NCBI GenBank assembly: GCA_022647615.1
Contig: JALCKZ010000001.1
Coordinates: 298,178 to 362,177 of the forward strand
Source of the DNA: Bacteroidales bacterium
GTDB lineage: Bacteria; Bacteroidota; Bacteroidia; Bacteroidales; UBA932
Length of the DNA stretch: 64,000 bases
Direction: 5' to 3'
In this document: piece by piece, positions 1 to 64,000 of the stretch
Layout: the number at the start of each line of letters is the position of its first letter
Position numbering within the stretch: the first letter of the stretch is position 1
The notes under the pieces: model-generated
What the model saw: only the letters and a program-made list of their open reading frames with translations
Told to the model about the DNA's origin: nothing
Databases searched by the model: none
Translations under genes and position numbers: made by a program

Positions 1-265
1 GAGTTTTCATTTGGAACTCCACTTTGCGCGGTCCCCAACCATAAAATTTATATCTGTCGCGAATATAAGCCCCTGCAAACCTTGCATCATCTATAAATTT
101 CTCTTTGACAAGAGTCTTTATAATCTCCTCTATATCAGGTTGTGTAAGCACAACAGTTTTCTGCGCCGCCATCCACTTCTCCAACTTTGCGCGCGCCTGT
201 CCGCTGCACATCTCATTGCGGCTGCACTCCCCCATCAATCTGTTAAGCGCCTGTTCCTTTGTCAT
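1..265 (-). CDS. recX: RecX regulatory protein, 3' end outside window
   Basis: This is the N-terminal part of a RecX-type protein, reading from ATG at 265 off the left window edge. RecX binds RecA filaments and modulates recombinase activity. Visible RecX hallmarks are a helical N-terminus with the pattern ALNRLMxxCSRxExCSGQARxKLEKW, followed by FIDDARFAGAYIRDRYKFYGWGP, matching the F-D-D-x-R-[FY]-A and R-x-x-x-x-G-x-x-[KR] motifs of the family. The start lies 3 bases after the patatin gene stop, so it is the last gene of the minus-strand unit rlmN, patatin, recX. recA sits divergently just beyond rlmN. The C-terminal repeats cannot be seen. Confidence 0.85.
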   Translation of the reverse strand, partial: MTKEQALNRLMGECSRNEMCSGQARAKLEKWMAAQKTVVLTQPDIEEIIKTLVKEKFIDDARFAGAYIRDRYKFYGWGPRKVEFQMKT

Positions 266-268
266 AGT

Positions 269-2695
269 CTAAAAGTAATAACCAAGTGATACATAAGCTC
301 CTACTTTGTGGTTATAATCTGACCAGTGAAGATTAAAACTGAGCGGACCAAGCGGAGTATCATAAGAATATTTGAGAGCGGCACCCCAATAACCACCTTT
401 GGAAATATCTATTATTCCACCAAGATTGCCCTCTGTTCTCATATAATTGCAGATAGCGTAAACATAATGTTTTTTGCCAATTTTTTTGCGCAAATCCAAC
501 CGTGCAACCGCAACTGATTTATTCATTGCGTTTGCATAATTTATCCCAATGAACGGAATCTGATGATCTATGTATCTTCCTTCCTCTGAGCCACCTACAA
601 AGTTGTAAAAAGGAAATTCCGACTTATTGTTGAGAGTTACTCTTGCATAAATATAAGGGATAAGCACAAAATCATGAGTAAGATTTATTGCCAGATGATA
701 ACCAAGGCGAAAAGCTGCAAATCTGTTAAATCCGGAATGGAACCCTGCAAAGTAATACTCAGCGGACGCATCCAGATACATTCCCCTTTTGGCAAAATAT
801 TTACTGTCCCGATTATCCATTTTTGCATCTGCAAAAACACTGGCATAACTGCGTGCTTTTAAAGTATAATCAGATTCATTTATGTAGTCAGATAAAAATT
901 TTGTGAATTTAAAATTCTGAATTTTTACTCCCGCTTTTATATCAAAATTTCTCAAATACATATTTGCAAAACATGCTTCCACTCCGTTATATATGTATGA
1001 AATATTATTTTTGGAAACATTTGAACTATAGATGTTTAAATCTCTAGTACCAAATTCATACATCGCCACAAAGCGCGGAAAATGTCTGAAGACATAAGTA
1101 TACTCATTTTTAATGTAAGGATTATAACTTAGCCTTGCTGTAATTCCAAATCTGGAACCATGCAAATCATATTGGTGAATTCCAAGATGCAGCAGCAGTG
1201 CCGCCGCCTCTTCTGAATCATAATGCGCTCCAAAACTTATGATGTTAGTTGGTCCCTTCTTAAAAATAAAAGTCAGTTTTTCCTCCCCGCTCTTTTGCTG
1301 CGCAAGCTGATAAGCAACTTGTGAAAATGCCTGAGTTCCAATAAATAATGATATTGCTTCATTAATCTGGGCTCCGCTTACAGTACTGTTTTCTGAAATT
1401 CCGGCTAGGTTAAGCAGCCACTTTTTATCATTTGGAGAAACTCCATCCATCCCTATCTCGCCAATCTTAAATTTTGAGCGGTAAATCTCCCTGGCGGAGG
1501 AATTCTTCTCCTGGTCTGTTCCATGAAAATTTGCCGGCCCCGTTTTTCTCAGAAGAGACTGCAACCTTTCATCCTTAACCAACGCGGCGGCATACCCGTT
1601 TGCTACCAAAGTATCTATTGCGCTTTTGCTGAAACTATAAGTGCCAAATTTTGAAACATCAGGCTTTATATAAACATCTGCATCTTCCTTATTCTTAAGG
1701 AATTTATCATTTCCCATAAGGCCAATCAGCTGATTGAAAACTTTATCAATTGAGTTCAAGTCACCAGCCTTAAGCAAGTCATTCTGAACGTCTACGCCAA
1801 TCACAATATCCGCACCCATTTTGCGGGCAATATCTATCGGGAAATTATTCACAACACCACCATCCACCAAAACTTTTCCGTCAATTGTAACAGGGGCAAA
1901 TACTCCCGGAATTGACATGCTGGCTCTCATGGAGAGAGGAAGATAGCCATGATCCAAAACAACCTCTTCTCCGGTTGCCAAATCAGTAGCCATGCACGCA
2001 AACGGGATTGGAAGTTTTTTGAAATCTATTGAATCCTGGTACCCTATTGCAAGTCCGTTGAGCAGATTAAGAACATTTTGTCCGCTTATATAAGCACTTG
2101 GCAATCTGCCTATTAAAGATGTTTCTTGTGAGCGCGAGTTATCAGTTGCGGAAACATTTGCAGCCTTATTAGCTTTGTTATCTTTTGATGTTTTACCGCT
2201 ATTTTTTCTTGCAATTTTTTCTGCATTAATTTTTGCCGTATCCCTCTGCACCTTGCTTAATCTTCCGCCGGCCCTCAAGTTGTAGAATGGCAAATTTATT
2301 AGGTATTTTTCATCCGACATCTTCCTGGAAAAAGATGCGTCAACCCTTTTAGAGTTGTCACTCAAAAGATAAGACCAATCCGCATTCCCAATTAAAGAAT
2401 CCAGCTGGTCTGCGCTGTAACCCATTGAATACAAACCACCTATAAGCGCACCCATAGAAGTCCCGACAATCAAATCTACCGGGACATGCAGCTCCTCCAG
2501 CCTTTTAAGCACTCCAATATGCGCAGCTCCTTTTGCACCGCCGCCACATAATACCAAACCAACTACCGGTCTTTTTTTCTTCCCGACAGATTTATTTACG
2601 GCTAACGTATCTTTTTGAGTAATTGCCCCCGCCTGCTGACCGTTGCCGCAAACAACTAAAAGAAAAACAGTTATGACTGCAAGAAACTTCCTCAT
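269..2695 (-). CDS. Patatin-like phospholipase with C-terminal outer-membrane beta-barrel
   Basis: An 808-residue protein with a signal peptide (about residues 1-24), a patatin domain (about 43-310) and a C-terminal half resembling a POTRA segment plus a BamA/Omp85-type barrel, the PlpD-like layout. The catalytic pieces are intact: oxyanion loop GGGAKG (51-56), nucleophile Ser80 in GTSMG, and Asp278 in DGG. It is predicted to sit in the outer membrane with the lipase on the periplasmic side or exported. A K/N/S-rich stretch at about 157-192 interrupts the patatin domain and looks like a flexible insertion. The start ATG overlaps the rlmN stop by 4 bases, suggesting translational coupling. A paralog lies at 52503-54977. 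The substrate is unknown. Confidence 0.85.
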   Translation of the reverse strand: MRKFLAVITVFLLVVCGNGQQAGAITQKDTLAVNKSVGKKKRPVVGLVLCGGGAKGAAHIGVLKRLEELHVPVDLIVGTSMGALIGGLYSMGYSADQLDSLIGNADWSYLLSDNSKRVDASFSRKMSDEKYLINLPFYNLRAGGRLSKVQRDTAKINAEKIARKNSGKTSKDNKANKAANVSATDNSRSQETSLIGRLPSAYISGQNVLNLLNGLAIGYQDSIDFKKLPIPFACMATDLATGEEVVLDHGYLPLSMRASMSIPGVFAPVTIDGKVLVDGGVVNNFPIDIARKMGADIVIGVDVQNDLLKAGDLNSIDKVFNQLIGLMGNDKFLKNKEDADVYIKPDVSKFGTYSFSKSAIDTLVANGYAAALVKDERLQSLLRKTGPANFHGTDQEKNSSAREIYRSKFKIGEIGMDGVSPNDKKWLLNLAGISENSTVSGAQINEAISLFIGTQAFSQVAYQLAQQKSGEEKLTFIFKKGPTNIISFGAHYDSEEAAALLLHLGIHQYDLHGSRFGITARLSYNPYIKNEYTYVFRHFPRFVAMYEFGTRDLNIYSSNVSKNNISYIYNGVEACFANMYLRNFDIKAGVKIQNFKFTKFLSDYINESDYTLKARSYASVFADAKMDNRDSKYFAKRGMYLDASAEYYFAGFHSGFNRFAAFRLGYHLAINLTHDFVLIPYIYARVTLNNKSEFPFYNFVGGSEEGRYIDHQIPFIGINYANAMNKSVAVARLDLRKKIGKKHYVYAICNYMRTEGNLGGIIDISKGGYWGAALKYSYDTPLGPLSFNLHWSDYNHKVGAYVSLGYYF

Positions 2696-3924
2696 CCATT
2701 TTTATTTTTAAGACCGCTCAACATTCCGCACGCCGCAAAAATATCTTCTCCCCTGGAGGCTCTTATTGTAGCGGTAATGCCCGCATTGCAAAGACGCTCC
2801 TTAAATTGCTCAATCACAGGCATCGGCGAACTTTGAAATTTTGTATCTCCAATGTCATGGAATCTTATCAGGTTGACTCTGCATTCCAAACCTCTTAACT
2901 TTGAGATGATTGCATCTGCATGTCGTTTGTTGTCATTAAGGCCTTTGAACATGATATATTCAAAGCTTACTCTGCGCTGTCCCGTAAAATCATATTGCCT
3001 AATGATTTCCAACGTTCTGTCAAGCGGGTTAAGATCCTCCGCCGGCATCATATCCTGCCGCTCTTCAGCAAACGGGTTGTGCATGCTCACCGCCAGATGT
3101 GTCTTTGTCTCATCCAAATAACGCTGCAACATAGACTCCACAGCAACTCTAGCAATCGGCGTAGCAGAGCCTGGCGAGCGCATGGAGCGCAGCGACTTTA
3201 AGCGAGCGGGCTGCTGCAAGCCGATTGCATCGCCTGAGCTTTTTACTGGCACTGATGAAGTTGCAAAACCAGCTGAGCGCATGGAGCGCAGCGACTTTAA
3301 GCGAAGCGGTTTCTGCAACTCATCAGTGCCGTGAGGAGCTGAGCTGCTAATCCCGATGGTACTGACAGTAATCCTCTTAGGACTCCATCCGCACCCCCAC
3401 TCCGCAGTAAGCACATCAATAGCGCGCTCCACATTCTCAAGGTTATCAAGCGGCTCCCCCATCCCCATAAACACTGCGTTGGTAAGCCTTTCAGCCTCAG
3501 GAATTGCAAAAAACTGAGAGAGAATTTCAGCGGCATCCAAATTCCCCTTGAAACCCTGTCTGCCGGTCATGCAAAATTTACATCCCATCCGGCACCCAGC
3601 CTGAGAAGAAACACACAAAGTTGCGCGCTCCTCCTCCGGAATCATAACAGCCTCTATAAACGAGCCTGTATGACAAGGAAAAAGATATTTTTTTGTACCA
3701 TCCTTTGACACAGCCGCTTCAGCCGGCAGTACCAGTCCAACAGCGTAATTTTCAGAAAGTTTCTGTCGTGATAAAAGAGAAAGGTTTGTCATTTGCTCAA
3801 AACTTGCAACTCTCTTTTTATAAAGCCATTGCGCAATTTGACCTCCCGCAAATGAGGGCAGGGAAAGGGCTTTGCAAATCTCCTTAAGTTCACCGATATT
3901 TTTGCCTAAAAGTTTCTCTTTCAT
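2692..3924 (-). CDS. rlmN: 23S rRNA (adenine-2503-C2)-methyltransferase RlmN with in-frame palindromic insertion
   Basis: Radical-SAM enzyme that methylates A2503 of 23S rRNA and tRNA A37. The Fe-S cluster motif CxxxCxxC is present as C111-RMG-C115-KF-C118, the GMGEPLDN SAM-binding motif is at about 154-161, and the second catalytic cysteine is in the C-terminal segment EDIFAACGML. At 410 residues it is longer than the usual 340-360. The excess lies at residues of about 193-262, between STIGI and the segment leading into THLAVSMHNPF, where relatives have only a short loop. The extra residues contain two copies of RLKSLRSMRS, encoded by two palindromic DNA units (see the repeat entry). The frame stays open throughout. 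Whether the enzyme is still active cannot be told from sequence. Confidence 0.9.
   Translation of the reverse strand: MKEKLLGKNIGELKEICKALSLPSFAGGQIAQWLYKKRVASFEQMTNLSLLSRQKLSENYAVGLVLPAEAAVSKDGTKKYLFPCHTGSFIEAVMIPEEERATLCVSSQAGCRMGCKFCMTGRQGFKGNLDAAEILSQFFAIPEAERLTNAVFMGMGEPLDNLENVERAIDVLTAEWGCGWSPKRITVSTIGISSSAPHGTDELQKPLRLKSLRSMRSAGFATSSVPVKSSGDAIGLQQPARLKSLRSMRSPGSATPIARVAVESMLQRYLDETKTHLAVSMHNPFAEERQDMMPAEDLNPLDRTLEIIRQYDFTGQRRVSFEYIMFKGLNDNKRHADAIISKLRGLECRVNLIRFHDIGDTKFQSSPMPVIEQFKERLCNAGITATIRASRGEDIFAACGMLSGLKNKNG
3152..3330. repeat. Two tandem palindromic repeat units inside rlmN
   Basis: Two units about 99 bp apart share a 30-bp identical core (3176-3205 and 3275-3304; begins GAGCGCATGG, ends CTTTAAGCGA). 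Each core is flanked by its own pair of inverted arms: unit A has 3152-3171 against 3209-3228 (GCAATCGGC... with GCCGATTGC), and unit B has 3248-3270 against 3308-3330 (GGCACTGATGA... with TCATCAGTGCC). The arms differ between units but stay self-complementary, with a few mismatches. The whole insertion is a multiple of three and has no stop in the rlmN frame. It resembles the in-frame palindromic elements known from Rickettsia in style, not in sequence. Confidence 0.85.
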
Positions 3925-3948
3925 AGCGTAAATTTAGTCATTTCTGAG

Positions 3949-3956
3949 TATCTTTG
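3949..3956 (+). promoter_or_regulatory. Probable -7 element of the recA promoter
   Basis: TATCTTTG matches the Bacteroidetes housekeeping -7 consensus TAnnTTTG, 38 bases before the recA ATG, in the 70-bp gap between the divergent rlmN and recA starts. No good TTTG -33 box is visible at the expected distance, so the match is partial. No LexA-like palindrome was seen here. Confidence 0.5.
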
Positions 3957-3994
3957 TAAACATCATAAATTCACATTTAAAAAATTAAACCATT

Positions 3995-5074
3995 ATGGCT
4001 AAAGAGAAAGAGAAAAAGGCTGCTGAAGCAGCAGAAGAGGTAAAGGAAGAGGCAAAAGAGACGCCAAAGGCTCAGGAAACAAATCCTGAAAAACTAAAGG
4101 CTCTACAGGCGACTCTGGACAAAATTGAAAAAGATTTTGGCAAGGGGACAATTATGAAATTGGGAGATCAGCCTAAGTTTAATGTTTCTGTTATTCCGTC
4201 CGGCTCAATTGGACTTGACCATGCGCTGGGAATTGGAGGTTATCCAAGAGGCAGAGTGATAGAGATTTACGGACCGGAGAGCAGCGGCAAGACTACGCTT
4301 GCTATTCATGCAATTGCAGAGGCCCAGAGGCTAGGAGGCATTGCAGCAATCATTGATGCGGAGCATGCATTTGATAGAACTTATGCAAAGAAACTTGGAG
4401 TGAATATTGACACTTTGCTTATTTCTCAGCCGGATAACGGAGAGCAGGCGCTGGAAATTACAGACAGCCTTATCCGTTCAGGAGCTGTGGATGTTGTTGT
4501 AATTGACTCAGTTGCAGCCCTTACTCCAAAAGCTGAGATAGAGGGCGAGATGGGAGATTCAAAGATGGGATTGCAGGCAAGACTTATGAGCCAGGCACTT
4601 AGAAAGCTTACGGCAAACATCAGCAAGACCAACACATGCTGTATTTTTATTAATCAGCTGCGTGAGAAAATTGGAATCATGTTTGGAAATCCTGAGACTA
4701 CAACCGGCGGTAACGCTCTTAAGTTCTACGCCTCTGTACGTCTGGATGTGAGGAAGTTAAACCAAATCAAAGATGGAGATGATCCGACCGGAAACCGCAC
4801 AAGAGTAAAGGTTGTCAAGAATAAGATGGCCCCTCCTTTCAGAAAGGCGGAGTTTGACATTGTCTTTGGAGAAGGCATCTCAAAGCTGGGTGAAATTGTT
4901 GACCTTGGCGTTGATTTGGATGTCATCAAAAAGAGCGGAAGCTGGTTCAGCTACGGAGAGAATAAATTGGCCCAGGGCAGAGATGGCGTAAAGCAGCTGC
5001 TGCGGGACAATCCTGAGCTATCAGATGAAATTGAGGCAAAAGTCAGAGAGAAGCTTAAGACCATCAGCGACTAA
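3995..5074 (+). CDS. recA: Recombinase RecA
   Basis: Full-length RecA, 359 residues, the ATP-dependent strand-exchange protein of homologous recombination. Walker A is GPESSGKTT at 93-101; Walker B lies in [15 protein letters not shown]; the L2 region contains the [10 protein letters not shown] and [16 protein letters not shown] signatures. The core is conventional, but the N-terminus carries an unusual charged extension of about 28 residues rich in K, E and A before the canonical start of the family (around [22 protein letters not shown]). The only ATG fitting the reading frame upstream is at 3995. It is transcribed divergently from the rlmN-patatin-recX unit, so recX lies nearby but on the opposite strand. 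Confidence 0.97.
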
Positions 5075-5093
5075 AAATCAAGAATTTATCATA

Positions 5094-5121
5094 ATCGCGA
5101 CGGATTAGCTTCCGTCGCGAT
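5094..5121. repeat. Perfect 11-bp inverted repeat between recA and trpS
   Basis: ATCGCGACGGA, a 6-base loop, then TCCGTCGCGAT. The stem could act as a recA transcript terminator, but only an A/T-rich tail without a clear T-run follows. The arms contain CGTCGCGA, one base from the CTGTCGCGA form of the motif repeated through the window. Confidence 0.7.
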
Positions 5122-5140
5122 ATTTATAATTATTCACATT

Positions 5141-6130
5141 ATGGAGACTGTATTGAGCGGCATTAGATCTACCGGCCACCTGCACCTTGGCAACTATTAT
5201 GGTGCGCTGAAAAATTTTGTAAGAATCCAGGACAGTTATAAATGTTTCTTCTTTGTAGCTGATATTCATTCACTTACCACACACCCGCACCCTGCTGATT
5301 TTCATGAGGGGGTAAAAATCATTTTATCAGAGTATCTGGCTGCAGGCCTGGACCCCGATAAATCAGCCATTTACGTACAGAGCGATGTTCCTGAAATCTG
5401 CGAGCTTTATACTTTGCTCAATATGATTTCCTATGTTGGGGAGCTGGAAAGGACTGTCTCTTTTAAGGACAAAGTGCGCAAACAGAAGAACAATGTCAAT
5501 GCGGGCTTGCTTACCTATCCGGTGCTGATGGCCTCTGATATTCTGGCACATAGGGCAACAAAGGTTCCTGTTGGAAAAGACCAGGACCAGCATTTGGAGA
5601 TTGCAAGAACCATAGCAAGAAGATTCAACACGCTTTACGGAGAAGAGGTTTTTCCGGAGCCAACCAATATGGATTTTGGAAGCGGCGCAATTAAAGTTCC
5701 AGGGCTGGACGGCAACGGAAAAATGGGCAAGAGCGAGGGAAACGGAATCTTCCTGTGCGATGATGAAAAGACTATCACAAAGAAAGTTATGAAGGCAGTG
5801 ACTGATGCCGGTCCTACGACTCCAAATTCAGAAATGCCCGAATCAGTAGCAAATCTTTTCAAGATTCTCTCCATTGTTTCAGACAAGAGCACGGTAGAAT
5901 TTTTCAAAGAGAAATATAATGATTGCTCCATCAGATACGGAGATTTGAAGAAGCAGCTTGCTCAGGATATTTGCAAGCAGACGCTTCCTATAAAGGCCAG
6001 AATAGATGACATTTACAACAATGAAGAGTATCTTCGCAAAGTTGTAAGACAGGGTGCCGATAAAGCAAGGGAGAGCGCTGCGGCAACGCTTGCTCTAGCC
6101 CGCAAAGCAATAGGATTCAAAGCATTCTAA
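5141..6130 (+). CDS. trpS: Tryptophanyl-tRNA synthetase
   Basis: Class I aminoacyl-tRNA synthetase charging tRNA-Trp, 329 residues, normal for bacterial TrpS. The HIGH-type signature is GHLHLGNYYGAL (about 12-23), and the KMSKS loop is present as GKMGKSEGN around residue 195. SVDIHSLT-type tryptophan pocket residues appear as VADIHSLTTHPHP. The start at 5141 gives METVLSGIRSTG, the usual beginning of the family. It lies 66 bases after recA and 36 before dnaG on the same strand. Confidence 0.96.
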   Translation: METVLSGIRSTGHLHLGNYYGALKNFVRIQDSYKCFFFVADIHSLTTHPHPADFHEGVKIILSEYLAAGLDPDKSAIYVQSDVPEICELYTLLNMISYVGELERTVSFKDKVRKQKNNVNAGLLTYPVLMASDILAHRATKVPVGKDQDQHLEIARTIARRFNTLYGEEVFPEPTNMDFGSGAIKVPGLDGNGKMGKSEGNGIFLCDDEKTITKKVMKAVTDAGPTTPNSEMPESVANLFKILSIVSDKSTVEFFKEKYNDCSIRYGDLKKQLAQDICKQTLPIKARIDDIYNNEEYLRKVVRQGADKARESAAATLALARKAIGFKAF

Positions 6131-6166
6131 AATCTGTCGGGAGCAAAATACTTATCACAACAGTTA

Positions 6167-8212
6167 ATGGTAGACAGGGCAACAATAGAGAGAATTATGG
6201 ATGCCGCCAACATTGTTGACGTCATTGGGGATTTTGTTGCCTTAAAGCGCAGAGGCTCAGACTATATAGCCTGCTGCCCTTTTCACAATGAGAAGACTCC
6301 AAGTTTTTCCGTCTCACCAAGGCTGGGAATTTATAAATGCTTTGGATGCGGCAAGGCTGGGAATGTTGTAAACTTTGTGATGGAGCATGAGCAAATGACT
6401 TATGTTGAGGCGCTTAAGTACCTTGGGAAAAAATACGGAATAGAAGTTAGGGAGAGAGAAGAGACCGCGGAGGATGTTGAGAGACGTCAGCACAGAGATT
6501 CCCTTTTGATTGTAAATGAGTACGCTCAAAAATATTTTACCCGCTCTCTGCTGGAGACAGAAGAGGGAAAAGCAGTTGGCCTTAGCTATTTTAGAGAGAG
6601 AGGTTTCTCTGACCAGACTATAAAAGATTTTTTGCTGGGCTATGCGGACAGGGAGCGCAATTCCTTTAGCAGCCAGGCAGTTAAGAGCGGATACAACAAA
6701 GAATATCTTACAGAGGTAGGGCTTGCATTAGAGGGAAGGAATAACGGATCTGATATTGATAATCCCGACGGAGGACTTTATCAAAACCAAAACGGAGGAG
6801 AACTTTATGACCGCTTCAGGGAGAGGGTCATGTTCCCTATCCGCGGCATAACGGGAAGAGTTGTTGCATTTGGCGGAAGAAAATTGCGCGGAGATAAAAA
6901 CATAGCAAAATATGTTAACTCGCCTGAGAGTTCCGTGTATGTGAAAAATAAGACTCTTTACGGATTATTTGAAGCCAAAGCTGCAATTGCAAAGGCCCAA
7001 AACTGCTATCTTGTAGAGGGTTACACAGATGTCATTTCTTTCCATCAAAGCGGAGTTATTAATGTTGTTGCAAGCTGCGGCACATCTCTTACGCAAGGAC
7101 AGATTCAGCTCATAAAAAGATTCTCTCCAAAAGTAACCGTCCTTTATGACGGAGATGCCGCGGGAATTCATGCCTCATTAAGAGGGATAGACTTATTCCT
7201 GGCGGAAGGCCTGGAGGTAAAAGTTGCTCTGTTCCCGGACGGCGAAGACCCCGATTCTTATGCACGCAAACATACGCCTGACGAACTTCAAAAATTCCTG
7301 GAAGATGCAGAAGAAGATTTTATCTCATTCAAGTATCGCATTCTTAGCCAGGATATTGAGAAGGATCCGCTAAAACGCGCAAAGCTGATTGGGGAAGTTG
7401 TCACAAGTATCTCCGTAATACCGGATTCCATTGTCCGCAGCGTTTACATAGATGAAACCGCAAAAAATCTAAAAATATCTCCGGACATTCTGAATCAGAA
7501 AGTTGCAGAGCTGCGCGCAAAGAGGCAGAATGATGAGTACTGGAGGAACAAGAAGCAGGAGGATTTGCAAAAGGCTGATACGGGAGTACCTGAGCCGGAG
7601 GAGATGAACATCACATCACCTATTCAGGAGGAGGAAAATCTTGTCCGCAAAAATGATTACTGCAAAGAGGCGGAGCAAGATTTAATTTATTACCTGCTTA
7701 AGTTTGGACACAACATTTTAAAGAACGAGAAGAACTTTAACTACGGCACGGAAAGCACAGAGCAGCAAAGCGTTGCAGAGTATATAAAAACGCAGCTGGA
7801 TTGCGACGGACTGGAACTTATCAATCCTGTCTTAAGGCAAATTTACAATGAATACTTCACTTTGGACGCGACGGATTCAACAGAGATAGTAAGACATTTT
7901 ACCACAGGTCCCGATAATGCAGTAGCTCAGGTTGTGATAAATTTGTTTCAGGACAAATACTCCTTGAGGAGCGAAAAAGTAAAAAATACCCTTATACCGG
8001 AAAAAAACATACTTGCCAATCTTGTTCCAAAAGCAATTTATATTTACAAGGCCAAAGTTGTTGCGCAAAGAATTCTGGAGCTAACTCCGCAGCTGGATAA
8101 GGCTCATAAAGAGGGAAATGCAGAAGAAGAGAAAAATCTGATGGAACAAATCAAGCTGCTCACTCAGGTCAAAAAAGATTTGACAAAAGCGGCAAAATTA
8201 ATTGATACATAA
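6167..8212 (+). CDS. dnaG: DNA primase DnaG
   Basis: Synthesises RNA primers for replication; 681 residues. The N-terminal CHC2 zinc finger is visible as CCPFHNEKTPSF followed by YKCFGCGKAGN (about 36-66). The TOPRIM catalytic domain follows, with the conserved Glu in LVEGYTDVISFHQSG and the DGDAAG motif (LYDGDAAGIHASLRG). The C-terminal third is the variable DnaB-helicase-binding region. The start MVDRATIERIMDAANIVDVI aligns with the family's normal N-terminus. A copy of CTGTCGGGA lies at 6134-6142 in the short gap before it. Confidence 0.96.
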   Translation: MVDRATIERIMDAANIVDVIGDFVALKRRGSDYIACCPFHNEKTPSFSVSPRLGIYKCFGCGKAGNVVNFVMEHEQMTYVEALKYLGKKYGIEVREREETAEDVERRQHRDSLLIVNEYAQKYFTRSLLETEEGKAVGLSYFRERGFSDQTIKDFLLGYADRERNSFSSQAVKSGYNKEYLTEVGLALEGRNNGSDIDNPDGGLYQNQNGGELYDRFRERVMFPIRGITGRVVAFGGRKLRGDKNIAKYVNSPESSVYVKNKTLYGLFEAKAAIAKAQNCYLVEGYTDVISFHQSGVINVVASCGTSLTQGQIQLIKRFSPKVTVLYDGDAAGIHASLRGIDLFLAEGLEVKVALFPDGEDPDSYARKHTPDELQKFLEDAEEDFISFKYRILSQDIEKDPLKRAKLIGEVVTSISVIPDSIVRSVYIDETAKNLKISPDILNQKVAELRAKRQNDEYWRNKKQEDLQKADTGVPEPEEMNITSPIQEEENLVRKNDYCKEAEQDLIYYLLKFGHNILKNEKNFNYGTESTEQQSVAEYIKTQLDCDGLELINPVLRQIYNEYFTLDATDSTEIVRHFTTGPDNAVAQVVINLFQDKYSLRSEKVKNTLIPEKNILANLVPKAIYIYKAKVVAQRILELTPQLDKAHKEGNAEEEKNLMEQIKLLTQVKKDLTKAAKLIDT

Positions 8213-8276
8213 ACTGTCGTGATAAAATATTAAGCTCACTACAGATAATTTTAAAAGAATATAATAAGTTAAGAAT

Positions 8277-10379
8277 ATGGAGAAGAAGTTTAAAAGACAT
8301 TTGATTACGGCCGCACTGCCTTATGCAAACGGCTCTGTCCACATTGGCCATCTTGCAGGAGTTTATGTTCCCGCCGATATTTATGCGCGTTTCCAACGTC
8401 TTAAGGGTGAGGATGTTCTATTTGTATGCGGAAGCGACGAACACGGAGTTCCAATCACCATTAAAGCAAAACAGCAGGGCTGCACTCCACAAGATATCGT
8501 GGATAAATATCATGCGATAATCAAAGATTCTTTTAACCGTTTTGGAATTAGCTTTAGCATCTACTCCAGAACAAGTTCTAAAATTCATGCAGAAACTGCC
8601 TCTGAGTTTTTCCTTAAACTTTATAAAGACGGCGCATTTGTAGAGCAAGAAAGCGAGCAATATTTTGATACTGCAACCAACACTTTCCTGGCCGACAGAT
8701 ACATTGTCGGAACTTGTCCAAAGTGCGGATTTGAAGGAGCTTACGGGGACCAATGTGAAAAATGCGGCAGCACTTTAAGCCCGGATGAACTAATAAATCC
8801 ACACTCTTCCATAAGCGGCGCAACTCCAATTAAAAAGAAAACAAAGCATTGGTATTTGCCTTTGGATAAATATGAAGATTGGCTAAAAGACTGGATACTA
8901 AACAATCACAAGGAGTGGAAAACAAATGTTTACGGACAGTGCAAGTCATGGCTGGACGGTGGTTTAAAGCCAAGAGCCGTAACAAGAGATTTGGACTGGG
9001 GCATTCCAGTTCCGCTGGATGATGCAAAAGGAAAAGTTCTATATGTTTGGTTTGATGCTCCAATCGGCTATATATCAAACACTAAGGAGCTTCTTCCAAA
9101 TGAATGGGAAAAATGGTGGAAGAGCGAAGACACCCACATGGTTCACTTCATTGGAAAGGATAACATTGTCTTCCACTGCATAGTTTTCCCCGCAATGCTA
9201 AAGGCTCACGGCGGATATGTTCTGCCTGATAATGTTCCCGCAAATGAATTCTTAAATCTAGAAGGAGATAAGATTTCCACCTCCCGCAACTGGGCGGTAT
9301 GGCTGGAGGATTATCTTGCAGATTTCCCTGGACAACAAGATGTTCTGCGCTACGCACTTTGTGCAAATGCGCCGGAAACAAAGGATAATGATTTCACGTG
9401 GAAAGATTTCCAGGCCCGCAACAACAGTGAACTTGTTGCTATCTACGGCAACTTCGTAAACCGCAGTATTGTTTTGACACACAAGTATTTTGACGGAAAA
9501 GTTCCTGCAATTCCGGAAGGTGCGCTGCAACAGATAGACAAAGATTTTATAGCAGCAATTCCTCAAATTAAAGAGCAGCTTCAAAACAGCCTGGAGAATT
9601 TTAAATTCAGAGATGCACTTAAAGAGGCAATGAATATGGCCCGTCTTGGCAATAAATATTTAACTGACACTGAGCCATGGAAGGTTATAAAAACGGATAA
9701 AGACAGAGTTGCGGTAATACTAAATCTTTCTCTGCAACTATGTGCTAATCTGTCAATTGCGTTTGAACCATTCTGCCCGTTCTCTTCCAAAAAATTACAG
9801 GCAATGCTTAACATTGCTCCTGCTAACAAGGAGATTTGTCCAATAAGCAAACCGTCGGGATTAATAGATTGGGCAAACATAGGCAGAACAGATTTGCTGG
9901 AAGCGGGCCATGTAATCAACGCCCCTGAATTGCTGTTCAGCAAAATAGAAGATGACGCCGTAAATGCTCAAGTTCAGAAACTTAACGATACCAAGAAAGC
10001 TAATGCAGCAAAAGCCGCAGAAGCCGCCGCTAAAGTTGTAGCGCCGCAAAAGGCTGAGTGCGTGATAGATGACTTTGACAAAATGGACATCAGAACAGCA
10101 ACTGTTCTGGAGGCTGTCAAGGTTCCAAAGACTGACAAGCTGTTAAAGCTCACGATAGATACCGGCATTGACAAGCGCGTAATCGTTTCAGGCATAGCAG
10201 AATACTACACTCCGGAGCAAATGGTCGGAAAACAAATTTGCATACTTGCAAACTTAAAACCTCGTATGCTGAGAGGGATAGAGAGCAAGGGAATGATTTT
10301 GATGGCTAAGGATGGTGCGGGTAAAATGCGGTTTGTTACTCCGCAGGAGGTTGTTGCAAACGGTGCGCAAATCGGTTAG
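8277..10379 (+). CDS. metG: Methionyl-tRNA synthetase with C-terminal tRNA-binding domain
   Basis: Charges tRNA-Met; 700 residues. The HIGH motif is in [16 protein letters not shown] (about 11-26). The zinc knuckle [18 protein letters not shown] (about 145-162) marks the MetG1/E. coli-like class. The KMSKS equivalent is [13 protein letters not shown]. After an alanine/lysine-rich linker around residues 565-585, an OB-fold EMAP/Trbp111-like domain ([20 protein letters not shown] onward) closes the protein, giving dimerisation and tRNA binding. It is preceded at 8214 by the variant motif CTGTCGTGA in the 64-bp gap after dnaG. Confidence 0.97.
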
Positions 10380-10447
10380 ACACCCGTTTAGGCTGCGGCT
10401 GAGCCGGCTGCGGCGGAATATTTAAATTTTTATAGTCTAATCGTAGA

Positions 10448-11290
10448 TTATAGATTGTAATGAATAACGCGCAGCTCATCCGCGTTATACAACAGATGCT
10501 CCAGCACAGGCTTCAGCGGCTCGCGCAACGCATAAACAACCAACGCAAGCACCACAACCGCGGCAACACCATACCCGAAGTATTTTAAGTATTTAAGAAT
10601 CTTTGCATTACGCAGCTTCCTCTCTGCCTGGAGCTGCTGTTCCTCTTCCTTCTGTCTCTTGGCCCACGCATCAGCTTTAGCCTTTGCTTTAGCTTTTTCC
10701 TCCTCTGCTTTTGCAAGCTCCTCAGCACGTTTTTTCTCACGCTCTACAGCATCTTCCGCACTCTCCGTCTCCCCCTCGGCCGCAGAATTTTTAACTGCGC
10801 TCCAGTCCTTAGAAGCCTCCTTCTCTCCAACAACTTTTGCTTTGGAAGCATTTGCCTCTTTCTCAGCGACAGTTGTAAATATCTCTGCTATAGACTCTTT
10901 AGCGCTCTCATCCTGGCCCTCTATATCTTTCACAACTTTTGCGCGCGGTTTGCCGTCCAAACCAATTTCTTGTTTTTCATCCTCAATTAGCTCTCCCCTT
11001 CTTCTTCTCTCAGCAATCTCCTCTGCTGCATGTTTCTCTTTCTCAATTCTTTCAGCCTCAGCCCTTGCTGCCTCCTCCTGCTCCTTTTGCTGTTGAACTT
11101 TTTGCGCATCCTGCCACAGTTTCTGCTCCGCTTTTTTCTCCGACTCTGCAATCTGCTGCGCCTCAAGCCTTTTCTTAAGTTCAATCTCTTCAGGAGACAA
11201 CTCCTCGTCACTTGCAGCTTCTTCAGCACTTGCAGCACCGGACTTTGTAACTACGTTAACCTCAACATTATTTACATCGCCGCCTTTGCA
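10448..11290 (-). pseudogene. Downstream, frame-shifted part of the HU-CCDC81-type membrane protein
   Basis: An open frame with no ATG or GTG start near its beginning; the first possible start is TTG at 11200. It continues in the -1 frame from the gene upstream, overlapping that gene's last 16 sense bases (11275-11290). It encodes a long E/K/A/Q-rich coiled-coil segment and one transmembrane helix near the end (ILKYLKYFGYGVAAVVVLAL), then about 25 residues. Relatives of the upstream half usually carry this charged region, a transmembrane helix and often a SPOR domain in a single chain, but no SPOR domain is visible here. A real frameshift, programmed frameshift or sequencing error all fit. 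A separate small gene starting at TTG is less likely. Confidence 0.6.
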
Positions 11291-12405
11291 TTAAGGCCTA
11301 TCGCACCTACAGCGCTCTGAGCATCTTCAACTCCGCCAGCTTTAGCAGCTCCCGATTTTTTCTCGCTTTCTTCATCTTCTATCTCAACAGCCTTATGCTC
11401 AACTTCATACTTTCCATTATCGCCAAGCACGACAACCTCTGTTGCCTCTGACTGCAACGGTTTTCCAAACACATAAGAATGTCCTCCAAGAACACCTGCA
11501 CTTGGAATGAATTTATCTGTTCTCTCTGCTGAATTATCTGACTCAACAGGATTTTGTTTCTTGGTAAAATGAAGAACTTCAGCCTCTTTTTTTATAGGGT
11601 GCGGCTCCTCATTTTCTACACTATCGGCAACATCATCTGAATGTCCGGAATCTACAATCACAGTTCCCTTAATAGTATCGTCAACCCTCTTTGCGGCAGG
11701 TGCAATTGCAGCAGGGGCAATCTTGTAAACATCTGCTACAGAACTAATTTCACGAGCGATTGTCTTTTCTTCATCAATAGCATCTTCATCTTTTGCTTCG
11801 CTCTCATTATTGAATTCATAATCAATAGGAGGCTGTTCAACCTTTGCAAATTCAGGACTGTGCTCTGGAGCGCCAAAATCCTCTATGGTCCCGCTTACGC
11901 TCTTTTCCGTACTGCCCAAAATATTAACAGCATCTCCATGGTCCTTAGACTCTTGCTTAGCTCCATCTCCGCTGCGGGAATCTATTTTCTCAACCTTAAA
12001 GCTATCCAATCCAAAACTATCGGGAGACAAATTCAAACTCCCGGCTGTTTCAAAATTATATTTGAAATCATCTCCAAAGATTATTTTTCCAAGCCCGTCA
12101 ATTGAAAAAGCCTTATTATCTATTAGGCTGGTTTTTACGGAATTAACAAATTCAGCAACTTCTTTCCTTCCCTCTTCCAAAGTTATTCCTTTTGCAGAAG
12201 AATATTCATCCTCCAGCAACCCGTCATTGTCCACATCAAAACTATTAAAGACTATTTTCCTATACGGAGGGGCAATGACAGAACCGTCCGGAGAAAATCC
12301 GGCAGGCACATCCTCTACCTCCAAAGAACCCATCATTGGCAAAGAGACCTTGCCATTTTGCATTATAATTCTTTTGAGCAGTTGAGATATAAGACTTAAA
12401 TCCAT
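11272..12405 (-). CDS. HU-CCDC81-type (SPOR-family) protein, N-terminal part
   Basis: A 377-residue frame whose N-terminus (MDLSLISQLLKRIIMQNGKV, SLPMMGSLEVEDVPAGF...) matches the paired CCDC81-like HU domains found at the start of Bacteroidetes SPOR-domain cell-envelope proteins; the second HU-like unit begins around GITLEEGRKEVAEFVNSVK. From about residue 150 onward it is acidic and low in complexity. The frame ends abruptly at GLNAKAAM-stop, where the -1 frame opens and runs on for 280 codons (previous entry). Likely role: cell-division or peptidoglycan-associated cytoplasmic anchoring; this is inferred from the family only. Upstream sits the divergent tRNA-Asn promoter. Confidence 0.6.
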   Translation of the reverse strand: MDLSLISQLLKRIIMQNGKVSLPMMGSLEVEDVPAGFSPDGSVIAPPYRKIVFNSFDVDNDGLLEDEYSSAKGITLEEGRKEVAEFVNSVKTSLIDNKAFSIDGLGKIIFGDDFKYNFETAGSLNLSPDSFGLDSFKVEKIDSRSGDGAKQESKDHGDAVNILGSTEKSVSGTIEDFGAPEHSPEFAKVEQPPIDYEFNNESEAKDEDAIDEEKTIAREISSVADVYKIAPAAIAPAAKRVDDTIKGTVIVDSGHSDDVADSVENEEPHPIKKEAEVLHFTKKQNPVESDNSAERTDKFIPSAGVLGGHSYVFGKPLQSEATEVVVLGDNGKYEVEHKAVEIEDEESEKKSGAAKAGGVEDAQSAVGAIGLNAKAAM

Positions 12406-12474
12406 ATAATTGACATTTTACACCTAGACGGTCGCGGGCAAAGTTACTCTATTTTTGCCATTTTACTTAAAAGA

Positions 12475-12506
12475 TTTGGAACTTCTTTAAAAAAACTATA
12501 CTTTTG
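12475..12506 (+). promoter_or_regulatory. Bacteroidetes-type promoter for tRNA-Asn
   Basis: TTTG at 12475-12478 and TACTTTTG at 12499-12506 are separated by 20 bases, an excellent fit to TTTG-N19-21-TAnnTTTG. The tRNA begins 29 bases downstream. Confidence 0.75.
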
Positions 12507-12534
12507 TACCCCTCAAAGAGAGAGGATAATATTT

Positions 12535-12608
12535 TCCTGAATAGCTCAGTTGGTTAGAGCACCTGACTGTTAATCAGGGGGTCGCAGGTTCAAGTCCTGC
12601 TTCAGGAG
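12535..12608 (+). tRNA. tRNA-Asn (GTT)
   Basis: Cloverleaf: acceptor TCCTGAA/TTCAGGA, D-arm GCTCAGTTGGTTAGAGC, anticodon stem CCTGA/TCAGG with loop CTGTTAA (anticodon GTT), T-arm GCAGG-TTCAAGT-CCTGC, discriminator G. CCA is not encoded. A terminator follows directly. Confidence 0.97.
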
Positions 12609-12609
12609 C

Positions 12610-12646
12610 AAAAAACGCCGGCAACATAATTGCCGGCGTTTTTTAT
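12610..12646 (+). terminator. Rho-independent terminator after tRNA-Asn
   Basis: The stem AACGCCGGCAA / TTGCCGGCGTT with a short loop (about CATAA) is followed by a run of T. The A-run before the stem also makes it usable for minus-strand transcription. Confidence 0.9.
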
Positions 12647-12724
12647 ATCAGTCAGTTTCAAACTATTCATTCTGCTGGTTTCAAGCCGTTTACAACAGCC
12701 TAATTCAAGCAAACAACACCTCAG

Positions 12725-13564
12725 CTATCTTATCTTTGTAGGGTCATCTATTCCTCTCTTAATACCCAAAAATTTGCAAAGGCGGGCCCTAAATGAGCGT
12801 CTATTCTTAAGTCTCTCTGCATTATACAGAGCACCCATTCCAACCTGGGCATAATCCCATCCTCTTATCTTACAATACTCCACAACAATGGCCGCAACAA
12901 CAAGAGGACTGCACCCTAAATTTGCCAGATCGCTTGTAAACTGAAGCCTGGAATGTGTCCTAAAATTAGAACGATTTACATCTATAAGAGCAAAATGAAA
13001 TTTCCCGTCTATCACTTTATAAAGAATGTTCTCCTTGTTGTAATCATTGTGAGTGACATGATGCTTATGCAAATCCACGCAATAGGCCGCAAAAGCATAG
13101 ATAAACTCCTTTAAAACAGATATTTTGCTTGGGTCCTTATCATAGAAATCCAAATTCATAAGTTCCCCTATAGACCTGTAATCTGTATATAAGCAAACAT
13201 AATAACCGGTATGAAAAATCCCGTGCAAAGACATCTCCATATAGCCCACAGGCTCCGGGGTTTCAAAGCCCATATTCAACAACCTAAGAGAATATTCATA
13301 AGAACGCTTGGCCTTTGTGGGTCTTAAGAAAGTATAGACAAACCTGTTAAATTCAGTCGGTTTCTTAAATTTCTTAACCACAAATTTAACTCCATCAATA
13401 GTTACGCTCTCAACCGTATTACGATAATTGCGGTATATCTTATCGGGATTGTAATCATGCCTCCAAATATTATTGATAAATGGCGCAAATTTCTCATACT
13501 TCGGGTTGATAACAACCTTGGTTATTTTCATTTTGCTCTCTTTATTACAATTATCAGAATCCAT
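12725..13564 (-). CDS. Lipopolysaccharide kinase (Kdo/WaaP)-like protein
   Basis: A small eukaryotic-type kinase fold of the Kdo/WaaP/InaA group, thought to phosphorylate LPS core sugars or another envelope substrate. The catalytic loop reads HVTHNDYNKENILY (HxD...N pattern), and the metal-binding Asp sits in FALIDVNRSNF; a conserved lysine lies in VKFVVKKFKK. The upstream frame remains open to 13669, but ATG at 13564 (MDSDNCNKES) or 13531 (MKITKVVINPKY) is the more credible start; family homology begins at the latter. No signal peptide. It is monocistronic between terminators. The 13-mer TTTTGGAACAAAA lies 75 bases upstream. Confidence 0.75.
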   Translation of the reverse strand: MDSDNCNKESKMKITKVVINPKYEKFAPFINNIWRHDYNPDKIYRNYRNTVESVTIDGVKFVVKKFKKPTEFNRFVYTFLRPTKAKRSYEYSLRLLNMGFETPEPVGYMEMSLHGIFHTGYYVCLYTDYRSIGELMNLDFYDKDPSKISVLKEFIYAFAAYCVDLHKHHVTHNDYNKENILYKVIDGKFHFALIDVNRSNFRTHSRLQFTSDLANLGCSPLVVAAIVVEYCKIRGWDYAQVGMGALYNAERLKNRRSFRARLCKFLGIKRGIDDPTKIR

Positions 13565-13690
13565 GTCAATATCTTTTTTAAGAAGTAACTTTTGATAAAT
13601 ATACTGCAAAAATTTGGCCGACAGTACATTCCTTGGAGTTTTGGAACAAAAGAAAAGGATTACAGACAATTATCGCGACAGTTATGCAGC

Positions 13691-13727
13691 ACAAAAAAAA
13701 GCCGCTTGAAACAAGCGGCTTTTTTTA
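13691..13727. terminator. Bidirectional terminator between ompA-like gene and kinase promoter region
   Basis: AAAAAAAA-GCCGCTTG-aaa-CAAGCGGC-TTTTTTT: an 8-bp GC-rich stem with A-run and T-run on either side. It is well placed to end the minus-strand OmpA transcript. Confidence 0.9.
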
Positions 13728-13743
13728 TATCAAATTATCGTAA

Positions 13744-14934
13744 TTATTCGATAACGACGCAACGGTTAAGTCTGTTTGTCTTAGAGCTGTATTTATCAGT
13801 TCCGCCGATAGACTGTTTAACCAGTTTATCCTTGCTGATACCATACTTGTTAACAAGTAGATCATAAACCTTATTCATTCTGTCAACACCTAGCTTATCA
13901 TTGATCTTCTTAGAACCAGTTGCGCTGTCAGCGCTGCCTGTAACTGTGAATGTATGATTAGAATCAACCTTCATAGCGTTCTTTACATAGAAATCAAGAT
14001 TCATTAGCTGAGTCTCATCAAGAGTAGATTTGCCAAGAGGGAAGAACAAAGCAACTGGAGTAGCTGACTTTGTGTTCTCACCGTTAACAACAACCTCTTT
14101 TGCAGGGCGATTGTTAGCATCGTTCAAATCCTTCTGAAGTTGATTGTTCTTAGCGTTAGCAGCTGCAAGAGCATCGTTAAGATCCTTAATCTTATTGTTA
14201 TAAGGAGTCAAATCAGTAGCTGAATGAGCGCGAGAGAAATCTCTTACTCTGAACTGATAAGCAAGACCTAGAGAAACTGTTGCAAAATACTCCTGACGAG
14301 ATTTGTAAGCCTCTCCGTCCCATCTCTGGTTAACATAAGTCTGGCTAAGATCTAGAGTGATGTCCAAAGCCTTAGCTACGCGGAACATGTTGTAGATACC
14401 AGCTGTAGCAGCTAGTTCCCAATTGCCATGTCTAGGAGAATGTTTTGCAGATGCATAAGCAGCGCCGCCGCCTACGTAAGGAGCGATATCCCAAAATCTA
14501 TCTGAGCGGTATCCGCTGATAGCATTGGAAATGTTCCACATAATGTCTGCACGTGCATAAGACATGTTGAACTCCTGTTTGTAACCATTGTCCTGAGTTC
14601 CATTAGCATAAGCGCTGTTCTTGTTAGAAGTCCAGCCTCTCTGAGAAAGACCATTGTAAGACAATCTAACACCAACACATGGAGTAATCCATTTTCCAAT
14701 ATAAGCGTTTAAAGCAGGAGCTAATCTCTTGCTGAAATCAGCATTCAAATCTTCCTCGCCCTGGTAGTAGTTAACACCACCGCCAACTCCAAGGAAAACA
14801 TTGTCAAAGAAACGATTGGTCTCATAAGGACCTCTCTTTGTCTGTGCCTCTGTTCCTTTAACTGACTGAGCAGCAACTGAAGAAACAGCGAATGCGCAAA
14901 CTGCAACTGTCAAAAATAATTTCTTAAAGTTCAT
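13744..14934 (-). CDS. OmpA-family outer-membrane porin
   Basis: A 396-residue abundant-type outer-membrane protein. The signal peptide is MNFKKLFLTVAVCAFAVSSV... with cleavage near AAQ. An eight-stranded barrel spans about 40-240, a coiled linker follows (NDALAAANAKNNQLQKDLNDA), and the C-terminal OmpA peptidoglycan-binding domain covers about 295-396 (FTVTGSADSATGSKKINDKL, GVDRMNKVYDLLVNKYGI). Normal OmpA domains carry NxxLSxxRA; here the equivalent is NDKLGVDRM, the usual Bacteroidetes variant. It has its own promoter and terminator, so it is probably monocistronic and highly expressed. Confidence 0.92.
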   Translation of the reverse strand: MNFKKLFLTVAVCAFAVSSVAAQSVKGTEAQTKRGPYETNRFFDNVFLGVGGGVNYYQGEEDLNADFSKRLAPALNAYIGKWITPCVGVRLSYNGLSQRGWTSNKNSAYANGTQDNGYKQEFNMSYARADIMWNISNAISGYRSDRFWDIAPYVGGGAAYASAKHSPRHGNWELAATAGIYNMFRVAKALDITLDLSQTYVNQRWDGEAYKSRQEYFATVSLGLAYQFRVRDFSRAHSATDLTPYNNKIKDLNDALAAANAKNNQLQKDLNDANNRPAKEVVVNGENTKSATPVALFFPLGKSTLDETQLMNLDFYVKNAMKVDSNHTFTVTGSADSATGSKKINDKLGVDRMNKVYDLLVNKYGISKDKLVKQSIGGTDKYSSKTNRLNRCVVIE

Positions 14935-15033
14935 TTTAAAAAAATTTTAGTTTATAAATAGTTTCAATTTTTAATATCTAACTCACTCAAATATACCTCA
15001 TTACATCTTTTTAGGGGTATATCCTCATGGCTG

Positions 15034-15064
15034 CAAAGGTAGGATTATTTTTCCAAATTCAAAA
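15034..15064 (-). promoter_or_regulatory. Probable promoter of the OmpA-family gene
   Basis: Read on the minus strand: TTG, 18 bases, then TACCTTTG (plus strand 15034-15041). This fits TTTG-N19-TAnnTTTG closely and leaves a 5' untranslated leader of about 100 bases before the ATG at 14934. Confidence 0.6.
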
Positions 15065-15096
15065 CAATCCAAACGCTTTTGGTGCCTGAAAATGAC

Positions 15097-17919
15097 CTAT
15101 TTCCTCTTAGGGTTCATTACAATCTCCGTTCTATTCTTGTTATTCACAAGCAATTGCGCCATTTTTTGGACTGTTTCCTTTGTTACGTTTTTGTTAATCA
15201 AAGCATCAGAATCAGTCATATCCTTGCCCCAGGAGTAGTATTCTTCTATAAGATTCATAAAATATGAAATTCGTTTCATATTTTCCGGAATATTTTTCTT
15301 AAAACTTTCAATCGTCTTTGTAAGTTCCTCATCTGTAGGGCCATTAGCTGCCAAATCTTCTATGCCTTTATGTACCTTTTCTATCAGACCTTTTGACTTT
15401 TCATACTGAGTCTGGAATGTAACATTGAAATTGTAACGTTCATTGGCGCCCAAAGAAATATACCCGTCTACGGAAGGGCTGTATGTTCCGCCATTTTCCT
15501 CTCTCAAGCTAGCTATATATCTCATTTCCAAGATATAAGTCATTGCCTTCAATTGAATTGCGTTGTCTTTTGTATTCTGCAGAGAACCTGTATAGTATAT
15601 GGCCGCAGAGGTCTGAGGGTTCTTCATATCAAACTCAAATACATCTTCATGCATTCCGGGAGCCATGTACATATTATGATTTACAAACTTGCGCGCAACC
15701 TTTGATTTTACAGGAAGAGCGCCTAAATACTTCTCTACAAAAGGTTTAATAACCTCCGGTTTAAAGTCACCTGCAATATAAATCTCACTGCCGGCAGCGT
15801 CACTGAACAACATATCAAGACCTTTCTTAATATTTGCAGCGCTAACCTTGTCAAGAAGGTCTTTCCCAAAGAAGAAAAATCTTGGACTATTATTATTCAA
15901 AGCTCTTTCATTCTCCTCAGAGAAACGGAAATCAGGATTGCTGCCCAAATTTGAAGCTATGGACTTCATTTGAGACATGCTGTTTTCAAATTCAGCGGCA
16001 TCGCATCTTGGCTCAGTATAGTATAGATAAGCAAGTTGCATCATTGTCTCAAAATCTTTTGTAGAGCCGCCGCCAATAATTCCGCTTGTCAAAGGACCTA
16101 CCGTATTCCCGACAGATACATTTTTGCCTGCGAGAATCTTGTCAAGCTTGCTTTGGCTGAACTTGGAAACACCTGCATTTTGCTGGTAAAATGCTATAAC
16201 ATTCTCCTCAAAACTTGGAAGGACTTCCATTGGCAAAATAGACTTTCCACCCTTTTGCTCTAATCTAAATTGGATAGCATCTTTCTGTATATCTGTTGGA
16301 TAAAGATGTACCTTAAGACCGTTACTTAAAGTCCATGTCTTTGAACCGGCAAAACCGGCCTCTTCTTTTTTAACTTTTCCACCTTTGATAGCTGCTGCAT
16401 TAAGCAGAGGCTCATTGACTGCATTTGCTGCAAGCGGTTTAACCTCAGCAGCATAACCATCATTATAAGATGACAGAACTTCTGCATCTGTCGGGACCTT
16501 AACACCATCTTTCTTAGGGCAAGTGTAAAGAATAATATTATTCTCCTTTGTTATCAAACTCTTTATCATCATGTTAAGCTGCTGCAATGTAATTTGGGGA
16601 ACGTATTGTTTTACAACCTCGTTCTCGTATACAGGATCTACATACGGTTCCTGCTCTAGAAAATAATTAACATATTGCATAGCCAGTTGTCCGTTTGTTC
16701 TTGTTGCTGCTTTGTCTGCAGCAGATTGATAACCTCTTAACAGGTTGGTTTTTGCACGGTCTAGTTCATCTTGAGTAAAGCCATACTGGCCAGCCTGGCG
16801 AATAAGTTTTACAAGCTCTTTTACAGTTGCCAAACCATTACCCTCTTTTGGCAGAGCATAAAAATACGCACCGTCCATAATGGTTGCAAATTGTGCATAA
16901 TCGGCACCGGCCGCTGAGAAGACAGAACCCGGCTCTTTTGCAGCATCAGAAAATCTCTCACTTAACATGCTGGTCATCAAATCTTTGCTTAGATTAAGCG
17001 CAAGATACAAGCCAAGCGGCTTATACTGATTTGGAATAGGCTCCTGCTTAATAATAATATTTACGCTAGTTGAGCTTGTCTCAGGATCTGAGAAAACATT
17101 TACAAGAGGCTCCTTATTATCAGGAACTTTTATAGTCTCTTTAACAGGAGCATTCTCTTTCTTCGGGATGACATTGAACAACTCTTTAATTTTGTTCTCT
17201 ACATAATTTACATCAACATCTCCTGTTACAATAATTGCCTGATTAGCAGGATAATACCATGTCTGGTAAAAAGAGACAAGTTCTTTTGGATCAAAGCCAA
17301 GAATGCACTTGTCATCACCAATGACATTGCAATCTGCATATTTTGTCCCTTTATACAAGACTTTCATTTGAGATTCCGACTGACGTCTTTGTGCAGAATT
17401 TCCGCTGCGCCACTCCTCTACTATGACCCCTCTCTCTTTCTCAATCTCTGAAGGATCATTCTTTACAAAATGAGCATCATTTTGCAAAATTACCAAAGCG
17501 GTGTCTATCATGGCCTTACGCTCTGTAGGAATTGCCTGTAGAACGTAAACTGTTTGTTCAACGCCGGTCATTGCATTTATATTGGCACCAAAAACAAGAC
17601 CGTTCTTTTCCAAATAGGACATCATTGTGTTGCCCGGGAAATCTTTATTTCCGTTAAAGCACATGTGCTCAAGGAAATGTGCAAGTCCCCTCTGAGCCGG
17701 TGTCTCATTAATTGCACCTACATTGGTAGCAATATAAAACTCTGCTCTGTGTTCTGGATTCGCGTTATGTCTTATTATATAGGTAAGCCCGTTATCCAGG
17801 TGCCCTACTCTGACAAGACTATCCAGCTTAATTGGATCCTGAGGGTTAAGCAACATGCTCTGCCCAAAAGAAACTGTCGCGATGCAAACAGCAAGCAACA
17901 GTGTAAATAATTTTCTCAT
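15097..17919 (-). CDS. M16-family zinc metalloprotease (pitrilysin-like), fused double-domain
   Basis: A 940-residue periplasmic peptidase. The signal peptide ends near SFGQ (about residue 20). The inverted zinc motif HxxEH is HFLEH at 81-85, with the distal Glu in the ERGVIVEEW region. The second half (about 520-940) is the catalytically inert M16 C-domain pair, so both halves of the clamshell are in one chain. Such proteins degrade peptides in the periplasm; in Bacteroidetes they are common next to envelope genes. Two copies of CTGTCGGGA (16107, 16488) lie inside the gene. Confidence 0.92.
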   Translation of the reverse strand: MRKLFTLLLAVCIATVSFGQSMLLNPQDPIKLDSLVRVGHLDNGLTYIIRHNANPEHRAEFYIATNVGAINETPAQRGLAHFLEHMCFNGNKDFPGNTMMSYLEKNGLVFGANINAMTGVEQTVYVLQAIPTERKAMIDTALVILQNDAHFVKNDPSEIEKERGVIVEEWRSGNSAQRRQSESQMKVLYKGTKYADCNVIGDDKCILGFDPKELVSFYQTWYYPANQAIIVTGDVDVNYVENKIKELFNVIPKKENAPVKETIKVPDNKEPLVNVFSDPETSSTSVNIIIKQEPIPNQYKPLGLYLALNLSKDLMTSMLSERFSDAAKEPGSVFSAAGADYAQFATIMDGAYFYALPKEGNGLATVKELVKLIRQAGQYGFTQDELDRAKTNLLRGYQSAADKAATRTNGQLAMQYVNYFLEQEPYVDPVYENEVVKQYVPQITLQQLNMMIKSLITKENNIILYTCPKKDGVKVPTDAEVLSSYNDGYAAEVKPLAANAVNEPLLNAAAIKGGKVKKEEAGFAGSKTWTLSNGLKVHLYPTDIQKDAIQFRLEQKGGKSILPMEVLPSFEENVIAFYQQNAGVSKFSQSKLDKILAGKNVSVGNTVGPLTSGIIGGGSTKDFETMMQLAYLYYTEPRCDAAEFENSMSQMKSIASNLGSNPDFRFSEENERALNNNSPRFFFFGKDLLDKVSAANIKKGLDMLFSDAAGSEIYIAGDFKPEVIKPFVEKYLGALPVKSKVARKFVNHNMYMAPGMHEDVFEFDMKNPQTSAAIYYTGSLQNTKDNAIQLKAMTYILEMRYIASLREENGGTYSPSVDGYISLGANERYNFNVTFQTQYEKSKGLIEKVHKGIEDLAANGPTDEELTKTIESFKKNIPENMKRISYFMNLIEEYYSWGKDMTDSDALINKNVTKETVQKMAQLLVNNKNRTEIVMNPKRK

Positions 17920-18070
17920 ATCAGTTATTTTGAATTAAAAATTGCAATTTTACACTCCAGATTTTACGTCTGGTCTTAAATTTGATATAACCCTTTACAA
18001 AAATAGTGCTAATTAGCGAAAAATAAAATTTTTATAAATAATATAAATAACTAGAGTAAAAAGATATAGC

Positions 18071-18790
18071 ATGAAAAAAATTTATTTCATTTCTCTTGCA
18101 GCCGCAGCAGCTTGTACGGCATTATTGGCAGGCAGCATAAAATCTTATGCGCAGGACAACAATAAGCAAAATTACGTAGAGGTTCAGACAAGATGCGAGA
18201 GGGAAATCACTCCCGATGAGATTTACATGAGCATCACAATTAATGAGAAAGACAGCAAGGGCAAAGTAACGGTTGAGCAGCAGGAAAGGAAAATGATAGC
18301 AGCTCTCAAAGGGGTAGGAATAGATGTGGAGAAAAACCTTACCGTAGATGACATGAACAGCGACCTTCAAAAATATTTCCTAAAGAGGGATGCCATACTT
18401 GCCTCAAAATCATATACTTTGAAGGTTAAAGATGCCGCAGAGCTAGGAAAATCTTTTAAGGCCTTAAATGATGCCGGCATATCTGATGTTAATCTAGACA
18501 AAGCCCAGGTGTCACAAGAGCTTCAGGAAAAGACTAAAAATGAGCTTTATGCAGAGGCGGCAAAGAAGTCAAAGGAGAATGCAAGGACTATTGTAGAGAC
18601 CGTAGGCGGAAAAGTTGGCAAAGTAATTTATGCACAGACATATAACTCTTATCAAAGAGCATATTCCAACATTGCCCTGATGAGCAAGGCCATGGCAGTG
18701 GATAATGAAGCTCCGCAAGAGGAGACATCCCTGCAAATGGATAAAACCACGGTTTCAGTAACAGTTACAATGAGATTTGCAATTGAATAA
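18071..18790 (+). CDS. SIMPL (DUF541) domain periplasmic protein
   Basis: 239 residues with signal peptide MKKIYFISLAAAAACTALLAGS..., followed by a SIMPL/DUF541 domain: YVEVQTRCEREITPDEIYMSITINEKD near the N-terminus and the typical ending VSVTVTMRFAIE. The family includes BP26/OMP28-like proteins that form periplasmic rings; the function is unclear. It stands alone between the divergent M16 gene and the rpsF promoter. Confidence 0.85.
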   Translation: MKKIYFISLAAAAACTALLAGSIKSYAQDNNKQNYVEVQTRCEREITPDEIYMSITINEKDSKGKVTVEQQERKMIAALKGVGIDVEKNLTVDDMNSDLQKYFLKRDAILASKSYTLKVKDAAELGKSFKALNDAGISDVNLDKAQVSQELQEKTKNELYAEAAKKSKENARTIVETVGGKVGKVIYAQTYNSYQRAYSNIALMSKAMAVDNEAPQEETSLQMDKTTVSVTVTMRFAIE

Positions 18791-18844
18791 ACTGACCGTG
18801 CTAAACAGAAAATGTAGATTTCTAGCATATTACTCATAGAAAAA

Positions 18845-18874
18845 TTGCATTTTCGCAATAAATAATTATCTTTG
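18845..18874 (+). promoter_or_regulatory. Promoter of the rpsF-rpsR-rplI operon
   Basis: TTG at 18845-18847 and TATCTTTG at 18867-18874 with a 19-base spacer fit the Bacteroidetes sigma-ABfr consensus. An inverted repeat CAGCCCGC (18875-18882) / GCGGGCTG (18910-18917) begins immediately after the -7 box. Confidence 0.75.
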
Positions 18875-18909
18875 CAGCCCGCTTTTGGAAGTGTGCAAAC
18901 TCTCCTCCG

Positions 18910-18955
18910 GCGGGCTGTACTGCATCTAGGCATTTTTACCTAGTGCCGCAGCAAA
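18910..18955 (+). promoter_or_regulatory. Candidate S6:S18 autoregulatory leader RNA
   Basis: In the leader before rpsF, CTGC (18920-18923) can pair with GCAG (18948-18951) around an inner hairpin CTAGG (18926-18930) / CCTAG (18939-18943). This leaves a 3'-side bulge with CCG at 18946-18948. A CCG-containing bulge between a stem and a hairpin is the described binding motif by which the S6:S18 complex represses its own mRNA. The outer stem here is short. Confidence 0.5.
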
Positions 18956-18987
18956 CAAAAAAATTAACAATAAAAAATTAACACAAG

Positions 18988-19383
18988 ATGTTAAAGAGTT
19001 ATGAAACCGTTTTCATTGCAACTCCCGTTTTATCTGAACCACAGATGAAGGAAACGGTGTCCAAGTACATCTCTTTGATTAAAGAGAACAAGGGCGAAGT
19101 TGTATATGAAGAGGATTGGGGGCTTAAGAAATTAGCTTACCCTATCCAGAAAAAAACATCAGGTTTTTATCACCTGGTAGAATTCAAAGCAGAGCCTTCT
19201 TTTGTAGAGACATTAGAGACTCAGTATCGCCGTGATGAGAGAATCATCAGATTTTTGACGTTCGCGATGGATAAATACGCCGTTGCATACGCAGAAAGAA
19301 GAAGAGCAAACAGGGCTGCCAAGAAGAACGAAGCTCCTAAGGCAGAGAAACCTGCAGCTAAGGAAGAAAAAACTAACGAGTAA
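18988..19383 (+). CDS. rpsF: 30S ribosomal protein S6
   Basis: Small-subunit protein that pairs with S18 on 16S rRNA; 131 residues. The S6 core runs from [17 protein letters not shown] to about residue 105, including [23 protein letters not shown] tail of about 25 residues rich in K, A and E follows ([20 protein letters not shown]). It is first in the operon rpsF-rpsR-rplI; the next gene begins 17 bases after its stop. Confidence 0.97.
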
Positions 19384-19400
19384 TTTGGAGGGATATAATT

Positions 19401-19679
19401 ATGGCAAATAAAGTAGAAGAAAATGCAGATATCCGTTATCTAAATCCGGTTACTGTAGAAGTTAAAAAGAAAAAGTATTGCCGCTTTAAGAAAGCAGGCA
19501 TCAAGTACATCGATTATAAAGATGCAGAATTTTTGAAGAGATTTCTTAACGAGCAGGGAAAAATTCTTCCTCGCCGTTTGACCGGAACCTCTCTAAAGTT
19601 CCAGAAAAAAGTGGCTCAGGCTGTTAAGCGTGCTCGTCACCTTGCCCTGCTGCCTTATGTAACAGACTTGTTGAAATAA
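19401..19679 (+). CDS. rpsR: 30S ribosomal protein S18
   Basis: 92 residues, normal for S18. Conserved segments include [49 protein letters not shown]. It binds as a heterodimer with S6. It is second in the operon, with an AGGAGG-like sequence before the next gene (rplI), which is somewhat unusual for Bacteroidetes. Confidence 0.97.
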
Positions 19680-19694
19680 TAAGGAGGAGAGAAG

Positions 19695-20342
19695 ATGGAA
19701 GTAATTTTGAAAGAAGATGTCCGCAAAGTTGGACACAAAGATGACCTTGTAAAGGTAAAGAACGGATACGCTAATAACTATCTGATTCCTAACGGTCTTG
19801 CTATTGCAGCAACTGAGTCTGCAAAAAAAGTTCTTGCAGAGAACACAAAACAAAGAGCTCATAAAGAGGCTAAGCTTGTTGCAGATGCAACAGCTCTTGC
19901 AGAGAAGCTTAATGTTGTTAAAGTTACAATACCTACTAAGGTAAGTGCAACTGGAAAAATCTATGGTTCTGTAAATAACATTCAAGTTGCAGATGCACTT
20001 GCAAAGCAGGGCTTTGAGGTTGACAGAAGAAAAATTGAAATCAAGGATGCAGATAAAGTTACGGAGATTGGAGTTTATGAGGCAAAGATTGATGTATATA
20101 AAAATGTGTATGCTTCTGTAAAAGTAGAAGTTGTAGATGAAGAGGGAAAGGTTAAAGAGGTTGTTAAAGAGGCAGCTCCTGCAAAAGTAAAGAAGGAGAA
20201 GAAGGTTGCTGAGAAACCTGCTGAGGCAGAGGGAGATGCAAAGGCTGAAAAGAGCGACAAGAAAGCAGAGAAGAAAGAGAAGGGAGAGAAAAAAGAGAAA
20301 GACGTAAAGCCTGCAGAAGCTAAAGCTGAAGAGACTAAATAA
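19695..20342 (+). CDS. rplI: 50S ribosomal protein L9 with long charged C-terminal tail
   Basis: The L9 core occupies about residues 1-148 (MEVILKEDVRKVGHKDDLVKVKNGYANNYLIP is the family N-terminus; the C-domain ends near VYASVKVEVVDEEG). L9 is normally about 148-150 residues. Here a further 65 residues of K, E and A follow, ending KPAEAKAEETK. The tail keeps the operon's codon usage and contains no stop, so it seems genuine. The stop is 15 bases before the lipoprotein start. Confidence 0.95.
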   Translation: MEVILKEDVRKVGHKDDLVKVKNGYANNYLIPNGLAIAATESAKKVLAENTKQRAHKEAKLVADATALAEKLNVVKVTIPTKVSATGKIYGSVNNIQVADALAKQGFEVDRRKIEIKDADKVTEIGVYEAKIDVYKNVYASVKVEVVDEEGKVKEVVKEAAPAKVKKEKKVAEKPAEAEGDAKAEKSDKKAEKKEKGEKKEKDVKPAEAKAEETK

Positions 20343-20357
20343 TTTAATGTAATTATT

Positions 20358-20954
20358 ATGAGGAAGTTTTTAACTGTTTTAGCTGTAGCCGTTGTTGCAT
20401 GCGTTGCGTGCAAAAATACTACACCTGGAGAGTACACCGGCTGGGTTGTAAAATCCGGCAATGATACTCTGGTTGTAAAAGCTCTTTTGAGCGATTCTAC
20501 TCAGACTTTCCTTATTGCAAAAGCGGATCTTAATGATGCAAATGGAATGATAGAGGGTTCTCCTGTTGTTGTTGATTATGTCGGCAAGGTTAAACCTGTA
20601 ATTGAAGCTACAAAAGTTGCATGTGACCCAACCTATGCAAAAGCTATTGGTTCATGGACACATGTTGCAGCCGGTATGCCTGATTCTTTGAAAGAGGGAG
20701 TTGAGCTAATGGTTGGCGGAGAAGCAAAATCAATCAACATGGCTACGCTTGTTTATTCAAAGTGGGAGCTTGCGGGTCCTGCAAATAAAGTTATTCTTCA
20801 CGTTAAGAGTATTGGAAATGGTGTTCAGTTTGATACTACTGAGAATGCAACAATTTCCGAGGTTAACGGACAGTTGACTTTAGCTCTTGATGGTACTGAA
20901 GTAACCTATACAAAAGAGGCTCCGGCACCTGCAGCAGAATCAGTTGCAAAGTAA
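20358..20954 (+). CDS. Lipoprotein with lipocalin-like domain
   Basis: A 198-residue predicted lipoprotein. The lipobox is VACVAC with Cys18 and then KNTTPGEYTGWVVKSG. A beta-rich C-terminal half (SIGSWTHVAAGMP..., SKWELAGPANKVILHVKSIGN, ATISEVNGQLTLALDGTEVTY) resembles the lipocalin-like domains of Bacteroidetes lipoproteins. Ligand and function are unknown. It follows rplI by 15 bases with no terminator between them, so it is probably transcribed with the ribosomal operon, which is unusual. The transcript ends at the 20980 terminator. Confidence 0.65.
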   Translation: MRKFLTVLAVAVVACVACKNTTPGEYTGWVVKSGNDTLVVKALLSDSTQTFLIAKADLNDANGMIEGSPVVVDYVGKVKPVIEATKVACDPTYAKAIGSWTHVAAGMPDSLKEGVELMVGGEAKSINMATLVYSKWELAGPANKVILHVKSIGNGVQFDTTENATISEVNGQLTLALDGTEVTYTKEAPAPAAESVAK

Positions 20955-20979
20955 TAACTTGCTACAGAATATAGACTAG

Positions 20980-21014
20980 CAAAAAAGCCGCTCATAAAAT
21001 GAGCGGCTTTTTTT
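20980..21014. terminator. Bidirectional terminator
   Basis: AAAAAA-GCCGCTCAT-aaa-ATGAGCGGC-TTTTTTT: a 9-bp stem with A- and T-runs. It sits between the convergent lipoprotein and histone-like genes and can serve both. Confidence 0.92.
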
Positions 21015-21032
21015 GACGTACAGGTTTGCCAA

Positions 21033-21491
21033 TTATTTCTTAGCAACCTTTTTCTTAGGAGCGGCTTTCTTTGCAACAGGTTTCTTAGCGGCTTTTTTAG
21101 GAGCAGCTTTCTTAACAACCTTCTTTGCAACCTTCTTAGGGGCAGCCTTCTTAACAACCTTCTTAGCGGCTTTCTTAGGAGCAGCCTTCTTTGCAACCTT
21201 CTTAGGGGCAGCTTTCTTTGCTACAACTTTCTTTGCAGCTTTTGCAGGCATAGCCTTAGCAGCTACTTTCTTCTTAGGGGCAGCTTTCTTTTTAGGAGCA
21301 GCCTTCTTTGCAACCTTCTTTGCAGTAGCCTTCTTAGGGGCAGCTTTCTTAGGAGCAACTTTCTTTACCGCTTTCTTAGCAGGTTTTTTGGCAGCTTTCT
21401 TAGGAGCAGCCTTCTTTACAGTTTTCTTAGGAGCAGCTTTCTTTGCTACTTTCTTTGTGGCTTTCTTAGCCGTTGCTTTTTTTGTTACCAT
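21033..21491 (-). CDS. Histone H1-like (Hc1/AlgP-type) lysine/alanine-rich DNA-binding protein
   Basis: 152 residues composed almost entirely of A, K, P and V in degenerate repeats of the form KKAAPKKxAKK. This is the composition of bacterial H1-like nucleoid proteins. It has no globular domain. It is probably a nucleoid-associated protein; repeat number in such genes varies between strains by slippage. The start is ATG at 21491 (MVTKKATAKKATKK). The long opposite-strand frame here is a by-product of the repeats. Confidence 0.8.
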   Translation of the reverse strand: MVTKKATAKKATKKVAKKAAPKKTVKKAAPKKAAKKPAKKAVKKVAPKKAAPKKATAKKVAKKAAPKKKAAPKKKVAAKAMPAKAAKKVVAKKAAPKKVAKKAAPKKAAKKVVKKAAPKKVAKKVVKKAAPKKAAKKPVAKKAAPKKKVAKK

Positions 21492-21520
21492 AATATAAAA
21501 TTGTTTTAAAATGTTAGTGC

Positions 21521-22981
21521 CTACTTTTTAACTGGCGCGTTCTCTACAAGGGCGCATAGATACTTCCACAATTTTCCCACGCTTTCTATATTTACTCTCT
21601 CATCAGGTGAGTGAGGAGAGAAAATTGTAGGTCCAAATGATATCATATCCCACTTTGGATATGCTTGCCCAAGAATACCGCACTCAAGTCCTGCATGAAT
21701 AGCAACAACTTTTGCCTCCTTTCCAAACTGTTTCTTGTAAATTTCTTTTGCCTCCTTTAATATAGGAGAGTTCATGTCCAGCTGCCATCCGGAATATGCT
21801 CCGCTGCACTCAAACTTTGCTCCGGCAAGTTCAAACACGGCTCTCATATCCTCAGCAAGATCAAACTTTTCACTATCAATAGAACTTCTCATTAGAGAAT
21901 GAATAAGTATAGTGTTCTTTTCTTGCTTTACAATTGCCATGTTGTTAGATGTCTCAACAAAATTAGGGACAGTATCACACATTCTGTAAACTCCATTAGG
22001 ACAAGAATATATAGCTCTTACAACATTAAGAGCAGTATCTTTCTTTATTGCAGGATTCTTCTCTTTTACGTTAGAGGTAGAAATCTTAAGATCTTTGTCT
22101 GTGTACTGATATTCAAATTTTACCTCTTTGAATACTTTGCTAATAAGAGCAGCTGCTTTTCTTGCAGACTTAGAAGGAATAGCTACTACTGCATAAGCAT
22201 CCCTCGGAATTGAATTTCTAATACTTCCGCCGGAAATTTCTACAAGACGGACATTCAAATCTCTAAGAAGAGGAAGAAGAACTCTTGCAAGTACTTTGTT
22301 TGCGTTAGCTCTGTAAAGAATAATATCCATTCCGGAGTGTCCGCCAACCAAGCCGCCTACAACAATTTTCTTGTAAGCATAACCGGCCGGAACTTTCTCT
22401 GTCGTGAACTTAAAAGTAGCAGTACCGTCAAGTCCGCCTGCGCAACCAACATAAAGTTCGCCTTCTGTTTCTGAATCTAGATTGATAAGAATATCGCCCT
22501 TAAGCAGTCCCGGTTTCAAAGCTCTTGCACCGGTCATTCCTGTCTCCTCATCTACTGTAAACAAAGCCTCTAGCGGGCCGTGTTTCAATGTCTTAGAAGA
22601 AAGAACGGCAAGTGCGGAAGCAACTCCCAAACCATCATCTGCTCCAAGCGTAGTACCTGTTGCATAAAGAAGATCTCCTACAACTCTTGTCTTAATAGGA
22701 TCAGTTTCAAAATTATGTTTAACATCTGGATTCTTTTGAGGAACCATGTCAAGGTGAGCTTGCATAATCAGACCTGCTCTCTTCTCCATCCCTTTTGTTG
22801 CAGGCTTGCGGATAATAACATTACCAATCTTATCCTTGAAAGTTTCAAGTCCAAGTTTCTTTCCATAGTTGTAAGCAAAGTCAACAGCCTTGCTCTCTTT
22901 CTTAGAAGGACGAGGCACTTGATTTAGCTCATGAAATATGGACCAAACTTCTTTTGGCTCCAAATCTAATATTGTTTTCAT
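21521..22981 (-). CDS. pepD: Aminoacyl-histidine dipeptidase PepD (M20 family)
   Basis: Zinc dipeptidase, 486 residues, acting on Xaa-His and related dipeptides in the cytoplasm. Zinc-site motifs are visible: HLDMVPQK (about 75-82), GADDGLGV (about 115-122), the catalytic Glu in TVDEETGMTGA, and SETEGELYVGCAGG. A Gly/Ser-rich lid domain is present (IVVGGLVGGHSGMDI). The C-terminal SFGPTIFSPHSPDERVNIES carries the last zinc ligand. Length and motifs are standard for PepD. The start MKTILDLEPKEVW is conventional. CTGTCGTGA lies inside at 22399 and CTGTCGGGA just upstream at 23020 (minus). Confidence 0.95.
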   Translation of the reverse strand: MKTILDLEPKEVWSIFHELNQVPRPSKKESKAVDFAYNYGKKLGLETFKDKIGNVIIRKPATKGMEKRAGLIMQAHLDMVPQKNPDVKHNFETDPIKTRVVGDLLYATGTTLGADDGLGVASALAVLSSKTLKHGPLEALFTVDEETGMTGARALKPGLLKGDILINLDSETEGELYVGCAGGLDGTATFKFTTEKVPAGYAYKKIVVGGLVGGHSGMDIILYRANANKVLARVLLPLLRDLNVRLVEISGGSIRNSIPRDAYAVVAIPSKSARKAAALISKVFKEVKFEYQYTDKDLKISTSNVKEKNPAIKKDTALNVVRAIYSCPNGVYRMCDTVPNFVETSNNMAIVKQEKNTILIHSLMRSSIDSEKFDLAEDMRAVFELAGAKFECSGAYSGWQLDMNSPILKEAKEIYKKQFGKEAKVVAIHAGLECGILGQAYPKWDMISFGPTIFSPHSPDERVNIESVGKLWKYLCALVENAPVKK

Positions 22982-23042
22982 ACTATAAGTCTTTAATATA
23001 TTATTGTAATTTATTTTTATCCCGACAGATATTTTTCACAGG

Positions 23043-24152
23043 TTATTTTCCGGCAGCAACATCCAGAGGGAAGTATAAAATCTTTCCAAACTGGTAAACC
23101 GGAATCCTGCGCTGAGCTAGAACCTTCTGACCATCAATCAATTTCGCCATCACAATAACAGGGGTTCTATAAGCCACCTTTCCTTTTGAAGCGGCAGCAG
23201 CTTCATTCAAATCCACCGCCTCTATCTTCTGGTCAAGAACAGAAAGCTCCAGGTAAATCGGACGTCCGCTCATATTATCAGCCGGAAGAATACCTTGAGT
23301 ATCCGACATTCTAAAAGCAACATAAGTTTGCTTTGCGTTCTTTGCTTTTGGTACAACATCGTAACTTGCTCTCTCCACATTGACAACTTGAGCGCCGGTA
23401 AACAAAGAGGTGTAATCTTTATCCAGCTTGTTAATTTCTTTTAACGCATCACCAAGAGCGGCGCCGCTATAATTTGCATCCGTCTCTCCGGTAAGAATAT
23501 CTATTCTCTTTTGTCTCAACTTAAAAATAAGTTCCGCCGTCTCCGCTGCTTTCTGCTCAAGAGTCTTCTCAACTATCTGAGTCTGAGGCACTGCCACTTT
23601 TTCTATTTCTCCGCTTGCATTCTTCACGCTCTTGTAAAGTTTAGCAGTATCCCTTTGAAGATTAGAGACAGCCTGAACGTTATCAGACCATGAAGATGAA
23701 ATTTCAGAAGGAAAAGTAAACGGAACAGAACCGGAAGAATAATAACCTGGAGCTACTATCAAACCTTGAGAACAAAACGCTAAAAAATTCGCGCCTGCAG
23801 TTTTTGAATTTCCAATATTAACCGCAACACTCGCAGAAGGATCAGCCTCTACGCTTGGAGAAATTTCTATGCTCGCGATAGAATAATTTTCTGAATTATT
23901 TCTGCTTGCATCTATGCCCAAATATTTTTTTGAATAAGATGCAAACGGACCTGCGGCAAAAGACACATGAGAAACTGAAACTAAAATATTAATGGAAGTT
24001 TCTGGTAGAGAGTAAATTACCGCACCCTGTGGAACAGGGTCTCCATCCTTTAGGACTTGAGCTTGTGCGGTTGTAAAAAATGAAAGAGCTGTAAAAAGCA
24101 AAATCAGATTTTTTATATTCCGCAACTTCTTATCTACAATTTTTATCTTCAA
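23043..24152 (-). CDS. DUF4831-family exported protein
   Basis: 369 residues with a signal peptide ending near TAQA (about residue 32; an alternative internal start is not obvious). The body matches DUF4831, a Bacteroidetes-restricted family: GAVIYSLPETSINILVSVSH, FAAGPFASYSKKYLGI, ISPSVEADPSASVAVNIG. Function unknown; probably periplasmic. It is transcribed toward pepD with a gap of 61 bases, so the two may form an operon. Confidence 0.75.
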   Translation of the reverse strand: MKIKIVDKKLRNIKNLILLFTALSFFTTAQAQVLKDGDPVPQGAVIYSLPETSINILVSVSHVSFAAGPFASYSKKYLGIDASRNNSENYSIASIEISPSVEADPSASVAVNIGNSKTAGANFLAFCSQGLIVAPGYYSSGSVPFTFPSEISSSWSDNVQAVSNLQRDTAKLYKSVKNASGEIEKVAVPQTQIVEKTLEQKAAETAELIFKLRQKRIDILTGETDANYSGAALGDALKEINKLDKDYTSLFTGAQVVNVERASYDVVPKAKNAKQTYVAFRMSDTQGILPADNMSGRPIYLELSVLDQKIEAVDLNEAAAASKGKVAYRTPVIVMAKLIDGQKVLAQRRIPVYQFGKILYFPLDVAAGK

Positions 24153-24225
24153 AATTGTGACCGATTAATTACGATGCAATTATAAGAATTATTTTTTTAA
24201 GTTGTATAACTATTTCAAAATTAAT

Positions 24226-25149
24226 TTACTTGCAACGCAAAATAGAAACGTTTTTCTTCCAGCGTCTGTGACTCCACAACCAATTGACTTTATTTTTTTT
24301 GATATCGCTCTCCAAAAGTTCAGCATATTTTTTTGTAATAAATCCATGCTCTTCCTTTGAGCCATCTTCCGTAATTGTTGAAAAATGTATAGAATATTTT
24401 CCTCTGGAAATTCTGTCAATTCCAAGATAGACAACAGCCATTGCCATTTTAACAGCCACAAACTCAGGGCCTTGCAGCATCTGCGTTGGCTGGTTTAAAA
24501 AATTCACAACAAGGTTATTATCACCAAGCGCATTCTGGTCTGCTATCATTATGAAGGTAGCTTTCTCCTCTTTGTCTCTTAAAATTTTTCTTATCACCTG
24601 ATGTGATTCTATCATCTCCCCTTTTGATTGAAACTTGCGATACTCATGCATTCTTATTTTTTTAAAAACTGCATCGGAAATTTTATTCTTCGCTCTTTTG
24701 TAAACCATGTAAAGCGGATAAGAAGAGAAACTGTCGGGAGTTCTATGAGAATTAAGACCACACATTCCGCTCACAAGTTCCCAGTTGCCGAGATGCCCCA
24801 TCACTATAAGAACTTTGTTGTGCTTTGCAATAAGCGCATCTACAACTTCAGGATTTTCCGCATGCGCCACGCGACAAATAGCGGCATCGGAATGTGCTAA
24901 ATCCCAGATGGTTTCAAATAGGACATCACTCATGAAACGATAATAGTTGTGAACAAGCTTGCGGATTTCCTTATACTTGAGTTCCGGAAAACTGCGGGAC
25001 ATGTTTACGGTAATTGTAGTGAACCTGTACCTTGTGATGTGCTCCAAAATGAAGGAGGTTATATCTGAGAAAAAATAGTGAACTCTTAATGGTAGAAGAG
25101 ATATCAGATATAAAAGAATGTATCTTATTTCTGCAAGAAATTTTGCCAT
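24226..25149 (-). CDS. Lysophospholipid/lipid A acyltransferase (LpxL/HtrB-like)
   Basis: 307-residue membrane-associated acyltransferase of the LpxL group, which adds secondary acyl chains to lipid A (or acylates related lipids). The N-terminal helix YILLYLISLLPLRVHYFF anchors it; the HxxxxE-type catalytic motif is HLGNWE at 119-124. A conserved ADQN-type segment follows (MIADQNALGDNNLVVNFL). Length and layout are usual. It ends with WLWSHRRWKK, the family's closing motif. CTGTCGGGA lies within at 24731. Confidence 0.88.
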   Translation of the reverse strand: MAKFLAEIRYILLYLISLLPLRVHYFFSDITSFILEHITRYRFTTITVNMSRSFPELKYKEIRKLVHNYYRFMSDVLFETIWDLAHSDAAICRVAHAENPEVVDALIAKHNKVLIVMGHLGNWELVSGMCGLNSHRTPDSFSSYPLYMVYKRAKNKISDAVFKKIRMHEYRKFQSKGEMIESHQVIRKILRDKEEKATFIMIADQNALGDNNLVVNFLNQPTQMLQGPEFVAVKMAMAVVYLGIDRISRGKYSIHFSTITEDGSKEEHGFITKKYAELLESDIKKNKVNWLWSHRRWKKNVSILRCK

Positions 25150-25227
25150 GTTTATCTAACGGAACCTAGTTTCAACAAATATAACACATTATTTTGTAAA
25201 TGTTTAACGGCTCTGCCGATAATTTAA

Positions 25228-25235
25228 TATCTTTG
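25228..25235 (+). promoter_or_regulatory. Probable -7 box of the peptide-transporter promoter
   Basis: TATCTTTG matches TAnnTTTG and lies 28 bases before the ATG at 25263. The -33 region (TGTTTA at 25201) is a weak match with a 21-base spacer. Confidence 0.45.
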
Positions 25236-25262
25236 TGTAGCAAAAACTAAAACTGAAATTAT

Positions 25263-26840
25263 ATGTTTAAAAATCATCCTAAAGGACTTTTGGCGGCTGC
25301 GCTAAGCAATATGGGAGAACGCTTCGGCTACTACATTATGAACGCAGTGCTAACTTTGTTCCTATGCTCTAAATTTGGATTGAGCGATGAGAACGGCGGA
25401 CTCATCTATTCAATTTTTTACGCAGGCATCTATGTCATGTCACTTGTAGGCGGTCTGATTGCTGACCACAAACAGAATTACAAAGGGACCATTATGACGG
25501 GACTTGTTATCATGGCATCCGGGTATGTTCTTCTGTCTATACCAATTATGGCTACACCTACAAACACAGCCATCCTTCTTGCAGGCACATGTTTTGCCCT
25601 ATTCCTAATTGCCTTTGGCAATGGACTTTTCAAAGGAAATTTGCAGGCAATCGTGGGCCAGATGTATGACAACTTTGAGGCGGAAGCTGCAAAGAAAGGT
25701 CCTGAAGAATTGAAGAAAGCAAAAGCCCAGAGAGATCCTGGTTTCCAAATTTTCTATGTATTCATTAATATAGGCGGACTTGTAGCTCCATTTATTGCTC
25801 CGCTTCTTAGAAGCTGGTGGTTAAAAGTAAACGGACTTGTTTACAATTCCCAGCTTCCCGCACTTTGCCACCAATACATAAATGAGGGTGCGCAAATGGC
25901 AGGAGAAAAAATGGCTAATCTTCATCAGCTGATTAATACTGTAAATGTTGGAGGCGCTGCAACTGATAATCTTTCAGCATTTTGCACACATTATCTAGAT
26001 GTATTCAATACGGGAGTTCACTACTCTTTTATTGCTTCCGTTATTGCAATGATGATATCTCTTGTAATATTTATCGCTACTAAGAAGACGTTCCCTAACC
26101 CTTCTAAGAAAGAGGCTAAGGTTACTACAAATTACTCAGCAGAAGAGAAGGCTGCAATGGCAAAGGAAATCAAACAGAGAATGTACGCTTTGTTTGCTGT
26201 TCTTGGAATTGTAATTTTCTTCTGGTTCTCTTTCCATCAGAACGGTGCGTCTCTTTCTCTTTTTGCAAGGGACTTTGTTAATACAAGCACTATTGCTCCT
26301 GAAATATGGCAGGCTGTCAATCCATTCTTTGTAATTGCACTGACTCCGCTTATTATGTTATTGTTCAGCCATTTAGCAAAGAAGAACAAACAAATTTCCA
26401 CGCCAAGAAAAATTGCGATAGGAATGGGAATCGCCGGTACGGCTTATCTGTTCTTGTCCCTAGTTTCCTTTGCACATGGTTATCCATCAGCAACAGCTTT
26501 TAGAGATTTAGGAGTTGCAACTCAGGAATCCATGAAGGCAGGTCCTTGGGTTTTGATTGTCACATATTTCTTCTTGACAGTTGCAGAACTGTTCATCTCT
26601 CCTCTTGGACTTAGCTTTGTTTCAAAGGTTGCCCCTAAAAATTTGCAGGGTATCTGCCAGGGACTTTGGCTTGGCGCTACAGCCGTTGGCAACTTGTTCT
26701 TGTGGATTGGACCTAAGATGTACAACCATCTTGGACTTGGCTATTGCTGGGGAGTATTCTTGCTGCTATGCCTGATTTCCATGAGCGTAATGTTTGGAAT
26801 GGTCAAGTGGCTGGAAAGAACTACCGGCGAGGCAAAATAA
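25263..26840 (+). CDS. POT/PTR-family proton-coupled oligopeptide transporter
   Basis: A 525-residue inner-membrane MFS protein importing di- and tripeptides with protons. The N-terminal family signature is NHPKGLLAAALSNMGERFGYY (contains the ExxER-like GERFGYY), and FYAGIYVMSLVGGLIADHK follows. FINIGGLVAPFIAPLLRSWW and the late SPLGLSFVSKVAPKNLQG are also typical POT/PTR2 segments. About a dozen hydrophobic helices are visible, with a longer loop around residues 190-250. With PepD nearby this is consistent with peptide use. The stop is followed after 69 bases by the glycosyltransferase gene. Confidence 0.92.
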   Translation: MFKNHPKGLLAAALSNMGERFGYYIMNAVLTLFLCSKFGLSDENGGLIYSIFYAGIYVMSLVGGLIADHKQNYKGTIMTGLVIMASGYVLLSIPIMATPTNTAILLAGTCFALFLIAFGNGLFKGNLQAIVGQMYDNFEAEAAKKGPEELKKAKAQRDPGFQIFYVFINIGGLVAPFIAPLLRSWWLKVNGLVYNSQLPALCHQYINEGAQMAGEKMANLHQLINTVNVGGAATDNLSAFCTHYLDVFNTGVHYSFIASVIAMMISLVIFIATKKTFPNPSKKEAKVTTNYSAEEKAAMAKEIKQRMYALFAVLGIVIFFWFSFHQNGASLSLFARDFVNTSTIAPEIWQAVNPFFVIALTPLIMLLFSHLAKKNKQISTPRKIAIGMGIAGTAYLFLSLVSFAHGYPSATAFRDLGVATQESMKAGPWVLIVTYFFLTVAELFISPLGLSFVSKVAPKNLQGICQGLWLGATAVGNLFLWIGPKMYNHLGLGYCWGVFLLLCLISMSVMFGMVKWLERTTGEAK

Positions 26841-26909
26841 ATTTCGGAGCTGAAGAGCTGGCTTAAAGAAAGAGCCGGCATTAATTCGGAAATGAAAGAG
26901 CTGGCATAA

Positions 26910-28247
26910 ATGAAAAAAGTTGCCGTAGTAATATTAAATTGGAACGGCAAGTCCTTCTTACAGAAGTACTTGCCGCCCCTTTTATTGAGCGTAAAGGAAC
27001 ATCTTTCAAACGCTGAAAGTTCCGCAAACGCAAACGCTGAAAGTTCCGCAAACGCAAATGCTGAAATTTCCGCAAACGCAGATGCTGAATTTTCCAACAA
27101 GGCAAATTCTGAAAGTTTTGGCAAAGTAAATTCTCCGACGGACTCTTATGCTGTTTCTGTGATTGTCGCGGACAACGGTTCAACAGATGGTTCTGAAGAA
27201 TTTGTCCGTACAGTTGAAGGCGTCGGGTATATCCCTCTTGGAAAAAACTGGGGATTCCCGGGCGGTTACAACAGAGCTTTTAAACAAATTTACGCAGATT
27301 ACTACGTCCTTTTAAATTCTGATATTTTGACTCCCGACGGCTGGTTGAATCCGCTGTTTAATTTTATGGAGGCCCACAAAGAGGCGGGAGTTTGTCAGCC
27401 AAAAATGCTCTCGCTCACAAGACATCTGGAAATAATTGAAGAATCTGTCGGGAGCAAAAAAAATAACTTAGCAGAGGCAGAAAAAAACAGACTGCCAAAT
27501 ATTGAAAAGCTTAATCCAGCAGAGGAGAAGAAAGAAGTCTTTGAGTATGCGGGAGCGGCCGGCGGATTTATTGACAGATGGGGATTTCCTTTCTGCCGCG
27601 GAAGGATTCTTTCTAGTGTGGAAGAGGATAGCGGGCAATACAATGATCCACGCAAAATCTTCTGGGCATCAGGAGCTTGCATGATGGTACGCAGCACGCT
27701 TTACCACAGGCTCGGAGGGCTGGACGAGAGTTTTTTTGCACACATGGAGGAGATTGATTTTTGCTGGAGAGCTGCACTGATGGGGAGTCAGATTTGGGCA
27801 GTACCGGAGAGTTATGTGTATCACTTGGGAGGAGGGACGCTGCCAAATAATTCTCCACGCAAACTTTATCTTAATTACCGAAATAATTTGTTGATGCTGC
27901 GGAAAAATTTACCGGAGCCAAGGGGCGGGATAAAATTATTCGGACGTACTTTTAGATTATTCAGCATACGCGGGTCCAGATTGCTCATCCGTAAATTCTT
28001 GGACGGACTTTCTGCAATCGCGTACATCCTGCAAGGTAAATTTTCTTACTGCGGCGCAGTATGGAAGGCACATAGGGACTATGGAAAAATGAAGCGCGCA
28101 CTTAAGCCTTCTCCCCGCTTGGACGGACTCCGCGGACCAAACGGAAAATCCTGCCGCTCAATTTATTGCGTAAACGGAGTATATCCGCACAGCATCATCC
28201 GCAAATTCTTCTGCGGATGCAGAAAGTTCTCAGATTTAAGATTCTAG
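26910..28247 (+). CDS. Family 2 glycosyltransferase with low-complexity insertion
   Basis: A GT-A-fold transferase, 445 residues, likely acting on surface glycans. N-terminal VAVVILNWNGKSFLQKYLPPLL, VIVADNGSTDGSEEF and VLLNSDILTPDGWL give the nucleotide-sugar site; GGLDESFFAHMEEIDFCWRA is the rhamnosyltransferase-like signature. Two peculiarities: residues 34-73 are an N/A/S/E-rich stretch encoded by five tandem 24-bp units, splitting strand 1 from the VADNGS strand; and the last 50 or so residues (from KPSPRLDGLRGPNGK) look unlike the family and are encoded by short repeats related to GGACGGACT. Both probably arose by repeat growth. Confidence 0.85.
   Translation: MKKVAVVILNWNGKSFLQKYLPPLLLSVKEHLSNAESSANANAESSANANAEISANADAEFSNKANSESFGKVNSPTDSYAVSVIVADNGSTDGSEEFVRTVEGVGYIPLGKNWGFPGGYNRAFKQIYADYYVLLNSDILTPDGWLNPLFNFMEAHKEAGVCQPKMLSLTRHLEIIEESVGSKKNNLAEAEKNRLPNIEKLNPAEEKKEVFEYAGAAGGFIDRWGFPFCRGRILSSVEEDSGQYNDPRKIFWASGACMMVRSTLYHRLGGLDESFFAHMEEIDFCWRAALMGSQIWAVPESYVYHLGGGTLPNNSPRKLYLNYRNNLLMLRKNLPEPRGGIKLFGRTFRLFSIRGSRLLIRKFLDGLSAIAYILQGKFSYCGAVWKAHRDYGKMKRALKPSPRLDGLRGPNGKSCRSIYCVNGVYPHSIIRKFFCGCRKFSDLRF
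27009..27128 (+). repeat. In-frame 24-bp tandem repeat (about 5 units) in the glycosyltransferase gene
   Basis: The first two units (27009-27032, 27033-27056) are identical; the next three diverge progressively. The period is a multiple of three, giving repeated NAESSANA in the protein. Confidence 0.9.
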
Positions 28248-28312
28248 GACCGGCAAGATTCTTCCTGCGGTTCTTCAAGGTTCTTTTTTCCATGCTTGGA
28301 AATTTAACAATA

Positions 28313-28499
28313 CCCGCGCGCCACGTGGCGCGCTAGCGTAGATGACATGCAGTTATGCAGCTTCATCACATCCACGTAACTGCTTGATCTGGAGTAGTCT
28401 GGGGCGGCGCTGTAAGTCAGACAGTTACAGAATATGTCTTTTTTAAAAAAGGAATCTTTCGTAACATGCTGAAGGCCAGCTCCCCCTAGGAGTACACCC
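28313..28499. repeat. Left boundary repeat of the transposase island
   Basis: Contains an 18-bp perfect palindrome GCGCGCCACGTGGCGCGC (28316-28333) at its outer edge and, at 28376-28499, a 124-bp segment that returns in inverted orientation at 30820-30943 with 3 mismatches that I can see. Open frames across it (GVLLGGAGLQHVTKDSFFKK...) are the same on both copies but have no recognisable domain, so I do not call them genes. Confidence 0.85.
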
Positions 28500-28768
28500 A
28501 GCGAAACCACTCACTCACTTATCTATCTGACTCCTTTTCTTCCTTTTTATTAACTTGCACAACTGAATCCATGTTGGATAGCACTTGAAGTATATCTTCA
28601 TGTTGAATTGTAATGAAGTGTATCCTGGTCTTTTATAACACCTACGTGGAATGGGATCTTGAGTGGAGTTGGATCGAGTTGGATAACACCTAAGTGGAGT
28701 TGGATCTTGAGTGGAGTTGGATAACACCTGATTAAACTTTTGTAAGTGAAACTTTTAAATATCACACA
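28500..28768. other. Intergenic region with imperfect repeats before the VOC gene
   Basis: No credible gene. Around 28636-28735 short blocks based on GTTGGATAACACCTAAGTGG and GGATCTTGAGTGGAGTT are repeated in tandem with small changes. No clear promoter consensus could be identified. Confidence 0.6.
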
Positions 28769-29203
28769 ATGGAACATACAAAAATCACAAAAATTGCGGC
28801 ACGCTTTGACCACATGAACATAGACGTTTCCAACCTTGAACGCAGTATTGAATTTTATGATAAAGCGCTTGGACTGAAAGAAGTTGGACATCGTATTGTA
28901 GCTCCCGACGGCTCCTTCATAATCGTTTATCTTGGTGAGATGGTGGAAGAACAAGCAGGAAAAGACAATAATACATATAGCGGTTTCCGCCTGGAACTTA
29001 CATGGTTACGGGCACATGCAAACAGACCTTATGAACTTGGAGAAAATGAGACTCACTTGTGTGTTCGCGTCCCAGGAGATTATGACAAGACACGTGAATA
29101 TCACCGCGCCATGGGTTGCATTTGCTATGAAAATGAGGCAATGGGGTTGTACTTTATTCATGACCCTGATGATTACTGGATTGAGGTTTTGCCTTTGAAG
29201 TAA
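28769..29203 (+). CDS. VOC-superfamily (glyoxalase-like) protein
   Basis: 144 residues forming the two beta-alpha-beta-beta-beta modules of the vicinal-oxygen-chelate fold. The first module has FDHMNIDVSNLERSIEFYDKALGL with a metal-ligand-type His; RLELTW provides a Glu; the second module has ETHLCVRV (His) and YWIEVLPL (Glu), the H-E-H-E pattern of glyoxalase I-like metal sites. Whether it is a lactoylglutathione lyase cannot be told. It sits between the 124-bp inverted repeats, so it may be cargo of the island or a resident gene that was flanked later. Confidence 0.8.
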   Translation: MEHTKITKIAARFDHMNIDVSNLERSIEFYDKALGLKEVGHRIVAPDGSFIIVYLGEMVEEQAGKDNNTYSGFRLELTWLRAHANRPYELGENETHLCVRVPGDYDKTREYHRAMGCICYENEAMGLYFIHDPDDYWIEVLPLK

Positions 29204-29228
29204 TTATTCACAAATCAGCTATTTCCAA

Positions 29229-29866
29229 TTCCGGAAAAGATTTGTACGGATTGGCTTGCTTTTTACGATGTTGCTTTTTTCTTCCTCGCAATTCAACATG
29301 ATATTTTTTGATTTCCGGAAAAGATTTGTACGGATTGGCTTGCTTTTTACGATGTTGCTTTTTCTTTCCTCTCAATTCACGTGAGATTTTTTGATTTCCG
29401 GAAAAGATTTGTACGGATTGGCTTGCTTTTTACGATGTTGCTTTTTTCTTCCTCGCAATTCACGTGATATTTTTTGATTTCCGGAAAAGATTTGTACGGA
29501 TTTGCTTGCTTTTTACGGTGATGCTTTTTTCTTCCTCGCGATCCACGTGAGATTTTTCCTTTTCCGGAAAAGATTTGTACGGATTGGCTTGCTTTTTACG
29601 ATGTTGCTTTTTCTTTCCTTGCAATTCAGTGAGATTTTTCTTTTTCTGGAAAAGATTTGTACGGATTGGCTTGCTTTTTACGGTGATGCTTTTTTCTTCC
29701 TCGCGATCCACGTGAGATTTTTCCTTTTCCGGAAAAGATTTGTACGGATTGGCTTGCTTTTTACGATGTTGCTTTTTCTTTCCTCTCAATTCACATGAGA
29801 TTTTTTGATTTCCGGAAAAGATTTGTACGAATTGGCTTGCTTTTTACGATGTTGCTTTTTTCTTGT
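29229..29866. repeat. 83-bp tandem repeat array, eight units
   Basis: Units start with TTCCGGAAAAGATTTGTACG at 29229, 29313, 29396, 29479, 29562, 29644 (TTCTGG), 29727 and 29810; the last is partial. The period is 82-84 bp, not a multiple of three, so open frames through it are not conserved coding. Each unit contains TTTGTACGGATTGGCTTGC and GATGTTGCTTTTT. Units 4 and 6 share a variant (CGGTGATGC, CGCGATCCACG), so duplication has been stepwise. No spacers exist, so it is not a CRISPR. Confidence 0.95.
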
Positions 29867-29976
29867 TTTTGAGCTTACGCGTTTGTTTGCTGTCACCCAG
29901 GTAAATTGTATGTTTTTACTTGATAATTAATACTTTAGCTGTTTATTTTGTGGAAAGATTTTACAAAATAAATATT

Positions 29977-30603
29977 ATGGAGACAACAAGAAATACCTGC
30001 ACTACCGGGGACTGCAACGTTTACCATGTGATGCTAAGAGGAGTGGATGGCAAGCCTCTTTTTTTAAAGGATGCAGATTATAGGAAATTTTTATTTCTGC
30101 TTAACAAGAGGCTGAATGAATTTAGTGCATCGCTCTATGGATTTGTACTGATGACAAATCATGTACATTTGCTTATGAAGTGTTATGATATAAAATCTTT
30201 AATCAATGTATTAACTAACGGATATACAGGATATTTCGTTAATACGTACAAACAATATTCTGCTCTGTTTGGAACTCCAAAAATTATTGAAAAACCGTCT
30301 GAGGAATTTATGGGAGAAAATCTTTGGTACATTTTAAATAATCCTGTGAAAGAAGGTATGAGTAAAACCCCTGGCGGCTATAAATACAGTTCATACCTAT
30401 TTTACACTAGGCGAAAAACAAAAATATCAAGTCTAATAAATGTAGATTGTAGTTTTGTTAAGGAGCACTATCAATCTATGTCTGAGCTAAATGAGGATTT
30501 AAAAGAGGATTTGAGGAGGAGTAAGTCTAAAAAGAAGTTTAGGAAATCCTATGGTCTAAAATATAATGGATGGAATAAGTGGAGAATGGGCAGTAAACAG
30601 TAA
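29977..30603 (+). CDS. REP-associated tyrosine transposase (Y1/HUH, IS200-like)
   Basis: 208 residues from ATG at 29977 (METTRNTCTTG); the frame is open upstream to 29920, but homology starts here. Features are the N-terminal YHVMLRGVDGKPLFLKDADYRKFL, the HUH motif in LMTNHVHLLMK, and ENLWYILNNPVKEGM with GGYKYSSYLFY late in the protein, characteristic of RAYT proteins. The catalytic tyrosine is likely in the YILNNPVK region. RAYTs are single-copy, domesticated transposases that act on short palindromic (REP) sequences, which are present nearby. The C-terminus is basic. The stop codon merges into the 14-bp tandem repeats. Confidence 0.88.
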   Translation: METTRNTCTTGDCNVYHVMLRGVDGKPLFLKDADYRKFLFLLNKRLNEFSASLYGFVLMTNHVHLLMKCYDIKSLINVLTNGYTGYFVNTYKQYSALFGTPKIIEKPSEEFMGENLWYILNNPVKEGMSKTPGGYKYSSYLFYTRRKTKISSLINVDCSFVKEHYQSMSELNEDLKEDLRRSKSKKKFRKSYGLKYNGWNKWRMGSKQ

Positions 30604-30812
30604 GCAGTAAGTAGTGAGTAGTAAGCAGTGGGTAGTAAGTAGTGAGTAGTGGGTAGTAAGCAGTGGGTAGTAAGCAGTGGGTAGTAAGCAGTGGGTAGTA
30701 AGCAGTGGGTAGTAAGCAGTGGGTAGTAAGTAGTGGGTAGTAAGTAGTGGGTAGTAAGCAGTGGGTAGTAAGCAGTGGGTAGTAAGCAGTGGGTAGTAAG
30801 CAGTGGGTAGTA
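30596..30812. repeat. 14-bp tandem repeat array after the transposase gene
   Basis: Degenerate 7-8-bp blocks (GTAAGCA, GTAGTGA) grade into about eleven clean 14-bp units GGGTAGTAAGCAGT. The array starts at the transposase stop codon (…AAACAG TAA GCAGTAAG) and ends just before the right 124-bp repeat. Confidence 0.9.
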
Positions 30813-30819
30813 TTATGCC

Positions 30820-30943
30820 GGGTGTACTCCTAGGGGGAGCTGGCCTTCAACATGTTACGAAAGATTCCTTTTTTAAAAAAGACATATTCTGCAACTGTCT
30901 GACTTACAGCGCCACCCCAGACTACTCCAGATCAAGCAGTTAC
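30820..30943. repeat. Right copy of the 124-bp inverted repeat
   Basis: Inverted match of 28376-28499, with 3 differences seen by eye (about 97.6% identity). It encloses an internal A/T palindrome CCTTTTTTAAAAAAG. Confidence 0.9.
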
Positions 30944-31021
30944 AGAAACATGATAGCACGCATGCAACAACCTTATTACAAGCCGTATACATGTATAGTA
31001 AATGTGAGACACAATTGCCAC

Positions 31022-31196
31022 AAAACTGCATGCTTGCTATACTGGCATGCAGAGCATTCCAAAGAAAAACTGCATGCTTGCTATGCTCGCATGCAGAGCA
31101 TTCCAAAGAAAAACTGCATGCTTGCTATACTGGCATGCAGAGCATTCCAAAGAAAACTGCATGCTTGCTATGCTCGCATGCAGAGCATTCCGCCAC
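31022..31196. repeat. Four tandem hairpin units (REP-like)
   Basis: Four units of 42-44 bp, each with CTGCATGC, an 11-base loop, then GCATGCAG, followed by AGCATTCC. Loops alternate between TTGCTATACTG and TTGCTATGCTC (1-3 and 2-4), implying duplication of a two-unit block. Simple stem-loops like this are the substrates of RAYT transposases. Confidence 0.85.
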
Positions 31197-31246
31197 AAAG
31201 CGGCGTAATGCATTGTGGTTTACGTGGCTGCCGCCACGAGGAGGCA

Positions 31247-31309
31247 GCGCGCCACGTGGCGCGCGGGCAATAAAAAAGAGAAGCAAATTTGCTTCTCTTT
31301 TTTATTGCC
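31247..31309. repeat. Right edge of the island: GC palindrome and perfect 44-bp palindrome
   Basis: 31247-31264 is an identical copy of the 18-bp palindrome GCGCGCCACGTGGCGCGC found at the left edge. Immediately beyond, 31266-31309 is a perfect 44-bp palindrome (GGCAATAAAAAAGAG... and mirror), with T-runs on both sides. It can terminate transcription in both directions. Confidence 0.85.
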
Positions 31310-31327
31310 TTGTGTTTTCCAATGCCC

Positions 31328-31615
31328 CTACTCGTCCACGGTCCAGGTGAAGACACGTAGTCCAAGGGCGGGAAATTGTGAATCTAAGTCCAGAAGACGT
31401 TTCTTTAAATCGGCCACGTCTGCATCTGGAGCAAAGATTAAAATAGAGGAATTCATGGTTGGCCATGCGTGGCTTCCATAGTGCGGTTCGCCATTTATGC
31501 TGCCGCGTCCGCGGACTTGCGCCCAGTTTGTAAATCCCTTAATGTTAGTCTTTTCCAAGAGTGCAAGGATTGCATCATAATGAGCCTCATTAAATGTTGT
31601 AAATATTGCTTTCAT
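31328..31615 (-). CDS. PG0541-family, PII-like transporter-associated protein
   Basis: 95 residues with a ferredoxin-like PII-type fold: MKAIFTTFNEAHYDAILALL, then IKGFTNWAQVRGRGSINGEPHYGSHAWP, and the late strand. The family is found in Bacteroidetes next to RND efflux operons, as here. It is presumed to bind a small ligand or the pump and regulate it; this is unproven. It is the last gene of the efflux operon but is separated from the pump gene by 292 bp holding a 13-bp tandem array. Confidence 0.8.
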   Translation of the reverse strand: MKAIFTTFNEAHYDAILALLEKTNIKGFTNWAQVRGRGSINGEPHYGSHAWPTMNSSILIFAPDADVADLKKRLLDLDSQFPALGLRVFTWTVDE

Positions 31616-31648
31616 GTAATTGTCAATTTTTAAATTTTAAAGATTTTT

Positions 31649-31907
31649 CAAAATCTTATTCCAAAATCTTATTCCAAAATCTTATTCCAAAATCTTATTC
31701 CAAAATCTTATTCCAAAATCTTATTCCAAAATCTTATTCCAAAATCTTATTCCAAAATCTTATTCCAAAATCTTATTCCAAAATCTTATTCCAAAATCTT
31801 ATTCCAAAATCTTATTCTAAAATCTTATTCTAAAATCTTCATTCCAAAATCCCATTCCAAAATCTTATTCCAAAATCCCATTCTAAAATCTTATTCCAAA
31901 ATCTTCA
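31649..31907. repeat. 13-bp tandem repeat array, about 20 units
   Basis: The unit is CAAAATCTTATTC; units toward the 31907 end carry substitutions (CCCATTC, CTTCATT). It fills almost the entire gap between the PG0541 gene and the stop codon of the RND permease. The period of 13 breaks any frame, so this is non-coding. Confidence 0.95.
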
Positions 31908-34900
31908 TTAAGCATTGGGTTCCGGGACGGAAACTTTTGCGGCTTCTAGGGCCTTGATGCGTTTTTTATCTTTTTTCCTTTGGTGTTTAACTCCGTTGCC
32001 GGCAAAGATTGCATAAACTGTCGGGACCAAAACCAAGGTAATTACAGTGGAGACACTTAAGCCCCATGCTACTGTAAGTCCCATGCCTTTCCACATCTCT
32101 GAGCCTTCACCTGTTCCTGCTGCAAGAGGAATCATACCCAGCACTGTTGTTAATGTTGTCATAAGAACGGGTCTTAGTCTGGAGTGTCCCGCCGTTACAA
32201 CTGCCTGAGTGATACCCATTCCGCGCTCTCTTTGCAGGTTGGTATAGTCCACAAGCACAATACCGTTTTTAACAACAATACCAATTAGCATGATGACACC
32301 AATCATGGCCATGACGCTCATTGGCGTTCCGGTGATGGCGAGTCCTATGACTACTCCAACAAACGCAAACGGTACCGCCATCATTATAACAAACGGATAG
32401 GTAAGCGATTCAAACTGCGCAGCCATTACAATGAATACCAGCAAGACAATTAGAATCAACAAAGTGAACAAATCGGAATACATATCTTTCTGATCCTCAT
32501 AAGTTCCTCCGACTTGCCAAGATATTCCGGCAGGGAAATGCACATTGTTTAACTTTTGCTGAATACCATTTAGCAAATCACTGGAAGCCATTCCCTTTGG
32601 AAGTGCGGCAGTTACGGAGATATATCTTTGTCTGTCTTTTCTCTCAATCGTAGGAGGTGTCATCTCTTCTTCAACCTTACCTAACTCTCTGATTTTTATT
32701 CCTTTACCCTGAGAGTTATATACTGTGATATTTTCAATATCCTCTACGGATTGTCTGTACTCAGGAGCATATCTGACTTTAATATCATACTCATCACCTT
32801 CCTCTCTAAATTCAGAAGCAGTAGCGCCGTTAATTCTGTTCCTTAAGTATTGTGAAACAGTAGCGGTATTCAAACCGTTAATTGCAACTTTCTCTCTATC
32901 CAGGTTTACTCTGTACTCAGGAGTGTATGCATCCCTGCTGACCAAAACCTGCTGAACACCTTTGAATGATTTGAACTGCTTTACAACTTCCTGTGCGGCA
33001 GCATCTGTAGCGTTAAAATCATATCCGTAAATATCAATCTCAACACCTTGCTGTCCTCCCATGCCTCCCTGCTGTCCTCCTGCAATTACCTGTGATTTAC
33101 GTATTTGCGGATACTTTGCAAGTTCATTTCTTAACACATCTGAAAGTTCTGTAAGCCCCCTCTTTCTCTTCTCAACGCTGCAAAGACGGATGTTGAAATT
33201 TATAATATTTGTACCGTTGCTCTGCAAGGAAGCAAACAAATTGTCGCTGTCCGCCGTACCTTCAGAAACTGAATTCACCTCAATCTCAGGCTCCAGCTTC
33301 ATGAATCTTTGCTGAAGCATAAGGGCAAAGTCTCTTGTAATTTCTTGTCTTGTCCCGACAGGTAATTCCACCTTTACGGAAATTCTGGCATTATCCTGCT
33401 GCGGGAAAAATTCGCTCTTAATAAACGGACCGCAGATAGCAAGCACGCCAACAAAAATTCCTGTCGCGATGAAAACAACTTGTCTTCTGTGATGAACAGC
33501 CCAGTCCAGCAGCTTAGCATATCCTCTATTTAAAGCATTGAGTCCCTTATCAATAGGAGTGAACAGCGCCTCATGTAATTTAGTCTTTTTGTTTTTAAGC
33601 CTTAACATCTGAGAACACATCATTGGAGTAAGAGCAAGTGCGCACAACAATGATACAACCATAATGATGCTGACCATCCAGCCAAGCTGCCTGAACATAA
33701 TTCCGCTCAATCCGCTAATCATGGTTAAAGGCAAGAAGACGGCAAGTACTGTAAGTGTGGATGCCACAACGGAAAGCGCAACCTCATTGGTAGCATAAAC
33801 CGCCGCCTGCTTTGGAGAACTTCCCCGTTCTATGTGGGTGGTCACGTTCTCCAACACCACTATCGCATCATCCACCACCATTCCAATCGCAATTGACAGT
33901 GAACTCATTGAGATGATATTCAGCGTGTTACCCGTAGCAAGCAAATAAGCCATAGACGCCAGCAAAGAGACAGGTATGGTAGTAATGATTATCAAAGTTG
34001 CCCTCCATCTTCCCAAGAAGACAAAGACAACAAGCATAACCAAAGCAAGAGTAATGAAAATAGTCTCTTTCAAACTCCCGATAGTTCTTACAATGTTATC
34101 TGACGTATTTACAATTTCACCAATCTTAACGTCAGAAGGAAGAGTGCTTTCTATTTGAGGAAGCATCTTCTCTACCTGCCTTGCAATTTCCACAGAGTTA
34201 GCGCCGGTCTGCTTTTGAATTACAATCATTCCACCCTTCTTTCCGCTGATATAACTCTCTTGCGAACGCTCCTCCATTCCATCAACAACCCTTGCAACAT
34301 CCTTTAAATAAACGGTTCTGCCGCCATAGCTGCCAACAACAATATTCTCCATCTCCTGCGCGGAACCAAATTCTTTTTGCACTCTTAGGGAATAGTTGTT
34401 TGAGCCAATATCTATTGAGCCGGCAGGCATATTCAAATTTTCTGTGCCTATTATGCTCGCGATAGATTCTATTGGAATATTGTATGCATCCAGTTTGTAA
34501 GGATCGCAATAAACTTTTATCTCTCTCTTTGGAACGCCCATGATAGAAACGGAGCCAACGCCCGGAGTTCTTGCCAGCGTATTTACAACCTTGTCATCCA
34601 ACAATTTATACAAACCAGGCATGCTCTCTTTAGCAGTAACAGAGAGAACTATGATAGGAATATCATCAGATGAAAATTTAAAAATTATCGGGTTTCCCGC
34701 AGCATCAGGCAAGGAGGATTTTACCATCTCCAGTTTATCTCTGATATCATTTGTTGCAACATCAATATCTCTTCCATACTTAAACTCGCATGTTACAACA
34801 GAGATATTCTCTCTAGACTGGGAAGTTAAATGCTTAAGATAACTCACGCTATTAAGAGTATTCTCAATTGGCTTGGTTACATTACTTTCTATATCTGAAG

Positions 34901-35066
34901 CACTTGCACCTGCATAAGAGGTCATAACCATAATGGAATTACTCTCTATATGCGGATACAAATCTATGGGCAGCTTTGTAAAAGCAAAGATTCCCAAGAT
35001 TGCTATGGCCACAAATATCAGCGCGGTGGAAATTGGATTCTTAACCGCCGATGAATATAAACTCAT
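31908..35066 (-). CDS. RND-family multidrug efflux permease (AcrB/MexB-like, HAE1)
   Basis: 1052-residue inner-membrane proton-driven pump. It starts MSLYSSAVKNPISTALIFVAIAILGIFAFTKLPIDLYP, as HAE1 pumps do. TM4 has the proton-relay pair in SLSIAIGMVVDDAIVVLENV (two adjacent Asp). TM10-12 include LVFIVMAAQFESLTYPF and GIVVKNGIVLVDYTN. Two large periplasmic loops are present. It partners with the adaptor (35133) and TolC-type channel (36279) encoded upstream in the same operon. Contains CTGTCGGGA at 32018 and 33353 and CTGTCGCGA at 33461. Confidence 0.96.
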   Translation of the reverse strand: MSLYSSAVKNPISTALIFVAIAILGIFAFTKLPIDLYPHIESNSIMVMTSYAGASASDIESNVTKPIENTLNSVSYLKHLTSQSRENISVVTCEFKYGRDIDVATNDIRDKLEMVKSSLPDAAGNPIIFKFSSDDIPIIVLSVTAKESMPGLYKLLDDKVVNTLARTPGVGSVSIMGVPKREIKVYCDPYKLDAYNIPIESIASIIGTENLNMPAGSIDIGSNNYSLRVQKEFGSAQEMENIVVGSYGGRTVYLKDVARVVDGMEERSQESYISGKKGGMIVIQKQTGANSVEIARQVEKMLPQIESTLPSDVKIGEIVNTSDNIVRTIGSLKETIFITLALVMLVVFVFLGRWRATLIIITTIPVSLLASMAYLLATGNTLNIISMSSLSIAIGMVVDDAIVVLENVTTHIERGSSPKQAAVYATNEVALSVVASTLTVLAVFLPLTMISGLSGIMFRQLGWMVSIIMVVSLLCALALTPMMCSQMLRLKNKKTKLHEALFTPIDKGLNALNRGYAKLLDWAVHHRRQVVFIATGIFVGVLAICGPFIKSEFFPQQDNARISVKVELPVGTRQEITRDFALMLQQRFMKLEPEIEVNSVSEGTADSDNLFASLQSNGTNIINFNIRLCSVEKRKRGLTELSDVLRNELAKYPQIRKSQVIAGGQQGGMGGQQGVEIDIYGYDFNATDAAAQEVVKQFKSFKGVQQVLVSRDAYTPEYRVNLDREKVAINGLNTATVSQYLRNRINGATASEFREEGDEYDIKVRYAPEYRQSVEDIENITVYNSQGKGIKIRELGKVEEEMTPPTIERKDRQRYISVTAALPKGMASSDLLNGIQQKLNNVHFPAGISWQVGGTYEDQKDMYSDLFTLLILIVLLVFIVMAAQFESLTYPFVIMMAVPFAFVGVVIGLAITGTPMSVMAMIGVIMLIGIVVKNGIVLVDYTNLQRERGMGITQAVVTAGHSRLRPVLMTTLTTVLGMIPLAAGTGEGSEMWKGMGLTVAWGLSVSTVITLVLVPTVYAIFAGNGVKHQRKKDKKRIKALEAAKVSVPEPNA

Positions 35067-35132
35067 ATTAAATAATTATTTTCATTAAACTTTAAATGCC
35101 GTCATCATTGCCGCGGCTTGCAATACTCAACT

Positions 35133-36218
35133 CTACTCTTCAAATTTGTCGGGAGTAAAAGATGCAGGCTCTCCCTCCTTTGCATTTACCTTCTCTCCGT
35201 TATTTACAACGCTCTGTCCCTCAACTATTACCTCATCTCCCTCAGTAAGTCCGCTCTTAACTTCATACAATTTTCCAAACTGCCTTCCAAGGTCAACTTT
35301 CTTATAAACAACCTTTCCGTCAACAACTGTATAAACATAACGGTCGCCGCTGCCAATTTGCTTAACAACAGAAACATCAGGAACAACTACATGATGCTCT
35401 TTTCCATAATTAAATGTAACTCTTGCAAACATACCCGGACGTACGCGCTCATTCTGATTTTCTATAGTAATCTCAACCGGGAAAGTTCTGCTTGTTGCAT
35501 CAACAGAAGGATATACCAGATGCACCTTACCTTTAAACACCTCATTCCCAAACACATCCAGCTGCACATCCACATTCATTCCTTTTTTAATACTGTTAAA
35601 CAGCTCCTCGGAAACATTAACTTTAATCTTCACAGGACGAATTTGATCAACGGTAAACAAAGGCTGTCCGCCAAGATTAAACATATCTCCCTGATCATAA
35701 TTTCTTGCAACAACAACACCTGAAATCGGGCTAATCAAATATGTGTTCTCAGCCAAATTCTGATAGTTGGACAAAGAGACATCATAAGCCATCTTGCGCG
35801 CGTCATAATCTGATTTTGAGGTGCCTCCAACTTCATACAGCTGCTTAGAACGCTCAAACTCCTGCTTGTTATTTTGCATCTGAAGTTTTGCCTGGGTAAG
35901 AGAAGCCGCATCCATTATCGCCAATCTCTGTCCGCGGGCAACATGATCTCCAACCTCAACAAAAATTCTCTGAATTCTTGCACCCATCTTTGGAGAGATA
36001 TTATTTGTATTGTATCCCTCTACCGTGCCGGTAAAAGTTTCTATCTGGTCAACATCCTGAGCAGAAATCTTTGTAACGGTAACATCCTGTACCTTAAGAG
36101 AATCAGCTTGTGCAGCAGCCTTATCTTTCTTGCTCTGCCCGCAAGAAGAAGCCCCTGCCATCACAGCTCCAAAAAGCGCAATGGCAGCAAGAAAATTCAT
36201 GTAATCTTTTGTATGCAT
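35133..36218 (-). CDS. RND efflux periplasmic adaptor (membrane-fusion protein)
   Basis: 361 residues; a lipoprotein-like N-terminus (AVMAGASSCGQSKKDKAA) suggests attachment by a lipid. The order barrel-sandwich, alpha-hairpin, lipoyl and membrane-proximal domains is visible: ISPKMGARIQRIFVEVGDHVARGQRLA (lipoyl half), a helical hairpin LTQAKLQMQNNKQEFERSKQLYEVGG, ISPISGVVVARNYDQGD (other lipoyl half), and the beta-barrel VRPGMFARVTF. It links the RND pump to the outer-membrane channel. Confidence 0.94.
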   Translation of the reverse strand: MHTKDYMNFLAAIALFGAVMAGASSCGQSKKDKAAAQADSLKVQDVTVTKISAQDVDQIETFTGTVEGYNTNNISPKMGARIQRIFVEVGDHVARGQRLAIMDAASLTQAKLQMQNNKQEFERSKQLYEVGGTSKSDYDARKMAYDVSLSNYQNLAENTYLISPISGVVVARNYDQGDMFNLGGQPLFTVDQIRPVKIKVNVSEELFNSIKKGMNVDVQLDVFGNEVFKGKVHLVYPSVDATSRTFPVEITIENQNERVRPGMFARVTFNYGKEHHVVVPDVSVVKQIGSGDRYVYTVVDGKVVYKKVDLGRQFGKLYEVKSGLTEGDEVIVEGQSVVNNGEKVNAKEGEPASFTPDKFEE

Positions 36219-36278
36219 ATTATTATATTTTTTATTTTTTCTATCCTTTTTAATCCCGACAGCAACCGTTCTCCATAT

Positions 36279-37760
36279 CTATTTATTTTCTTCACTCTTA
36301 TTATCAGCCGCCGCTGGATGTTCCTTCTCAGCAGCAGGTAATTTCTTAATCAGCTCTCTCCTTTGAGGATTATATTCAGCCTCATCATTTACATTAACGC
36401 CCAGCACTTTATCAAGAGAAGACTTTGCTACAAGATAAGTGTAGATGGACTGATTAAGATTAAGCTTGGCCTGCAAAAGAGCAAGCTGAGCATCATTCAT
36501 CTCCAGCAATGTGCCGCTTCCAATTTCATATCTTTTCTGCGCAATTTCATACCCTGTCTTTGCCCCCTCTATAGAAGCCTGCGCGGCATTGTACTGTTTG
36601 ATAGCCGTTTCCAAAGAGCTAAGTCCTTGTTTAACTGCAACCACCAAATTCCTTCTTGCGTTTTCCCTCTGCAAATCCAGCTCTTCCTGCTGCACTTTTG
36701 TCTGTTTCAAATTGTACCATCTCTGGCCGCCGCTGAAGATTGGAACTACAAGAGAAAGACCTCCAACTGAATAAGGATTCCATTTATAATCTTTGAATTT
36801 AAAATCCTCCGCCATCGCAATCCAGGAATAAGACAATGAAGCATTAAGACTTGGATAATACTGCGCAAGCTGCATCTTGTAAGTCCTGCTTAATATATCG
36901 CTCTGGATATCAAGTTGTTTTAATGAAGAGTTTTTCTCCAGCATTGTAGTATCAGCTGCAATTGAAACATCCTTCAAGACATCTTTATAGTCAGACAATT
37001 TTCCAATGCACTTAATATTTGTATTTAAATCAATTCCAATAAGGGCTTTTAATTTCCACATTGCCAGCACCATGCTGTTTTGCGCATCATACATGCTCGG
37101 CTCTGCATTCTGCATGGTAACTTCCGCACGTATCATATCATATTTTGCACTTCTGCCGCTCTCATATTTTGCCTTTGCATCTTTGTAACTGTGCACGGCG
37201 TTATTATAATTCTCTCTGTAGACATCATAAGAATCTGAAGCAAGCAAACAAGTATAAAAAGCTTGTTGTACCTGATCTATAAGGTCTTGCCTGGAGGAAC
37301 GTGCCTGCTCAACTGCAAGGTCCACATTCTTTCCGGAAATTTCCAAACTCTTCCAAAGCGGAAAATTAATCAAAGGCATGGAGGCGGAAAATCCCATATT
37401 GTAAACGTTTGCGGTACCAACTGCAAAAGACCTGGTTACAGTATCAATTTTCATATACATCACCTGTTTTTTGATGGTGCGCTGATATGCTCCGCTGAAA
37501 TTAATTTGTGGGAACAAAGATGAATAACTTCCGCTCTTTGCATAACCGGTCTTTTGAATCTCCTTGTCTGCAATCTTAACAGTAAGGCTCTGGCTCTTTG
37601 CAATTTGCAAAGCCTCATCCAATGTCAGCGCAAGCGTATCGCTTGCAGCCGCCTGCCCGCCGGCCTGAACATTTGCTGCAACAGAATGAGCAAAAGCTCC
37701 GGCTGATAAAAACACAGCCATTCCCGCAACTACAACAAATTTTAAAAATCTTTTTTCCAT
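36279..37760 (-). CDS. TolC-family outer-membrane efflux protein
   Basis: 493 residues with signal peptide MEKRFLKFVVVAGMAVFLSAGAFA and two OEP repeats of long helices (TLALTLDEALQIAKSQSLTVK at the start; AQKRYEIGSGTLLEMNDAQLALLQAKLNL in the second half). It forms the trimeric exit duct of the pump. It is the second gene of the operon, downstream of the tetR gene on the same strand. A charged C-terminal tail ends KKLPAAEKEHPAAADNKSEENK. The 60-bp gap to the adaptor gene holds CTGTCGGGA (36254, minus). Confidence 0.94.
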   Translation of the reverse strand: MEKRFLKFVVVAGMAVFLSAGAFAHSVAANVQAGGQAAASDTLALTLDEALQIAKSQSLTVKIADKEIQKTGYAKSGSYSSLFPQINFSGAYQRTIKKQVMYMKIDTVTRSFAVGTANVYNMGFSASMPLINFPLWKSLEISGKNVDLAVEQARSSRQDLIDQVQQAFYTCLLASDSYDVYRENYNNAVHSYKDAKAKYESGRSAKYDMIRAEVTMQNAEPSMYDAQNSMVLAMWKLKALIGIDLNTNIKCIGKLSDYKDVLKDVSIAADTTMLEKNSSLKQLDIQSDILSRTYKMQLAQYYPSLNASLSYSWIAMAEDFKFKDYKWNPYSVGGLSLVVPIFSGGQRWYNLKQTKVQQEELDLQRENARRNLVVAVKQGLSSLETAIKQYNAAQASIEGAKTGYEIAQKRYEIGSGTLLEMNDAQLALLQAKLNLNQSIYTYLVAKSSLDKVLGVNVNDEAEYNPQRRELIKKLPAAEKEHPAAADNKSEENK

Positions 37761-37843
37761 ATAATGTTTACTTGTTTTTTTCTGTTAAACTTCTGCTCTT
37801 CTTTTTTATATTTTCATTTTATTACTGTCGCGACAGATATTAC

Positions 37844-38437
37844 TTAATTATACTTGGCCCTCAGCTCATCTATTACCTTTTTGCCTTTGTCTGTGCAAAT
37901 ACCTCTTAATACGGTTGTTATAAAGTCAAAACAAATTTTCTCCGGAGTCCCGGGCATTTTGTGATCAGCCTTTGCATCCAAAAGTTGCTGACGGAACAGA
38001 GAGACCAATACATCAAAATTCTGCTCCTTCTCTATCATTCCCTCTTCCACTCCCCTTTTGATTATCCGCATTCCTCTTTTATCCAACTCCTCTTTTGTGC
38101 TTGAAAATAACTTTTGAAGCTCAGGGTCTCCGTAAGCATCCCTCTTAAAATTCTCACCGGAAACATGAAAAAATTTAAAACCTTCCAAAGCTCCAAATAC
38201 TATGACTTCTAGAGAATTATCCAAAGAGGTGCTAATGTAATCAAGCCGCTTCTTCAATCCGTTAAGTTTAAACTGGCAACTTTGCAAAACCAAATCCTCC
38301 TTATTGGAGAAATAATCATAAAGTGTCTTTTTAGATATTTTAAGAGTTTTCACAATCTCATCCATGCTCACGCCCTTGATGCCGCGCTCTGCAAAAACAT
38401 CAAAAGCTGTCTCCATTATTTGCTCTTTTCTAATCAT
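37844..38437 (-). CDS. TetR-family transcriptional regulator
   Basis: 197 residues. The N-terminal helix-turn-helix is MIRKEQIMETAFDVFAERGIKGVSMDEIVKTLKISKKTLYDYFSNKEDLV, standard for TetR. The C-terminal ligand-binding domain is distinct. It is first in the efflux operon (tetR, tolC, adaptor, pump, PG0541), so it likely represses it. The gap to tolC holds the palindrome CTGTCGCGACAG at 37825-37836. A divergent AraC-type regulator follows across a 190-bp intergenic region. Confidence 0.92.
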   Translation of the reverse strand: MIRKEQIMETAFDVFAERGIKGVSMDEIVKTLKISKKTLYDYFSNKEDLVLQSCQFKLNGLKKRLDYISTSLDNSLEVIVFGALEGFKFFHVSGENFKRDAYGDPELQKLFSSTKEELDKRGMRIIKRGVEEGMIEKEQNFDVLVSLFRQQLLDAKADHKMPGTPEKICFDFITTVLRGICTDKGKKVIDELRAKYN

Positions 38438-38535
38438 ATTCTAAATCCAACCGTTTCTTGTCAATTGTGAAACGGGCTTTGGGAACGCAAAGATGATACC
38501 ATTAGAGGAAACTTATACGGGTCAATTTTGTACAT

Positions 38536-38609
38536 TTTTGTTCCAAAACTATAATGAGTTGCAAAATAATTGCTTTTAAAAAACATTTTTTGATACTTTT
38601 GTTCCAAAA
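38536..38609. promoter_or_regulatory. Two copies of an imperfect palindrome in the tetR/araC intergenic region
   Basis: TTTTGTTCCAAAA at 38536-38548 and again at 38597-38609 (arms TTTTG/CAAAA, 61 bases apart). A third copy is at 13639-13651 (minus orientation), upstream of the LPS-kinase-like gene. Two copies between divergent regulator genes could be operators; one overlaps the TACTTTTG promoter box. Confidence 0.5.
38570..38601 (+). promoter_or_regulatory. Promoter of the AraC-type gene
   Basis: TTG at 38570-38572, a 21-base spacer, then TACTTTTG at 38594-38601: a good fit to the Bacteroidetes consensus. It lies 25 bases ahead of the ATG at 38626. Confidence 0.65.
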
Positions 38610-38625
38610 TTACATATCAGCATAT

Positions 38626-39576
38626 ATGGAGAATAATAATCTGGCAACTGCCGTAAGTGGGAATTCAGCGGAAAACGCAACAAGGGTAGAAATGCATCTT
38701 GATAATTTTGCCGCGGAGTCCGGCGGATTTTGCTACAAAAATCAGCTGCTAATTATGGGGGGCAATCAGTTTAATGAAAAGAAGCTTAAGGATGTAATGA
38801 AAAAATTTCCTCCAGTAAAATTAAACGTCATGAGCTTTATTCTGATACTGGAAGGGGAAATGAAAATTACTTTGGACTACATAGACCACTCATTTAAAAA
38901 AAACACTCTAATAGTTATATCACCGTTTAACACAATAACCAGTTCTGCTATCTCCCCAAATTGCAGATACTACGTTATAATGGTGACAAGAGATTTTGCA
39001 CAAGACACAATGATGGAACGTCGCCCCATTCCAATGGGACACTTTATGAACCTTGGCAATAAAACAGGTTTTCAGCTGAATGACAAGGAGATGGAGGTAA
39101 TAAAAAGGTGTACGGAAAACATTTATAATTTTATACAGCAAAAAGAGAATATATTTCTGGGGGAAATTCTTCACTCCGCTTTTTACATTTTTTCCATGCA
39201 AGTCGCCAATTATTTCTCTAGCATCAACAACACACAAAACTTGCAAACCGATAGCCGCAAAGATGAGCTTATAAGAAAGTTTTTGGGATTGATTATAAAG
39301 TACGGAGAAGCAGAGCATTATCCAGAGTTCTATGCAGATAAGTTGTGCATCACGGTACAATACTTATCTCTAATACTAAAAGAACAAACGGATAATACGG
39401 CAAAACACTGGATTGCAAACAATCTGATTGTCAGGGCAAAAACAATGCTGCGCATGCCGGGCGCATCCATCCCGCAGATAGCGGAAAAACTGCATTTTGC
39501 AGACCAGTCATCTTTTGGAAAATTCTTTAAGAAACATGTTGGCATGTCCCCAAAGAAGTACATGCAAGAGAATTAA
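38626..39576 (+). CDS. AraC-family transcriptional regulator
   Basis: 316 residues from ATG at 38626 (MENNNLATAVSGN); the frame is open to 38554, but the promoter lies inside that stretch. N-terminal cupin-like sensing domain; C-terminal double HTH, with RAKTMLRMPGASIPQIAEKLHFADQSSFGKFFKKHVGMSPKKY typical of AraC. It belongs to the type that often sits next to efflux or envelope genes in Bacteroidetes. It is divergent from the tetR-efflux operon, so it may control that operon or the neighbouring SusCD unit; neither can be shown here. Confidence 0.88.
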   Translation: MENNNLATAVSGNSAENATRVEMHLDNFAAESGGFCYKNQLLIMGGNQFNEKKLKDVMKKFPPVKLNVMSFILILEGEMKITLDYIDHSFKKNTLIVISPFNTITSSAISPNCRYYVIMVTRDFAQDTMMERRPIPMGHFMNLGNKTGFQLNDKEMEVIKRCTENIYNFIQQKENIFLGEILHSAFYIFSMQVANYFSSINNTQNLQTDSRKDELIRKFLGLIIKYGEAEHYPEFYADKLCITVQYLSLILKEQTDNTAKHWIANNLIVRAKTMLRMPGASIPQIAEKLHFADQSSFGKFFKKHVGMSPKKYMQEN

Positions 39577-39608
39577 AAAAGGGTGACAAAACATCTTGTT
39601 TGCCACCC
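39575..39608 (-). terminator. Terminator of the SusC/SusD-carboxypeptidase operon
   Basis: The hairpin GGGTGaCAAA...TTTGcCACCC lies between convergent genes. Read on the minus strand it ends in CCCTTTTTTAA, a proper T-run, so it serves the minus-strand operon. Confidence 0.75.
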
Positions 39609-39616
39609 CTCTTCAA

Positions 39617-42151
39617 TCATAACAATTCACCAAATAACACTGCATTCATAAATATTTTGGATGCCCCAAACCAATATGACCGGAAATTTACATCATCTGC
39701 AAAAAATACAATTTGTCCCTTTTTATAAGGTTCCGTAATAATTGCAGGAGTTCCGCCCAGTCTTATAATATCTTTTTGGGATATACATCCAGATAAAAAT
39801 GAATCTTTTAAATAAGACATTGGAACTTTTGCTTTTTCATCTTTTACTCCATATACCCTAGTTCCATTTTTCATTACAGCAACGTTTTGCCCAGAATAAC
39901 CCCATCCAAGCACTGAGGTTTTATCCAGCTTGCAATTTAGTATAACGCCTGATATTGCTCCAGGTTTTTCATCTTTAGAAACCACCTCTATATCAGATAT
40001 TTTTGCGTCTCTGGCAATATCAATTGCCTTACCCAGGAAGATAGCCTCCCCTCCCTTGGCAACCCATTCTTTCAAATTTGCTATATCAGCTTCTGAAAAT
40101 TTTTGAGCAGGAACGCCACCGGAAAAAACAAGTACATTGTATTGGCTCAAATCTGCCGTAGAGATAGACTTTAAATCCATTAAAGTCATCGGAATCTTAA
40201 ATCTTTGATCCAACATATGCCATATCTCTCCCGATTCTTCTACCCCCATTCCCTGTCCTACTAACATTGCAATCTTTGGAACTCTTACATTTTTTATTGA
40301 GGGACTGCCAAGATCTAAATCAGACATAAGACCGCTATTCATAGAGTGCACGGTAACGCCACATTCCGCTGCATAAGCTGAGATTTTCTTATACAAATCT
40401 TCAGAGGTAATATTCTGATATGAAACAGGCACTATAAAAGTTCCATAACTGAATTTTAACGTCTTGCTGCTGTCAGCAAATGTTATAGGCTTGCCGCACA
40501 CCCGCACAAGTATACCGTCTTTTAACAAAGAGGCAACTAATTTAGGTGTGTAATACTCCTTATTATCAAATAAATACGCATAAGTACTCTTCCCTCCGAT
40601 AACTTTCCCCTTTGGGAATTCCAATTTGTCTGCCTTCTCACCAAGCAAATTTAAAACAGGTACAGTTACCGGAGAATATTCCAAATTATAAGCATGAGGA
40701 AATGTCCATGTGGAAATATCGTAAAAAGTACTGTCGCGAAAATCTGAAACATTTTCAAACAGCGTCCTGACTTTAAAATAATATTTTTGGGCAGTTGGAA
40801 CAATATAAGAGTCTGAAGATGAATATTTTTGCTTCCCGACAGTTAAATCATCCTTTAACTTATATACTTCTATTCCATGCCTTTGCAAAGTCTCAAGAAA
40901 ATGATATTCAATGCCTTTGTTGCCCCTGGAATTAAAAACATAGCCTTTAATTTTATCTGCTGCTGCCTGCCTGCTTGAATTAACATAGAACTTACGCTGA
41001 TAGTCAAGCAGCGTATCCTTCATTGAAAAAGATGCAAATACGGTAGTAATCATTGATACAGACTGATTGCGCACCGTGCTTGCAAAAGAGGCATTGCCAA
41101 AAGCCGTAGGTCTTAAAAATCCCTTTGTGGCAACTTGTTCACAAAGGAATGCAACACTCCCTTGCATATCTCCATAAGCGGCACCCTTTCCGTAATAAAA
41201 ATCATCATAACCCTCTTTGGAGTAGTATAATACACCAATTTTGTCAAAAGCGGCCGCTATATGTTTTGTAATTTCAGATGTGAGTTTTTGATTCTTTTCC
41301 GGAGTCAAAGAGTTTGTTCTCAAAGGATGTCCTGGGCTAAAATAGTACCCTTTCCCGTTCCCGCCTTGCTCATGAAAATCCCCAACAACATTTGGCATCC
41401 AGCTCATATACATTTTCACAGCATTTATGCCCTCAGGATATTGCAACATAAGCCAATCCCTGTTGCTGTCCGCCCAATAATGATTTGTGCGGCTGCTTGG
41501 CCAGGCTTCATTAAATTCTCTGGAATTTAAATCTGCACTCTCCGTAAAGCTCCTGCTAGAATTCACCCAACTTGCAAACCGGTTAATTCCATCAGGATTT
41601 TGTCCAGGTGTAATAATCAATATTGTCTTTTTAAGAAGATTAGTAACCTCTTCACTCTCTGCGGCTGTAAAAAAATAGGCAGCAATTAAAGAAGCATTCA
41701 CACCGGACGGCTCATTGCCGTGAATGGATCCCATCAAGTTGACAATAACAGGCATCTCTTTAATATCCAACTTATTAGAAAGTGACACATCTGTAATGGA
41801 TAAATGTTCTTCTCTAATTTGTTCCAATTTTTTTTGATTCTCTGCAGATGTAATTATCACTTGGATAAAAGGACGATGTTGAAAGGTTCTTCCATACTCT
41901 CTTATAGAAACTCTATCAGAAACGCTCTTAAGATCATACATGTATTTTAGGACATCATTCCAGTCGACATATTGCTCTCCAATTTCAAAACCCAATACAG
42001 ATTTTGGGGTTGGTATGTTAGAATTAAACCGGTAATTACCCTGCGGAATAAAATAATCAATTCCGGTTAACACGGTTTGACTTGAAGATTGCGCTGACAG
42101 GCAATTAACAGATAAAATACAGATAATCAGAAAAGAATACCATTTTTTCAT
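39617..42151 (-). CDS. M14-family zinc carboxypeptidase
   Basis: 844 residues, exported (signal peptide ending near LSAQ, about residue 21). The M14 zinc ligands are visible in GSIHGNEPSG (His144, Glu147) and the following conserved NPDGINRFASWVNSSR; a third ligand His lies in VVGDFHEQGG. The C-terminal half (about 560-840) contains a glutamine-amidotransferase-like segment (YNVLVFSGGVPAQKFSEADIANL). It is downstream of susCD in the same unit, so it probably trims peptides or glycopeptides bound by SusCD. Confidence 0.88.
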   Translation of the reverse strand: MKKWYSFLIICILSVNCLSAQSSSQTVLTGIDYFIPQGNYRFNSNIPTPKSVLGFEIGEQYVDWNDVLKYMYDLKSVSDRVSIREYGRTFQHRPFIQVIITSAENQKKLEQIREEHLSITDVSLSNKLDIKEMPVIVNLMGSIHGNEPSGVNASLIAAYFFTAAESEEVTNLLKKTILIITPGQNPDGINRFASWVNSSRSFTESADLNSREFNEAWPSSRTNHYWADSNRDWLMLQYPEGINAVKMYMSWMPNVVGDFHEQGGNGKGYYFSPGHPLRTNSLTPEKNQKLTSEITKHIAAAFDKIGVLYYSKEGYDDFYYGKGAAYGDMQGSVAFLCEQVATKGFLRPTAFGNASFASTVRNQSVSMITTVFASFSMKDTLLDYQRKFYVNSSRQAAADKIKGYVFNSRGNKGIEYHFLETLQRHGIEVYKLKDDLTVGKQKYSSSDSYIVPTAQKYYFKVRTLFENVSDFRDSTFYDISTWTFPHAYNLEYSPVTVPVLNLLGEKADKLEFPKGKVIGGKSTYAYLFDNKEYYTPKLVASLLKDGILVRVCGKPITFADSSKTLKFSYGTFIVPVSYQNITSEDLYKKISAYAAECGVTVHSMNSGLMSDLDLGSPSIKNVRVPKIAMLVGQGMGVEESGEIWHMLDQRFKIPMTLMDLKSISTADLSQYNVLVFSGGVPAQKFSEADIANLKEWVAKGGEAIFLGKAIDIARDAKISDIEVVSKDEKPGAISGVILNCKLDKTSVLGWGYSGQNVAVMKNGTRVYGVKDEKAKVPMSYLKDSFLSGCISQKDIIRLGGTPAIITEPYKKGQIVFFADDVNFRSYWFGASKIFMNAVLFGELL

Positions 42152-42178
42152 ATTTAATTCATATAAAAGCCGTTCTAA

Positions 42179-43804
42179 TTAAATAGGATTTTGATTGCAC
42201 AAAGGATTATAATCAATCTCTGCCTGAGGGATAACAAATTGCCATTCCAAACTGCTTGCATCCCTATACCTGTTCTCCTCACCTAATCCCTGGTCATCGT
42301 ACATATTATAATTGGAAGCTAAAGGATCTAGCTTAGTAGGATTTTTACCATTTTTCCACCCATTTGCACTGCCTCCCTGATTATATCCTGCCCTTGGAGC
42401 GGGTCCGCGATCCAAGTTCATATTTAATCTCTTCAAATCAGTAAATCTAAAGCCCTCTCCCCAAAGCTCAATCCTTCTTTGGAACATTATCTCATCAATC
42501 AAAGAAGCACCTGTATTTGATGAACGTACATATTGCGGATCTCTATTTTTTGCAAGTACATATAAAGCATCTGCCGCCTTATCATCATTACCGCCTGCAC
42601 GCGCATAACCCTCAGCCTCAATAAGTATCATCTCCGCTACCCTAATGTATGCCAGGTCCGCAGTATATAATGCGCCGCTGTAAGAAGCTGATTTATTGTC
42701 AGTATAATCCACAATAAATTTTTGGCTCATCCATTTAAAAATATTTCCGGAAGGAGGATATGCAATACTAGATTTTGACATGGTTGGCGCATCCGGAAGC
42801 CATAATGCTTTACGCACATCCGTAGAACTAATTCTGTTATATAGGAGATTATAAATAGCTCTAGGAGTATTTTTGTTATATGAGACATTAGTGTTGGATA
42901 TATAACTGAAAAAATTAGTTAGTGTTCCAGTTTCCAATGTGGGCTGACCTATCTTTCCCCAAATCCATTCTTCATTTGCCGTACACATTCTGCCCTGCTT
43001 AAAATCATACATGGTTGAGAGCAATTTTGCCCCTGAATTATCAACAACAAGCTTTGCCATCTCAGCTGCATCCAGCCAGCGTCCTTGCGTCAACAATACC
43101 CTGGCCTTAATTGCCCTTGCGACATTAACATCAATGTGGGTAATATTTGCTCTTTTTGTAGTGACCGTTTTTAAAAGTTCAATAGCATCATCAAGGTCTT
43201 TATTGATTGCATCATATGTCTCTTCTACTGTTGAACGCGCTTTAGGCTCAAGGCTGGTGCTCAATCTTAGAACAATTCCATCCTGAGTATTTTGCTTCCC
43301 CGGATAATATCTTTCCGCATACAACTGCACAAGACAGAAATGCGCAAAGGCTCTGTAAGTCAAGGCTTGCCCTTTTATATAATTCTTTTCCATATCAGTT
43401 CCCTGAGCATTATCTATGTTTTCTACAATAAGATTAGCGTTACAAATAATATCATAAAAATAACCGTACAGATACCTGTTTAAAGTAGAAGCCGTATTCC
43501 TATGCAATGACCACTTTGCCTGAGACTGCCATTGTGCATTACCTTTAGTATAAACCAAATCCTCTCCCATCATTTCCATCCATAGCATGTAGGTTGCGTA
43601 ACCGCACTGAGGTGCGGATGTTCCCTGTTTATACATAAGTCTGTGAATTCCATTAATGGCAGACATTGCGTTTTCCGTAGTTGCAAAGATTTGAGTCTGA
43701 TCCACAGAGGAAGTTGATTGTGTATCCAAAAAATCTTTACTACAAGATGACAGCACAAATATTGAACTTATCACCGTAAGTATTATTAATTTTTTCATGG
43801 TCAA
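42179..43804 (-). CDS. SusD/RagB-family outer-membrane lipoprotein
   Basis: 541 residues with the lipobox SSCSKDFLDTQS. TPR-like SusD fold: FATTENAMSAINGIHRLMY at the N-terminus, ITHIDVNVARAIKARVLLTQGRWLDAAEMAKLVVD in the middle, and the C-terminal block AYIRVAEMILIEAEGYARAGG / LIDEIMFQRRIELWGEGFRFTDLKR. It acts as the lid for the SusC transporter encoded 5 bases upstream. The start MTMKKLII has two close ATGs; either may be used. Confidence 0.95.
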   Translation of the reverse strand: MTMKKLIILTVISSIFVLSSCSKDFLDTQSTSSVDQTQIFATTENAMSAINGIHRLMYKQGTSAPQCGYATYMLWMEMMGEDLVYTKGNAQWQSQAKWSLHRNTASTLNRYLYGYFYDIICNANLIVENIDNAQGTDMEKNYIKGQALTYRAFAHFCLVQLYAERYYPGKQNTQDGIVLRLSTSLEPKARSTVEETYDAINKDLDDAIELLKTVTTKRANITHIDVNVARAIKARVLLTQGRWLDAAEMAKLVVDNSGAKLLSTMYDFKQGRMCTANEEWIWGKIGQPTLETGTLTNFFSYISNTNVSYNKNTPRAIYNLLYNRISSTDVRKALWLPDAPTMSKSSIAYPPSGNIFKWMSQKFIVDYTDNKSASYSGALYTADLAYIRVAEMILIEAEGYARAGGNDDKAADALYVLAKNRDPQYVRSSNTGASLIDEIMFQRRIELWGEGFRFTDLKRLNMNLDRGPAPRAGYNQGGSANGWKNGKNPTKLDPLASNYNMYDDQGLGEENRYRDASSLEWQFVIPQAEIDYNPLCNQNPI

Positions 43805-43809
43805 TTCAA

Positions 43810-46800
43810 TTAAAAATCTATGTTAATTCCAAATGAAAATGTCTTGGATGGCAAATAAATGTCTGCATTTCCATCATATCCGGATAATAAATTTCTGCGA
43901 GGGAACATACCTCTGCGTTTAGTAAACAAAAATGGATTATCCGCTGAAAAATACAACTTAGCACTTGCAATTTCCAACTTCTTAAGGAACTTGCCGGGCA
44001 CAGAATAAGATAACGATAAATTAGTTAGTTCTAACATATTAGAAGAAACAAGCCACCTGGAAGATGTTGTTGCATCTATATTTTTTGAGTCAGTTCCATT
44101 TGACAATCTTGCCACGTTTGTGATATCGCCAACAGATGACCAACGCTTTAGCAGGTCCTTGTGCAATTTTTGATAAGATAAGGATGATGTCCCGACAGAC
44201 ATTAATGACCCGTATGTACTATCATAATATTTCCCTCCTAACTGATAATAGAAATTAAATGAGAATGAGAAATTTCTCCAATTGATTGCAGAACCAAAGC
44301 CACCCGTAATTTTAGGGGTTGCCGTACCGCTCCAGTCAAATTTTGCATGTTCAACATTTTCAGTACACTTTACCCCATGGAAATCCACTAATTCATTTGG
44401 ATCCCAAACAAAGGCAGGATTGTCAACATCAGCAACAAACAGATTATAACCTGTTTGAGGATTAACTCCTCTCCACTGGCGCAACCAGAATTCATATCTT
44501 GAATGTCCTTTTTCTATCCTATACATAGATGATTTATAAGGATCTATCGGCAGCTTGCTGATTTTGTTTACAATATAAGTTGCATTAAAGTTGGCGGACC
44601 ACCTGAAATCTTTAGTTTTATAAATATCCCCGTCTAACGTAATCTCCAATCCCCTGTTATACATTGTACCAGCATTAATGCTCTTTGAATCAACGCCTGC
44701 AGAAAGCGGCTGAGGCACCTCAAAAAGAAGATTGCTGGACACTCTGTTGAAAAATTCCAAAGAACCATTTAGGCGTGAAGAAAACAGACTAAATTCTACT
44801 GCAACATCAAAATTATGAGAAACCTCCCAAGATAAGTCTTTGTTTCCTAGAGAAGACTGAAGGAATCCCGGCTCAGAACCATTTGGATATGGATAATATG
44901 TTGCTCTCCACGGATAATAACTTTCCAAATCATCATTACCGACTACGCCATATGATACCCTCAGCTTAAGCATGTCTACAAATTTCACATCCTTCATAAA
45001 CGCCTCCCTATCAATTCTCCAGCCTCCTCCTACTGACCAAAAATTCCCCCATCTCACACTCTTGTAAAATCTAGAAGAACCATCCCTCCTGTAAGAAGCT
45101 GATGCAAAGTACTTATTATCATAATCATAGTTAGCTCTTGATAGATAACCCTCAACATCATAATTATCCTCATAAGAAGTAGGAATACCGTTGATTTCAG
45201 CAAAATTCTTAAACTCAAAATTTGAACCCTTAATAATCTGAGACTTCATAGAAGAAGACTGATTACTATACTTAAAATCATAACTTTCATGCCCGGCCAT
45301 TAAGTCAAAGTGATGTTTGCCAATTTCCTTTGCATAAGAAAGTATTTGATTTGCAGTCCACGTCGTAGTATTTGAATTTGACTTGTAAGATGTTCCGGCA
45401 TTGCCTTTTTCTTTGTAAACATAAGTTCCGTTCCAGCCTCTGTACATATTCTCTCCCACGCCAACATTTACAGAAAACTTAAAATCTTTTAAGAATTTTA
45501 CTTCAACATATGTTTTAGCGTTGATTGTATTCCTTCTATATCCGTCATAAATATTTTTTAACTCAATTGCAGGATTATTACCGGAAACATAATCTCTTTT
45601 TGGAATCACCGTACCGTCAGCCATTGTATAGCCTACGCCAAAATCATACAACTTGTTCCCATTATCATCATAGATATATTCTCCGGTATTTGGATTGTGC
45701 AAGTGTATCGGGAATATATTGCCTACATACCTCAAAAATCTAAAAGGATTTGAATTATTGCCGCTGGATTCATTTTGATTCCCTTCTGAATTTGTAATAG
45801 AAGCATTTAGATTTGCCCCAACCTTAAGCCACTTTTTTATTTGAGTATTCATGTTAGCCTCAGATGAATATCTTCTTAGCAAAGAACCAACTATATACCC
45901 ATTATCATCTGTGTATCCGACAGATGCGTAATAATCTGTTTTTTCATTTGCCCCGGAAAGAGAGACAGCAACATCATGACGAACTCCGACCCTTTCAATA
46001 GCATCCTTCCAATTTAAATCATCTCCCCACAATAATTTTGCTTTAGGATTTAGTTCCCCGGAATTATTAACAAATAATTGGTCTGCGCCCATGTCAAACA
46101 CATTGTAAGACATGCCGGCCAGCAATGCAGCACCTGCCTTGGCATTAGCCTCTTCCAATGTGGCCCCGCTGTACATCAGACTATTACGCTCACTCTCCCA
46201 ATACAATTTCATATAATCTTTCATGCCAACTGTCTTATAATCTTTTGTCTGTCTTGTAGTAAGACCAAGATTGTACTTTACACTAATTCTTGTCGCGCCG
46301 AATTTACCTTTCTTGGTTGTGACCAGCAAAACTCCATTTGCTGCGCGTGCGCCGTAAAGAGCTGCGGATGAAGCATCTTTAAGTACGGTGATACTCTCAA
46401 TATCATTAGGATTAATACTTGTCAGTGAATTATCGTAAGGCATGCCGTCCAATACTACAAGAGGATCATTGCTTGCATTAAAAGAACCAATTCCCCTTAT
46501 TCTAATATTCGGGGTAGAACCAGGCTGTCCGTTAGAGGTCTCTATCTGCAAACCGGCAGTCGTGCCAGTAAGAGCTTGTGAAATTTCTGTCAAAGGTCTG
46601 TCGTTAAATTTATCTTTCCCCACGGTTGCAGCGGACCCAGTAAACGAGGCTTTCTTAACTGTCCCATACGCTACCACCATTACCTCATCCAAGACAGTTT
46701 TGGCTGGCTGGAGAATCACGTTAATTACAGAACGATTCCCAACTTTAATTTCTATTGGCTCATAACCCATTAAATTATAAACCAATACTGCATCATCAGG

Positions 46801-47268
46801 AACTTTAATAAAATAATTGCCTTGCGCATCTGATGCCGTGTTAACATGAGTAGATTTGGAAAAAACCACTACAAAACCAAGCGGCTCGCCCCCCTCGGCA
46901 GACTTAATAACTCCTCGTACATTAATAAGCTTGGGAGCTTTCAAAGCCTTTGTTTGTAAGACAATTTGTTTTTCTTTGACAGAATAAAGAATTCCTGTTC
47001 CATCAAAAAGTTTGTTCAATATTTTATCTATAGGTTCATTATCCGATCTATAAGAAAAATCAATTTTCTTATTAAGCTCAGTTAGCAAATCAGAATAGAT
47101 AAAATTATAACCGGTCTGTTTAGTAATTTCCTTAAGCACTTCTTTGATTGTCGTTCCATTCTCATGAATGTCAACCCTTTGTGCATGCAAAGGAAAAGCT
47201 GTAACAAGACACGCAATCTGCAGGATTACAAATCCCACAATAATTTTAGAGAAATGTTCTTTTTTCAT
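43810..47268 (-). CDS. SusC/RagA-family TonB-dependent transporter with STN domain
   Basis: 1152 residues. Signal peptide, then an STN (secretin/TonB short N-terminal) domain at about 30-110, a carboxypeptidase-D-regulatory-like domain (VRGVIKSAEGGEPLGFVVVF...), the plug (VMVVAYGTVKKASFTGSAATVG; LVVLDGMPYDNSLTSINPNDI), and a 22-strand barrel. The STN domain marks transporters that signal to FecR, and fecR and an ECF sigma gene lie just upstream. The partner SusD is downstream. The ligand is unknown; no glycan-degrading enzyme is encoded nearby, only the M14 peptidase, so a peptide or glycopeptide is plausible. Confidence 0.96.
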   Translation of the reverse strand: MKKEHFSKIIVGFVILQIACLVTAFPLHAQRVDIHENGTTIKEVLKEITKQTGYNFIYSDLLTELNKKIDFSYRSDNEPIDKILNKLFDGTGILYSVKEKQIVLQTKALKAPKLINVRGVIKSAEGGEPLGFVVVFSKSTHVNTASDAQGNYFIKVPDDAVLVYNLMGYEPIEIKVGNRSVINVILQPAKTVLDEVMVVAYGTVKKASFTGSAATVGKDKFNDRPLTEISQALTGTTAGLQIETSNGQPGSTPNIRIRGIGSFNASNDPLVVLDGMPYDNSLTSINPNDIESITVLKDASSAALYGARAANGVLLVTTKKGKFGATRISVKYNLGLTTRQTKDYKTVGMKDYMKLYWESERNSLMYSGATLEEANAKAGAALLAGMSYNVFDMGADQLFVNNSGELNPKAKLLWGDDLNWKDAIERVGVRHDVAVSLSGANEKTDYYASVGYTDDNGYIVGSLLRRYSSEANMNTQIKKWLKVGANLNASITNSEGNQNESSGNNSNPFRFLRYVGNIFPIHLHNPNTGEYIYDDNGNKLYDFGVGYTMADGTVIPKRDYVSGNNPAIELKNIYDGYRRNTINAKTYVEVKFLKDFKFSVNVGVGENMYRGWNGTYVYKEKGNAGTSYKSNSNTTTWTANQILSYAKEIGKHHFDLMAGHESYDFKYSNQSSSMKSQIIKGSNFEFKNFAEINGIPTSYEDNYDVEGYLSRANYDYDNKYFASASYRRDGSSRFYKSVRWGNFWSVGGGWRIDREAFMKDVKFVDMLKLRVSYGVVGNDDLESYYPWRATYYPYPNGSEPGFLQSSLGNKDLSWEVSHNFDVAVEFSLFSSRLNGSLEFFNRVSSNLLFEVPQPLSAGVDSKSINAGTMYNRGLEITLDGDIYKTKDFRWSANFNATYIVNKISKLPIDPYKSSMYRIEKGHSRYEFWLRQWRGVNPQTGYNLFVADVDNPAFVWDPNELVDFHGVKCTENVEHAKFDWSGTATPKITGGFGSAINWRNFSFSFNFYYQLGGKYYDSTYGSLMSVGTSSLSYQKLHKDLLKRWSSVGDITNVARLSNGTDSKNIDATTSSRWLVSSNMLELTNLSLSYSVPGKFLKKLEIASAKLYFSADNPFLFTKRRGMFPRRNLLSGYDGNADIYLPSKTFSFGINIDF

Positions 47269-47319
47269 AGTTACTAGGTGTTTAAAAAGTAATAACCAAA
47301 AAAAGGAAATACCCTAAAT

Positions 47320-48342
47320 TTATCTTCTCTTTAATGTAACAGTATTTCCTTCTACGGAATAATCAATGAAAGTCGTCATCTTGATATAATCCAATATTTG
47401 GATTATGGACTCTGACTTAAATCTTGCTGTAAATCTATAATTTAGAATTTGGGGGTCTTTAACAATGAAATTTACGCCGTGCCATCTTTCCAGCATTTTA
47501 ATAACTTCAGACATTTGGGTATCATTAAAATCCAAGATACCCTCTTTCCACTGTGAATTCTGATTAGGCTCCGATACTTGAGATGTAGAAACAACACTAG
47601 CTTTTTTTAATACCATTATTTTATTTGGCTGCATTTCCGTGAGCATGGTATTGTTATTCTTGTCAGTATCAAATATTTGCACTTTCCCGGAATAAAGAGT
47701 TATTTCAACATCCTGATCATTATCATAACTCTTTAGATTAAATTTTGTTCCTAAAACTTTATAATAATACCCTTTGCTCGTTTTTATAATCATTGGCCGC
47801 TGTGGGTTGTGAACGACATCAAAGTATGCCTCTCCGGAGAACTGAATATTCCGGCTCTCGGCATTAAAAGCATTAGGATAACTAATTTTAGAATCTGAAT
47901 TTAACCACACAACAGAACTATCAGGCAAAATGATTTTTGCCTTAGTCCCCTTCACCGTGTAAACTTCATTAACAGGAGTCACGTTGCTATACAACTGTGA
48001 TAATTTAGCATCATTGCCGATTGGCTTCTTCTCATCTTTAAACAGCAATTGTATTATATTTAGACCAAGCAACACAATAATTGCGGCGGCTGCATACCAA
48101 ATAAATTTATGCTTATTGACCGCTGCCGCATGGTCCTCCTTATCATGTATCTTATTCATTATGACGTCATACCCTTTCTCCTCTGCTCTTGTATCAGGAG
48201 ATGTGCCGGCAACCCATAAATTCATTTGCTGAGTGAAAAATTTCTCATTTTCCGCACTCTCGCTTACCCATTTCATTAAGGCATCTTGCTCCTGCTTAGA
48301 GGCCTCTCCCTTTAAATATTTATATATTAAATATTTGTTCAT
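47320..48342 (-). CDS. FecR-family anti-sigma factor
   Basis: 340 residues. Cytoplasmic N-terminal part (KYLIYKYLKGEASKQEQDALMKWVSESAENE), one transmembrane helix (FIWYAAAAIIVLLGLNIIQLL, about 85-105), then periplasmic FecR (VKGTKAKIILPDSSVVWLNSDSKISYPNAF) and a C-terminal STN-like DUF4974 domain. It relays transporter occupancy to the ECF sigma factor, whose gene overlaps its start by 4 bases. Confidence 0.94.
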   Translation of the reverse strand: MNKYLIYKYLKGEASKQEQDALMKWVSESAENEKFFTQQMNLWVAGTSPDTRAEEKGYDVIMNKIHDKEDHAAAVNKHKFIWYAAAAIIVLLGLNIIQLLFKDEKKPIGNDAKLSQLYSNVTPVNEVYTVKGTKAKIILPDSSVVWLNSDSKISYPNAFNAESRNIQFSGEAYFDVVHNPQRPMIIKTSKGYYYKVLGTKFNLKSYDNDQDVEITLYSGKVQIFDTDKNNNTMLTEMQPNKIMVLKKASVVSTSQVSEPNQNSQWKEGILDFNDTQMSEVIKMLERWHGVNFIVKDPQILNYRFTARFKSESIIQILDYIKMTTFIDYSVEGNTVTLKRR

Positions 48343-48905
48343 AAAAATAAAACAATTAGCCTTATATATTCCCCAAGGTATTTACGTAATACTCTAAATG
48401 CACTCATTATTCTATATTCAACGGTTTTTTGAGAAACATTTAAAAGAGTCGCTATCTCCTTATATTTTAGATCATTATTTCTGCTCATCAAAAATGTTTC
48501 TCTAGTTTTAGGGGACATTTCCGACAGGGCCAGGTCATACAATCTGTAAATTTCCTTACACTGCAATCTCACGGAACTCTCATCACTAAGAGCCAAGTAC
48601 CGTATGGAATCTCCGTCGTGCTTCACAGATGAGTTCTTATACAGCTTATCTCTCTTATCTCTCCTCATAATGTTAAGGCATCTCCACTTTGCCATCAACA
48701 ACAATAAATATACAGGTTCACCGGAAACATGTAATTCATCAAATTTCTCCCAAAATGATACATAAACATCTTGCGCTACATTTTCGGCATCATACATATC
48801 TCTCAAGTAACAATAGGCATAATAACGCACCCTATTAAAGTACTTGAAATATAGCTCTTTAAAAAATATTTCCTTACCTATATTTTCACTATGCTCTTGC
48901 GACAT
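48339..48905 (-). CDS. ECF-family RNA polymerase sigma factor
   Basis: 188 residues. Region 2 is LYFKYFNRVRYYAYCYLRDMYDAENVAQDVYVSFW, and region 4 is SPKTRETFLMSRNNDLKYKEIATLLNVSQKTVEYRIMSAF. This is a Bacteroidetes FecI-like sigma paired with the FecR gene it overlaps. It should direct transcription of the susCD unit on signal from the transporter. Promoter not identified. Confidence 0.95.
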   Translation of the reverse strand: MSQEHSENIGKEIFFKELYFKYFNRVRYYAYCYLRDMYDAENVAQDVYVSFWEKFDELHVSGEPVYLLLLMAKWRCLNIMRRDKRDKLYKNSSVKHDGDSIRYLALSDESSVRLQCKEIYRLYDLALSEMSPKTRETFLMSRNNDLKYKEIATLLNVSQKTVEYRIMSAFRVLRKYLGEYIRLIVLFL

Positions 48906-49011
48906 GTAACAATACCTTTCATCACAACGCCAGAGTTAGCACATATAAAGAACCCATATATGGTTTTACCCTAAACGTTTTGTCAAATATTTTAAAAGAA
49001 AAAGCAATTTC

Positions 49012-50913
49012 CTATAGCAAATCAAACAGTGTCTCAAGTTTTATCCCGTGAGAGCCTTTAATTAGAATTGAACACCCTTTAATAGGCTGTTTCTTAAGCT
49101 GTTCTGCATATTCAGCGGAAGTTTTGTAAAGCTCAACGACAGTTTTCCCTCCGGAAATCTTTGCACCCGCATTTTTTGACCCAATGCCGCTAACGTTTTT
49201 AATGCAGTCAGCTCTTTTCTCATACAACTGCTTGTATGCCTTTCCGAATTCCTCACCTACCAAGATTAACTTTATTGGTTTCATCTTCAGCGCCTGGTCA
49301 ACAACAATCTTGTGCTCTTTCACAGAATCATTCCCCAGCTCCAGCATATCTCCAAGCAGTAAAACCTTGTTTTTAAATTTCAGATTATTAAAGTTTTCCA
49401 GCGACGCCTTCATGCTTGTAGGGTTTGCGTTGTATGTATCTTTTATTAAAGTGTTCAGCTTTGTTTTTGTCATCTGAGAACGATTGTTAGAGGGGATGTA
49501 GTTCTCGATAGCCTTAACAGCAGCATTTGTAGGCACTGCAAAATACGTGGCAACACAAAGAGCGGCAAGAACATTATCGCTATTGTAATCACCTATCAGA
49601 TGGGTAGATATCCTTATCATCTTTCCATTTTTGGAAGACCCTGATAAGTCAGGCATCTCCATTTTCAGGAACGGGTCAGACTCTTTATTCTTAAGAATTT
49701 TTGCGCAGTTGCTCTTTAATCCGTAAGGAACAATTTGCATATTCGGCCTCTGCTCCGCCATCTCCTTAAGGATTGGATTATCCACATTTACAAATGCTAT
49801 CTTCTTATATTCCTGCAAGTTATCGTAAAGCTCCCCTTTGGCTTTTTTAACACCTTCAAAGGAACCAAATCCAAGAAGATGAGCCTTGCCCACGCTTGTA
49901 ATAAGCCCAAACGTAGGACAAACAACGTTAACCAAAGTCCCAATATCATGCGGGTGATTTGCCCCCATTTCCACAACGGCAACCTGCGTATCCTTATTTA
50001 TTTTCAACAAAGTTACAGGCACTCCGATATCATTGTTGAAATTCCCCATTGTAGAGACAACTTTGTATCTAGTTGCTAATGTAGCTGTTATAAGTTCTTT
50101 TGTGGTAGTCTTTCCATTAGTTCCGGTAAGTCCTATTACAGGAATTTTAAACTGCAAACGGTGATGTCTTGCAAGCAGCTGCAAAGTGCGCTGTACATCA
50201 TCAACCAAAATAATTTTCTTTGGATATTTTTTCTTGGCCTCTTTTACAAGCTTCTCATCATCAGCAACAGCATAAGCGGCTCCGGCATCTAATGCCTTGA
50301 GTACAAACTCATTTCCGTTAAAAATTTCTCCCTTTAACGCAAAGAACATACACCCTTTTGTGATTTGCCTTGTATCAGTGCAAAGCCCTGTTGTCTTTTT
50401 GTAAAGAACATATAACTTAAAAATATCCGGCTTTCCTTTTTCATTAGAAATTTTTGCAACGGAAACTGTCGCCGCTTTTGCTCCAAGACCTGTGGAACCA
50501 AAACCTCCCTCTCCTCTCAATGTCTCCGTAAGATGGTCAACTACACTCCATTGTATCTGCTGATACTTAGCTATAACCATCTGCGCAATTCTTTCCCCGG
50601 GCTTGACAGTAAATGGCTCTTTGGAAAGGTTTACTAAAATTACTTTGATTTCTCCGCGATAATCTGCATCAATTGTCCCGGGTGCATTGGCCACCGTTAT
50701 TCCGCTTTTTGCCGCTAAGCCGCTGCGCGGTCTAATCTGCGCCTCATAACCTTGAGGCAATTCAATAAATAATCCCGTCGGAATTATAGCCCTCTCCAAT
50801 GACCTGATAACCACAGGTTCATCAATATTAGCATTTAAGTCCATCCCGGCGGATAAACTTGTTGCATACTTAGGCGTCGGGTAAGCAGATGTGTTGACTA
50901 TTTTAACTATCAT
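49012..50913 (-). CDS. Fused dUTPase-MurF protein
   Basis: One uninterrupted 633-residue frame with two enzymes. Residues 1-142 are a complete trimeric dUTPase: motif 1 AGMDL (22-26), motif 2 RPRSGLA (61-67), motif 3 [13 protein letters not shown] (79-91), motif 4 GERIAQMVI (106-114), motif 5 [10 protein letters not shown] (133-142). After a linker of about 22 residues, residues 165-633 are MurF (UDP-MurNAc-tripeptide:D-Ala-D-Ala ligase): TDTRQ (180), FFALKGE (190-196), P-loop GTNGKTT (264-270), NFNNDIGVP (291-299), [10 protein letters not shown] (315-324). All hallmarks of both look intact. dut normally lies beside the flippase gene found upstream here. I know of no common Dut-MurF fusion. 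Confidence 0.92.
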
Positions 50914-50976
50914 AATAACAGTATTTTACAGAGCAATCATTCTTAATTAATATCTGTCGCGACAGATATATTTAAT

Positions 50977-52476
50977 CTATATCTGAGCCCATTTGTATTT
51001 CAGCAGCTTTGTTTTGTGCTGAACATAAGCAAGATATATAACTATCAAAATTGTGTTGATTCCAAGTTTTACAAGTATTTCAGGTGTGCGGGAAAGTCCG
51101 GTCTTGCCAAGGCAGAAGGCAACTAACATGGAGACTCCGTATATCACAACTCCTACTCCGACATAACTGCAAATTTTCTTCCATTTATAAGGAATCGGAT
51201 AATACTTGCTGCCCAGCCATGCGCTGTAAATCAGCATTGTAAGACAACTCAGGAAGTGAGCGCAAACGGATGCCCAATATGAGAAGCGAGGCATGAAAAT
51301 CACATTCACCACAGCAGTGACAATCAGTCCCAGCAATGTTATGGTAACTGCATATTTTGTCTGCCCGCTGAGCTTATACCACATTGAGACATTGAACAAA
51401 ATTCCCAGTATCATATATGCAAGCAACATGATAGGAACAGTACCAAGCGCACCGCGGAAATTCTTTCCAAGAATTAATCCCAGCACATCCATGTAAAGCG
51501 TAACTCCCAGGAAAATAAAGATGCAGAATGCTACAAAATATTCCATCACCCTCGCATATAACTCTTTGGAACCCTTCTCTTTATCCCTTGCAAAGAAAAA
51601 CGGTTCCGCAGCATATCTGAACATCTGAATGAACAAATTCATAATTACCGCAAGCTTAACGGCTGCCTGATAAACTCCAAGGTCAGCTCTCCACTGAGGT
51701 CCCACAAAAAATCTGAAAAGTATTCTGTCCAGACTCTCATTAATAATTCCGGGAAGTCCTGCAACCATCAGAGGCAGAGAATAAATCATCATTTTCTTCC
51801 ACAAATCCCAGTTGAATTTCAATCTCATTTTTATCATATCCGGGATGAACAAAATGAAGCAAACAACGCAGCTCACAAAGACCGCAAATATGATATAAGA
51901 AAAATCTACCGTTGTTGGAATAAGCTGTCCTAGAAGTGATTGTGGGTGTTTTGCAAAGTAAGCCGGTGCCCAGAAGAACAACATTAAATTGGCGCCAAGC
52001 TCAGTTAAAATCTTGATGGTTTTATAAATTGCAAACTTAAACGCTTTCTGCAAATACCTCAGCCTTGCAAAGAAAATAGCTGTGACTGAATCAAATGCAA
52101 GGATTCCGCCAATGTAGATTATCATCTTCCCGTAGCCCGGATATCCCATTGCCCCCGCTATAGGATTAGCAAAGAGCAACATACAGATAAAGAAGAAAGT
52201 CACAACAGTTATGACCGTAATCAATGCTGTTGAGAACGGCCTCTCCGGATGCTCTGAATGACTTGCAAATTTAAAGCACCCCGTCTCCAGCCCCAGCACC
52301 AGAACAACCTGCAGCACAGCAATATAGGACATAATCTCAGAGTATGCTCCATAGCCGTCCGTTGTAAGAATTCTTGTATAGATTGGGACGAAGAAGAAAT
52401 TTATAATCCTCGCCAGTATTGTACTCAACCCGTAAATCGCGGTCTCACCTGCCAGTTTTTTTATTGGACTTCCCAT
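50977..52476 (-). CDS. Oligosaccharide flippase (Wzx/MATE-like polysaccharide exporter)
   Basis: 499 residues with about 12-14 predicted membrane helices. The start MGSPIKKLAGETAIYGLSTILARIINFFFVPIYTRIL is characteristic of MVF/PST-type polysaccharide flippases. It likely moves lipid-linked glycans across the inner membrane. It stands between the second patatin gene and dut-murF on the same strand, with gaps of 26 and 63 bases, suggesting an operon. The gap to dut-murF holds the palindrome CTGTCGCGACAG at 50954-50965. Confidence 0.93.
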   Translation of the reverse strand: MGSPIKKLAGETAIYGLSTILARIINFFFVPIYTRILTTDGYGAYSEIMSYIAVLQVVLVLGLETGCFKFASHSEHPERPFSTALITVITVVTFFFICMLLFANPIAGAMGYPGYGKMIIYIGGILAFDSVTAIFFARLRYLQKAFKFAIYKTIKILTELGANLMLFFWAPAYFAKHPQSLLGQLIPTTVDFSYIIFAVFVSCVVCFILFIPDMIKMRLKFNWDLWKKMMIYSLPLMVAGLPGIINESLDRILFRFFVGPQWRADLGVYQAAVKLAVIMNLFIQMFRYAAEPFFFARDKEKGSKELYARVMEYFVAFCIFIFLGVTLYMDVLGLILGKNFRGALGTVPIMLLAYMILGILFNVSMWYKLSGQTKYAVTITLLGLIVTAVVNVIFMPRFSYWASVCAHFLSCLTMLIYSAWLGSKYYPIPYKWKKICSYVGVGVVIYGVSMLVAFCLGKTGLSRTPEILVKLGINTILIVIYLAYVQHKTKLLKYKWAQI

Positions 52477-52502
52477 TTATTCTCTTTTAAATCTCGACAG
52501 TT

Positions 52503-54977
52503 TTAATCTTCAAGGGCCTTCTTGTTAAATATCAAAAAACCAATGTTCAGCTGCGGGTACCATTTATATGCCCCTCCTTTGCTGTAATATGCAGTGGACA
52601 ATGAAACCGGTCCGATAGGAGACTGCCAAACAAGTGCAAAGTTAGCAATGAATCCTCCGCTTGGAAATTTCTTTGTGTATGTATATTCCCACCCGTTGTC
52701 AGCCCTTACAATTTGTTCATAAGGCCTGAAGTAGGCAATTTTTGTATGCAAATATAAAGACCTTGTAAACAAGAAGATAGGAGATATTCCCGCGCCGATA
52801 AAACTATTTGCTCTGTAATTTCCCATCATAATTGTAGTGGCATGAGGGATTGGCTCATAAGCAGGCATGAACATAAGAGCGCTGTAGAAATTGCTCATCT
52901 TGTTGCGATTGCTCAACACAACATCAAAATCATACCCAATTGAAAATGCTTTTGTAACGGAAAAATATCTCTCCGCCTTTAACCTCAAAGCCGCCATGTG
53001 ATGGGTAATTCCGGATATTTCATAAGCAGAAGTATTGGTGTTTCCGGGTGTAAAAGACTCACGTCCATATATATAATGCAACCTTATGAATTCGTCGGCC
53101 CCTTCCGTAGGATACTGCAAAAAATTCAAAGTGCTTCTCTTGATTGTAACCATTGGAGAGATAATAAACACGCTGCCCCTGTCGGGAGTATCAGTGGAAG
53201 CCACATTATCTTTCTGATAAGAGCTCACATATCTTCTTCCTATTACAACTCCCCCCTGAGCCAAAAGATTTCTCTTAAAAGAGACCGGAGTAGCAACTCC
53301 GCCTTTAATAAATAACTCCTTGGCCTGCACATCTTTAGGAAGTTTATCCGCGGTAAATACATTTTGATTTCCGTTGTAATAATCAAACTGATGTCCAACT
53401 GCCTCCACATAATAAAAAGCCATTGGGTTTACTCCAACTTCCTGCCTCCATTTAATAGAACCGCCTTTGTAAAATTTTCCAAGATTCATATCCGCTTTTG
53501 CCCTCCATGGATTTGCAGAAAGATGAGAATATGAAAAGCCCAGATATCCCTGATTTAGAGAGGATGATGAGATGTTCCCTCCTATATATAAGCGCATCGG
53601 AGCACTTTTTGTCGCCCTAATTTTTAGAGTAAACAGAGAATCGTTCTCTCTAAACAACGGGTCCTTCTTATCATAAACAAAAGAGGGATAAAAAGTATTC
53701 ACGGCGCCGCTTGCAATAATTCTATAATAGCCCCTCTTAAACTGGTCAAAGCTAATATCTTTCCCATTAGCCTCTTTTATCGTACGGTCTATAAAACTTC
53801 TCTCATGACGGTTTAAAGTTCCTGTAATTTCCACATTCTTGCTAAACCTAACCTCGCCACATTTCTCTCTGAATGCCAGACGGATAGAGTCAAGTTCCCG
53901 ACGGGTTCTCTCCCTTGTGATACGCTCTTTTATCTGCGCAATATACGGCTGCGCCACCTCATAACCTTTAGAAGAAATCTCATCAACTTTTGCAAAATCC
54001 ATAATGGCAAAAGGATACTGCCCTTTAATTACAATTCCCTGACTATCGGGAATATTATAATCACTATCATTCATCAACATCCCGCTCACAAGAGTGGTAA
54101 CATTCTCCTCCTCAGGTTTTATGTTACCCACAACGCACTGAACTCCAATGATATAATCTGGATGAAAATAATCTCTCATCAGCTCCCATGGGAAATTATT
54201 ATAAATGCCTCCGTCATAAAGAAGCGTGGAGTCAATCATTATAGGCTTAAAGTAAAGAGGATAAGTCATTGATGCTCTGACAGATGAACCAAGGTCTCCG
54301 TTCCTTGCAATATATGCCTGCTTCTTTTGAATATCAGAAGCCACGCAGAAAAACGGCACCATCAAAGAATCAAAATTATATTTGCATGCTTTGCACGGAC
54401 TTGCAAATATCTGCATGACAGCCAAATCCATTGGGTAAGGAGAAACAAGGCTGGTTGGCAGCGTAAGCTTAAGCTTGCTTAGTTTTCTCCCGACAGAACT
54501 TCTTAAGCTATCCCCGGAAATTGTTTTTTTGCCCTCCTTCCTCTCCATTGCAACGGAAAGCATTGTGGGATCTGGAGAAGGCTTATAAAAATAACTGGCA
54601 TAAGATTGCTCCGGCATTCCTTTGTACCAGCTCTCAAACTCTTTAGTCTTAAATAGATACAGCATTTCATCCGGGGTAAGGCCAATAGCATAAAGTCCCG
54701 CAACTATAGCCCCCATTGAGGTTCCGCAAATGTAATCTATCGGGATATTATTCTCCTCCAACGCCTTAAGCACTCCAACATGAGAAAGGCCTTTTGCCCC
54801 TCCTCCGCTCAGCACCACGCCAACGGTTGGTCTGTGTAATAATTTTCCGGCAGACGCGGCAGATGAAGAAAGATTTGAAGTTTTGCGCACTATAGTATCC
54901 CTTTGCATCTGTGCGGAAGCCGCAAAGCTGCATAGCAAGCATATTATAAGGACCAGACAGAACCTGCCAAAGCGCAT
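52503..54977 (-). CDS. Second patatin-like phospholipase with C-terminal beta-barrel
   Basis: 824 residues from ATG at 54977 (MRFGRFCLVLIICLL, signal peptide); the frame also has an upstream ATG at 54998. Patatin motifs: GGGAKGLSHVG (about 58-68), nucleophile Ser87 in GTSMG, and the DGGIYNNFPWE segment carrying the catalytic Asp. The C-terminal part has the POTRA-like VEITGTLNRHERSFIDRTI and a barrel ending LSTAYYSKGGAYKWYPQLNIGFLIFNKK. It shares domain order with the 269-2695 protein but diverges in sequence. Confidence 0.88.
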   Translation of the reverse strand: MRFGRFCLVLIICLLCSFAASAQMQRDTIVRKTSNLSSSAASAGKLLHRPTVGVVLSGGGAKGLSHVGVLKALEENNIPIDYICGTSMGAIVAGLYAIGLTPDEMLYLFKTKEFESWYKGMPEQSYASYFYKPSPDPTMLSVAMERKEGKKTISGDSLRSSVGRKLSKLKLTLPTSLVSPYPMDLAVMQIFASPCKACKYNFDSLMVPFFCVASDIQKKQAYIARNGDLGSSVRASMTYPLYFKPIMIDSTLLYDGGIYNNFPWELMRDYFHPDYIIGVQCVVGNIKPEEENVTTLVSGMLMNDSDYNIPDSQGIVIKGQYPFAIMDFAKVDEISSKGYEVAQPYIAQIKERITRERTRRELDSIRLAFREKCGEVRFSKNVEITGTLNRHERSFIDRTIKEANGKDISFDQFKRGYYRIIASGAVNTFYPSFVYDKKDPLFRENDSLFTLKIRATKSAPMRLYIGGNISSSSLNQGYLGFSYSHLSANPWRAKADMNLGKFYKGGSIKWRQEVGVNPMAFYYVEAVGHQFDYYNGNQNVFTADKLPKDVQAKELFIKGGVATPVSFKRNLLAQGGVVIGRRYVSSYQKDNVASTDTPDRGSVFIISPMVTIKRSTLNFLQYPTEGADEFIRLHYIYGRESFTPGNTNTSAYEISGITHHMAALRLKAERYFSVTKAFSIGYDFDVVLSNRNKMSNFYSALMFMPAYEPIPHATTIMMGNYRANSFIGAGISPIFLFTRSLYLHTKIAYFRPYEQIVRADNGWEYTYTKKFPSGGFIANFALVWQSPIGPVSLSTAYYSKGGAYKWYPQLNIGFLIFNKKALED

Positions 54978-55108
54978 ATTACTCCATTTTAATATCACCG
55001 CTCAAAGTTATTAATTATATTTGTATGAGTGAATTTTTGCAGTAAATACCGTGCAAAAACAGACACAAATAACTCAGAATCCTACAATAAAAATAAATCA
55101 AAATAATT

Positions 55109-55789
55109 ATGAAAAAAATAATTGGCATCATGCTAATCGGCGCAGCTCTTGTCGCGGGCTGCAAAGGCAAAAAAACTACAGAAATGACACAGGCACAAAA
55201 AGACTCTGCCGCACTTGCTGCACAGAAAGCTGCACAGCCGGACACGCTGGCATTTGACCCGGCAACACTTCCGGAAGAGCCGGAATTTGATATTGTAACA
55301 ACAATGGGAACAATAAGAGTGAAACTTTATAAAGACACACCTCTGCATAGAGCCAACTTTGAGAAACTTACTTCACGGAGATATTATGACAACATTCTGT
55401 TCCACAGGGTAATAAGCAACTTCATGATTCAAACCGGAGACCCCGCAACAAAAGACCCCAACTCAGACAAATCAACTTGGGGACAAGGTGGTCCGGGCTA
55501 TACAATACCTGCGGAAATCCTTCCAAATCACAAACATAAGAAGGGCGCCCTTGCTGCCGCAAGAAAGGGAGATACTGCAAATCCTAACAGAGAGTCCTCA
55601 GGTTCACAATTTTACATTGTTCAGAATGCTCAGCAATGCGCACAGCTAGATGGTCAATACACCGTATTTGGAGAGACTGTCAGCGGACTAGATGTAATAG
55701 ATAAAATTGCTGCTGCTGCCACCGGTGACAAAGATTGCCCGCTTCAGCCAATAAAGATTTTGAGCATACTTCCTGTTAAAACAAAATGA
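55109..55789 (+). CDS. Cyclophilin-type peptidyl-prolyl isomerase, lipoprotein
   Basis: 226 residues. The lipobox is ALVAGCKGK (Cys19). The cyclophilin domain spans about 63-225: IVTTMGTIRVKLYKDTPLHRANFEKL, then YYDNILFHRVISNFMIQTGDP (with the catalytic FHR and FMIQ-type motif), and SSGSQFYIVQNAQQC. Probably anchored in the envelope and helping fold exported proteins. It overlaps the next, related gene by 4 bases (ATGA). Confidence 0.93.
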   Translation: MKKIIGIMLIGAALVAGCKGKKTTEMTQAQKDSAALAAQKAAQPDTLAFDPATLPEEPEFDIVTTMGTIRVKLYKDTPLHRANFEKLTSRRYYDNILFHRVISNFMIQTGDPATKDPNSDKSTWGQGGPGYTIPAEILPNHKHKKGALAAARKGDTANPNRESSGSQFYIVQNAQQCAQLDGQYTVFGETVSGLDVIDKIAAAATGDKDCPLQPIKILSILPVKTK

Positions 55790-56388
55790 AAAAGATAATT
55801 GGCATAATAGCAATTTGCGCGCTTGTTATAACCACATGCTTTGGCAACGCACAAGCGCGGGAAAAAACTAAAAAAGAGCCGGTCTTTGACATTGTCACAA
55901 CAATGGGGACAATTAGGGTAAAGCTTTACAATGATACGCCTCTTCACAGAGACAATTTTGTAAAGCTTGTCAAAAGGCACTTTTTTGACAACATCCTGTT
56001 CCACAGGGTAATAAACGGATTTATGATTCAGGCTGGAGACCCTCAAACTAAGAATCACGATAGTGATTCAACAATGTGGGGCAATAATGACGCCGGTTAC
56101 ACGTTGCCTGCAGAGTTCCGTCCAAACCACACCCATATAAAAGGTGCTTTGGCTGCTGCAAGAGAGGGCGATAAAGAAAATCCTATGAAGGAATCCTCTA
56201 GCTCTCAGTTCTATATTGTCCAAAATCCGGAACATTGCAAACACTTGAATGGTTCCTACACCGTTTTTGGAGAGACTTTAAGTGGCCTGGATGTTGTAGA
56301 TAAGATAGCGGCGGTCCCTACAAATAAGGCAGATTGCCCTATCACGCCGGTTAGAATAATAAAAATACGCCGAGTAAGAGGAAAATAG
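55786..56388 (+). CDS. Cyclophilin-type peptidyl-prolyl isomerase, periplasmic
   Basis: 200 residues, a paralog of the gene it overlaps by 4 bases. Signal peptide MKKIIGIIAICALVITTCFGNAQA; the cysteine is in TTCFGN, a weak lipobox. Cyclophilin core: IVTTMGTIRVKLYNDTPLHRDNFVKL, FFDNILFHRVINGFMIQAGDP, SSSSQFYIVQNPEHC. Clearly a tandem duplication. Confidence 0.93.
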   Translation: MKKIIGIIAICALVITTCFGNAQAREKTKKEPVFDIVTTMGTIRVKLYNDTPLHRDNFVKLVKRHFFDNILFHRVINGFMIQAGDPQTKNHDSDSTMWGNNDAGYTLPAEFRPNHTHIKGALAAAREGDKENPMKESSSSQFYIVQNPEHCKHLNGSYTVFGETLSGLDVVDKIAAVPTNKADCPITPVRIIKIRRVRGK

Positions 56389-56490
56389 GCATAAAGTTTG
56401 GCCTATAAAAAATTGAGTTCGTCCATAAAAAAAGCCGTTTTGGTGATAAAAACCTCCTTTTAATAGCATCTCGATAGGTTTTTCAAATTG

Positions 56491-56506
56491 TGGCACGGAC
56501 CTTGCA
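56491..56506 (+). promoter_or_regulatory. Sigma-54-type promoter
   Basis: TGGCACG-gacc-TTGCA matches the -24/-12 consensus TGGCACG-N4-TTGC[AT] at every position, with GG and GC correctly spaced. It predicts a start near 56517. No gene start follows within range except rpsP, which has its own promoter; a terminator lies about 70 bases on. Confidence 0.6.
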
Positions 56507-56516
56507 ATAGAAAGAG

Positions 56517-56586
56517 ACAAATAGTTTTTTCATAGGTTAAATTTTAGGTTTGAGAAATGGGTTGGAGTTCTTCCAACCCTTTTTTC
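56517..56586 (+). ncRNA. Candidate sigma-54-dependent small RNA
   Basis: A segment of about 70 nt between the predicted sigma-54 start and the terminator hairpin at 56559-56586. It has no convincing reading frame. Read from sequence only; no expression evidence. Confidence 0.4.
56559..56586 (+). terminator. Rho-independent terminator
   Basis: GGGTTGGA-gttct-TCCAACCC followed by TTTTTT. It lies 170 bases beyond the cyclophilin stop. Confidence 0.85.
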
Positions 56587-56630
56587 ATTTATACCGGTCA
56601 ACAAGCAAAAAACTGTCGGGATTAAATAAA

Positions 56631-56662
56631 TTGCTCATTTTAAGAAAAAAAGCATATCTTTG
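56631..56662 (+). promoter_or_regulatory. Promoter of rpsP
   Basis: TTG at 56631-56633, a 21-base spacer, then TATCTTTG at 56655-56662: a strong match. rpsP starts 61 bases on. Confidence 0.7.
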
Positions 56663-56723
56663 CGCACCTTTTCTCGAGCAGATAAGGAAGTTATAGAAAT
56701 TATTAAATTTTAAACTCACAGTT

Positions 56724-57353
56724 ATGTCTGTAAAAATTCGTTTATCACGTCATGGTAAAAAGGGATTTGCCTTTTTCCATATTTTAGTGACCGATTCTAG
56801 GGCTCCACGTGATAGTCGCTTTATTGAATTACTAGGTTCTTACAACCCTAATTCCAATCCTGCAACTATTGTCTTGGACAGCGAGAGAGCTCTTTATTGG
56901 TTAAATCAGGGTGCGCAGCCTAGCACAACTTGCAGAAGGATATTGTCTTACAAAGGCGTCCTTTTGAAGAAACATCTACAGGAAGGCGTTGCAAAGAAGG
57001 CTCTTACTCAGGAGCAAGCCGATGCTAAATTTAACGCATGGGTATCTGAGAAGGATGCTAAAGTTGCAAAGAAAGTTGAGTCTATAAAGACCAACAATGA
57101 GAGTGCAAAGAAGAATGCCGCAGCAGCAGAGAACAAAGTAAATGTTGCACGTGCAGAGGTACTTGCAAAGAAGAAAGCAGAGGCTGAAGCTGCAAAAGCA
57201 AAGGCAGAGGCTGAAAAGGCCGAGGCTGAGAAGAAAGCAGCTGAAGATGCTAAGGCAGCAGCAGAGAAATCTGCAGAAGCCGCTCCTAAGGCAGAAGAGC
57301 CAAAGGCAGAGGCCCCAAAAGCTGAAGCGCCTAAAGCAGAGGAAAAGAAGTAA
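56724..57353 (+). CDS. rpsP: 30S ribosomal protein S16 with long low-complexity tail
   Basis: The S16 core is about residues 1-85 ([43 protein letters not shown]..., [29 protein letters not shown]). Bacteroidetes S16 is longer than that of E. coli, but here about 120 further residues follow, the last 80 almost purely A, E and K ([26 protein letters not shown]...). rimM begins 6 bases after the stop, as is usual for this operon. Confidence 0.96.
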
Positions 57354-57359
57354 TTACGT

Positions 57360-57983
57360 ATGCGCTCAGCGGACAGCATAAAGCTTACGCCTGTTGCACA
57401 AATTGTAAAAACTTATGATTCAACAGGAGAGGTTCTAATAAGAATCAATGCTCCTGAATTTGAAGACAAACTAATTACTTTTGAAGAAAACAATTCTGCT
57501 GAAAGAGCTACAGAGAGTATTTCCAAAGAAGTATACTTTAAGGAACCGGTGTTCATTCATTTTGAAGAACTGCCGGTTCCTTTTTTTATCACCTCCGCCA
57601 CACAGCGCAGCGGCAACGCATGGATTATAAAGTTCTCGACAGTCCGTGACGGTGCTCATGCCCAGGAACTTGTGGGGAATGATATCTTTATAGAAGACCC
57701 CAGCTCTGCTAAAGAGGATTCAACTGATGCGTCCGGCGACAGCACCTCAGAAGGCGCAGAGGAAGACAATCAAATATCTGATGTTGAACAGCTTATTGGC
57801 TTCAAGCTGCTGGATGAAGACGGCACAGAAAAAGGCGTCATCACAAGTTTCTATGAGTTCACCGCCAATATCTGCCTGGAAATCAACAATTCCACAATGG
57901 TTCCCCTGCATGAAGACCTTATCATCTCCATCTCTAAAAAGGACAAAACCATCGCGATGAAAATCCCAAAAGGATTATTTTAA
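57360..57983 (+). CDS. rimM: Ribosome maturation factor RimM
   Basis: 207 residues. N-terminal RimM domain (PVAQIVKTYDSTGEVLIRINAPEF, VFIHFEELPVPFFI) and C-terminal PRC-barrel (QLIGFKLLDEDGTEKGVITSFYEF, VPLHEDLIISISKKDKTIAMKIPKGLF). It helps 30S assembly by binding S19. A D/S/E-rich linker separates the two. Its position after rpsP is conserved. Confidence 0.9.
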   Translation: MRSADSIKLTPVAQIVKTYDSTGEVLIRINAPEFEDKLITFEENNSAERATESISKEVYFKEPVFIHFEELPVPFFITSATQRSGNAWIIKFSTVRDGAHAQELVGNDIFIEDPSSAKEDSTDASGDSTSEGAEEDNQISDVEQLIGFKLLDEDGTEKGVITSFYEFTANICLEINNSTMVPLHEDLIISISKKDKTIAMKIPKGLF

Positions 57984-57995
57984 AAAACGCTATTC

Positions 57996-58550
57996 CTAAA
58001 AATTTCCTTTGACTTTATAGCGCGGAGAGAATTTGCCAATCTGAATATTGTGCAATTTGCCGGCAATGAGCTTCTTGCGGATTGGAGTAACATGGTCTAT
58101 GAACATGTGACCATCTAGATGATCCAGTTCATGCTGCACCATGCGGCAGCCAAAACCGGTAAAAGTTTCCGTTACCTCTTTGAGATTTTCATTTGTATAC
58201 TTGACTTTAATTGAGGCCGGACGGGTAACATCACAATGAATGTCCGGAACGCTTAGGCAGCCCTCTGAATATTCAACAGTATCTGAACTCTCCTCCAAAA
58301 TCTCCGGGTTAATAAGGTATCTCTTAAAATCTTTCAGCTCAGGAAAATCTTCCGTCATATCTGAACCGTCAACAACCACAATTCTCCAGGATTTTCCAAC
58401 CTGAGGTGCTGCAAGCCCCACACCGTCAGCCTTTTTCATTGTCTCATACATATCCTGCAGAAACTGCTGAAGACCTTCCATTTTTAAATCAATTGGTTTT
58501 GCCACTTCTCTCAAAACCTTTGAGCCATATACATATATAGGTAATATCAT
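57996..58550 (-). CDS. def: Peptide deformylase
   Basis: Removes the N-formyl group from nascent proteins; 184 residues. The three canonical motifs are present: GVGLAAPQVG, EGCLSVP (zinc Cys) and QHELDHLDG (HExxH). Normal length. It is downstream of ruvX on the same strand, in a two-gene unit, convergent with rimM. Confidence 0.97.
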   Translation of the reverse strand: MILPIYVYGSKVLREVAKPIDLKMEGLQQFLQDMYETMKKADGVGLAAPQVGKSWRIVVVDGSDMTEDFPELKDFKRYLINPEILEESSDTVEYSEGCLSVPDIHCDVTRPASIKVKYTNENLKEVTETFTGFGCRMVQHELDHLDGHMFIDHVTPIRKKLIAGKLHNIQIGKFSPRYKVKGNF

Positions 58551-58590
58551 CTTTGTAACTATTTAAATTCAATTCTATTGCTAAAGACAT

Positions 58591-59022
58591 TTATTTTTTG
58601 CCGGCAGCATGCTTATTAGCATCTATGTAACTCTGCAAAATAATTGCCGCACTTATTTTATCAGCCGCGCCCTTCTCTCTGCGGTCGCTTTTTTTCACTC
58701 CTCCGGCTATCATTGCCTGCTGAGCGAGTGTTGTTGTAAATCTCTCATCCTCAAGTGAAATAGGTATTTCAGGAAAAACCCGGCTGAGATTTTTTAAAAA
58801 GGCATCCACATATTGCGCACACTCTGCAGGCTTGTTATTCAAGTTCTTAGGATATCCAACGACAAATCTGCACACTTTCTCTTTTTGTGCATAATTTTTG
58901 AGATATTCAATTAACTTTGCAGAAGCTACGGTTTCCAGAGGAGACGCAAAAATACACAGCGGGTCTGTGACTGCAACGCCAACCCTCTTTTTGCCATAGT
59001 CTATGCCAATTATCCTATCCAT
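58591..59022 (-). CDS. ruvX: Putative pre-16S rRNA nuclease / Holliday-junction resolvase-like RuvX (YqgF)
   Basis: 143 residues from ATG at 59022 (MDRIIGIDYGKKRVGVAVTDPLC); a TTG 9 bases earlier is less likely. RNase H-like fold with catalytic Asp in GIDYGKKRVG, VVGYPKNLNNKPAECA, and the conserved EDERFTTTLAQQAM. It processes pre-16S rRNA 5' ends in other bacteria. The def gene follows. Confidence 0.93.
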   Translation of the reverse strand: MDRIIGIDYGKKRVGVAVTDPLCIFASPLETVASAKLIEYLKNYAQKEKVCRFVVGYPKNLNNKPAECAQYVDAFLKNLSRVFPEIPISLEDERFTTTLAQQAMIAGGVKKSDRREKGAADKISAAIILQSYIDANKHAAGKK

Positions 59023-59065
59023 CCGCAACAATTTTGCGGGGCAAAGTTAATTGATTTTTAGTTTT

Positions 59066-59578
59066 ATGCCAAAGCAAAAAAAACTACATAAGAACAAGCT
59101 ATCCAATAAGTTCCGCTTTTCTATCTTTAATGATACTTCTCATGAGGAGCTGTTTGCCTTCCGCGCCAACGGCAGAATGTTTATTTTGACCGCCGTTTTG
59201 GTTGTTATTTTTTTGATTGTCGTTGTCTCTTTAATTATTTCATATACCCCTATCAAACAGCTTATTCCGGGATATCCTTCTGCGGAGAGCAGACGTGAAC
59301 TTGTGCGCAATGCCATAAGGTTGGATTCATTGCAAAATGAGGTTAATATGTGGAAGGGAGAACTTACTAACATTCAAAGAATTGCAACAGGACAGGAACC
59401 TGTTCCGGTAGAAGGCACGGATGAAGAGCAGGCTGCAACAGATTCAGCAAGTTCCTCATTAAGAGCCGCCTACGCAAAAGACGAGGAGAGATTGAAACAA
59501 GAGGTAAGCAAACAGGAAGCCAACAAGAAGAAAGCAGACGCCGCCCAGAACAAGGCGTTAAAACATTCCATCAAGTAA
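59066..59578 (+). CDS. Single-pass membrane protein preceding dxr, M23-peptidase N-terminal-like
   Basis: 170 residues from ATG at 59066 (MPKQKKLHKNK). Short basic N-terminus, then FSIFNDTSHEELFAFRANGR, one membrane helix (about 44-66), ISYTPIKQLIPGYPSAESRRELV, then a Q/E/K/A-rich coil to the end. The first 100 residues look like the N-terminal membrane anchor of Bacteroidetes M23-family envelope peptidases, but no peptidase domain follows. Its stop overlaps the dxr start (TAATG). Function unknown. Confidence 0.7.
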   Translation: MPKQKKLHKNKLSNKFRFSIFNDTSHEELFAFRANGRMFILTAVLVVIFLIVVVSLIISYTPIKQLIPGYPSAESRRELVRNAIRLDSLQNEVNMWKGELTNIQRIATGQEPVPVEGTDEEQAATDSASSSLRAAYAKDEERLKQEVSKQEANKKKADAAQNKALKHSIK

Positions 59579-60747
59579 TGACATTAAAAAGACATATCGC
59601 TATACTAGGCTCCACGGGTTCTATTGGTACTCAGGCACTTGATGTTATTGACCGTCATCCCGACAGATTTGAAGTTGAGCTGCTTACGGCAAACAATAAC
59701 AGCAAATTGCTGATTGAACAAGCCAAAAAATTCAAGCCTAATTCAGTTGTAATCTGCAATAAGAATCTCTATGAGGAAGTTCATAAAGAGCTAGATCCTC
59801 TTGACATTAAAGTATTTGCAGGTATTGATTCTGCGGGGGAGCTGGCAGGCGGGAGCAACGTGGACATTGTGCTTGCGGCAATGGTCGGCTTCAGCGGACT
59901 TGCCCCTACAATGGCGGCAATGAAGAAGGGAAAGGTAATCGCCCTAGCCAATAAAGAGACTTTGGTTGCAGCCGGCTCAATAATAAGCAAGCTGTCGGGA
60001 GAATGCAATAGCCCCATAATACCTGTAGACTCAGAGCATTCCGCAATTTTCCAATGCCTGCAGGGAGAGAAAACTCAAGTGGAAAAACTTTTGCTGACTG
60101 CAAGCGGAGGACCATTCAGGGAGTTGAAACAAGAAGATTTTAAGAATATTACAAAGGAGCAGGCGCTTAATCATCCAAACTGGCACATGGGGGCTAAAGT
60201 CACAATTGACTCAGCTACAATGATGAACAAAGGTTTGGAAATGATGGAGGCCTCCTGGCTGTTTAATATGCCGGCGGAAAAGATTGAGATTGTAGTGCAT
60301 CCGCAATCCATAATCCACTCAATGGTACAGTTTTGCGACGGCAGCATAAAAGCGCAAATTGGCGCTCCCGACATGAGAGTGCCAATCCAATATGCGCTTT
60401 CTTATCCGGAAAGAATTTCACTTAACACGCGGAGAATCAGCTTTGCAGAGCTAAAGCAGCTTACATTTGCCGCACCAGACCTGACAAAATTCCCGTGTAT
60501 CTCCTTGGCTTACAGCGCATACAAAAAAGGAGGCAATATGCCGTGCGCAATGAACGGAGCAAATGAAATTGCCGTTAATGCATTCCTTAATGAAAAAATT
60601 AAATTTATAGATATTCCAAAAATCATAGAGGGAACAATGGAAAAGTGTACATTTGTCCCCGCTCCTGAAATAGAGGATATTTACGCAACGGACACGGAGG
60701 CAAAAAAGATTGCCGGAGAGTTGTGCGGAGAAAAGCTAAAAGCGTGA
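59578..60747 (+). CDS. dxr: 1-deoxy-D-xylulose 5-phosphate reductoisomerase
   Basis: Second step of the MEP isoprenoid pathway; 389 residues. NADPH site GSTGSIGTQALDVIDRHP near the N-terminus, ALANKETLVAAGSII, the metal/substrate motif PVDSEHSAIFQCLQG, ASGGPFRE, and KVTIDSATMMNKGLEMMEA. Complete. CTGTCGGGA occurs in it twice (59658 minus, 59992 plus). It starts on the last base of the upstream gene. Confidence 0.97.
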   Translation: MTLKRHIAILGSTGSIGTQALDVIDRHPDRFEVELLTANNNSKLLIEQAKKFKPNSVVICNKNLYEEVHKELDPLDIKVFAGIDSAGELAGGSNVDIVLAAMVGFSGLAPTMAAMKKGKVIALANKETLVAAGSIISKLSGECNSPIIPVDSEHSAIFQCLQGEKTQVEKLLLTASGGPFRELKQEDFKNITKEQALNHPNWHMGAKVTIDSATMMNKGLEMMEASWLFNMPAEKIEIVVHPQSIIHSMVQFCDGSIKAQIGAPDMRVPIQYALSYPERISLNTRRISFAELKQLTFAAPDLTKFPCISLAYSAYKKGGNMPCAMNGANEIAVNAFLNEKIKFIDIPKIIEGTMEKCTFVPAPEIEDIYATDTEAKKIAGELCGEKLKA

Positions 60748-60815
60748 TTAAAAATACTTAAAGCAAGATTAAAGGTGCTAAGAGCGTGATTAAGAGTGCT
60801 TAAAGCATAATTATT
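60741..60815. repeat. Short imperfect tandem repeats between dxr and rseP
   Basis: Four near copies of a 20-22-base block (AAAGCGTGATTAAAAATACTT and variants such as AAAGCAAGATTAAAGGTGCT). Non-coding. Confidence 0.6.
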
Positions 60816-60826
60816 AAAGAGATTTT

Positions 60827-62182
60827 ATGGTAATTTTTTTAAAGGTAATACAAGTTATTCTATCGCTGAGCCTTCTGGTTCTGATTCATGAATTTGGTCA
60901 TTTCATCTTTGCAAGAATTTTCAAAATTCGGGTGGACAAATTTTATCTTTTCTTTGACGCAGGATTTGCGTTATTTAGATGGAAGCCCAAAAACTCTGAT
61001 ACTGAATACGGTATAGGATGGCTGCCGCTTGGCGGATACTGCAAAATTGCGGGAATGATAGATGAATCCATGGATAAAGACCAGCTGAAAAGCGAGCCTA
61101 AGCCGTGGGAGTTCCGCGCGCATCCGGCATGGCAGAGATTCTGGGTTTTGTTTGGAGGCGTCTTCTTTAATTTCCTTTTGGCGATTTTAATTTACGCCGG
61201 AATACTTTTTACTTGGGGAGAGGAATACATTAAGACAAAGGACGTTACAACCGGAGTAGCTGTAAATGACCTGGGAAGGGAAATGGGGTTCCGCAACGGA
61301 GATAAAATTGTAGCTTTTGATGGGGTCCCGACAGATAATTTTGCAAATCTGCGCGCAGATTTGATTCACCGCCAGGCAACAGAAGCAACCGTTGTAAGAG
61401 GAGATAAAAAAGTCACAGTCAATATAGACCCCGATTATATTCCGGCAATTCTGAATTCGCCTGATTTATTTGAATATGGGATTCCGTTTATTGTTGGAAA
61501 CATACCTGACACATCTCAAAATATTCATAGCGGGCTTAAGGTCGGAGACATGATTATTGCAGTAGATAGTGCTAAAACTCAGATGTTTACAGATGTAAAA
61601 GAATATCTGGAAAAGCACAAGGGAGATACTGTAAAAGCCACTGTTGTAAGAAATATTGCTGAAGCAAAGAATACGATTGTGCCTGCGGAAACGCTTCAAA
61701 TTCCGCTTGCTGTAAACAAGAGAGGTGCCATTTGCGTTAATCTTGGCGGGGATGTAACTAAGTATTACAAGGTTACAAAGAAGACATATTCTCTGGTCAG
61801 CTCCGTTCCCGCCGCATTCAGCAAAGCAAGCACAGGCATCAGCAATTACTGGAAAGAGCTTAAGCTGATTTTTACTCCAAAGACAGAAGCATATAAATCT
61901 GTCGGGAGCTTTATAGCTATAGGTCAGATATTTCCAGGGTACTGGGACTGGCATGCCTTCTGGAGCATTACCGCATTTTTGTCAATTATGCTTGCCGTAC
62001 TTAACATTTTGCCTATCCCCGCGCTTGATGGCGGACACATATTATTTACTTTCTATGAGATAGTTACGGGGCGCAAGCCAAGCGATAAGTTCTTAATGGC
62101 GGCACAAGTTGTGGGAATGGTGCTGCTGATTGCATTGATGGTCTTGGCGTTCGGCAATGACATTGCCAGGCTGTTCAGATAA
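60827..62182 (+). CDS. rseP: RIP metalloprotease RseP (M50 site-2 protease)
   Basis: 451-residue inner-membrane zinc protease that cleaves anti-sigma factors and signal-peptide remnants. HExxH is HEFGH at 21-25; the second metal motif LDGGH lies in NILPIPALDGGHILF. A periplasmic PDZ region falls between (GFRNGDKIVAFDGVP and GLKVGDMIIAVDS suggest two PDZ units). Four membrane segments. Given the FecR/ECF pair in the window, cleavage of FecR-type proteins is a plausible role. Motif copies at 61326 and 61899. Confidence 0.95.
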   Translation: MVIFLKVIQVILSLSLLVLIHEFGHFIFARIFKIRVDKFYLFFDAGFALFRWKPKNSDTEYGIGWLPLGGYCKIAGMIDESMDKDQLKSEPKPWEFRAHPAWQRFWVLFGGVFFNFLLAILIYAGILFTWGEEYIKTKDVTTGVAVNDLGREMGFRNGDKIVAFDGVPTDNFANLRADLIHRQATEATVVRGDKKVTVNIDPDYIPAILNSPDLFEYGIPFIVGNIPDTSQNIHSGLKVGDMIIAVDSAKTQMFTDVKEYLEKHKGDTVKATVVRNIAEAKNTIVPAETLQIPLAVNKRGAICVNLGGDVTKYYKVTKKTYSLVSSVPAAFSKASTGISNYWKELKLIFTPKTEAYKSVGSFIAIGQIFPGYWDWHAFWSITAFLSIMLAVLNILPIPALDGGHILFTFYEIVTGRKPSDKFLMAAQVVGMVLLIALMVLAFGNDIARLFR

Positions 62183-62255
62183 ATAAATTTACAATTTGGT
62201 GACATAAATGTCTCCATATAATTTTTAAATTTGGAAAAATTAAAAAACTCTGTTT

Positions 62256-63257
62256 ATGAACAAGGTTAAACTTATAATAATGACTATTGCAGCCGCTATT
62301 ATTTGCAGCTGCGGGGACAATGGGATGCACCTGAAAAAGACCATCACCGGAAAGGCAGGAGAGATTGTAGTTGTAGTTGATAAGGCAAACTGGGAGGCTG
62401 AACCGGGCACCGCTGTAAGAAATTTGCTTGCCGCAGATTATCCTATGCTTCCGCAGAAAGAGCCTTCATTTAACCTTGTAAACATCCAAAAATCTTCATT
62501 TACAGACCTTTTCCAAAGTCACAGAAACATTATCATCTTGGATATTAATTCCGGACTTAAAGAGAATCAGATACAGTTGAGGAATGATATATGGGCAACT
62601 CCGCAAATTGTAATTTATGTGCACGCACGTTCTAGCGTTGAATGCGCTGATTTGATAAATAAAAATGCAGAGTTAATTTACAATGCCATAGACCAGGCGG
62701 AAAGAGACAGAATTATCAGGAACTCAAAGAGATATGAGGAGACAAGCATAAGAAAGGCGGTAGCTGAAAAGTTTGGAGGTTCACCCTATTTTCCTAACGG
62801 ATATTCTATTAAAAAAGCCACTGATAATTTCATGTGGATTTCCTATGAAACCACATACATCAATCAATATTTCTTAATCTATAAGCTGCCGTTTGACGGG
62901 AAGGCATTTCCTAGTCTTGATAGCCTGATGAGCAAAGAGAACCTGGTACTTAAGAAAAATGTGCCGGGGCCTCAGGATAACAGCTATATGATTATTGCAC
63001 CTGAAAAAACACCGGTTCTTAACTGGTATAAATACAAGAATGAAAGCTTTGCGGAGATGAGAGGATTGTGGGAAGTAGAGAATGACTTTATGGGAGGTCC
63101 GTTTGTAGAGCATATCTTCTACACAAAGGACGGAAAGAATTTGCTTGTAGTAATGGGCTTTGTATACGCACCGCGCTACAACAAAAGAAATTATCTGCGT
63201 CAGGTAGAGGCAATTATTTACTCCTTTGACTGGCAGGAAAATTTCCAGAATAAATAA
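62256..63257 (+). CDS. DUF4837-family lipoprotein
   Basis: 333 residues; the lipobox is AAIICSCGDNG (Cys18/20). The body matches DUF4837 of Bacteroidetes: ITGKAGEIVVVVDKANWEAEPG, FQSHRNIIILDINSGLKEN, MWISYETTYINQYFLIYKLPF, LWEVENDFMGGPFVEH. Function unknown. Confidence 0.82.
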   Translation: MNKVKLIIMTIAAAIICSCGDNGMHLKKTITGKAGEIVVVVDKANWEAEPGTAVRNLLAADYPMLPQKEPSFNLVNIQKSSFTDLFQSHRNIIILDINSGLKENQIQLRNDIWATPQIVIYVHARSSVECADLINKNAELIYNAIDQAERDRIIRNSKRYEETSIRKAVAEKFGGSPYFPNGYSIKKATDNFMWISYETTYINQYFLIYKLPFDGKAFPSLDSLMSKENLVLKKNVPGPQDNSYMIIAPEKTPVLNWYKYKNESFAEMRGLWEVENDFMGGPFVEHIFYTKDGKNLLVVMGFVYAPRYNKRNYLRQVEAIIYSFDWQENFQNK

Positions 63258-63283
63258 ATTCTTTTTACCTTTGCCGCCCTTAT

Positions 63284-63355
63284 GGTCAGTTCGTCTAATG
63301 GTTAGGACACAAGATTTTCATTCTTGCAATACGAGTTCGATTCTCGTACTGACTA
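63284..63355 (+). tRNA. tRNA-Glu (TTC)
   Basis: Acceptor GGTCAGT/ACTGACT with a G-U closing pair, D-arm GTCTAATGGTTAGGAC, anticodon stem CAAGA/TCTTG with loop TTTTCAT (anticodon TTC), T-arm ACGAG-TTCGATT-CTCGT, discriminator A. CCA is not encoded. A TACCTTTG box lies at about 63266. Confidence 0.97.
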
Positions 63356-63382
63356 CTGTAAGATATTAAAAAAGACAATATT

Positions 63383-63727
63383 ATGGCAAATCACGCATCT
63401 GCAGACAAGCGCACAAGACAAGATGTTAAGCGCAATGAGCATAATCATTATTATGCAAAAACAACCCGCAACGCCATCAAGGCTTTAAGGGACACAACTG
63501 ATAAGAAAGCTGCTGAAGAACAGCTTCCTAAGGTAAACGCAATGCTAGACAAACTGGCAAAGACAAATATTATCCACAAGAATAAGGCTTCTAACCTTAA
63601 GAGCGGACTTGCAAAGCACGTTAGCGGCTTAGGCAAAGAGGCTCCTAAAGAGGCCCCTGCAAAAAAGGCTCCTGCTAAAAAAGTTGCAGAGAAAAAGGCC
63701 GCAGAGAAGAAACCTGCTGAGAAATAA
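63383..63727 (+). CDS. rpsT: 30S ribosomal protein S20 with charged tail
   Basis: 114 residues. S20 core about 1-84 (MANHASADKRTRQDVKRNEHNHYYAKTTRNAIKALRD..., KTNIIHKNKASNLKSGLAKHVSGL). About 25 further residues of A, P, K and E follow (APKEAPAKKAPAKK...), making it longer than the usual 84-88. It starts 28 bases after tRNA-Glu. Confidence 0.94.
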   Translation: MANHASADKRTRQDVKRNEHNHYYAKTTRNAIKALRDTTDKKAAEEQLPKVNAMLDKLAKTNIIHKNKASNLKSGLAKHVSGLGKEAPKEAPAKKAPAKKVAEKKAAEKKPAEK

Positions 63728-63809
63728 GGTATAAAAATAAATTTGCTCTGTTGAGCGAAAATATTTCTTATTCCGGATTTTTATAGAGGATAAATTTACC
63801 CTTTTGTAG

Positions 63810-63880
63810 TCTGATTTTTAGAAACTTCCCAATCTTTGGGAAGTTTTTTTTATTCACGGAAAACAACTTTAAAAATCAGA
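63810..63880 (+). promoter_or_regulatory. Leader of radC: terminator hairpin enclosed by an 11-bp inverted repeat
   Basis: A terminator stem AAACTTCCC/GGGAAGTTT with a T-run (63822-63852) lies inside a perfect 11-bp inverted repeat TCTGATTTTTA (63810-63820) / TAAAAATCAGA (63870-63880). The right arm ends 3 bases before the radC ATG, so pairing would mask its translation start. Confidence 0.65.
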
Positions 63881-63883
63881 GTT

Positions 63884-64000
63884 ATGACAGAAAATCTAAC
63901 AATTACAAAATGGGATGAGAGCGAGAGGCCAAGAGAAAAATTTCTGGCAAAGGGCGGAGAAAATCTTAGCATTGCGGAGTTAATCGCGATAGTTATAAGG
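63884..64000 (+). CDS. radC: RadC-family JAB-domain protein, start only
   Basis: The first 39 residues, cut off by the window end. [32 protein letters not shown] matches the conserved RadC N-terminal helix-hairpin-helix segment (W-x-E-D-E-R-P-R-E-K). The catalytic JAB/MPN metal motif lies beyond the window. Confidence 0.85.

Follow-up and report, generated by a model that had tools for sequence, protein, structure and literature searches.

In-frame palindromic elements are known chiefly from Rickettsia, and to our knowledge how they move has not been established. The Rickettsia palindromic elements (RPEs) are hairpin repeats that lie in frame in unrelated conserved genes and are tolerated by the host proteins (PMC10969869; PMC6649704), and the identity of their arms has been reported to be lost over time (PMC6649704). 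Coding inverted repeats also occur in mitochondrial genes of Nematomorpha, where arm identity is actively maintained and template switching has been suggested (PMC6649704). Homogenization of arms and inversion of the spacer by template switching are documented in coding DNA (PMC8604942), and a role of template switching in the origin and upkeep of stems has been proposed (PMC8794818). Here, we analyzed a window (the whole stretch of 64,000 nucleotides, positions 298,178-362,177 of one 2.23-Mb contig) of a Bacteroidales genome and found a second, apparently unrelated case beyond Rickettsia. Its paired copy-specific arms, inverted orientation at common sites and clustering together point to errors of DNA replication as the driving force.

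The rRNA-methylation gene rlmN lies on the minus strand at 2692..3924 and encodes a 410-aa open reading frame with intact RlmN motifs (TIGR00048; PDB relatives 3rf9 and 5hr6). Even with its insert, the protein stays above the cut-off of the NCBIfam model TIGR00048 and keeps the conserved motifs. RlmN of the nearest relative, a sister species (genome G001), has 338 aa (72 fewer), and compared with it, the gene carries an in-frame insert at 3130..3345 (minus strand; 216 bp, 72 codons, residues 194-265). The flanking matches to this relative abut exactly in a protein search (7561/7562), which corresponds to a 216-bp insert with no net loss, and alignments found the insert residues neither in G001 RlmN nor in the other RlmN of the genus examined. 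An earlier note, made from these letters alone, had placed the insert at 3139-3348, which was right to within about 10 bp, and its claim of about 70 added residues in an unbroken frame was borne out. Either of two results would have refuted that note, namely the same residues in RlmN of relatives or a core found nowhere else in the genome, and neither was obtained. The AlphaFold2 model of RlmN (pTM 0.72) has pLDDT <50 at residues 192-262 and at two other short stretches; judged from this model, the insert is probably a disordered loop, and its solvent exposure is a matter of inference only. The RlmN loop after the TIG/SIG motif differs in length across the genus, without palindromes (alignment A3), and owing to this variation in length we regard the loop as a permissive, tolerant site.

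Two palindromic units make up the element in rlmN. The 30-mer GAGCGCATGGAGCGCAGCGACTTTAAGCGA occurs exactly at 3176-3205 and again at 3275-3304, with a spacing of 99 bp; the arms are unrelated between the units, and each pair of arms is self-complementary, just as the earlier note had described. Unit b (3152..3228, plus strand) has arm limits at 3152-3160 (outward) and 3220-3228, as defined by sequence, fold and arm alignment. Its arms read GCAATCGGC...GCCGATTGC, and its 30-bp centre (3176..3205, plus strand; exact repeat) contains a 27-nt core at 3178-3204. Unit a, with its inner and outer arms, covers about 3234..3344 (plus strand; sequence and fold), with arms that read GGCACTGATGAAGTTGCAAAACC...GGTTTCTGCAACTCATCAGTGCC and a 30-bp centre (3275..3304, plus strand; exact repeat) whose 27-nt core is at 3277-3303. 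Folded as ssDNA, unit a reached z = -6.4 (3245-3338), with a fold energy of z = -6.0 in the window scan, and unit b reached z = -2.3. A gapless inverted-repeat scan did not detect the units because they contain bulges. Chance matches to the 27-nt core with up to three mismatches numbered 0 in 100 shuffles of the window.

When the core was sought in the remainder of the 2.23-Mb genome, the element proved to be present in 13 copies, each in an open frame within a conserved gene. The 27-nt core was recovered 11 times with at most three mismatches, and the covariance model added two further copies, each of which has a core loop longer by one base. The copies reside in rlmN (two), metH (two), an addA/uvrD-like helicase gene (two), uvrA, miaA, dnaX, ppx, ispH, lpdA and an M16 peptidase gene; except for rlmN, these names are our reading of the translations, with no profile test. 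No intergenic copy was found in the genome (0/13), and we do not claim a preference for genes, since such a count is not improbable at an estimated ~12% of intergenic DNA. In 159 kb of this genome's own DNA, sampled so as to include copies and with hairpins scored by GC-corrected energy, all in-gene hairpins that reached z <= -4 contain the core (4 sites), and 180 kb from two other genus members contained one in-gene hairpin at z <= -4, which is unrelated. As regards other palindrome families, it is this core that the strongest in-gene hairpins of the window and of the 159-kb sample contain.

Outside this genome, the sister species has two clear copies and one decayed copy in dnaX, and these three likewise fall in open frames of conserved genes. 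A covariance model search of the other 37 genus genomes gave no convincing copy, and a pattern search of the rest of 300 family genomes gave no core match; the element was thus seen in only one other species among those searched. A weak model match in one genus member (G016, L046) was judged to be due to chance and reflects a GLEPGERV coding motif. No exact core pattern occurred in genome_contigs or viral_contigs, and the consensus had no blastn match among plasmids and phages. No description of the element in this group came up in searches of open-access literature, which is only weak evidence of novelty because coverage is incomplete.

The copies are strongly clustered: 10 of the 13 have another less than 5 kb away (random mean 0.7; at least 10 never in 20,000 draws), and 6 of the 10 host genes fall within 105 kb (P = 5e-5). 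This clustering suggests that the centre spreads mostly to nearby sites. The spread of the element could be the work of a transposase acting on a miniature element (a MITE or a REP-like element, e.g., one mobilized by Y1/RAYT) that inserted as a complete hairpin, with arms that diverged afterward and were corrected only incidentally. We consider this explanation unlikely, but it cannot be neglected. The genome has seven Y1_Tnp matches, the highest number in the genus, the near-identical centres are compatible with recent spread, and the inserts in rlmN (72 codons) and miaA (about 24 codons) are clean. However, none of the seven Y1 genes has a core-like sequence nearby (the best had 8 mismatches of 27), and neither a consistent target duplication nor a consistent flanking direct repeat was found at the copies. 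That test effectively covered 12 sites, as both rlmN rows were identical and probably represent the same copy read. The outer arms, moreover, are not common to the copies, and the lack of intergenic copies also counts against a transposase. Elsewhere in the window, a Y1_Tnp (RAYT-like) match at 30022-30261 is followed by a block of strong hairpins at 30988-31330. Within this block, ACTGCATGCTTGCTAT units recur and positions 31266-31309 form a perfect palindrome of 44 bp; the region 30022-31330 may be a REP/RAYT locus.

The arms diverge between copies and still pair within them. Among the copies of this genome, identity between copies is 0.955 in the core, 0.5-0.65 over the first 12 nt of the arms and 0.44-0.50 over 13-18 nt, and is near background beyond ~18 nt from the centre. 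In 12 of 13 copies, the two arms match each other much more closely in alignment than they match the arms of other copies, miaA being the exception; the poorly paired arms are those of the miaA copy here and of the metH copy in G001. The element is organized as a conserved centre of 27-30 bp, semi-conserved inner arms (about 10-18 nt) and site-specific outer arms. When 13 copies were aligned (11 from this genome and 2 from G001), 19 of the 28 predicted pairs had double changes, and two-sided changes outnumbered one-sided ones by 57 to 5 cells, which was matched by 0 of 500 shuffles. Sliding the partners by 1-3 columns reduced pairing from 91% to 30-38%. The proposal of the earlier note that the arms were made locally, for example by template switching, or evolve under a pairing constraint is supported by this loss of likeness beyond 18 nt and by the pairing within each copy. 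Bulges occur at fixed places in most copies and are uncorrected, which implies that the inner arms were inherited with the centre and that arm correction is incomplete. In addition, the metH_1, metH_2, addA_1 and M16 copies are bordered by arm segments of 13-18 nt that recur exactly as direct repeats, and the spacings of the direct arm-segment repeats (L003, L006, L007 and L058, around position 1500) are divisible by three.

Covariation of this strength, together with the conserved bulges and the constant centre, would also be expected of a functional mRNA hairpin in which pairing is kept by selection. However, nearly all of the paired changes are of the Watson-Crick type, and among the 79 non-Watson-Crick positions only 10 are G-T, which is no enrichment but close to the 1 in 6 that chance would give. 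An RNA stem under selection is expected to be enriched in G-U, whereas a DNA copy need not be; therefore, this comparison discriminates between the two and favors DNA copying. Furthermore, the units lie in both orientations relative to the gene, so that the transcribed hairpin differs, the host genes have no obvious pathway in common, Rfam gave nothing above threshold for the element, and the element is missing from the same genes of other species. We therefore regard a selected RNA hairpin as quite improbable.

Eleven of the 13 copies read as ERMERSDFKR or RLKSLRSMRS, which are the hydrophilic open frames of the two orientations; the peptide thus differs with the orientation of the unit, and the hydrophilic frame is used though another open frame exists. 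The M16 peptidase (L058:1501-1578) and lpdA (L059:1501-1580) copies carry an extra base, C or T, at one shared position of the core loop, and their frame is shifted yet open through the whole unit. Translational bypass, for which the byps of Magnusiomyces mitochondria are the example and in which the ribosome would skip the hairpin and leave the insert out of the protein, would suit hairpin inserts in conserved genes with otherwise intact host proteins but is extremely improbable, because all of the copies preserve the frame and 11 of 13 use the hydrophilic one, neither of which would be required of an insert that is skipped.

The comparison with the sister species offered further evidence. 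All three G001 copies sit at sites that are also occupied in this genome, and orthology is the simplest reading of them. Two of these sites, addA_1 and metH_2, carry the unit in opposite orientations in the two genomes: flipping the G001 unit in silico raised the alignment score from 47 to 99 at addA_1, where similarity then spans both arms, and from 56 to 79 at metH_2. In-place inversion at these two sites is a second signature of template switching, absent from the earlier note, but independent insertion is not excluded, as two separate insertions at one permissive loop could also leave inverted orientations. At metH_1, G001 has GCAGGTAACTGCAAGTCCGGAGATTCTGC, which matches the right arm here, with no core and no left arm, and the M16 gene of G001 likewise has one arm only and lacks the core. 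These core-less alleles are compatible with the earlier suggestion of template switching for the arms. They fit either insertion of a centre accompanied by the host flank copied in inverted form or a partial loss that left a deletion scar in G001, and the outgroups are too divergent in the metH_1 and M16 loops to polarize them. The empty alleles of rlmN and miaA show no clear pre-existing arm, and which arm arose first remains unproven. In dnaX (L009), a nearby duplicate of the flanks has neither the centre nor the right arm's inner part; it is possibly a natural empty or deleted copy, in a low-complexity region. The ispH loop of G001 (L097) has an apparently unrelated insert of its own where this genome has the element.

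Overall, we favor, with moderate confidence, a coding palindrome specific to this lineage, with arms that replication template switching copies, homogenizes and flips and with a translation product that is probably a disordered loop. The palindrome would make the replicating polymerase switch template between the arms; by inference, such a switch would copy flanking host sequence into the second arm, correct arm mismatches, duplicate arm segments and flip the unit. The centre would move mostly to nearby sites, perhaps through the same replication errors, although its transfer to new genes is inferred and not shown. The inserts would be translated as hydrophilic, probably disordered loops, and survival would be restricted to frame-preserving, tolerated insertions; most likely, the host protein derives no function from the element. 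Template switching accounts for the Watson-Crick covariation, the flipping, the local arms and the arm duplication, and we think it reasonably probable that it drives the formation of the arms and the flipping, but less so that it is the sole route of spread. The near-invariant centre requires recent spread from few sources or selection acting on it, for which template switching alone is insufficient. We speculate, only tentatively, that the element is an enzyme-free selfish palindromic centre of ~30 bp that spreads nearby via template switching, builds its arms from the recipient gene, flips in place and survives in essential genes as a translated loop.

Strong covariation is commonly read as proving that an RNA is functional, and the present element indicates that it can arise at the DNA level, for which the missing G-T enrichment provides a usable test. 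Additionally, this genome and G001 together allow gain, flipping and decay to be compared across two species.

Among known systems, the REP/REPIN elements with RAYT (Y1) resemble the element in being short, bulged bacterial hairpins, and Y1 genes are present in this genome. However, REPs are mainly extragenic with conserved stems, in contrast to the wholly intragenic copies here, and none of the seven Y1 loci is flanked by a core-like repeat. The target-site duplication of DDE-transposon MITEs was not consistently present either. In-frame insertion into conserved genes, the mark of RPEs, is met by 13 of 13 copies. Nevertheless, RPEs are about 150 bp long with a conserved peptide, whereas the conserved part here is 27-47 bp, the arms are random between copies beyond 18 nt and there are two peptides; unlike in RPEs, the copy-specific arms still pair and the unit is inverted between species. 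The element works like an RPE but is distinct from RPEs, as the earlier note had supposed, with the proviso that no RPE sequences were compared. With the coding palindromes of Nematomorpha it shares arm maintenance within protein-coding genes, but those are long perfect repeats derived from conserved coding sequence with no common centre, whereas here a constant centre is dispersed as an insert. Quasipalindrome template switching predicts Watson-Crick homogenization of arms without G-U intermediates, which is met by the two-sided changes and the G-T count, and inversion between the arms, which is met at addA_1 and metH_2 with the reservation given above. The quasipalindrome cases known so far are single events at existing short repeats, whereas the copies described here form one family that is scattered over many genes and shares its centre.

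Follow-up and report, generated by a model that had tools for sequence, protein, structure and literature searches.

A predicted FopS-like small RNA gene behind a sigma-54 promoter element in a family of gut Bacteroidales

To our knowledge, FopS (Rfam RF04319) is among the few trans-acting small RNA families of the Bacteroidales that have been characterised. According to the available text of one study, FopS of Bacteroides thetaiotaomicron blocks the translation of SusC at the start codon and is antagonised by the protein RbpB, the RNA responds to bile salts, and the fopS genes have canonical sigma-ABfr promoters (PMC11697453). For sigma-54, a regulon has been mapped in Flavobacterium psychrophilum which, in the parts of the report drawn on here, comprises chaperones, Lon, Skp, lipoproteins, gliding genes and the putative RNA Rfp36 (PMC9723704). 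In addition, the accessible part of a further paper cites a dependence on sigma-54 for the GrpE and GroES proteins of B. thetaiotaomicron (PMC12316311).

The window, that is, the whole stretch of 64,000 nt that was analysed, contains a tandem pair of cyclophilin genes (55109-55789 and 55786-56388) which is followed on the same strand by rpsP. The 335-nt gap between the end of the second cyclophilin gene at 56388 and the rpsP start at 56724 harbors a sigma-54 promoter element. The features of this region are:

56491..56506, + strand: sigma-54 promoter, -24 TGGCACG and -12 TTGCA; perfect consensus, conserved upstream of the RNA
56517..56586, + strand: predicted small RNA of ~70 nt, based on a conserved block and the terminator; a sub-cut-off Rfam match to FopS covers 56524-56588
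56526..56550, + strand: unstructured seed TTTTTCATAGGTTAAATTTTAGGTT, the most conserved part of the RNA, predicted to pair with TonB-receptor start regions
56559..56585, + strand: intrinsic terminator with a 9-bp stem, a 3-nt loop and a T run, based on the fold and the T run
55786..56388, + strand: cyclophilin-type peptidyl-prolyl isomerase (Pfam PF00160), upstream and not part of the RNA gene
56724..57353, + strand: rpsP (Pfam PF00886), downstream, context only
57360-57983, + strand: rimM (Pfam PF01782/PF24986), after rpsP, context only

A preliminary description of this locus had called TGGCACG-N4-TTGCA a complete match to the sigma-54 consensus, and a motif scan confirmed this at position 56491. 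The letters TGGCACGGACCTTGCA at 56491-56506 (+) match in full what we take to be the -24/-12 consensus, with the GG-N10-GC core in its TGGCAC/TTGC context. The pattern TGGCACR-N4-TTGCW is found once in the 64,000 nt, compared with 0.017 on average and never more than 1 in 60 dinucleotide shuffles, and a looser scan of the window with two mismatches (2 seen vs 4.7 expected) says nothing taken alone. Throughout the genome the strict form TGGCAY-N5-TTGYA occurs 8 times vs 2 times in a backward control. Among these eight, the TGGCACG form is restricted to the two copies of the RNA that this genome carries, each with its -24/-12 element; the remaining six are located mostly within reading frames. 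Conservation at numerous loci and across numerous species, as shown below, lifts the promoter element far above chance, and a motif arisen by chance is rejected.

Sigma-54 transcripts usually start 11-13 nt past the GC of the -12 element, which would place the 5′ end of the RNA at 56517. The predicted 70-nt RNA has a folding energy of -17.6 kcal/mol (z -2.24) and is structured only at the terminator, whose stem (56559-56579) is followed by TTTTTT; the stretch between promoter and terminator is U-rich. This stem begins 52 nt past the -12 element, which bears out the earlier statement that a terminator lies some 50 bases past the promoter. The same description had seen no reading frame between the two, and indeed no ATG-started ORF of at least 30 amino acids begins in the predicted RNA; one TTG-started ORF (56550-56696, 48 aa) reads through the terminator. 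In a MAFFT alignment, 4 of the 19 terminator pairs exhibit compensatory changes, with an unfavourable covariation term.

The Rfam match which fits the length and place of the RNA is FopS, with 31.8 bits vs a cut-off of 56, over the full length and in register, whereas BTnc231, another Bacteroides small RNA, reaches 29.6 vs a cut-off of 80.4. As the FopS score is below the cut-off but the match is in register, we regard the RNA as FopS-like and not as a member by the Rfam criterion. Of 20 related loci, 12 likewise have FopS as their Rfam match in the right position, in every case below the cut-off. Judged by its sequence, the RNA is akin to FopS, which comprises paralogous small RNAs of Bacteroides. 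True FopS RNAs above the cut-off were found in 15 of 99 genomes of the order. All 24 above-cut-off FopS loci that were read carry TAnnTTTG just before the seed and, by eye, no -24/-12 element, which agrees with the promoter description in the available text of PMC11697453. The preliminary description had compared the layout only to sigma-54-driven small RNAs of proteobacteria; its reading as a small RNA stands, but it missed three things, namely the kinship with FopS that Rfam reveals, the existence of a multi-locus family and the antisense relation of the seed to start codons.

When the DNA from 56440 to 56620 was searched in 41 genomes, 27 matched, namely all 25 of the genus and 2 of the 16 that belong to other families. 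Matches in G030 and G035, which represent two distant families, were rejected as small RNAs since the loci read there, judged by eye as reverse complement, are start codons in antisense, and several weak matches within the family were discarded as start-codon regions read antisense. TGGCA[CT]-N5-TTG[CT] precedes the RNA in all 20 genus loci read, even where only the RNA part had matched, and the -24/-12 element together with TTTTTTCA is present in 36 of 39 genus genomes, with variants in two of the other three (L060, L061). Across the order, 12 of 393 genomes contain a stricter pattern, namely each of the 6 that were sampled from the window's family and 6 of 387 others; of these latter six, a single one (G417) has the seed within two mismatches and the terminator. 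The scan of named genomes yielded at least 117 stretches, mostly from uncultured Bacteroidales that live in the guts of ruminants and other animals; the matches listed include Candidatus Cryptobacteroides and Candidatus Coprenecus. A search of viral contigs gave 2 matches (L201, L202), the former without a FopS-like continuation past the seed.

The association of promoter and RNA is also seen with a model (R1) that comprises the 5′ part of the RNA only and excludes the promoter. At E ≤ 0.01 this model matched 81 places in 35 of the 39 genomes of a family-wide sample. The best 70 of the 81 matches were fetched and classed, leaving out the 11 weakest, and comprise 64 sRNA-like loci and 6 gene start codons in antisense. 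By a simple scan, a hairpin with T run follows at 61 of the 64 sRNA-like loci vs 1 of the 6 start-codon decoys. A -24/-12 element at the right distance, defined by 9 of 12 consensus letters with GG and the -12 G obligatory, is present at 51 of the 64 and at none of the decoys, while shuffled upstream DNA gave a mean of 0.6 and a maximum of 3 in 200 rounds; one of the 51 (L329) is ambiguous in that it bears a TAnnTTTG box as well and may belong with the loci of that kind, and L327 is counted as lacking the element though one sits further upstream. At five of the 13 loci without the element by this criterion, a perfect TAnnTTTG box sits near the RNA, and three more (L316, L363, L365) have a similar box by eye. 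Both promoter types are found on one RNA within a single family and even within single genomes (G055, G164). Many of the 39 family genomes have at least two sRNA-like loci, the usual copy number being 1-3. Promoter, 5′ part of the RNA and terminator are jointly conserved across genus and family.

Two further arrangements were observed. Tandem copies of the RNA, ~100-200 nt apart, occur in G406 (L071), where both have the -24/-12 element, and in G417 (L064); as G417 belongs to another family, the tandem arrangement may reach beyond that of the window. At L163 and L193 the -24/-12 element and TTTTTCATAGG are followed by a divergent stretch, ATATTGGATTTAA, ahead of the hairpin; these loci may represent another lineage of sigma-54 RNAs.

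RpoN, the absence of which had been named beforehand as an argument against the promoter, is encoded in the genome (2.23 Mb, one contig); its activator-interacting, core-binding and DNA-binding domains are all matched by Pfam. The presence of RpoN and the joint conservation of promoter, RNA and terminator support the interpretation of 56491-56586 as a sigma-54 promoter with a regulated small RNA. There are 7 Sigma54_activat matches in the genome, of which 3 are full activators: one with receiver and AAA domains but without Fis, one receiver–AAA–Fis protein, and one AAA–Fis protein beside LptE. The receiver-less activator gene which adjoins lptE (L078, near C1:610518) is a candidate for transmitting an envelope signal, and the activator–lptE arrangement is listed for F. 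psychrophilum too in the consulted portion of PMC9723704. An upstream activator site, which the preliminary description had also envisaged, did not emerge: apart from cyclophilin codons, the 200 nt upstream of 138 non-redundant loci share no conserved site, in a search that would miss divergent or distant sites. The upstream palindrome TCGA-N14-TCGA was rejected as an activator site, as by eye it falls on cyclophilin codons. The same explanation holds for those of the shared upstream words that were traced, because a cyclophilin gene lies directly upstream at 59 of the 117 related loci listed. Of 43 genomes checked for RpoN, 42 gave a match. G164 did not, although it carries sigma-54-type copies of the RNA and its assembly is given as 99% complete, which we cannot explain except by an assembly gap.

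The reverse complement of the seed, AACCTAAAATTTAACCTATGAAAAA, resembles a start-codon region, and the seed is complementary to starts of the type AUGAAAAAA. Twenty TonB-receptor genes were found in the genome, of which 4 without a signal-peptide-like start were left out. The starts of the remaining 16 have a mean duplex energy of -19.2 vs -13.4 kcal/mol for 26 signal-peptide controls (p = 2.2e-4), where the energies ignore target accessibility and start codons were picked by a simple score; an earlier pairing comparison took all 20 receptors, and one window gene stood in both sets. Relative to dinucleotide-shuffled seeds the receptors have a z of -2.4 and the controls of -0.5 (p = 0.0015), and 8 of the 16 receptors have z < -2 relative to shuffled targets, the receptor in L260 giving the best value (z -6.6). 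The duplexes span the AUG at 14 of 16 receptors, and a reversed seed gave -12.9. The second copy of the RNA pairs less well with the receptors (p = 0.011 and 0.059). Perfect complements of the seed in the genome number 9 vs 6 in the backward control, with no convincing gene start among them, and 2 are the RNA's own copies. The genome also encodes one RRM_1 protein, and the pairing with receptor starts fits the action of FopS on SusC as far as it is described in the text at hand of PMC11697453. A sense copy of the seed (ATTTCATAGGTTAAA...CAGGTACAATG) lies just before the start codon in the leader of a secreted-protein gene, once in this genome (L235, C1:620780) and once in G001 (L054); it could be a sponge, a decoy or a chance match.

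These pairing data bear on the alternative that survives best, in which the RNA is a real sigma-54-driven small RNA whose targets are not TonB receptors, so that it would be a general start-codon blocker or would act on a few unrelated mRNAs. In general the seed looks like the complement of start-codon regions of Bacteroidales, the start codons of varied genes are what it matched best in antisense in distant genomes, and near the related loci of other species the receptor enrichment was not found, with just 2 receptors among 234 signal-peptide genes. However, in its own genome the receptors exceed other signal-peptide genes in pairing, and the nearest relative, FopS, acts on the start regions of SusC in the available account (PMC11697453). 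We consider this alternative unlikely.

Three further readings explain the region by its neighbours or without an RNA product. Since rpsP is the next gene on the same strand, the element could be the sigma-54 promoter of the rpsP–rimM operon and the RNA merely an attenuated leader. Yet the terminator intervenes, rpsP has a TAnnTTTG box of its own, TATCTTTG, at 56655 beyond the terminator which could serve it, of the 117 loci listed only 14 have rpsP within 1.5 kb downstream, and the genome's second copy sits in a different gene context; this reading is rejected as highly improbable. The product of rpsP itself is 209 aa long and matches ribosomal protein S16 over residues 9-67 only, and the remainder ends in a long Lys/Ala/Glu-rich tail. 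Equally hard to credit is the view that the region is simply the 3′ end of the cyclophilin operon with its terminator and a chance promoter motif: a cyclophilin gene is indeed directly upstream at 59 of the 117 listed loci, but the -24/-12 element and the seed are also kept at the remaining ones. Least probable of all is a DNA or RNA element that yields no regulatory RNA, such as a parking site of sigma-54 polymerase with a short abortive transcript. This would agree with the lack of an activator site in the upstream search, whereas seed and terminator, which make up the transcribed part, equal the promoter in conservation and the same RNA follows a TAnnTTTG promoter in other lineages.

Thus we think it likely that 56491-56586 forms a gene of its own, placed under sigma-54, whose product is a trans-acting FopS-type small RNA which blocks the translation of outer-membrane receptors. 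In this mechanism an activator ATPase would be switched on by a signal and would open the RpoN–RNA polymerase at the -24/-12 element, so that an RNA of ~70 nt ending at the terminator would be made. We infer that the signal is probably an envelope or protein-folding one because of the F. psychrophilum regulon, the dependence of GrpE and GroES, and the bile-salt response of FopS, each as far as the sources cited above describe them. The unstructured 5′ seed UUUUUCAUAGGUUAAAUUUUAGGUU would then pair across the AUG of the AUGAAAAAA-type starts, above all of TonB-dependent/SusC-like receptors, and would block ribosome entry. The RRM protein of the genome may modulate this pairing, as RbpB does for FopS.

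In the open-licence PMC literature we found no description of a sigma-54-driven FopS-type RNA, and the word rpoN is absent from the available text of PMC11697453, PMC7366714 and PMC10994844. Given the kinship with FopS on the one hand and the TAnnTTTG promoters of all FopS loci read on the other hand, this kind of RNA is already known, but its placement under sigma-54 in the window's family appears to be undescribed in the searchable literature. The promoter split is visible across the whole family, with both promoter types on one RNA, and the relatives which keep TAnnTTTG would show a promoter swap directly. A wider interpretation, which we regard as evenly poised, is that in one gut Bacteroidales family a FopS-type antisense RNA moved from a housekeeping promoter to sigma-54 and became the RNA branch of a response to envelope stress in which the translation of TonB/SusC receptors is shut off, as an independent counterpart of the proteobacterial sigma-E/MicA–RybB system. 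This would link sigma-54, which is little studied in gut Bacteroidales, to outer-membrane receptors and their post-transcriptional control, in a short circuit that lends itself to testing.

Among the known systems, Rfp36 of F. psychrophilum resembles the RNA in being a putative regulatory RNA of the same phylum with a mapped sigma-54 (SM4) promoter; it is uncharacterised in the portion of PMC9723704 used here and is likened by description only. With FopS and its relative GibS the RNA shares the length of 65-70 nt, the single-stranded 5′ seed, which starts with UUUUUCAU(A/G)G and ends with AGGUU, the one terminator hairpin after the seed, several paralogues per genome (here two), the seed antisense to AUG regions and an encoded RRM protein; the architecture corresponds to that in PMC11697453, which in its available text gives 12-15 copies for FopS, compared with usually 1-3 in the family described here. 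The RNA differs from FopS also in its Rfam score below the cut-off and in its -24/-12 promoter instead of the sigma-ABfr TAnnTTTG box. In enterobacteria the envelope-stress factor sigma-E drives MicA and RybB, small RNAs that shut off outer-membrane protein synthesis. Although the sigma factor, the RNA sequence and the phylum are different and no Hfq step is implied for the RNA of the window, it would work in an analogous way, leading from a stress sigma factor via a small RNA to the shut-off of outer-membrane proteins.
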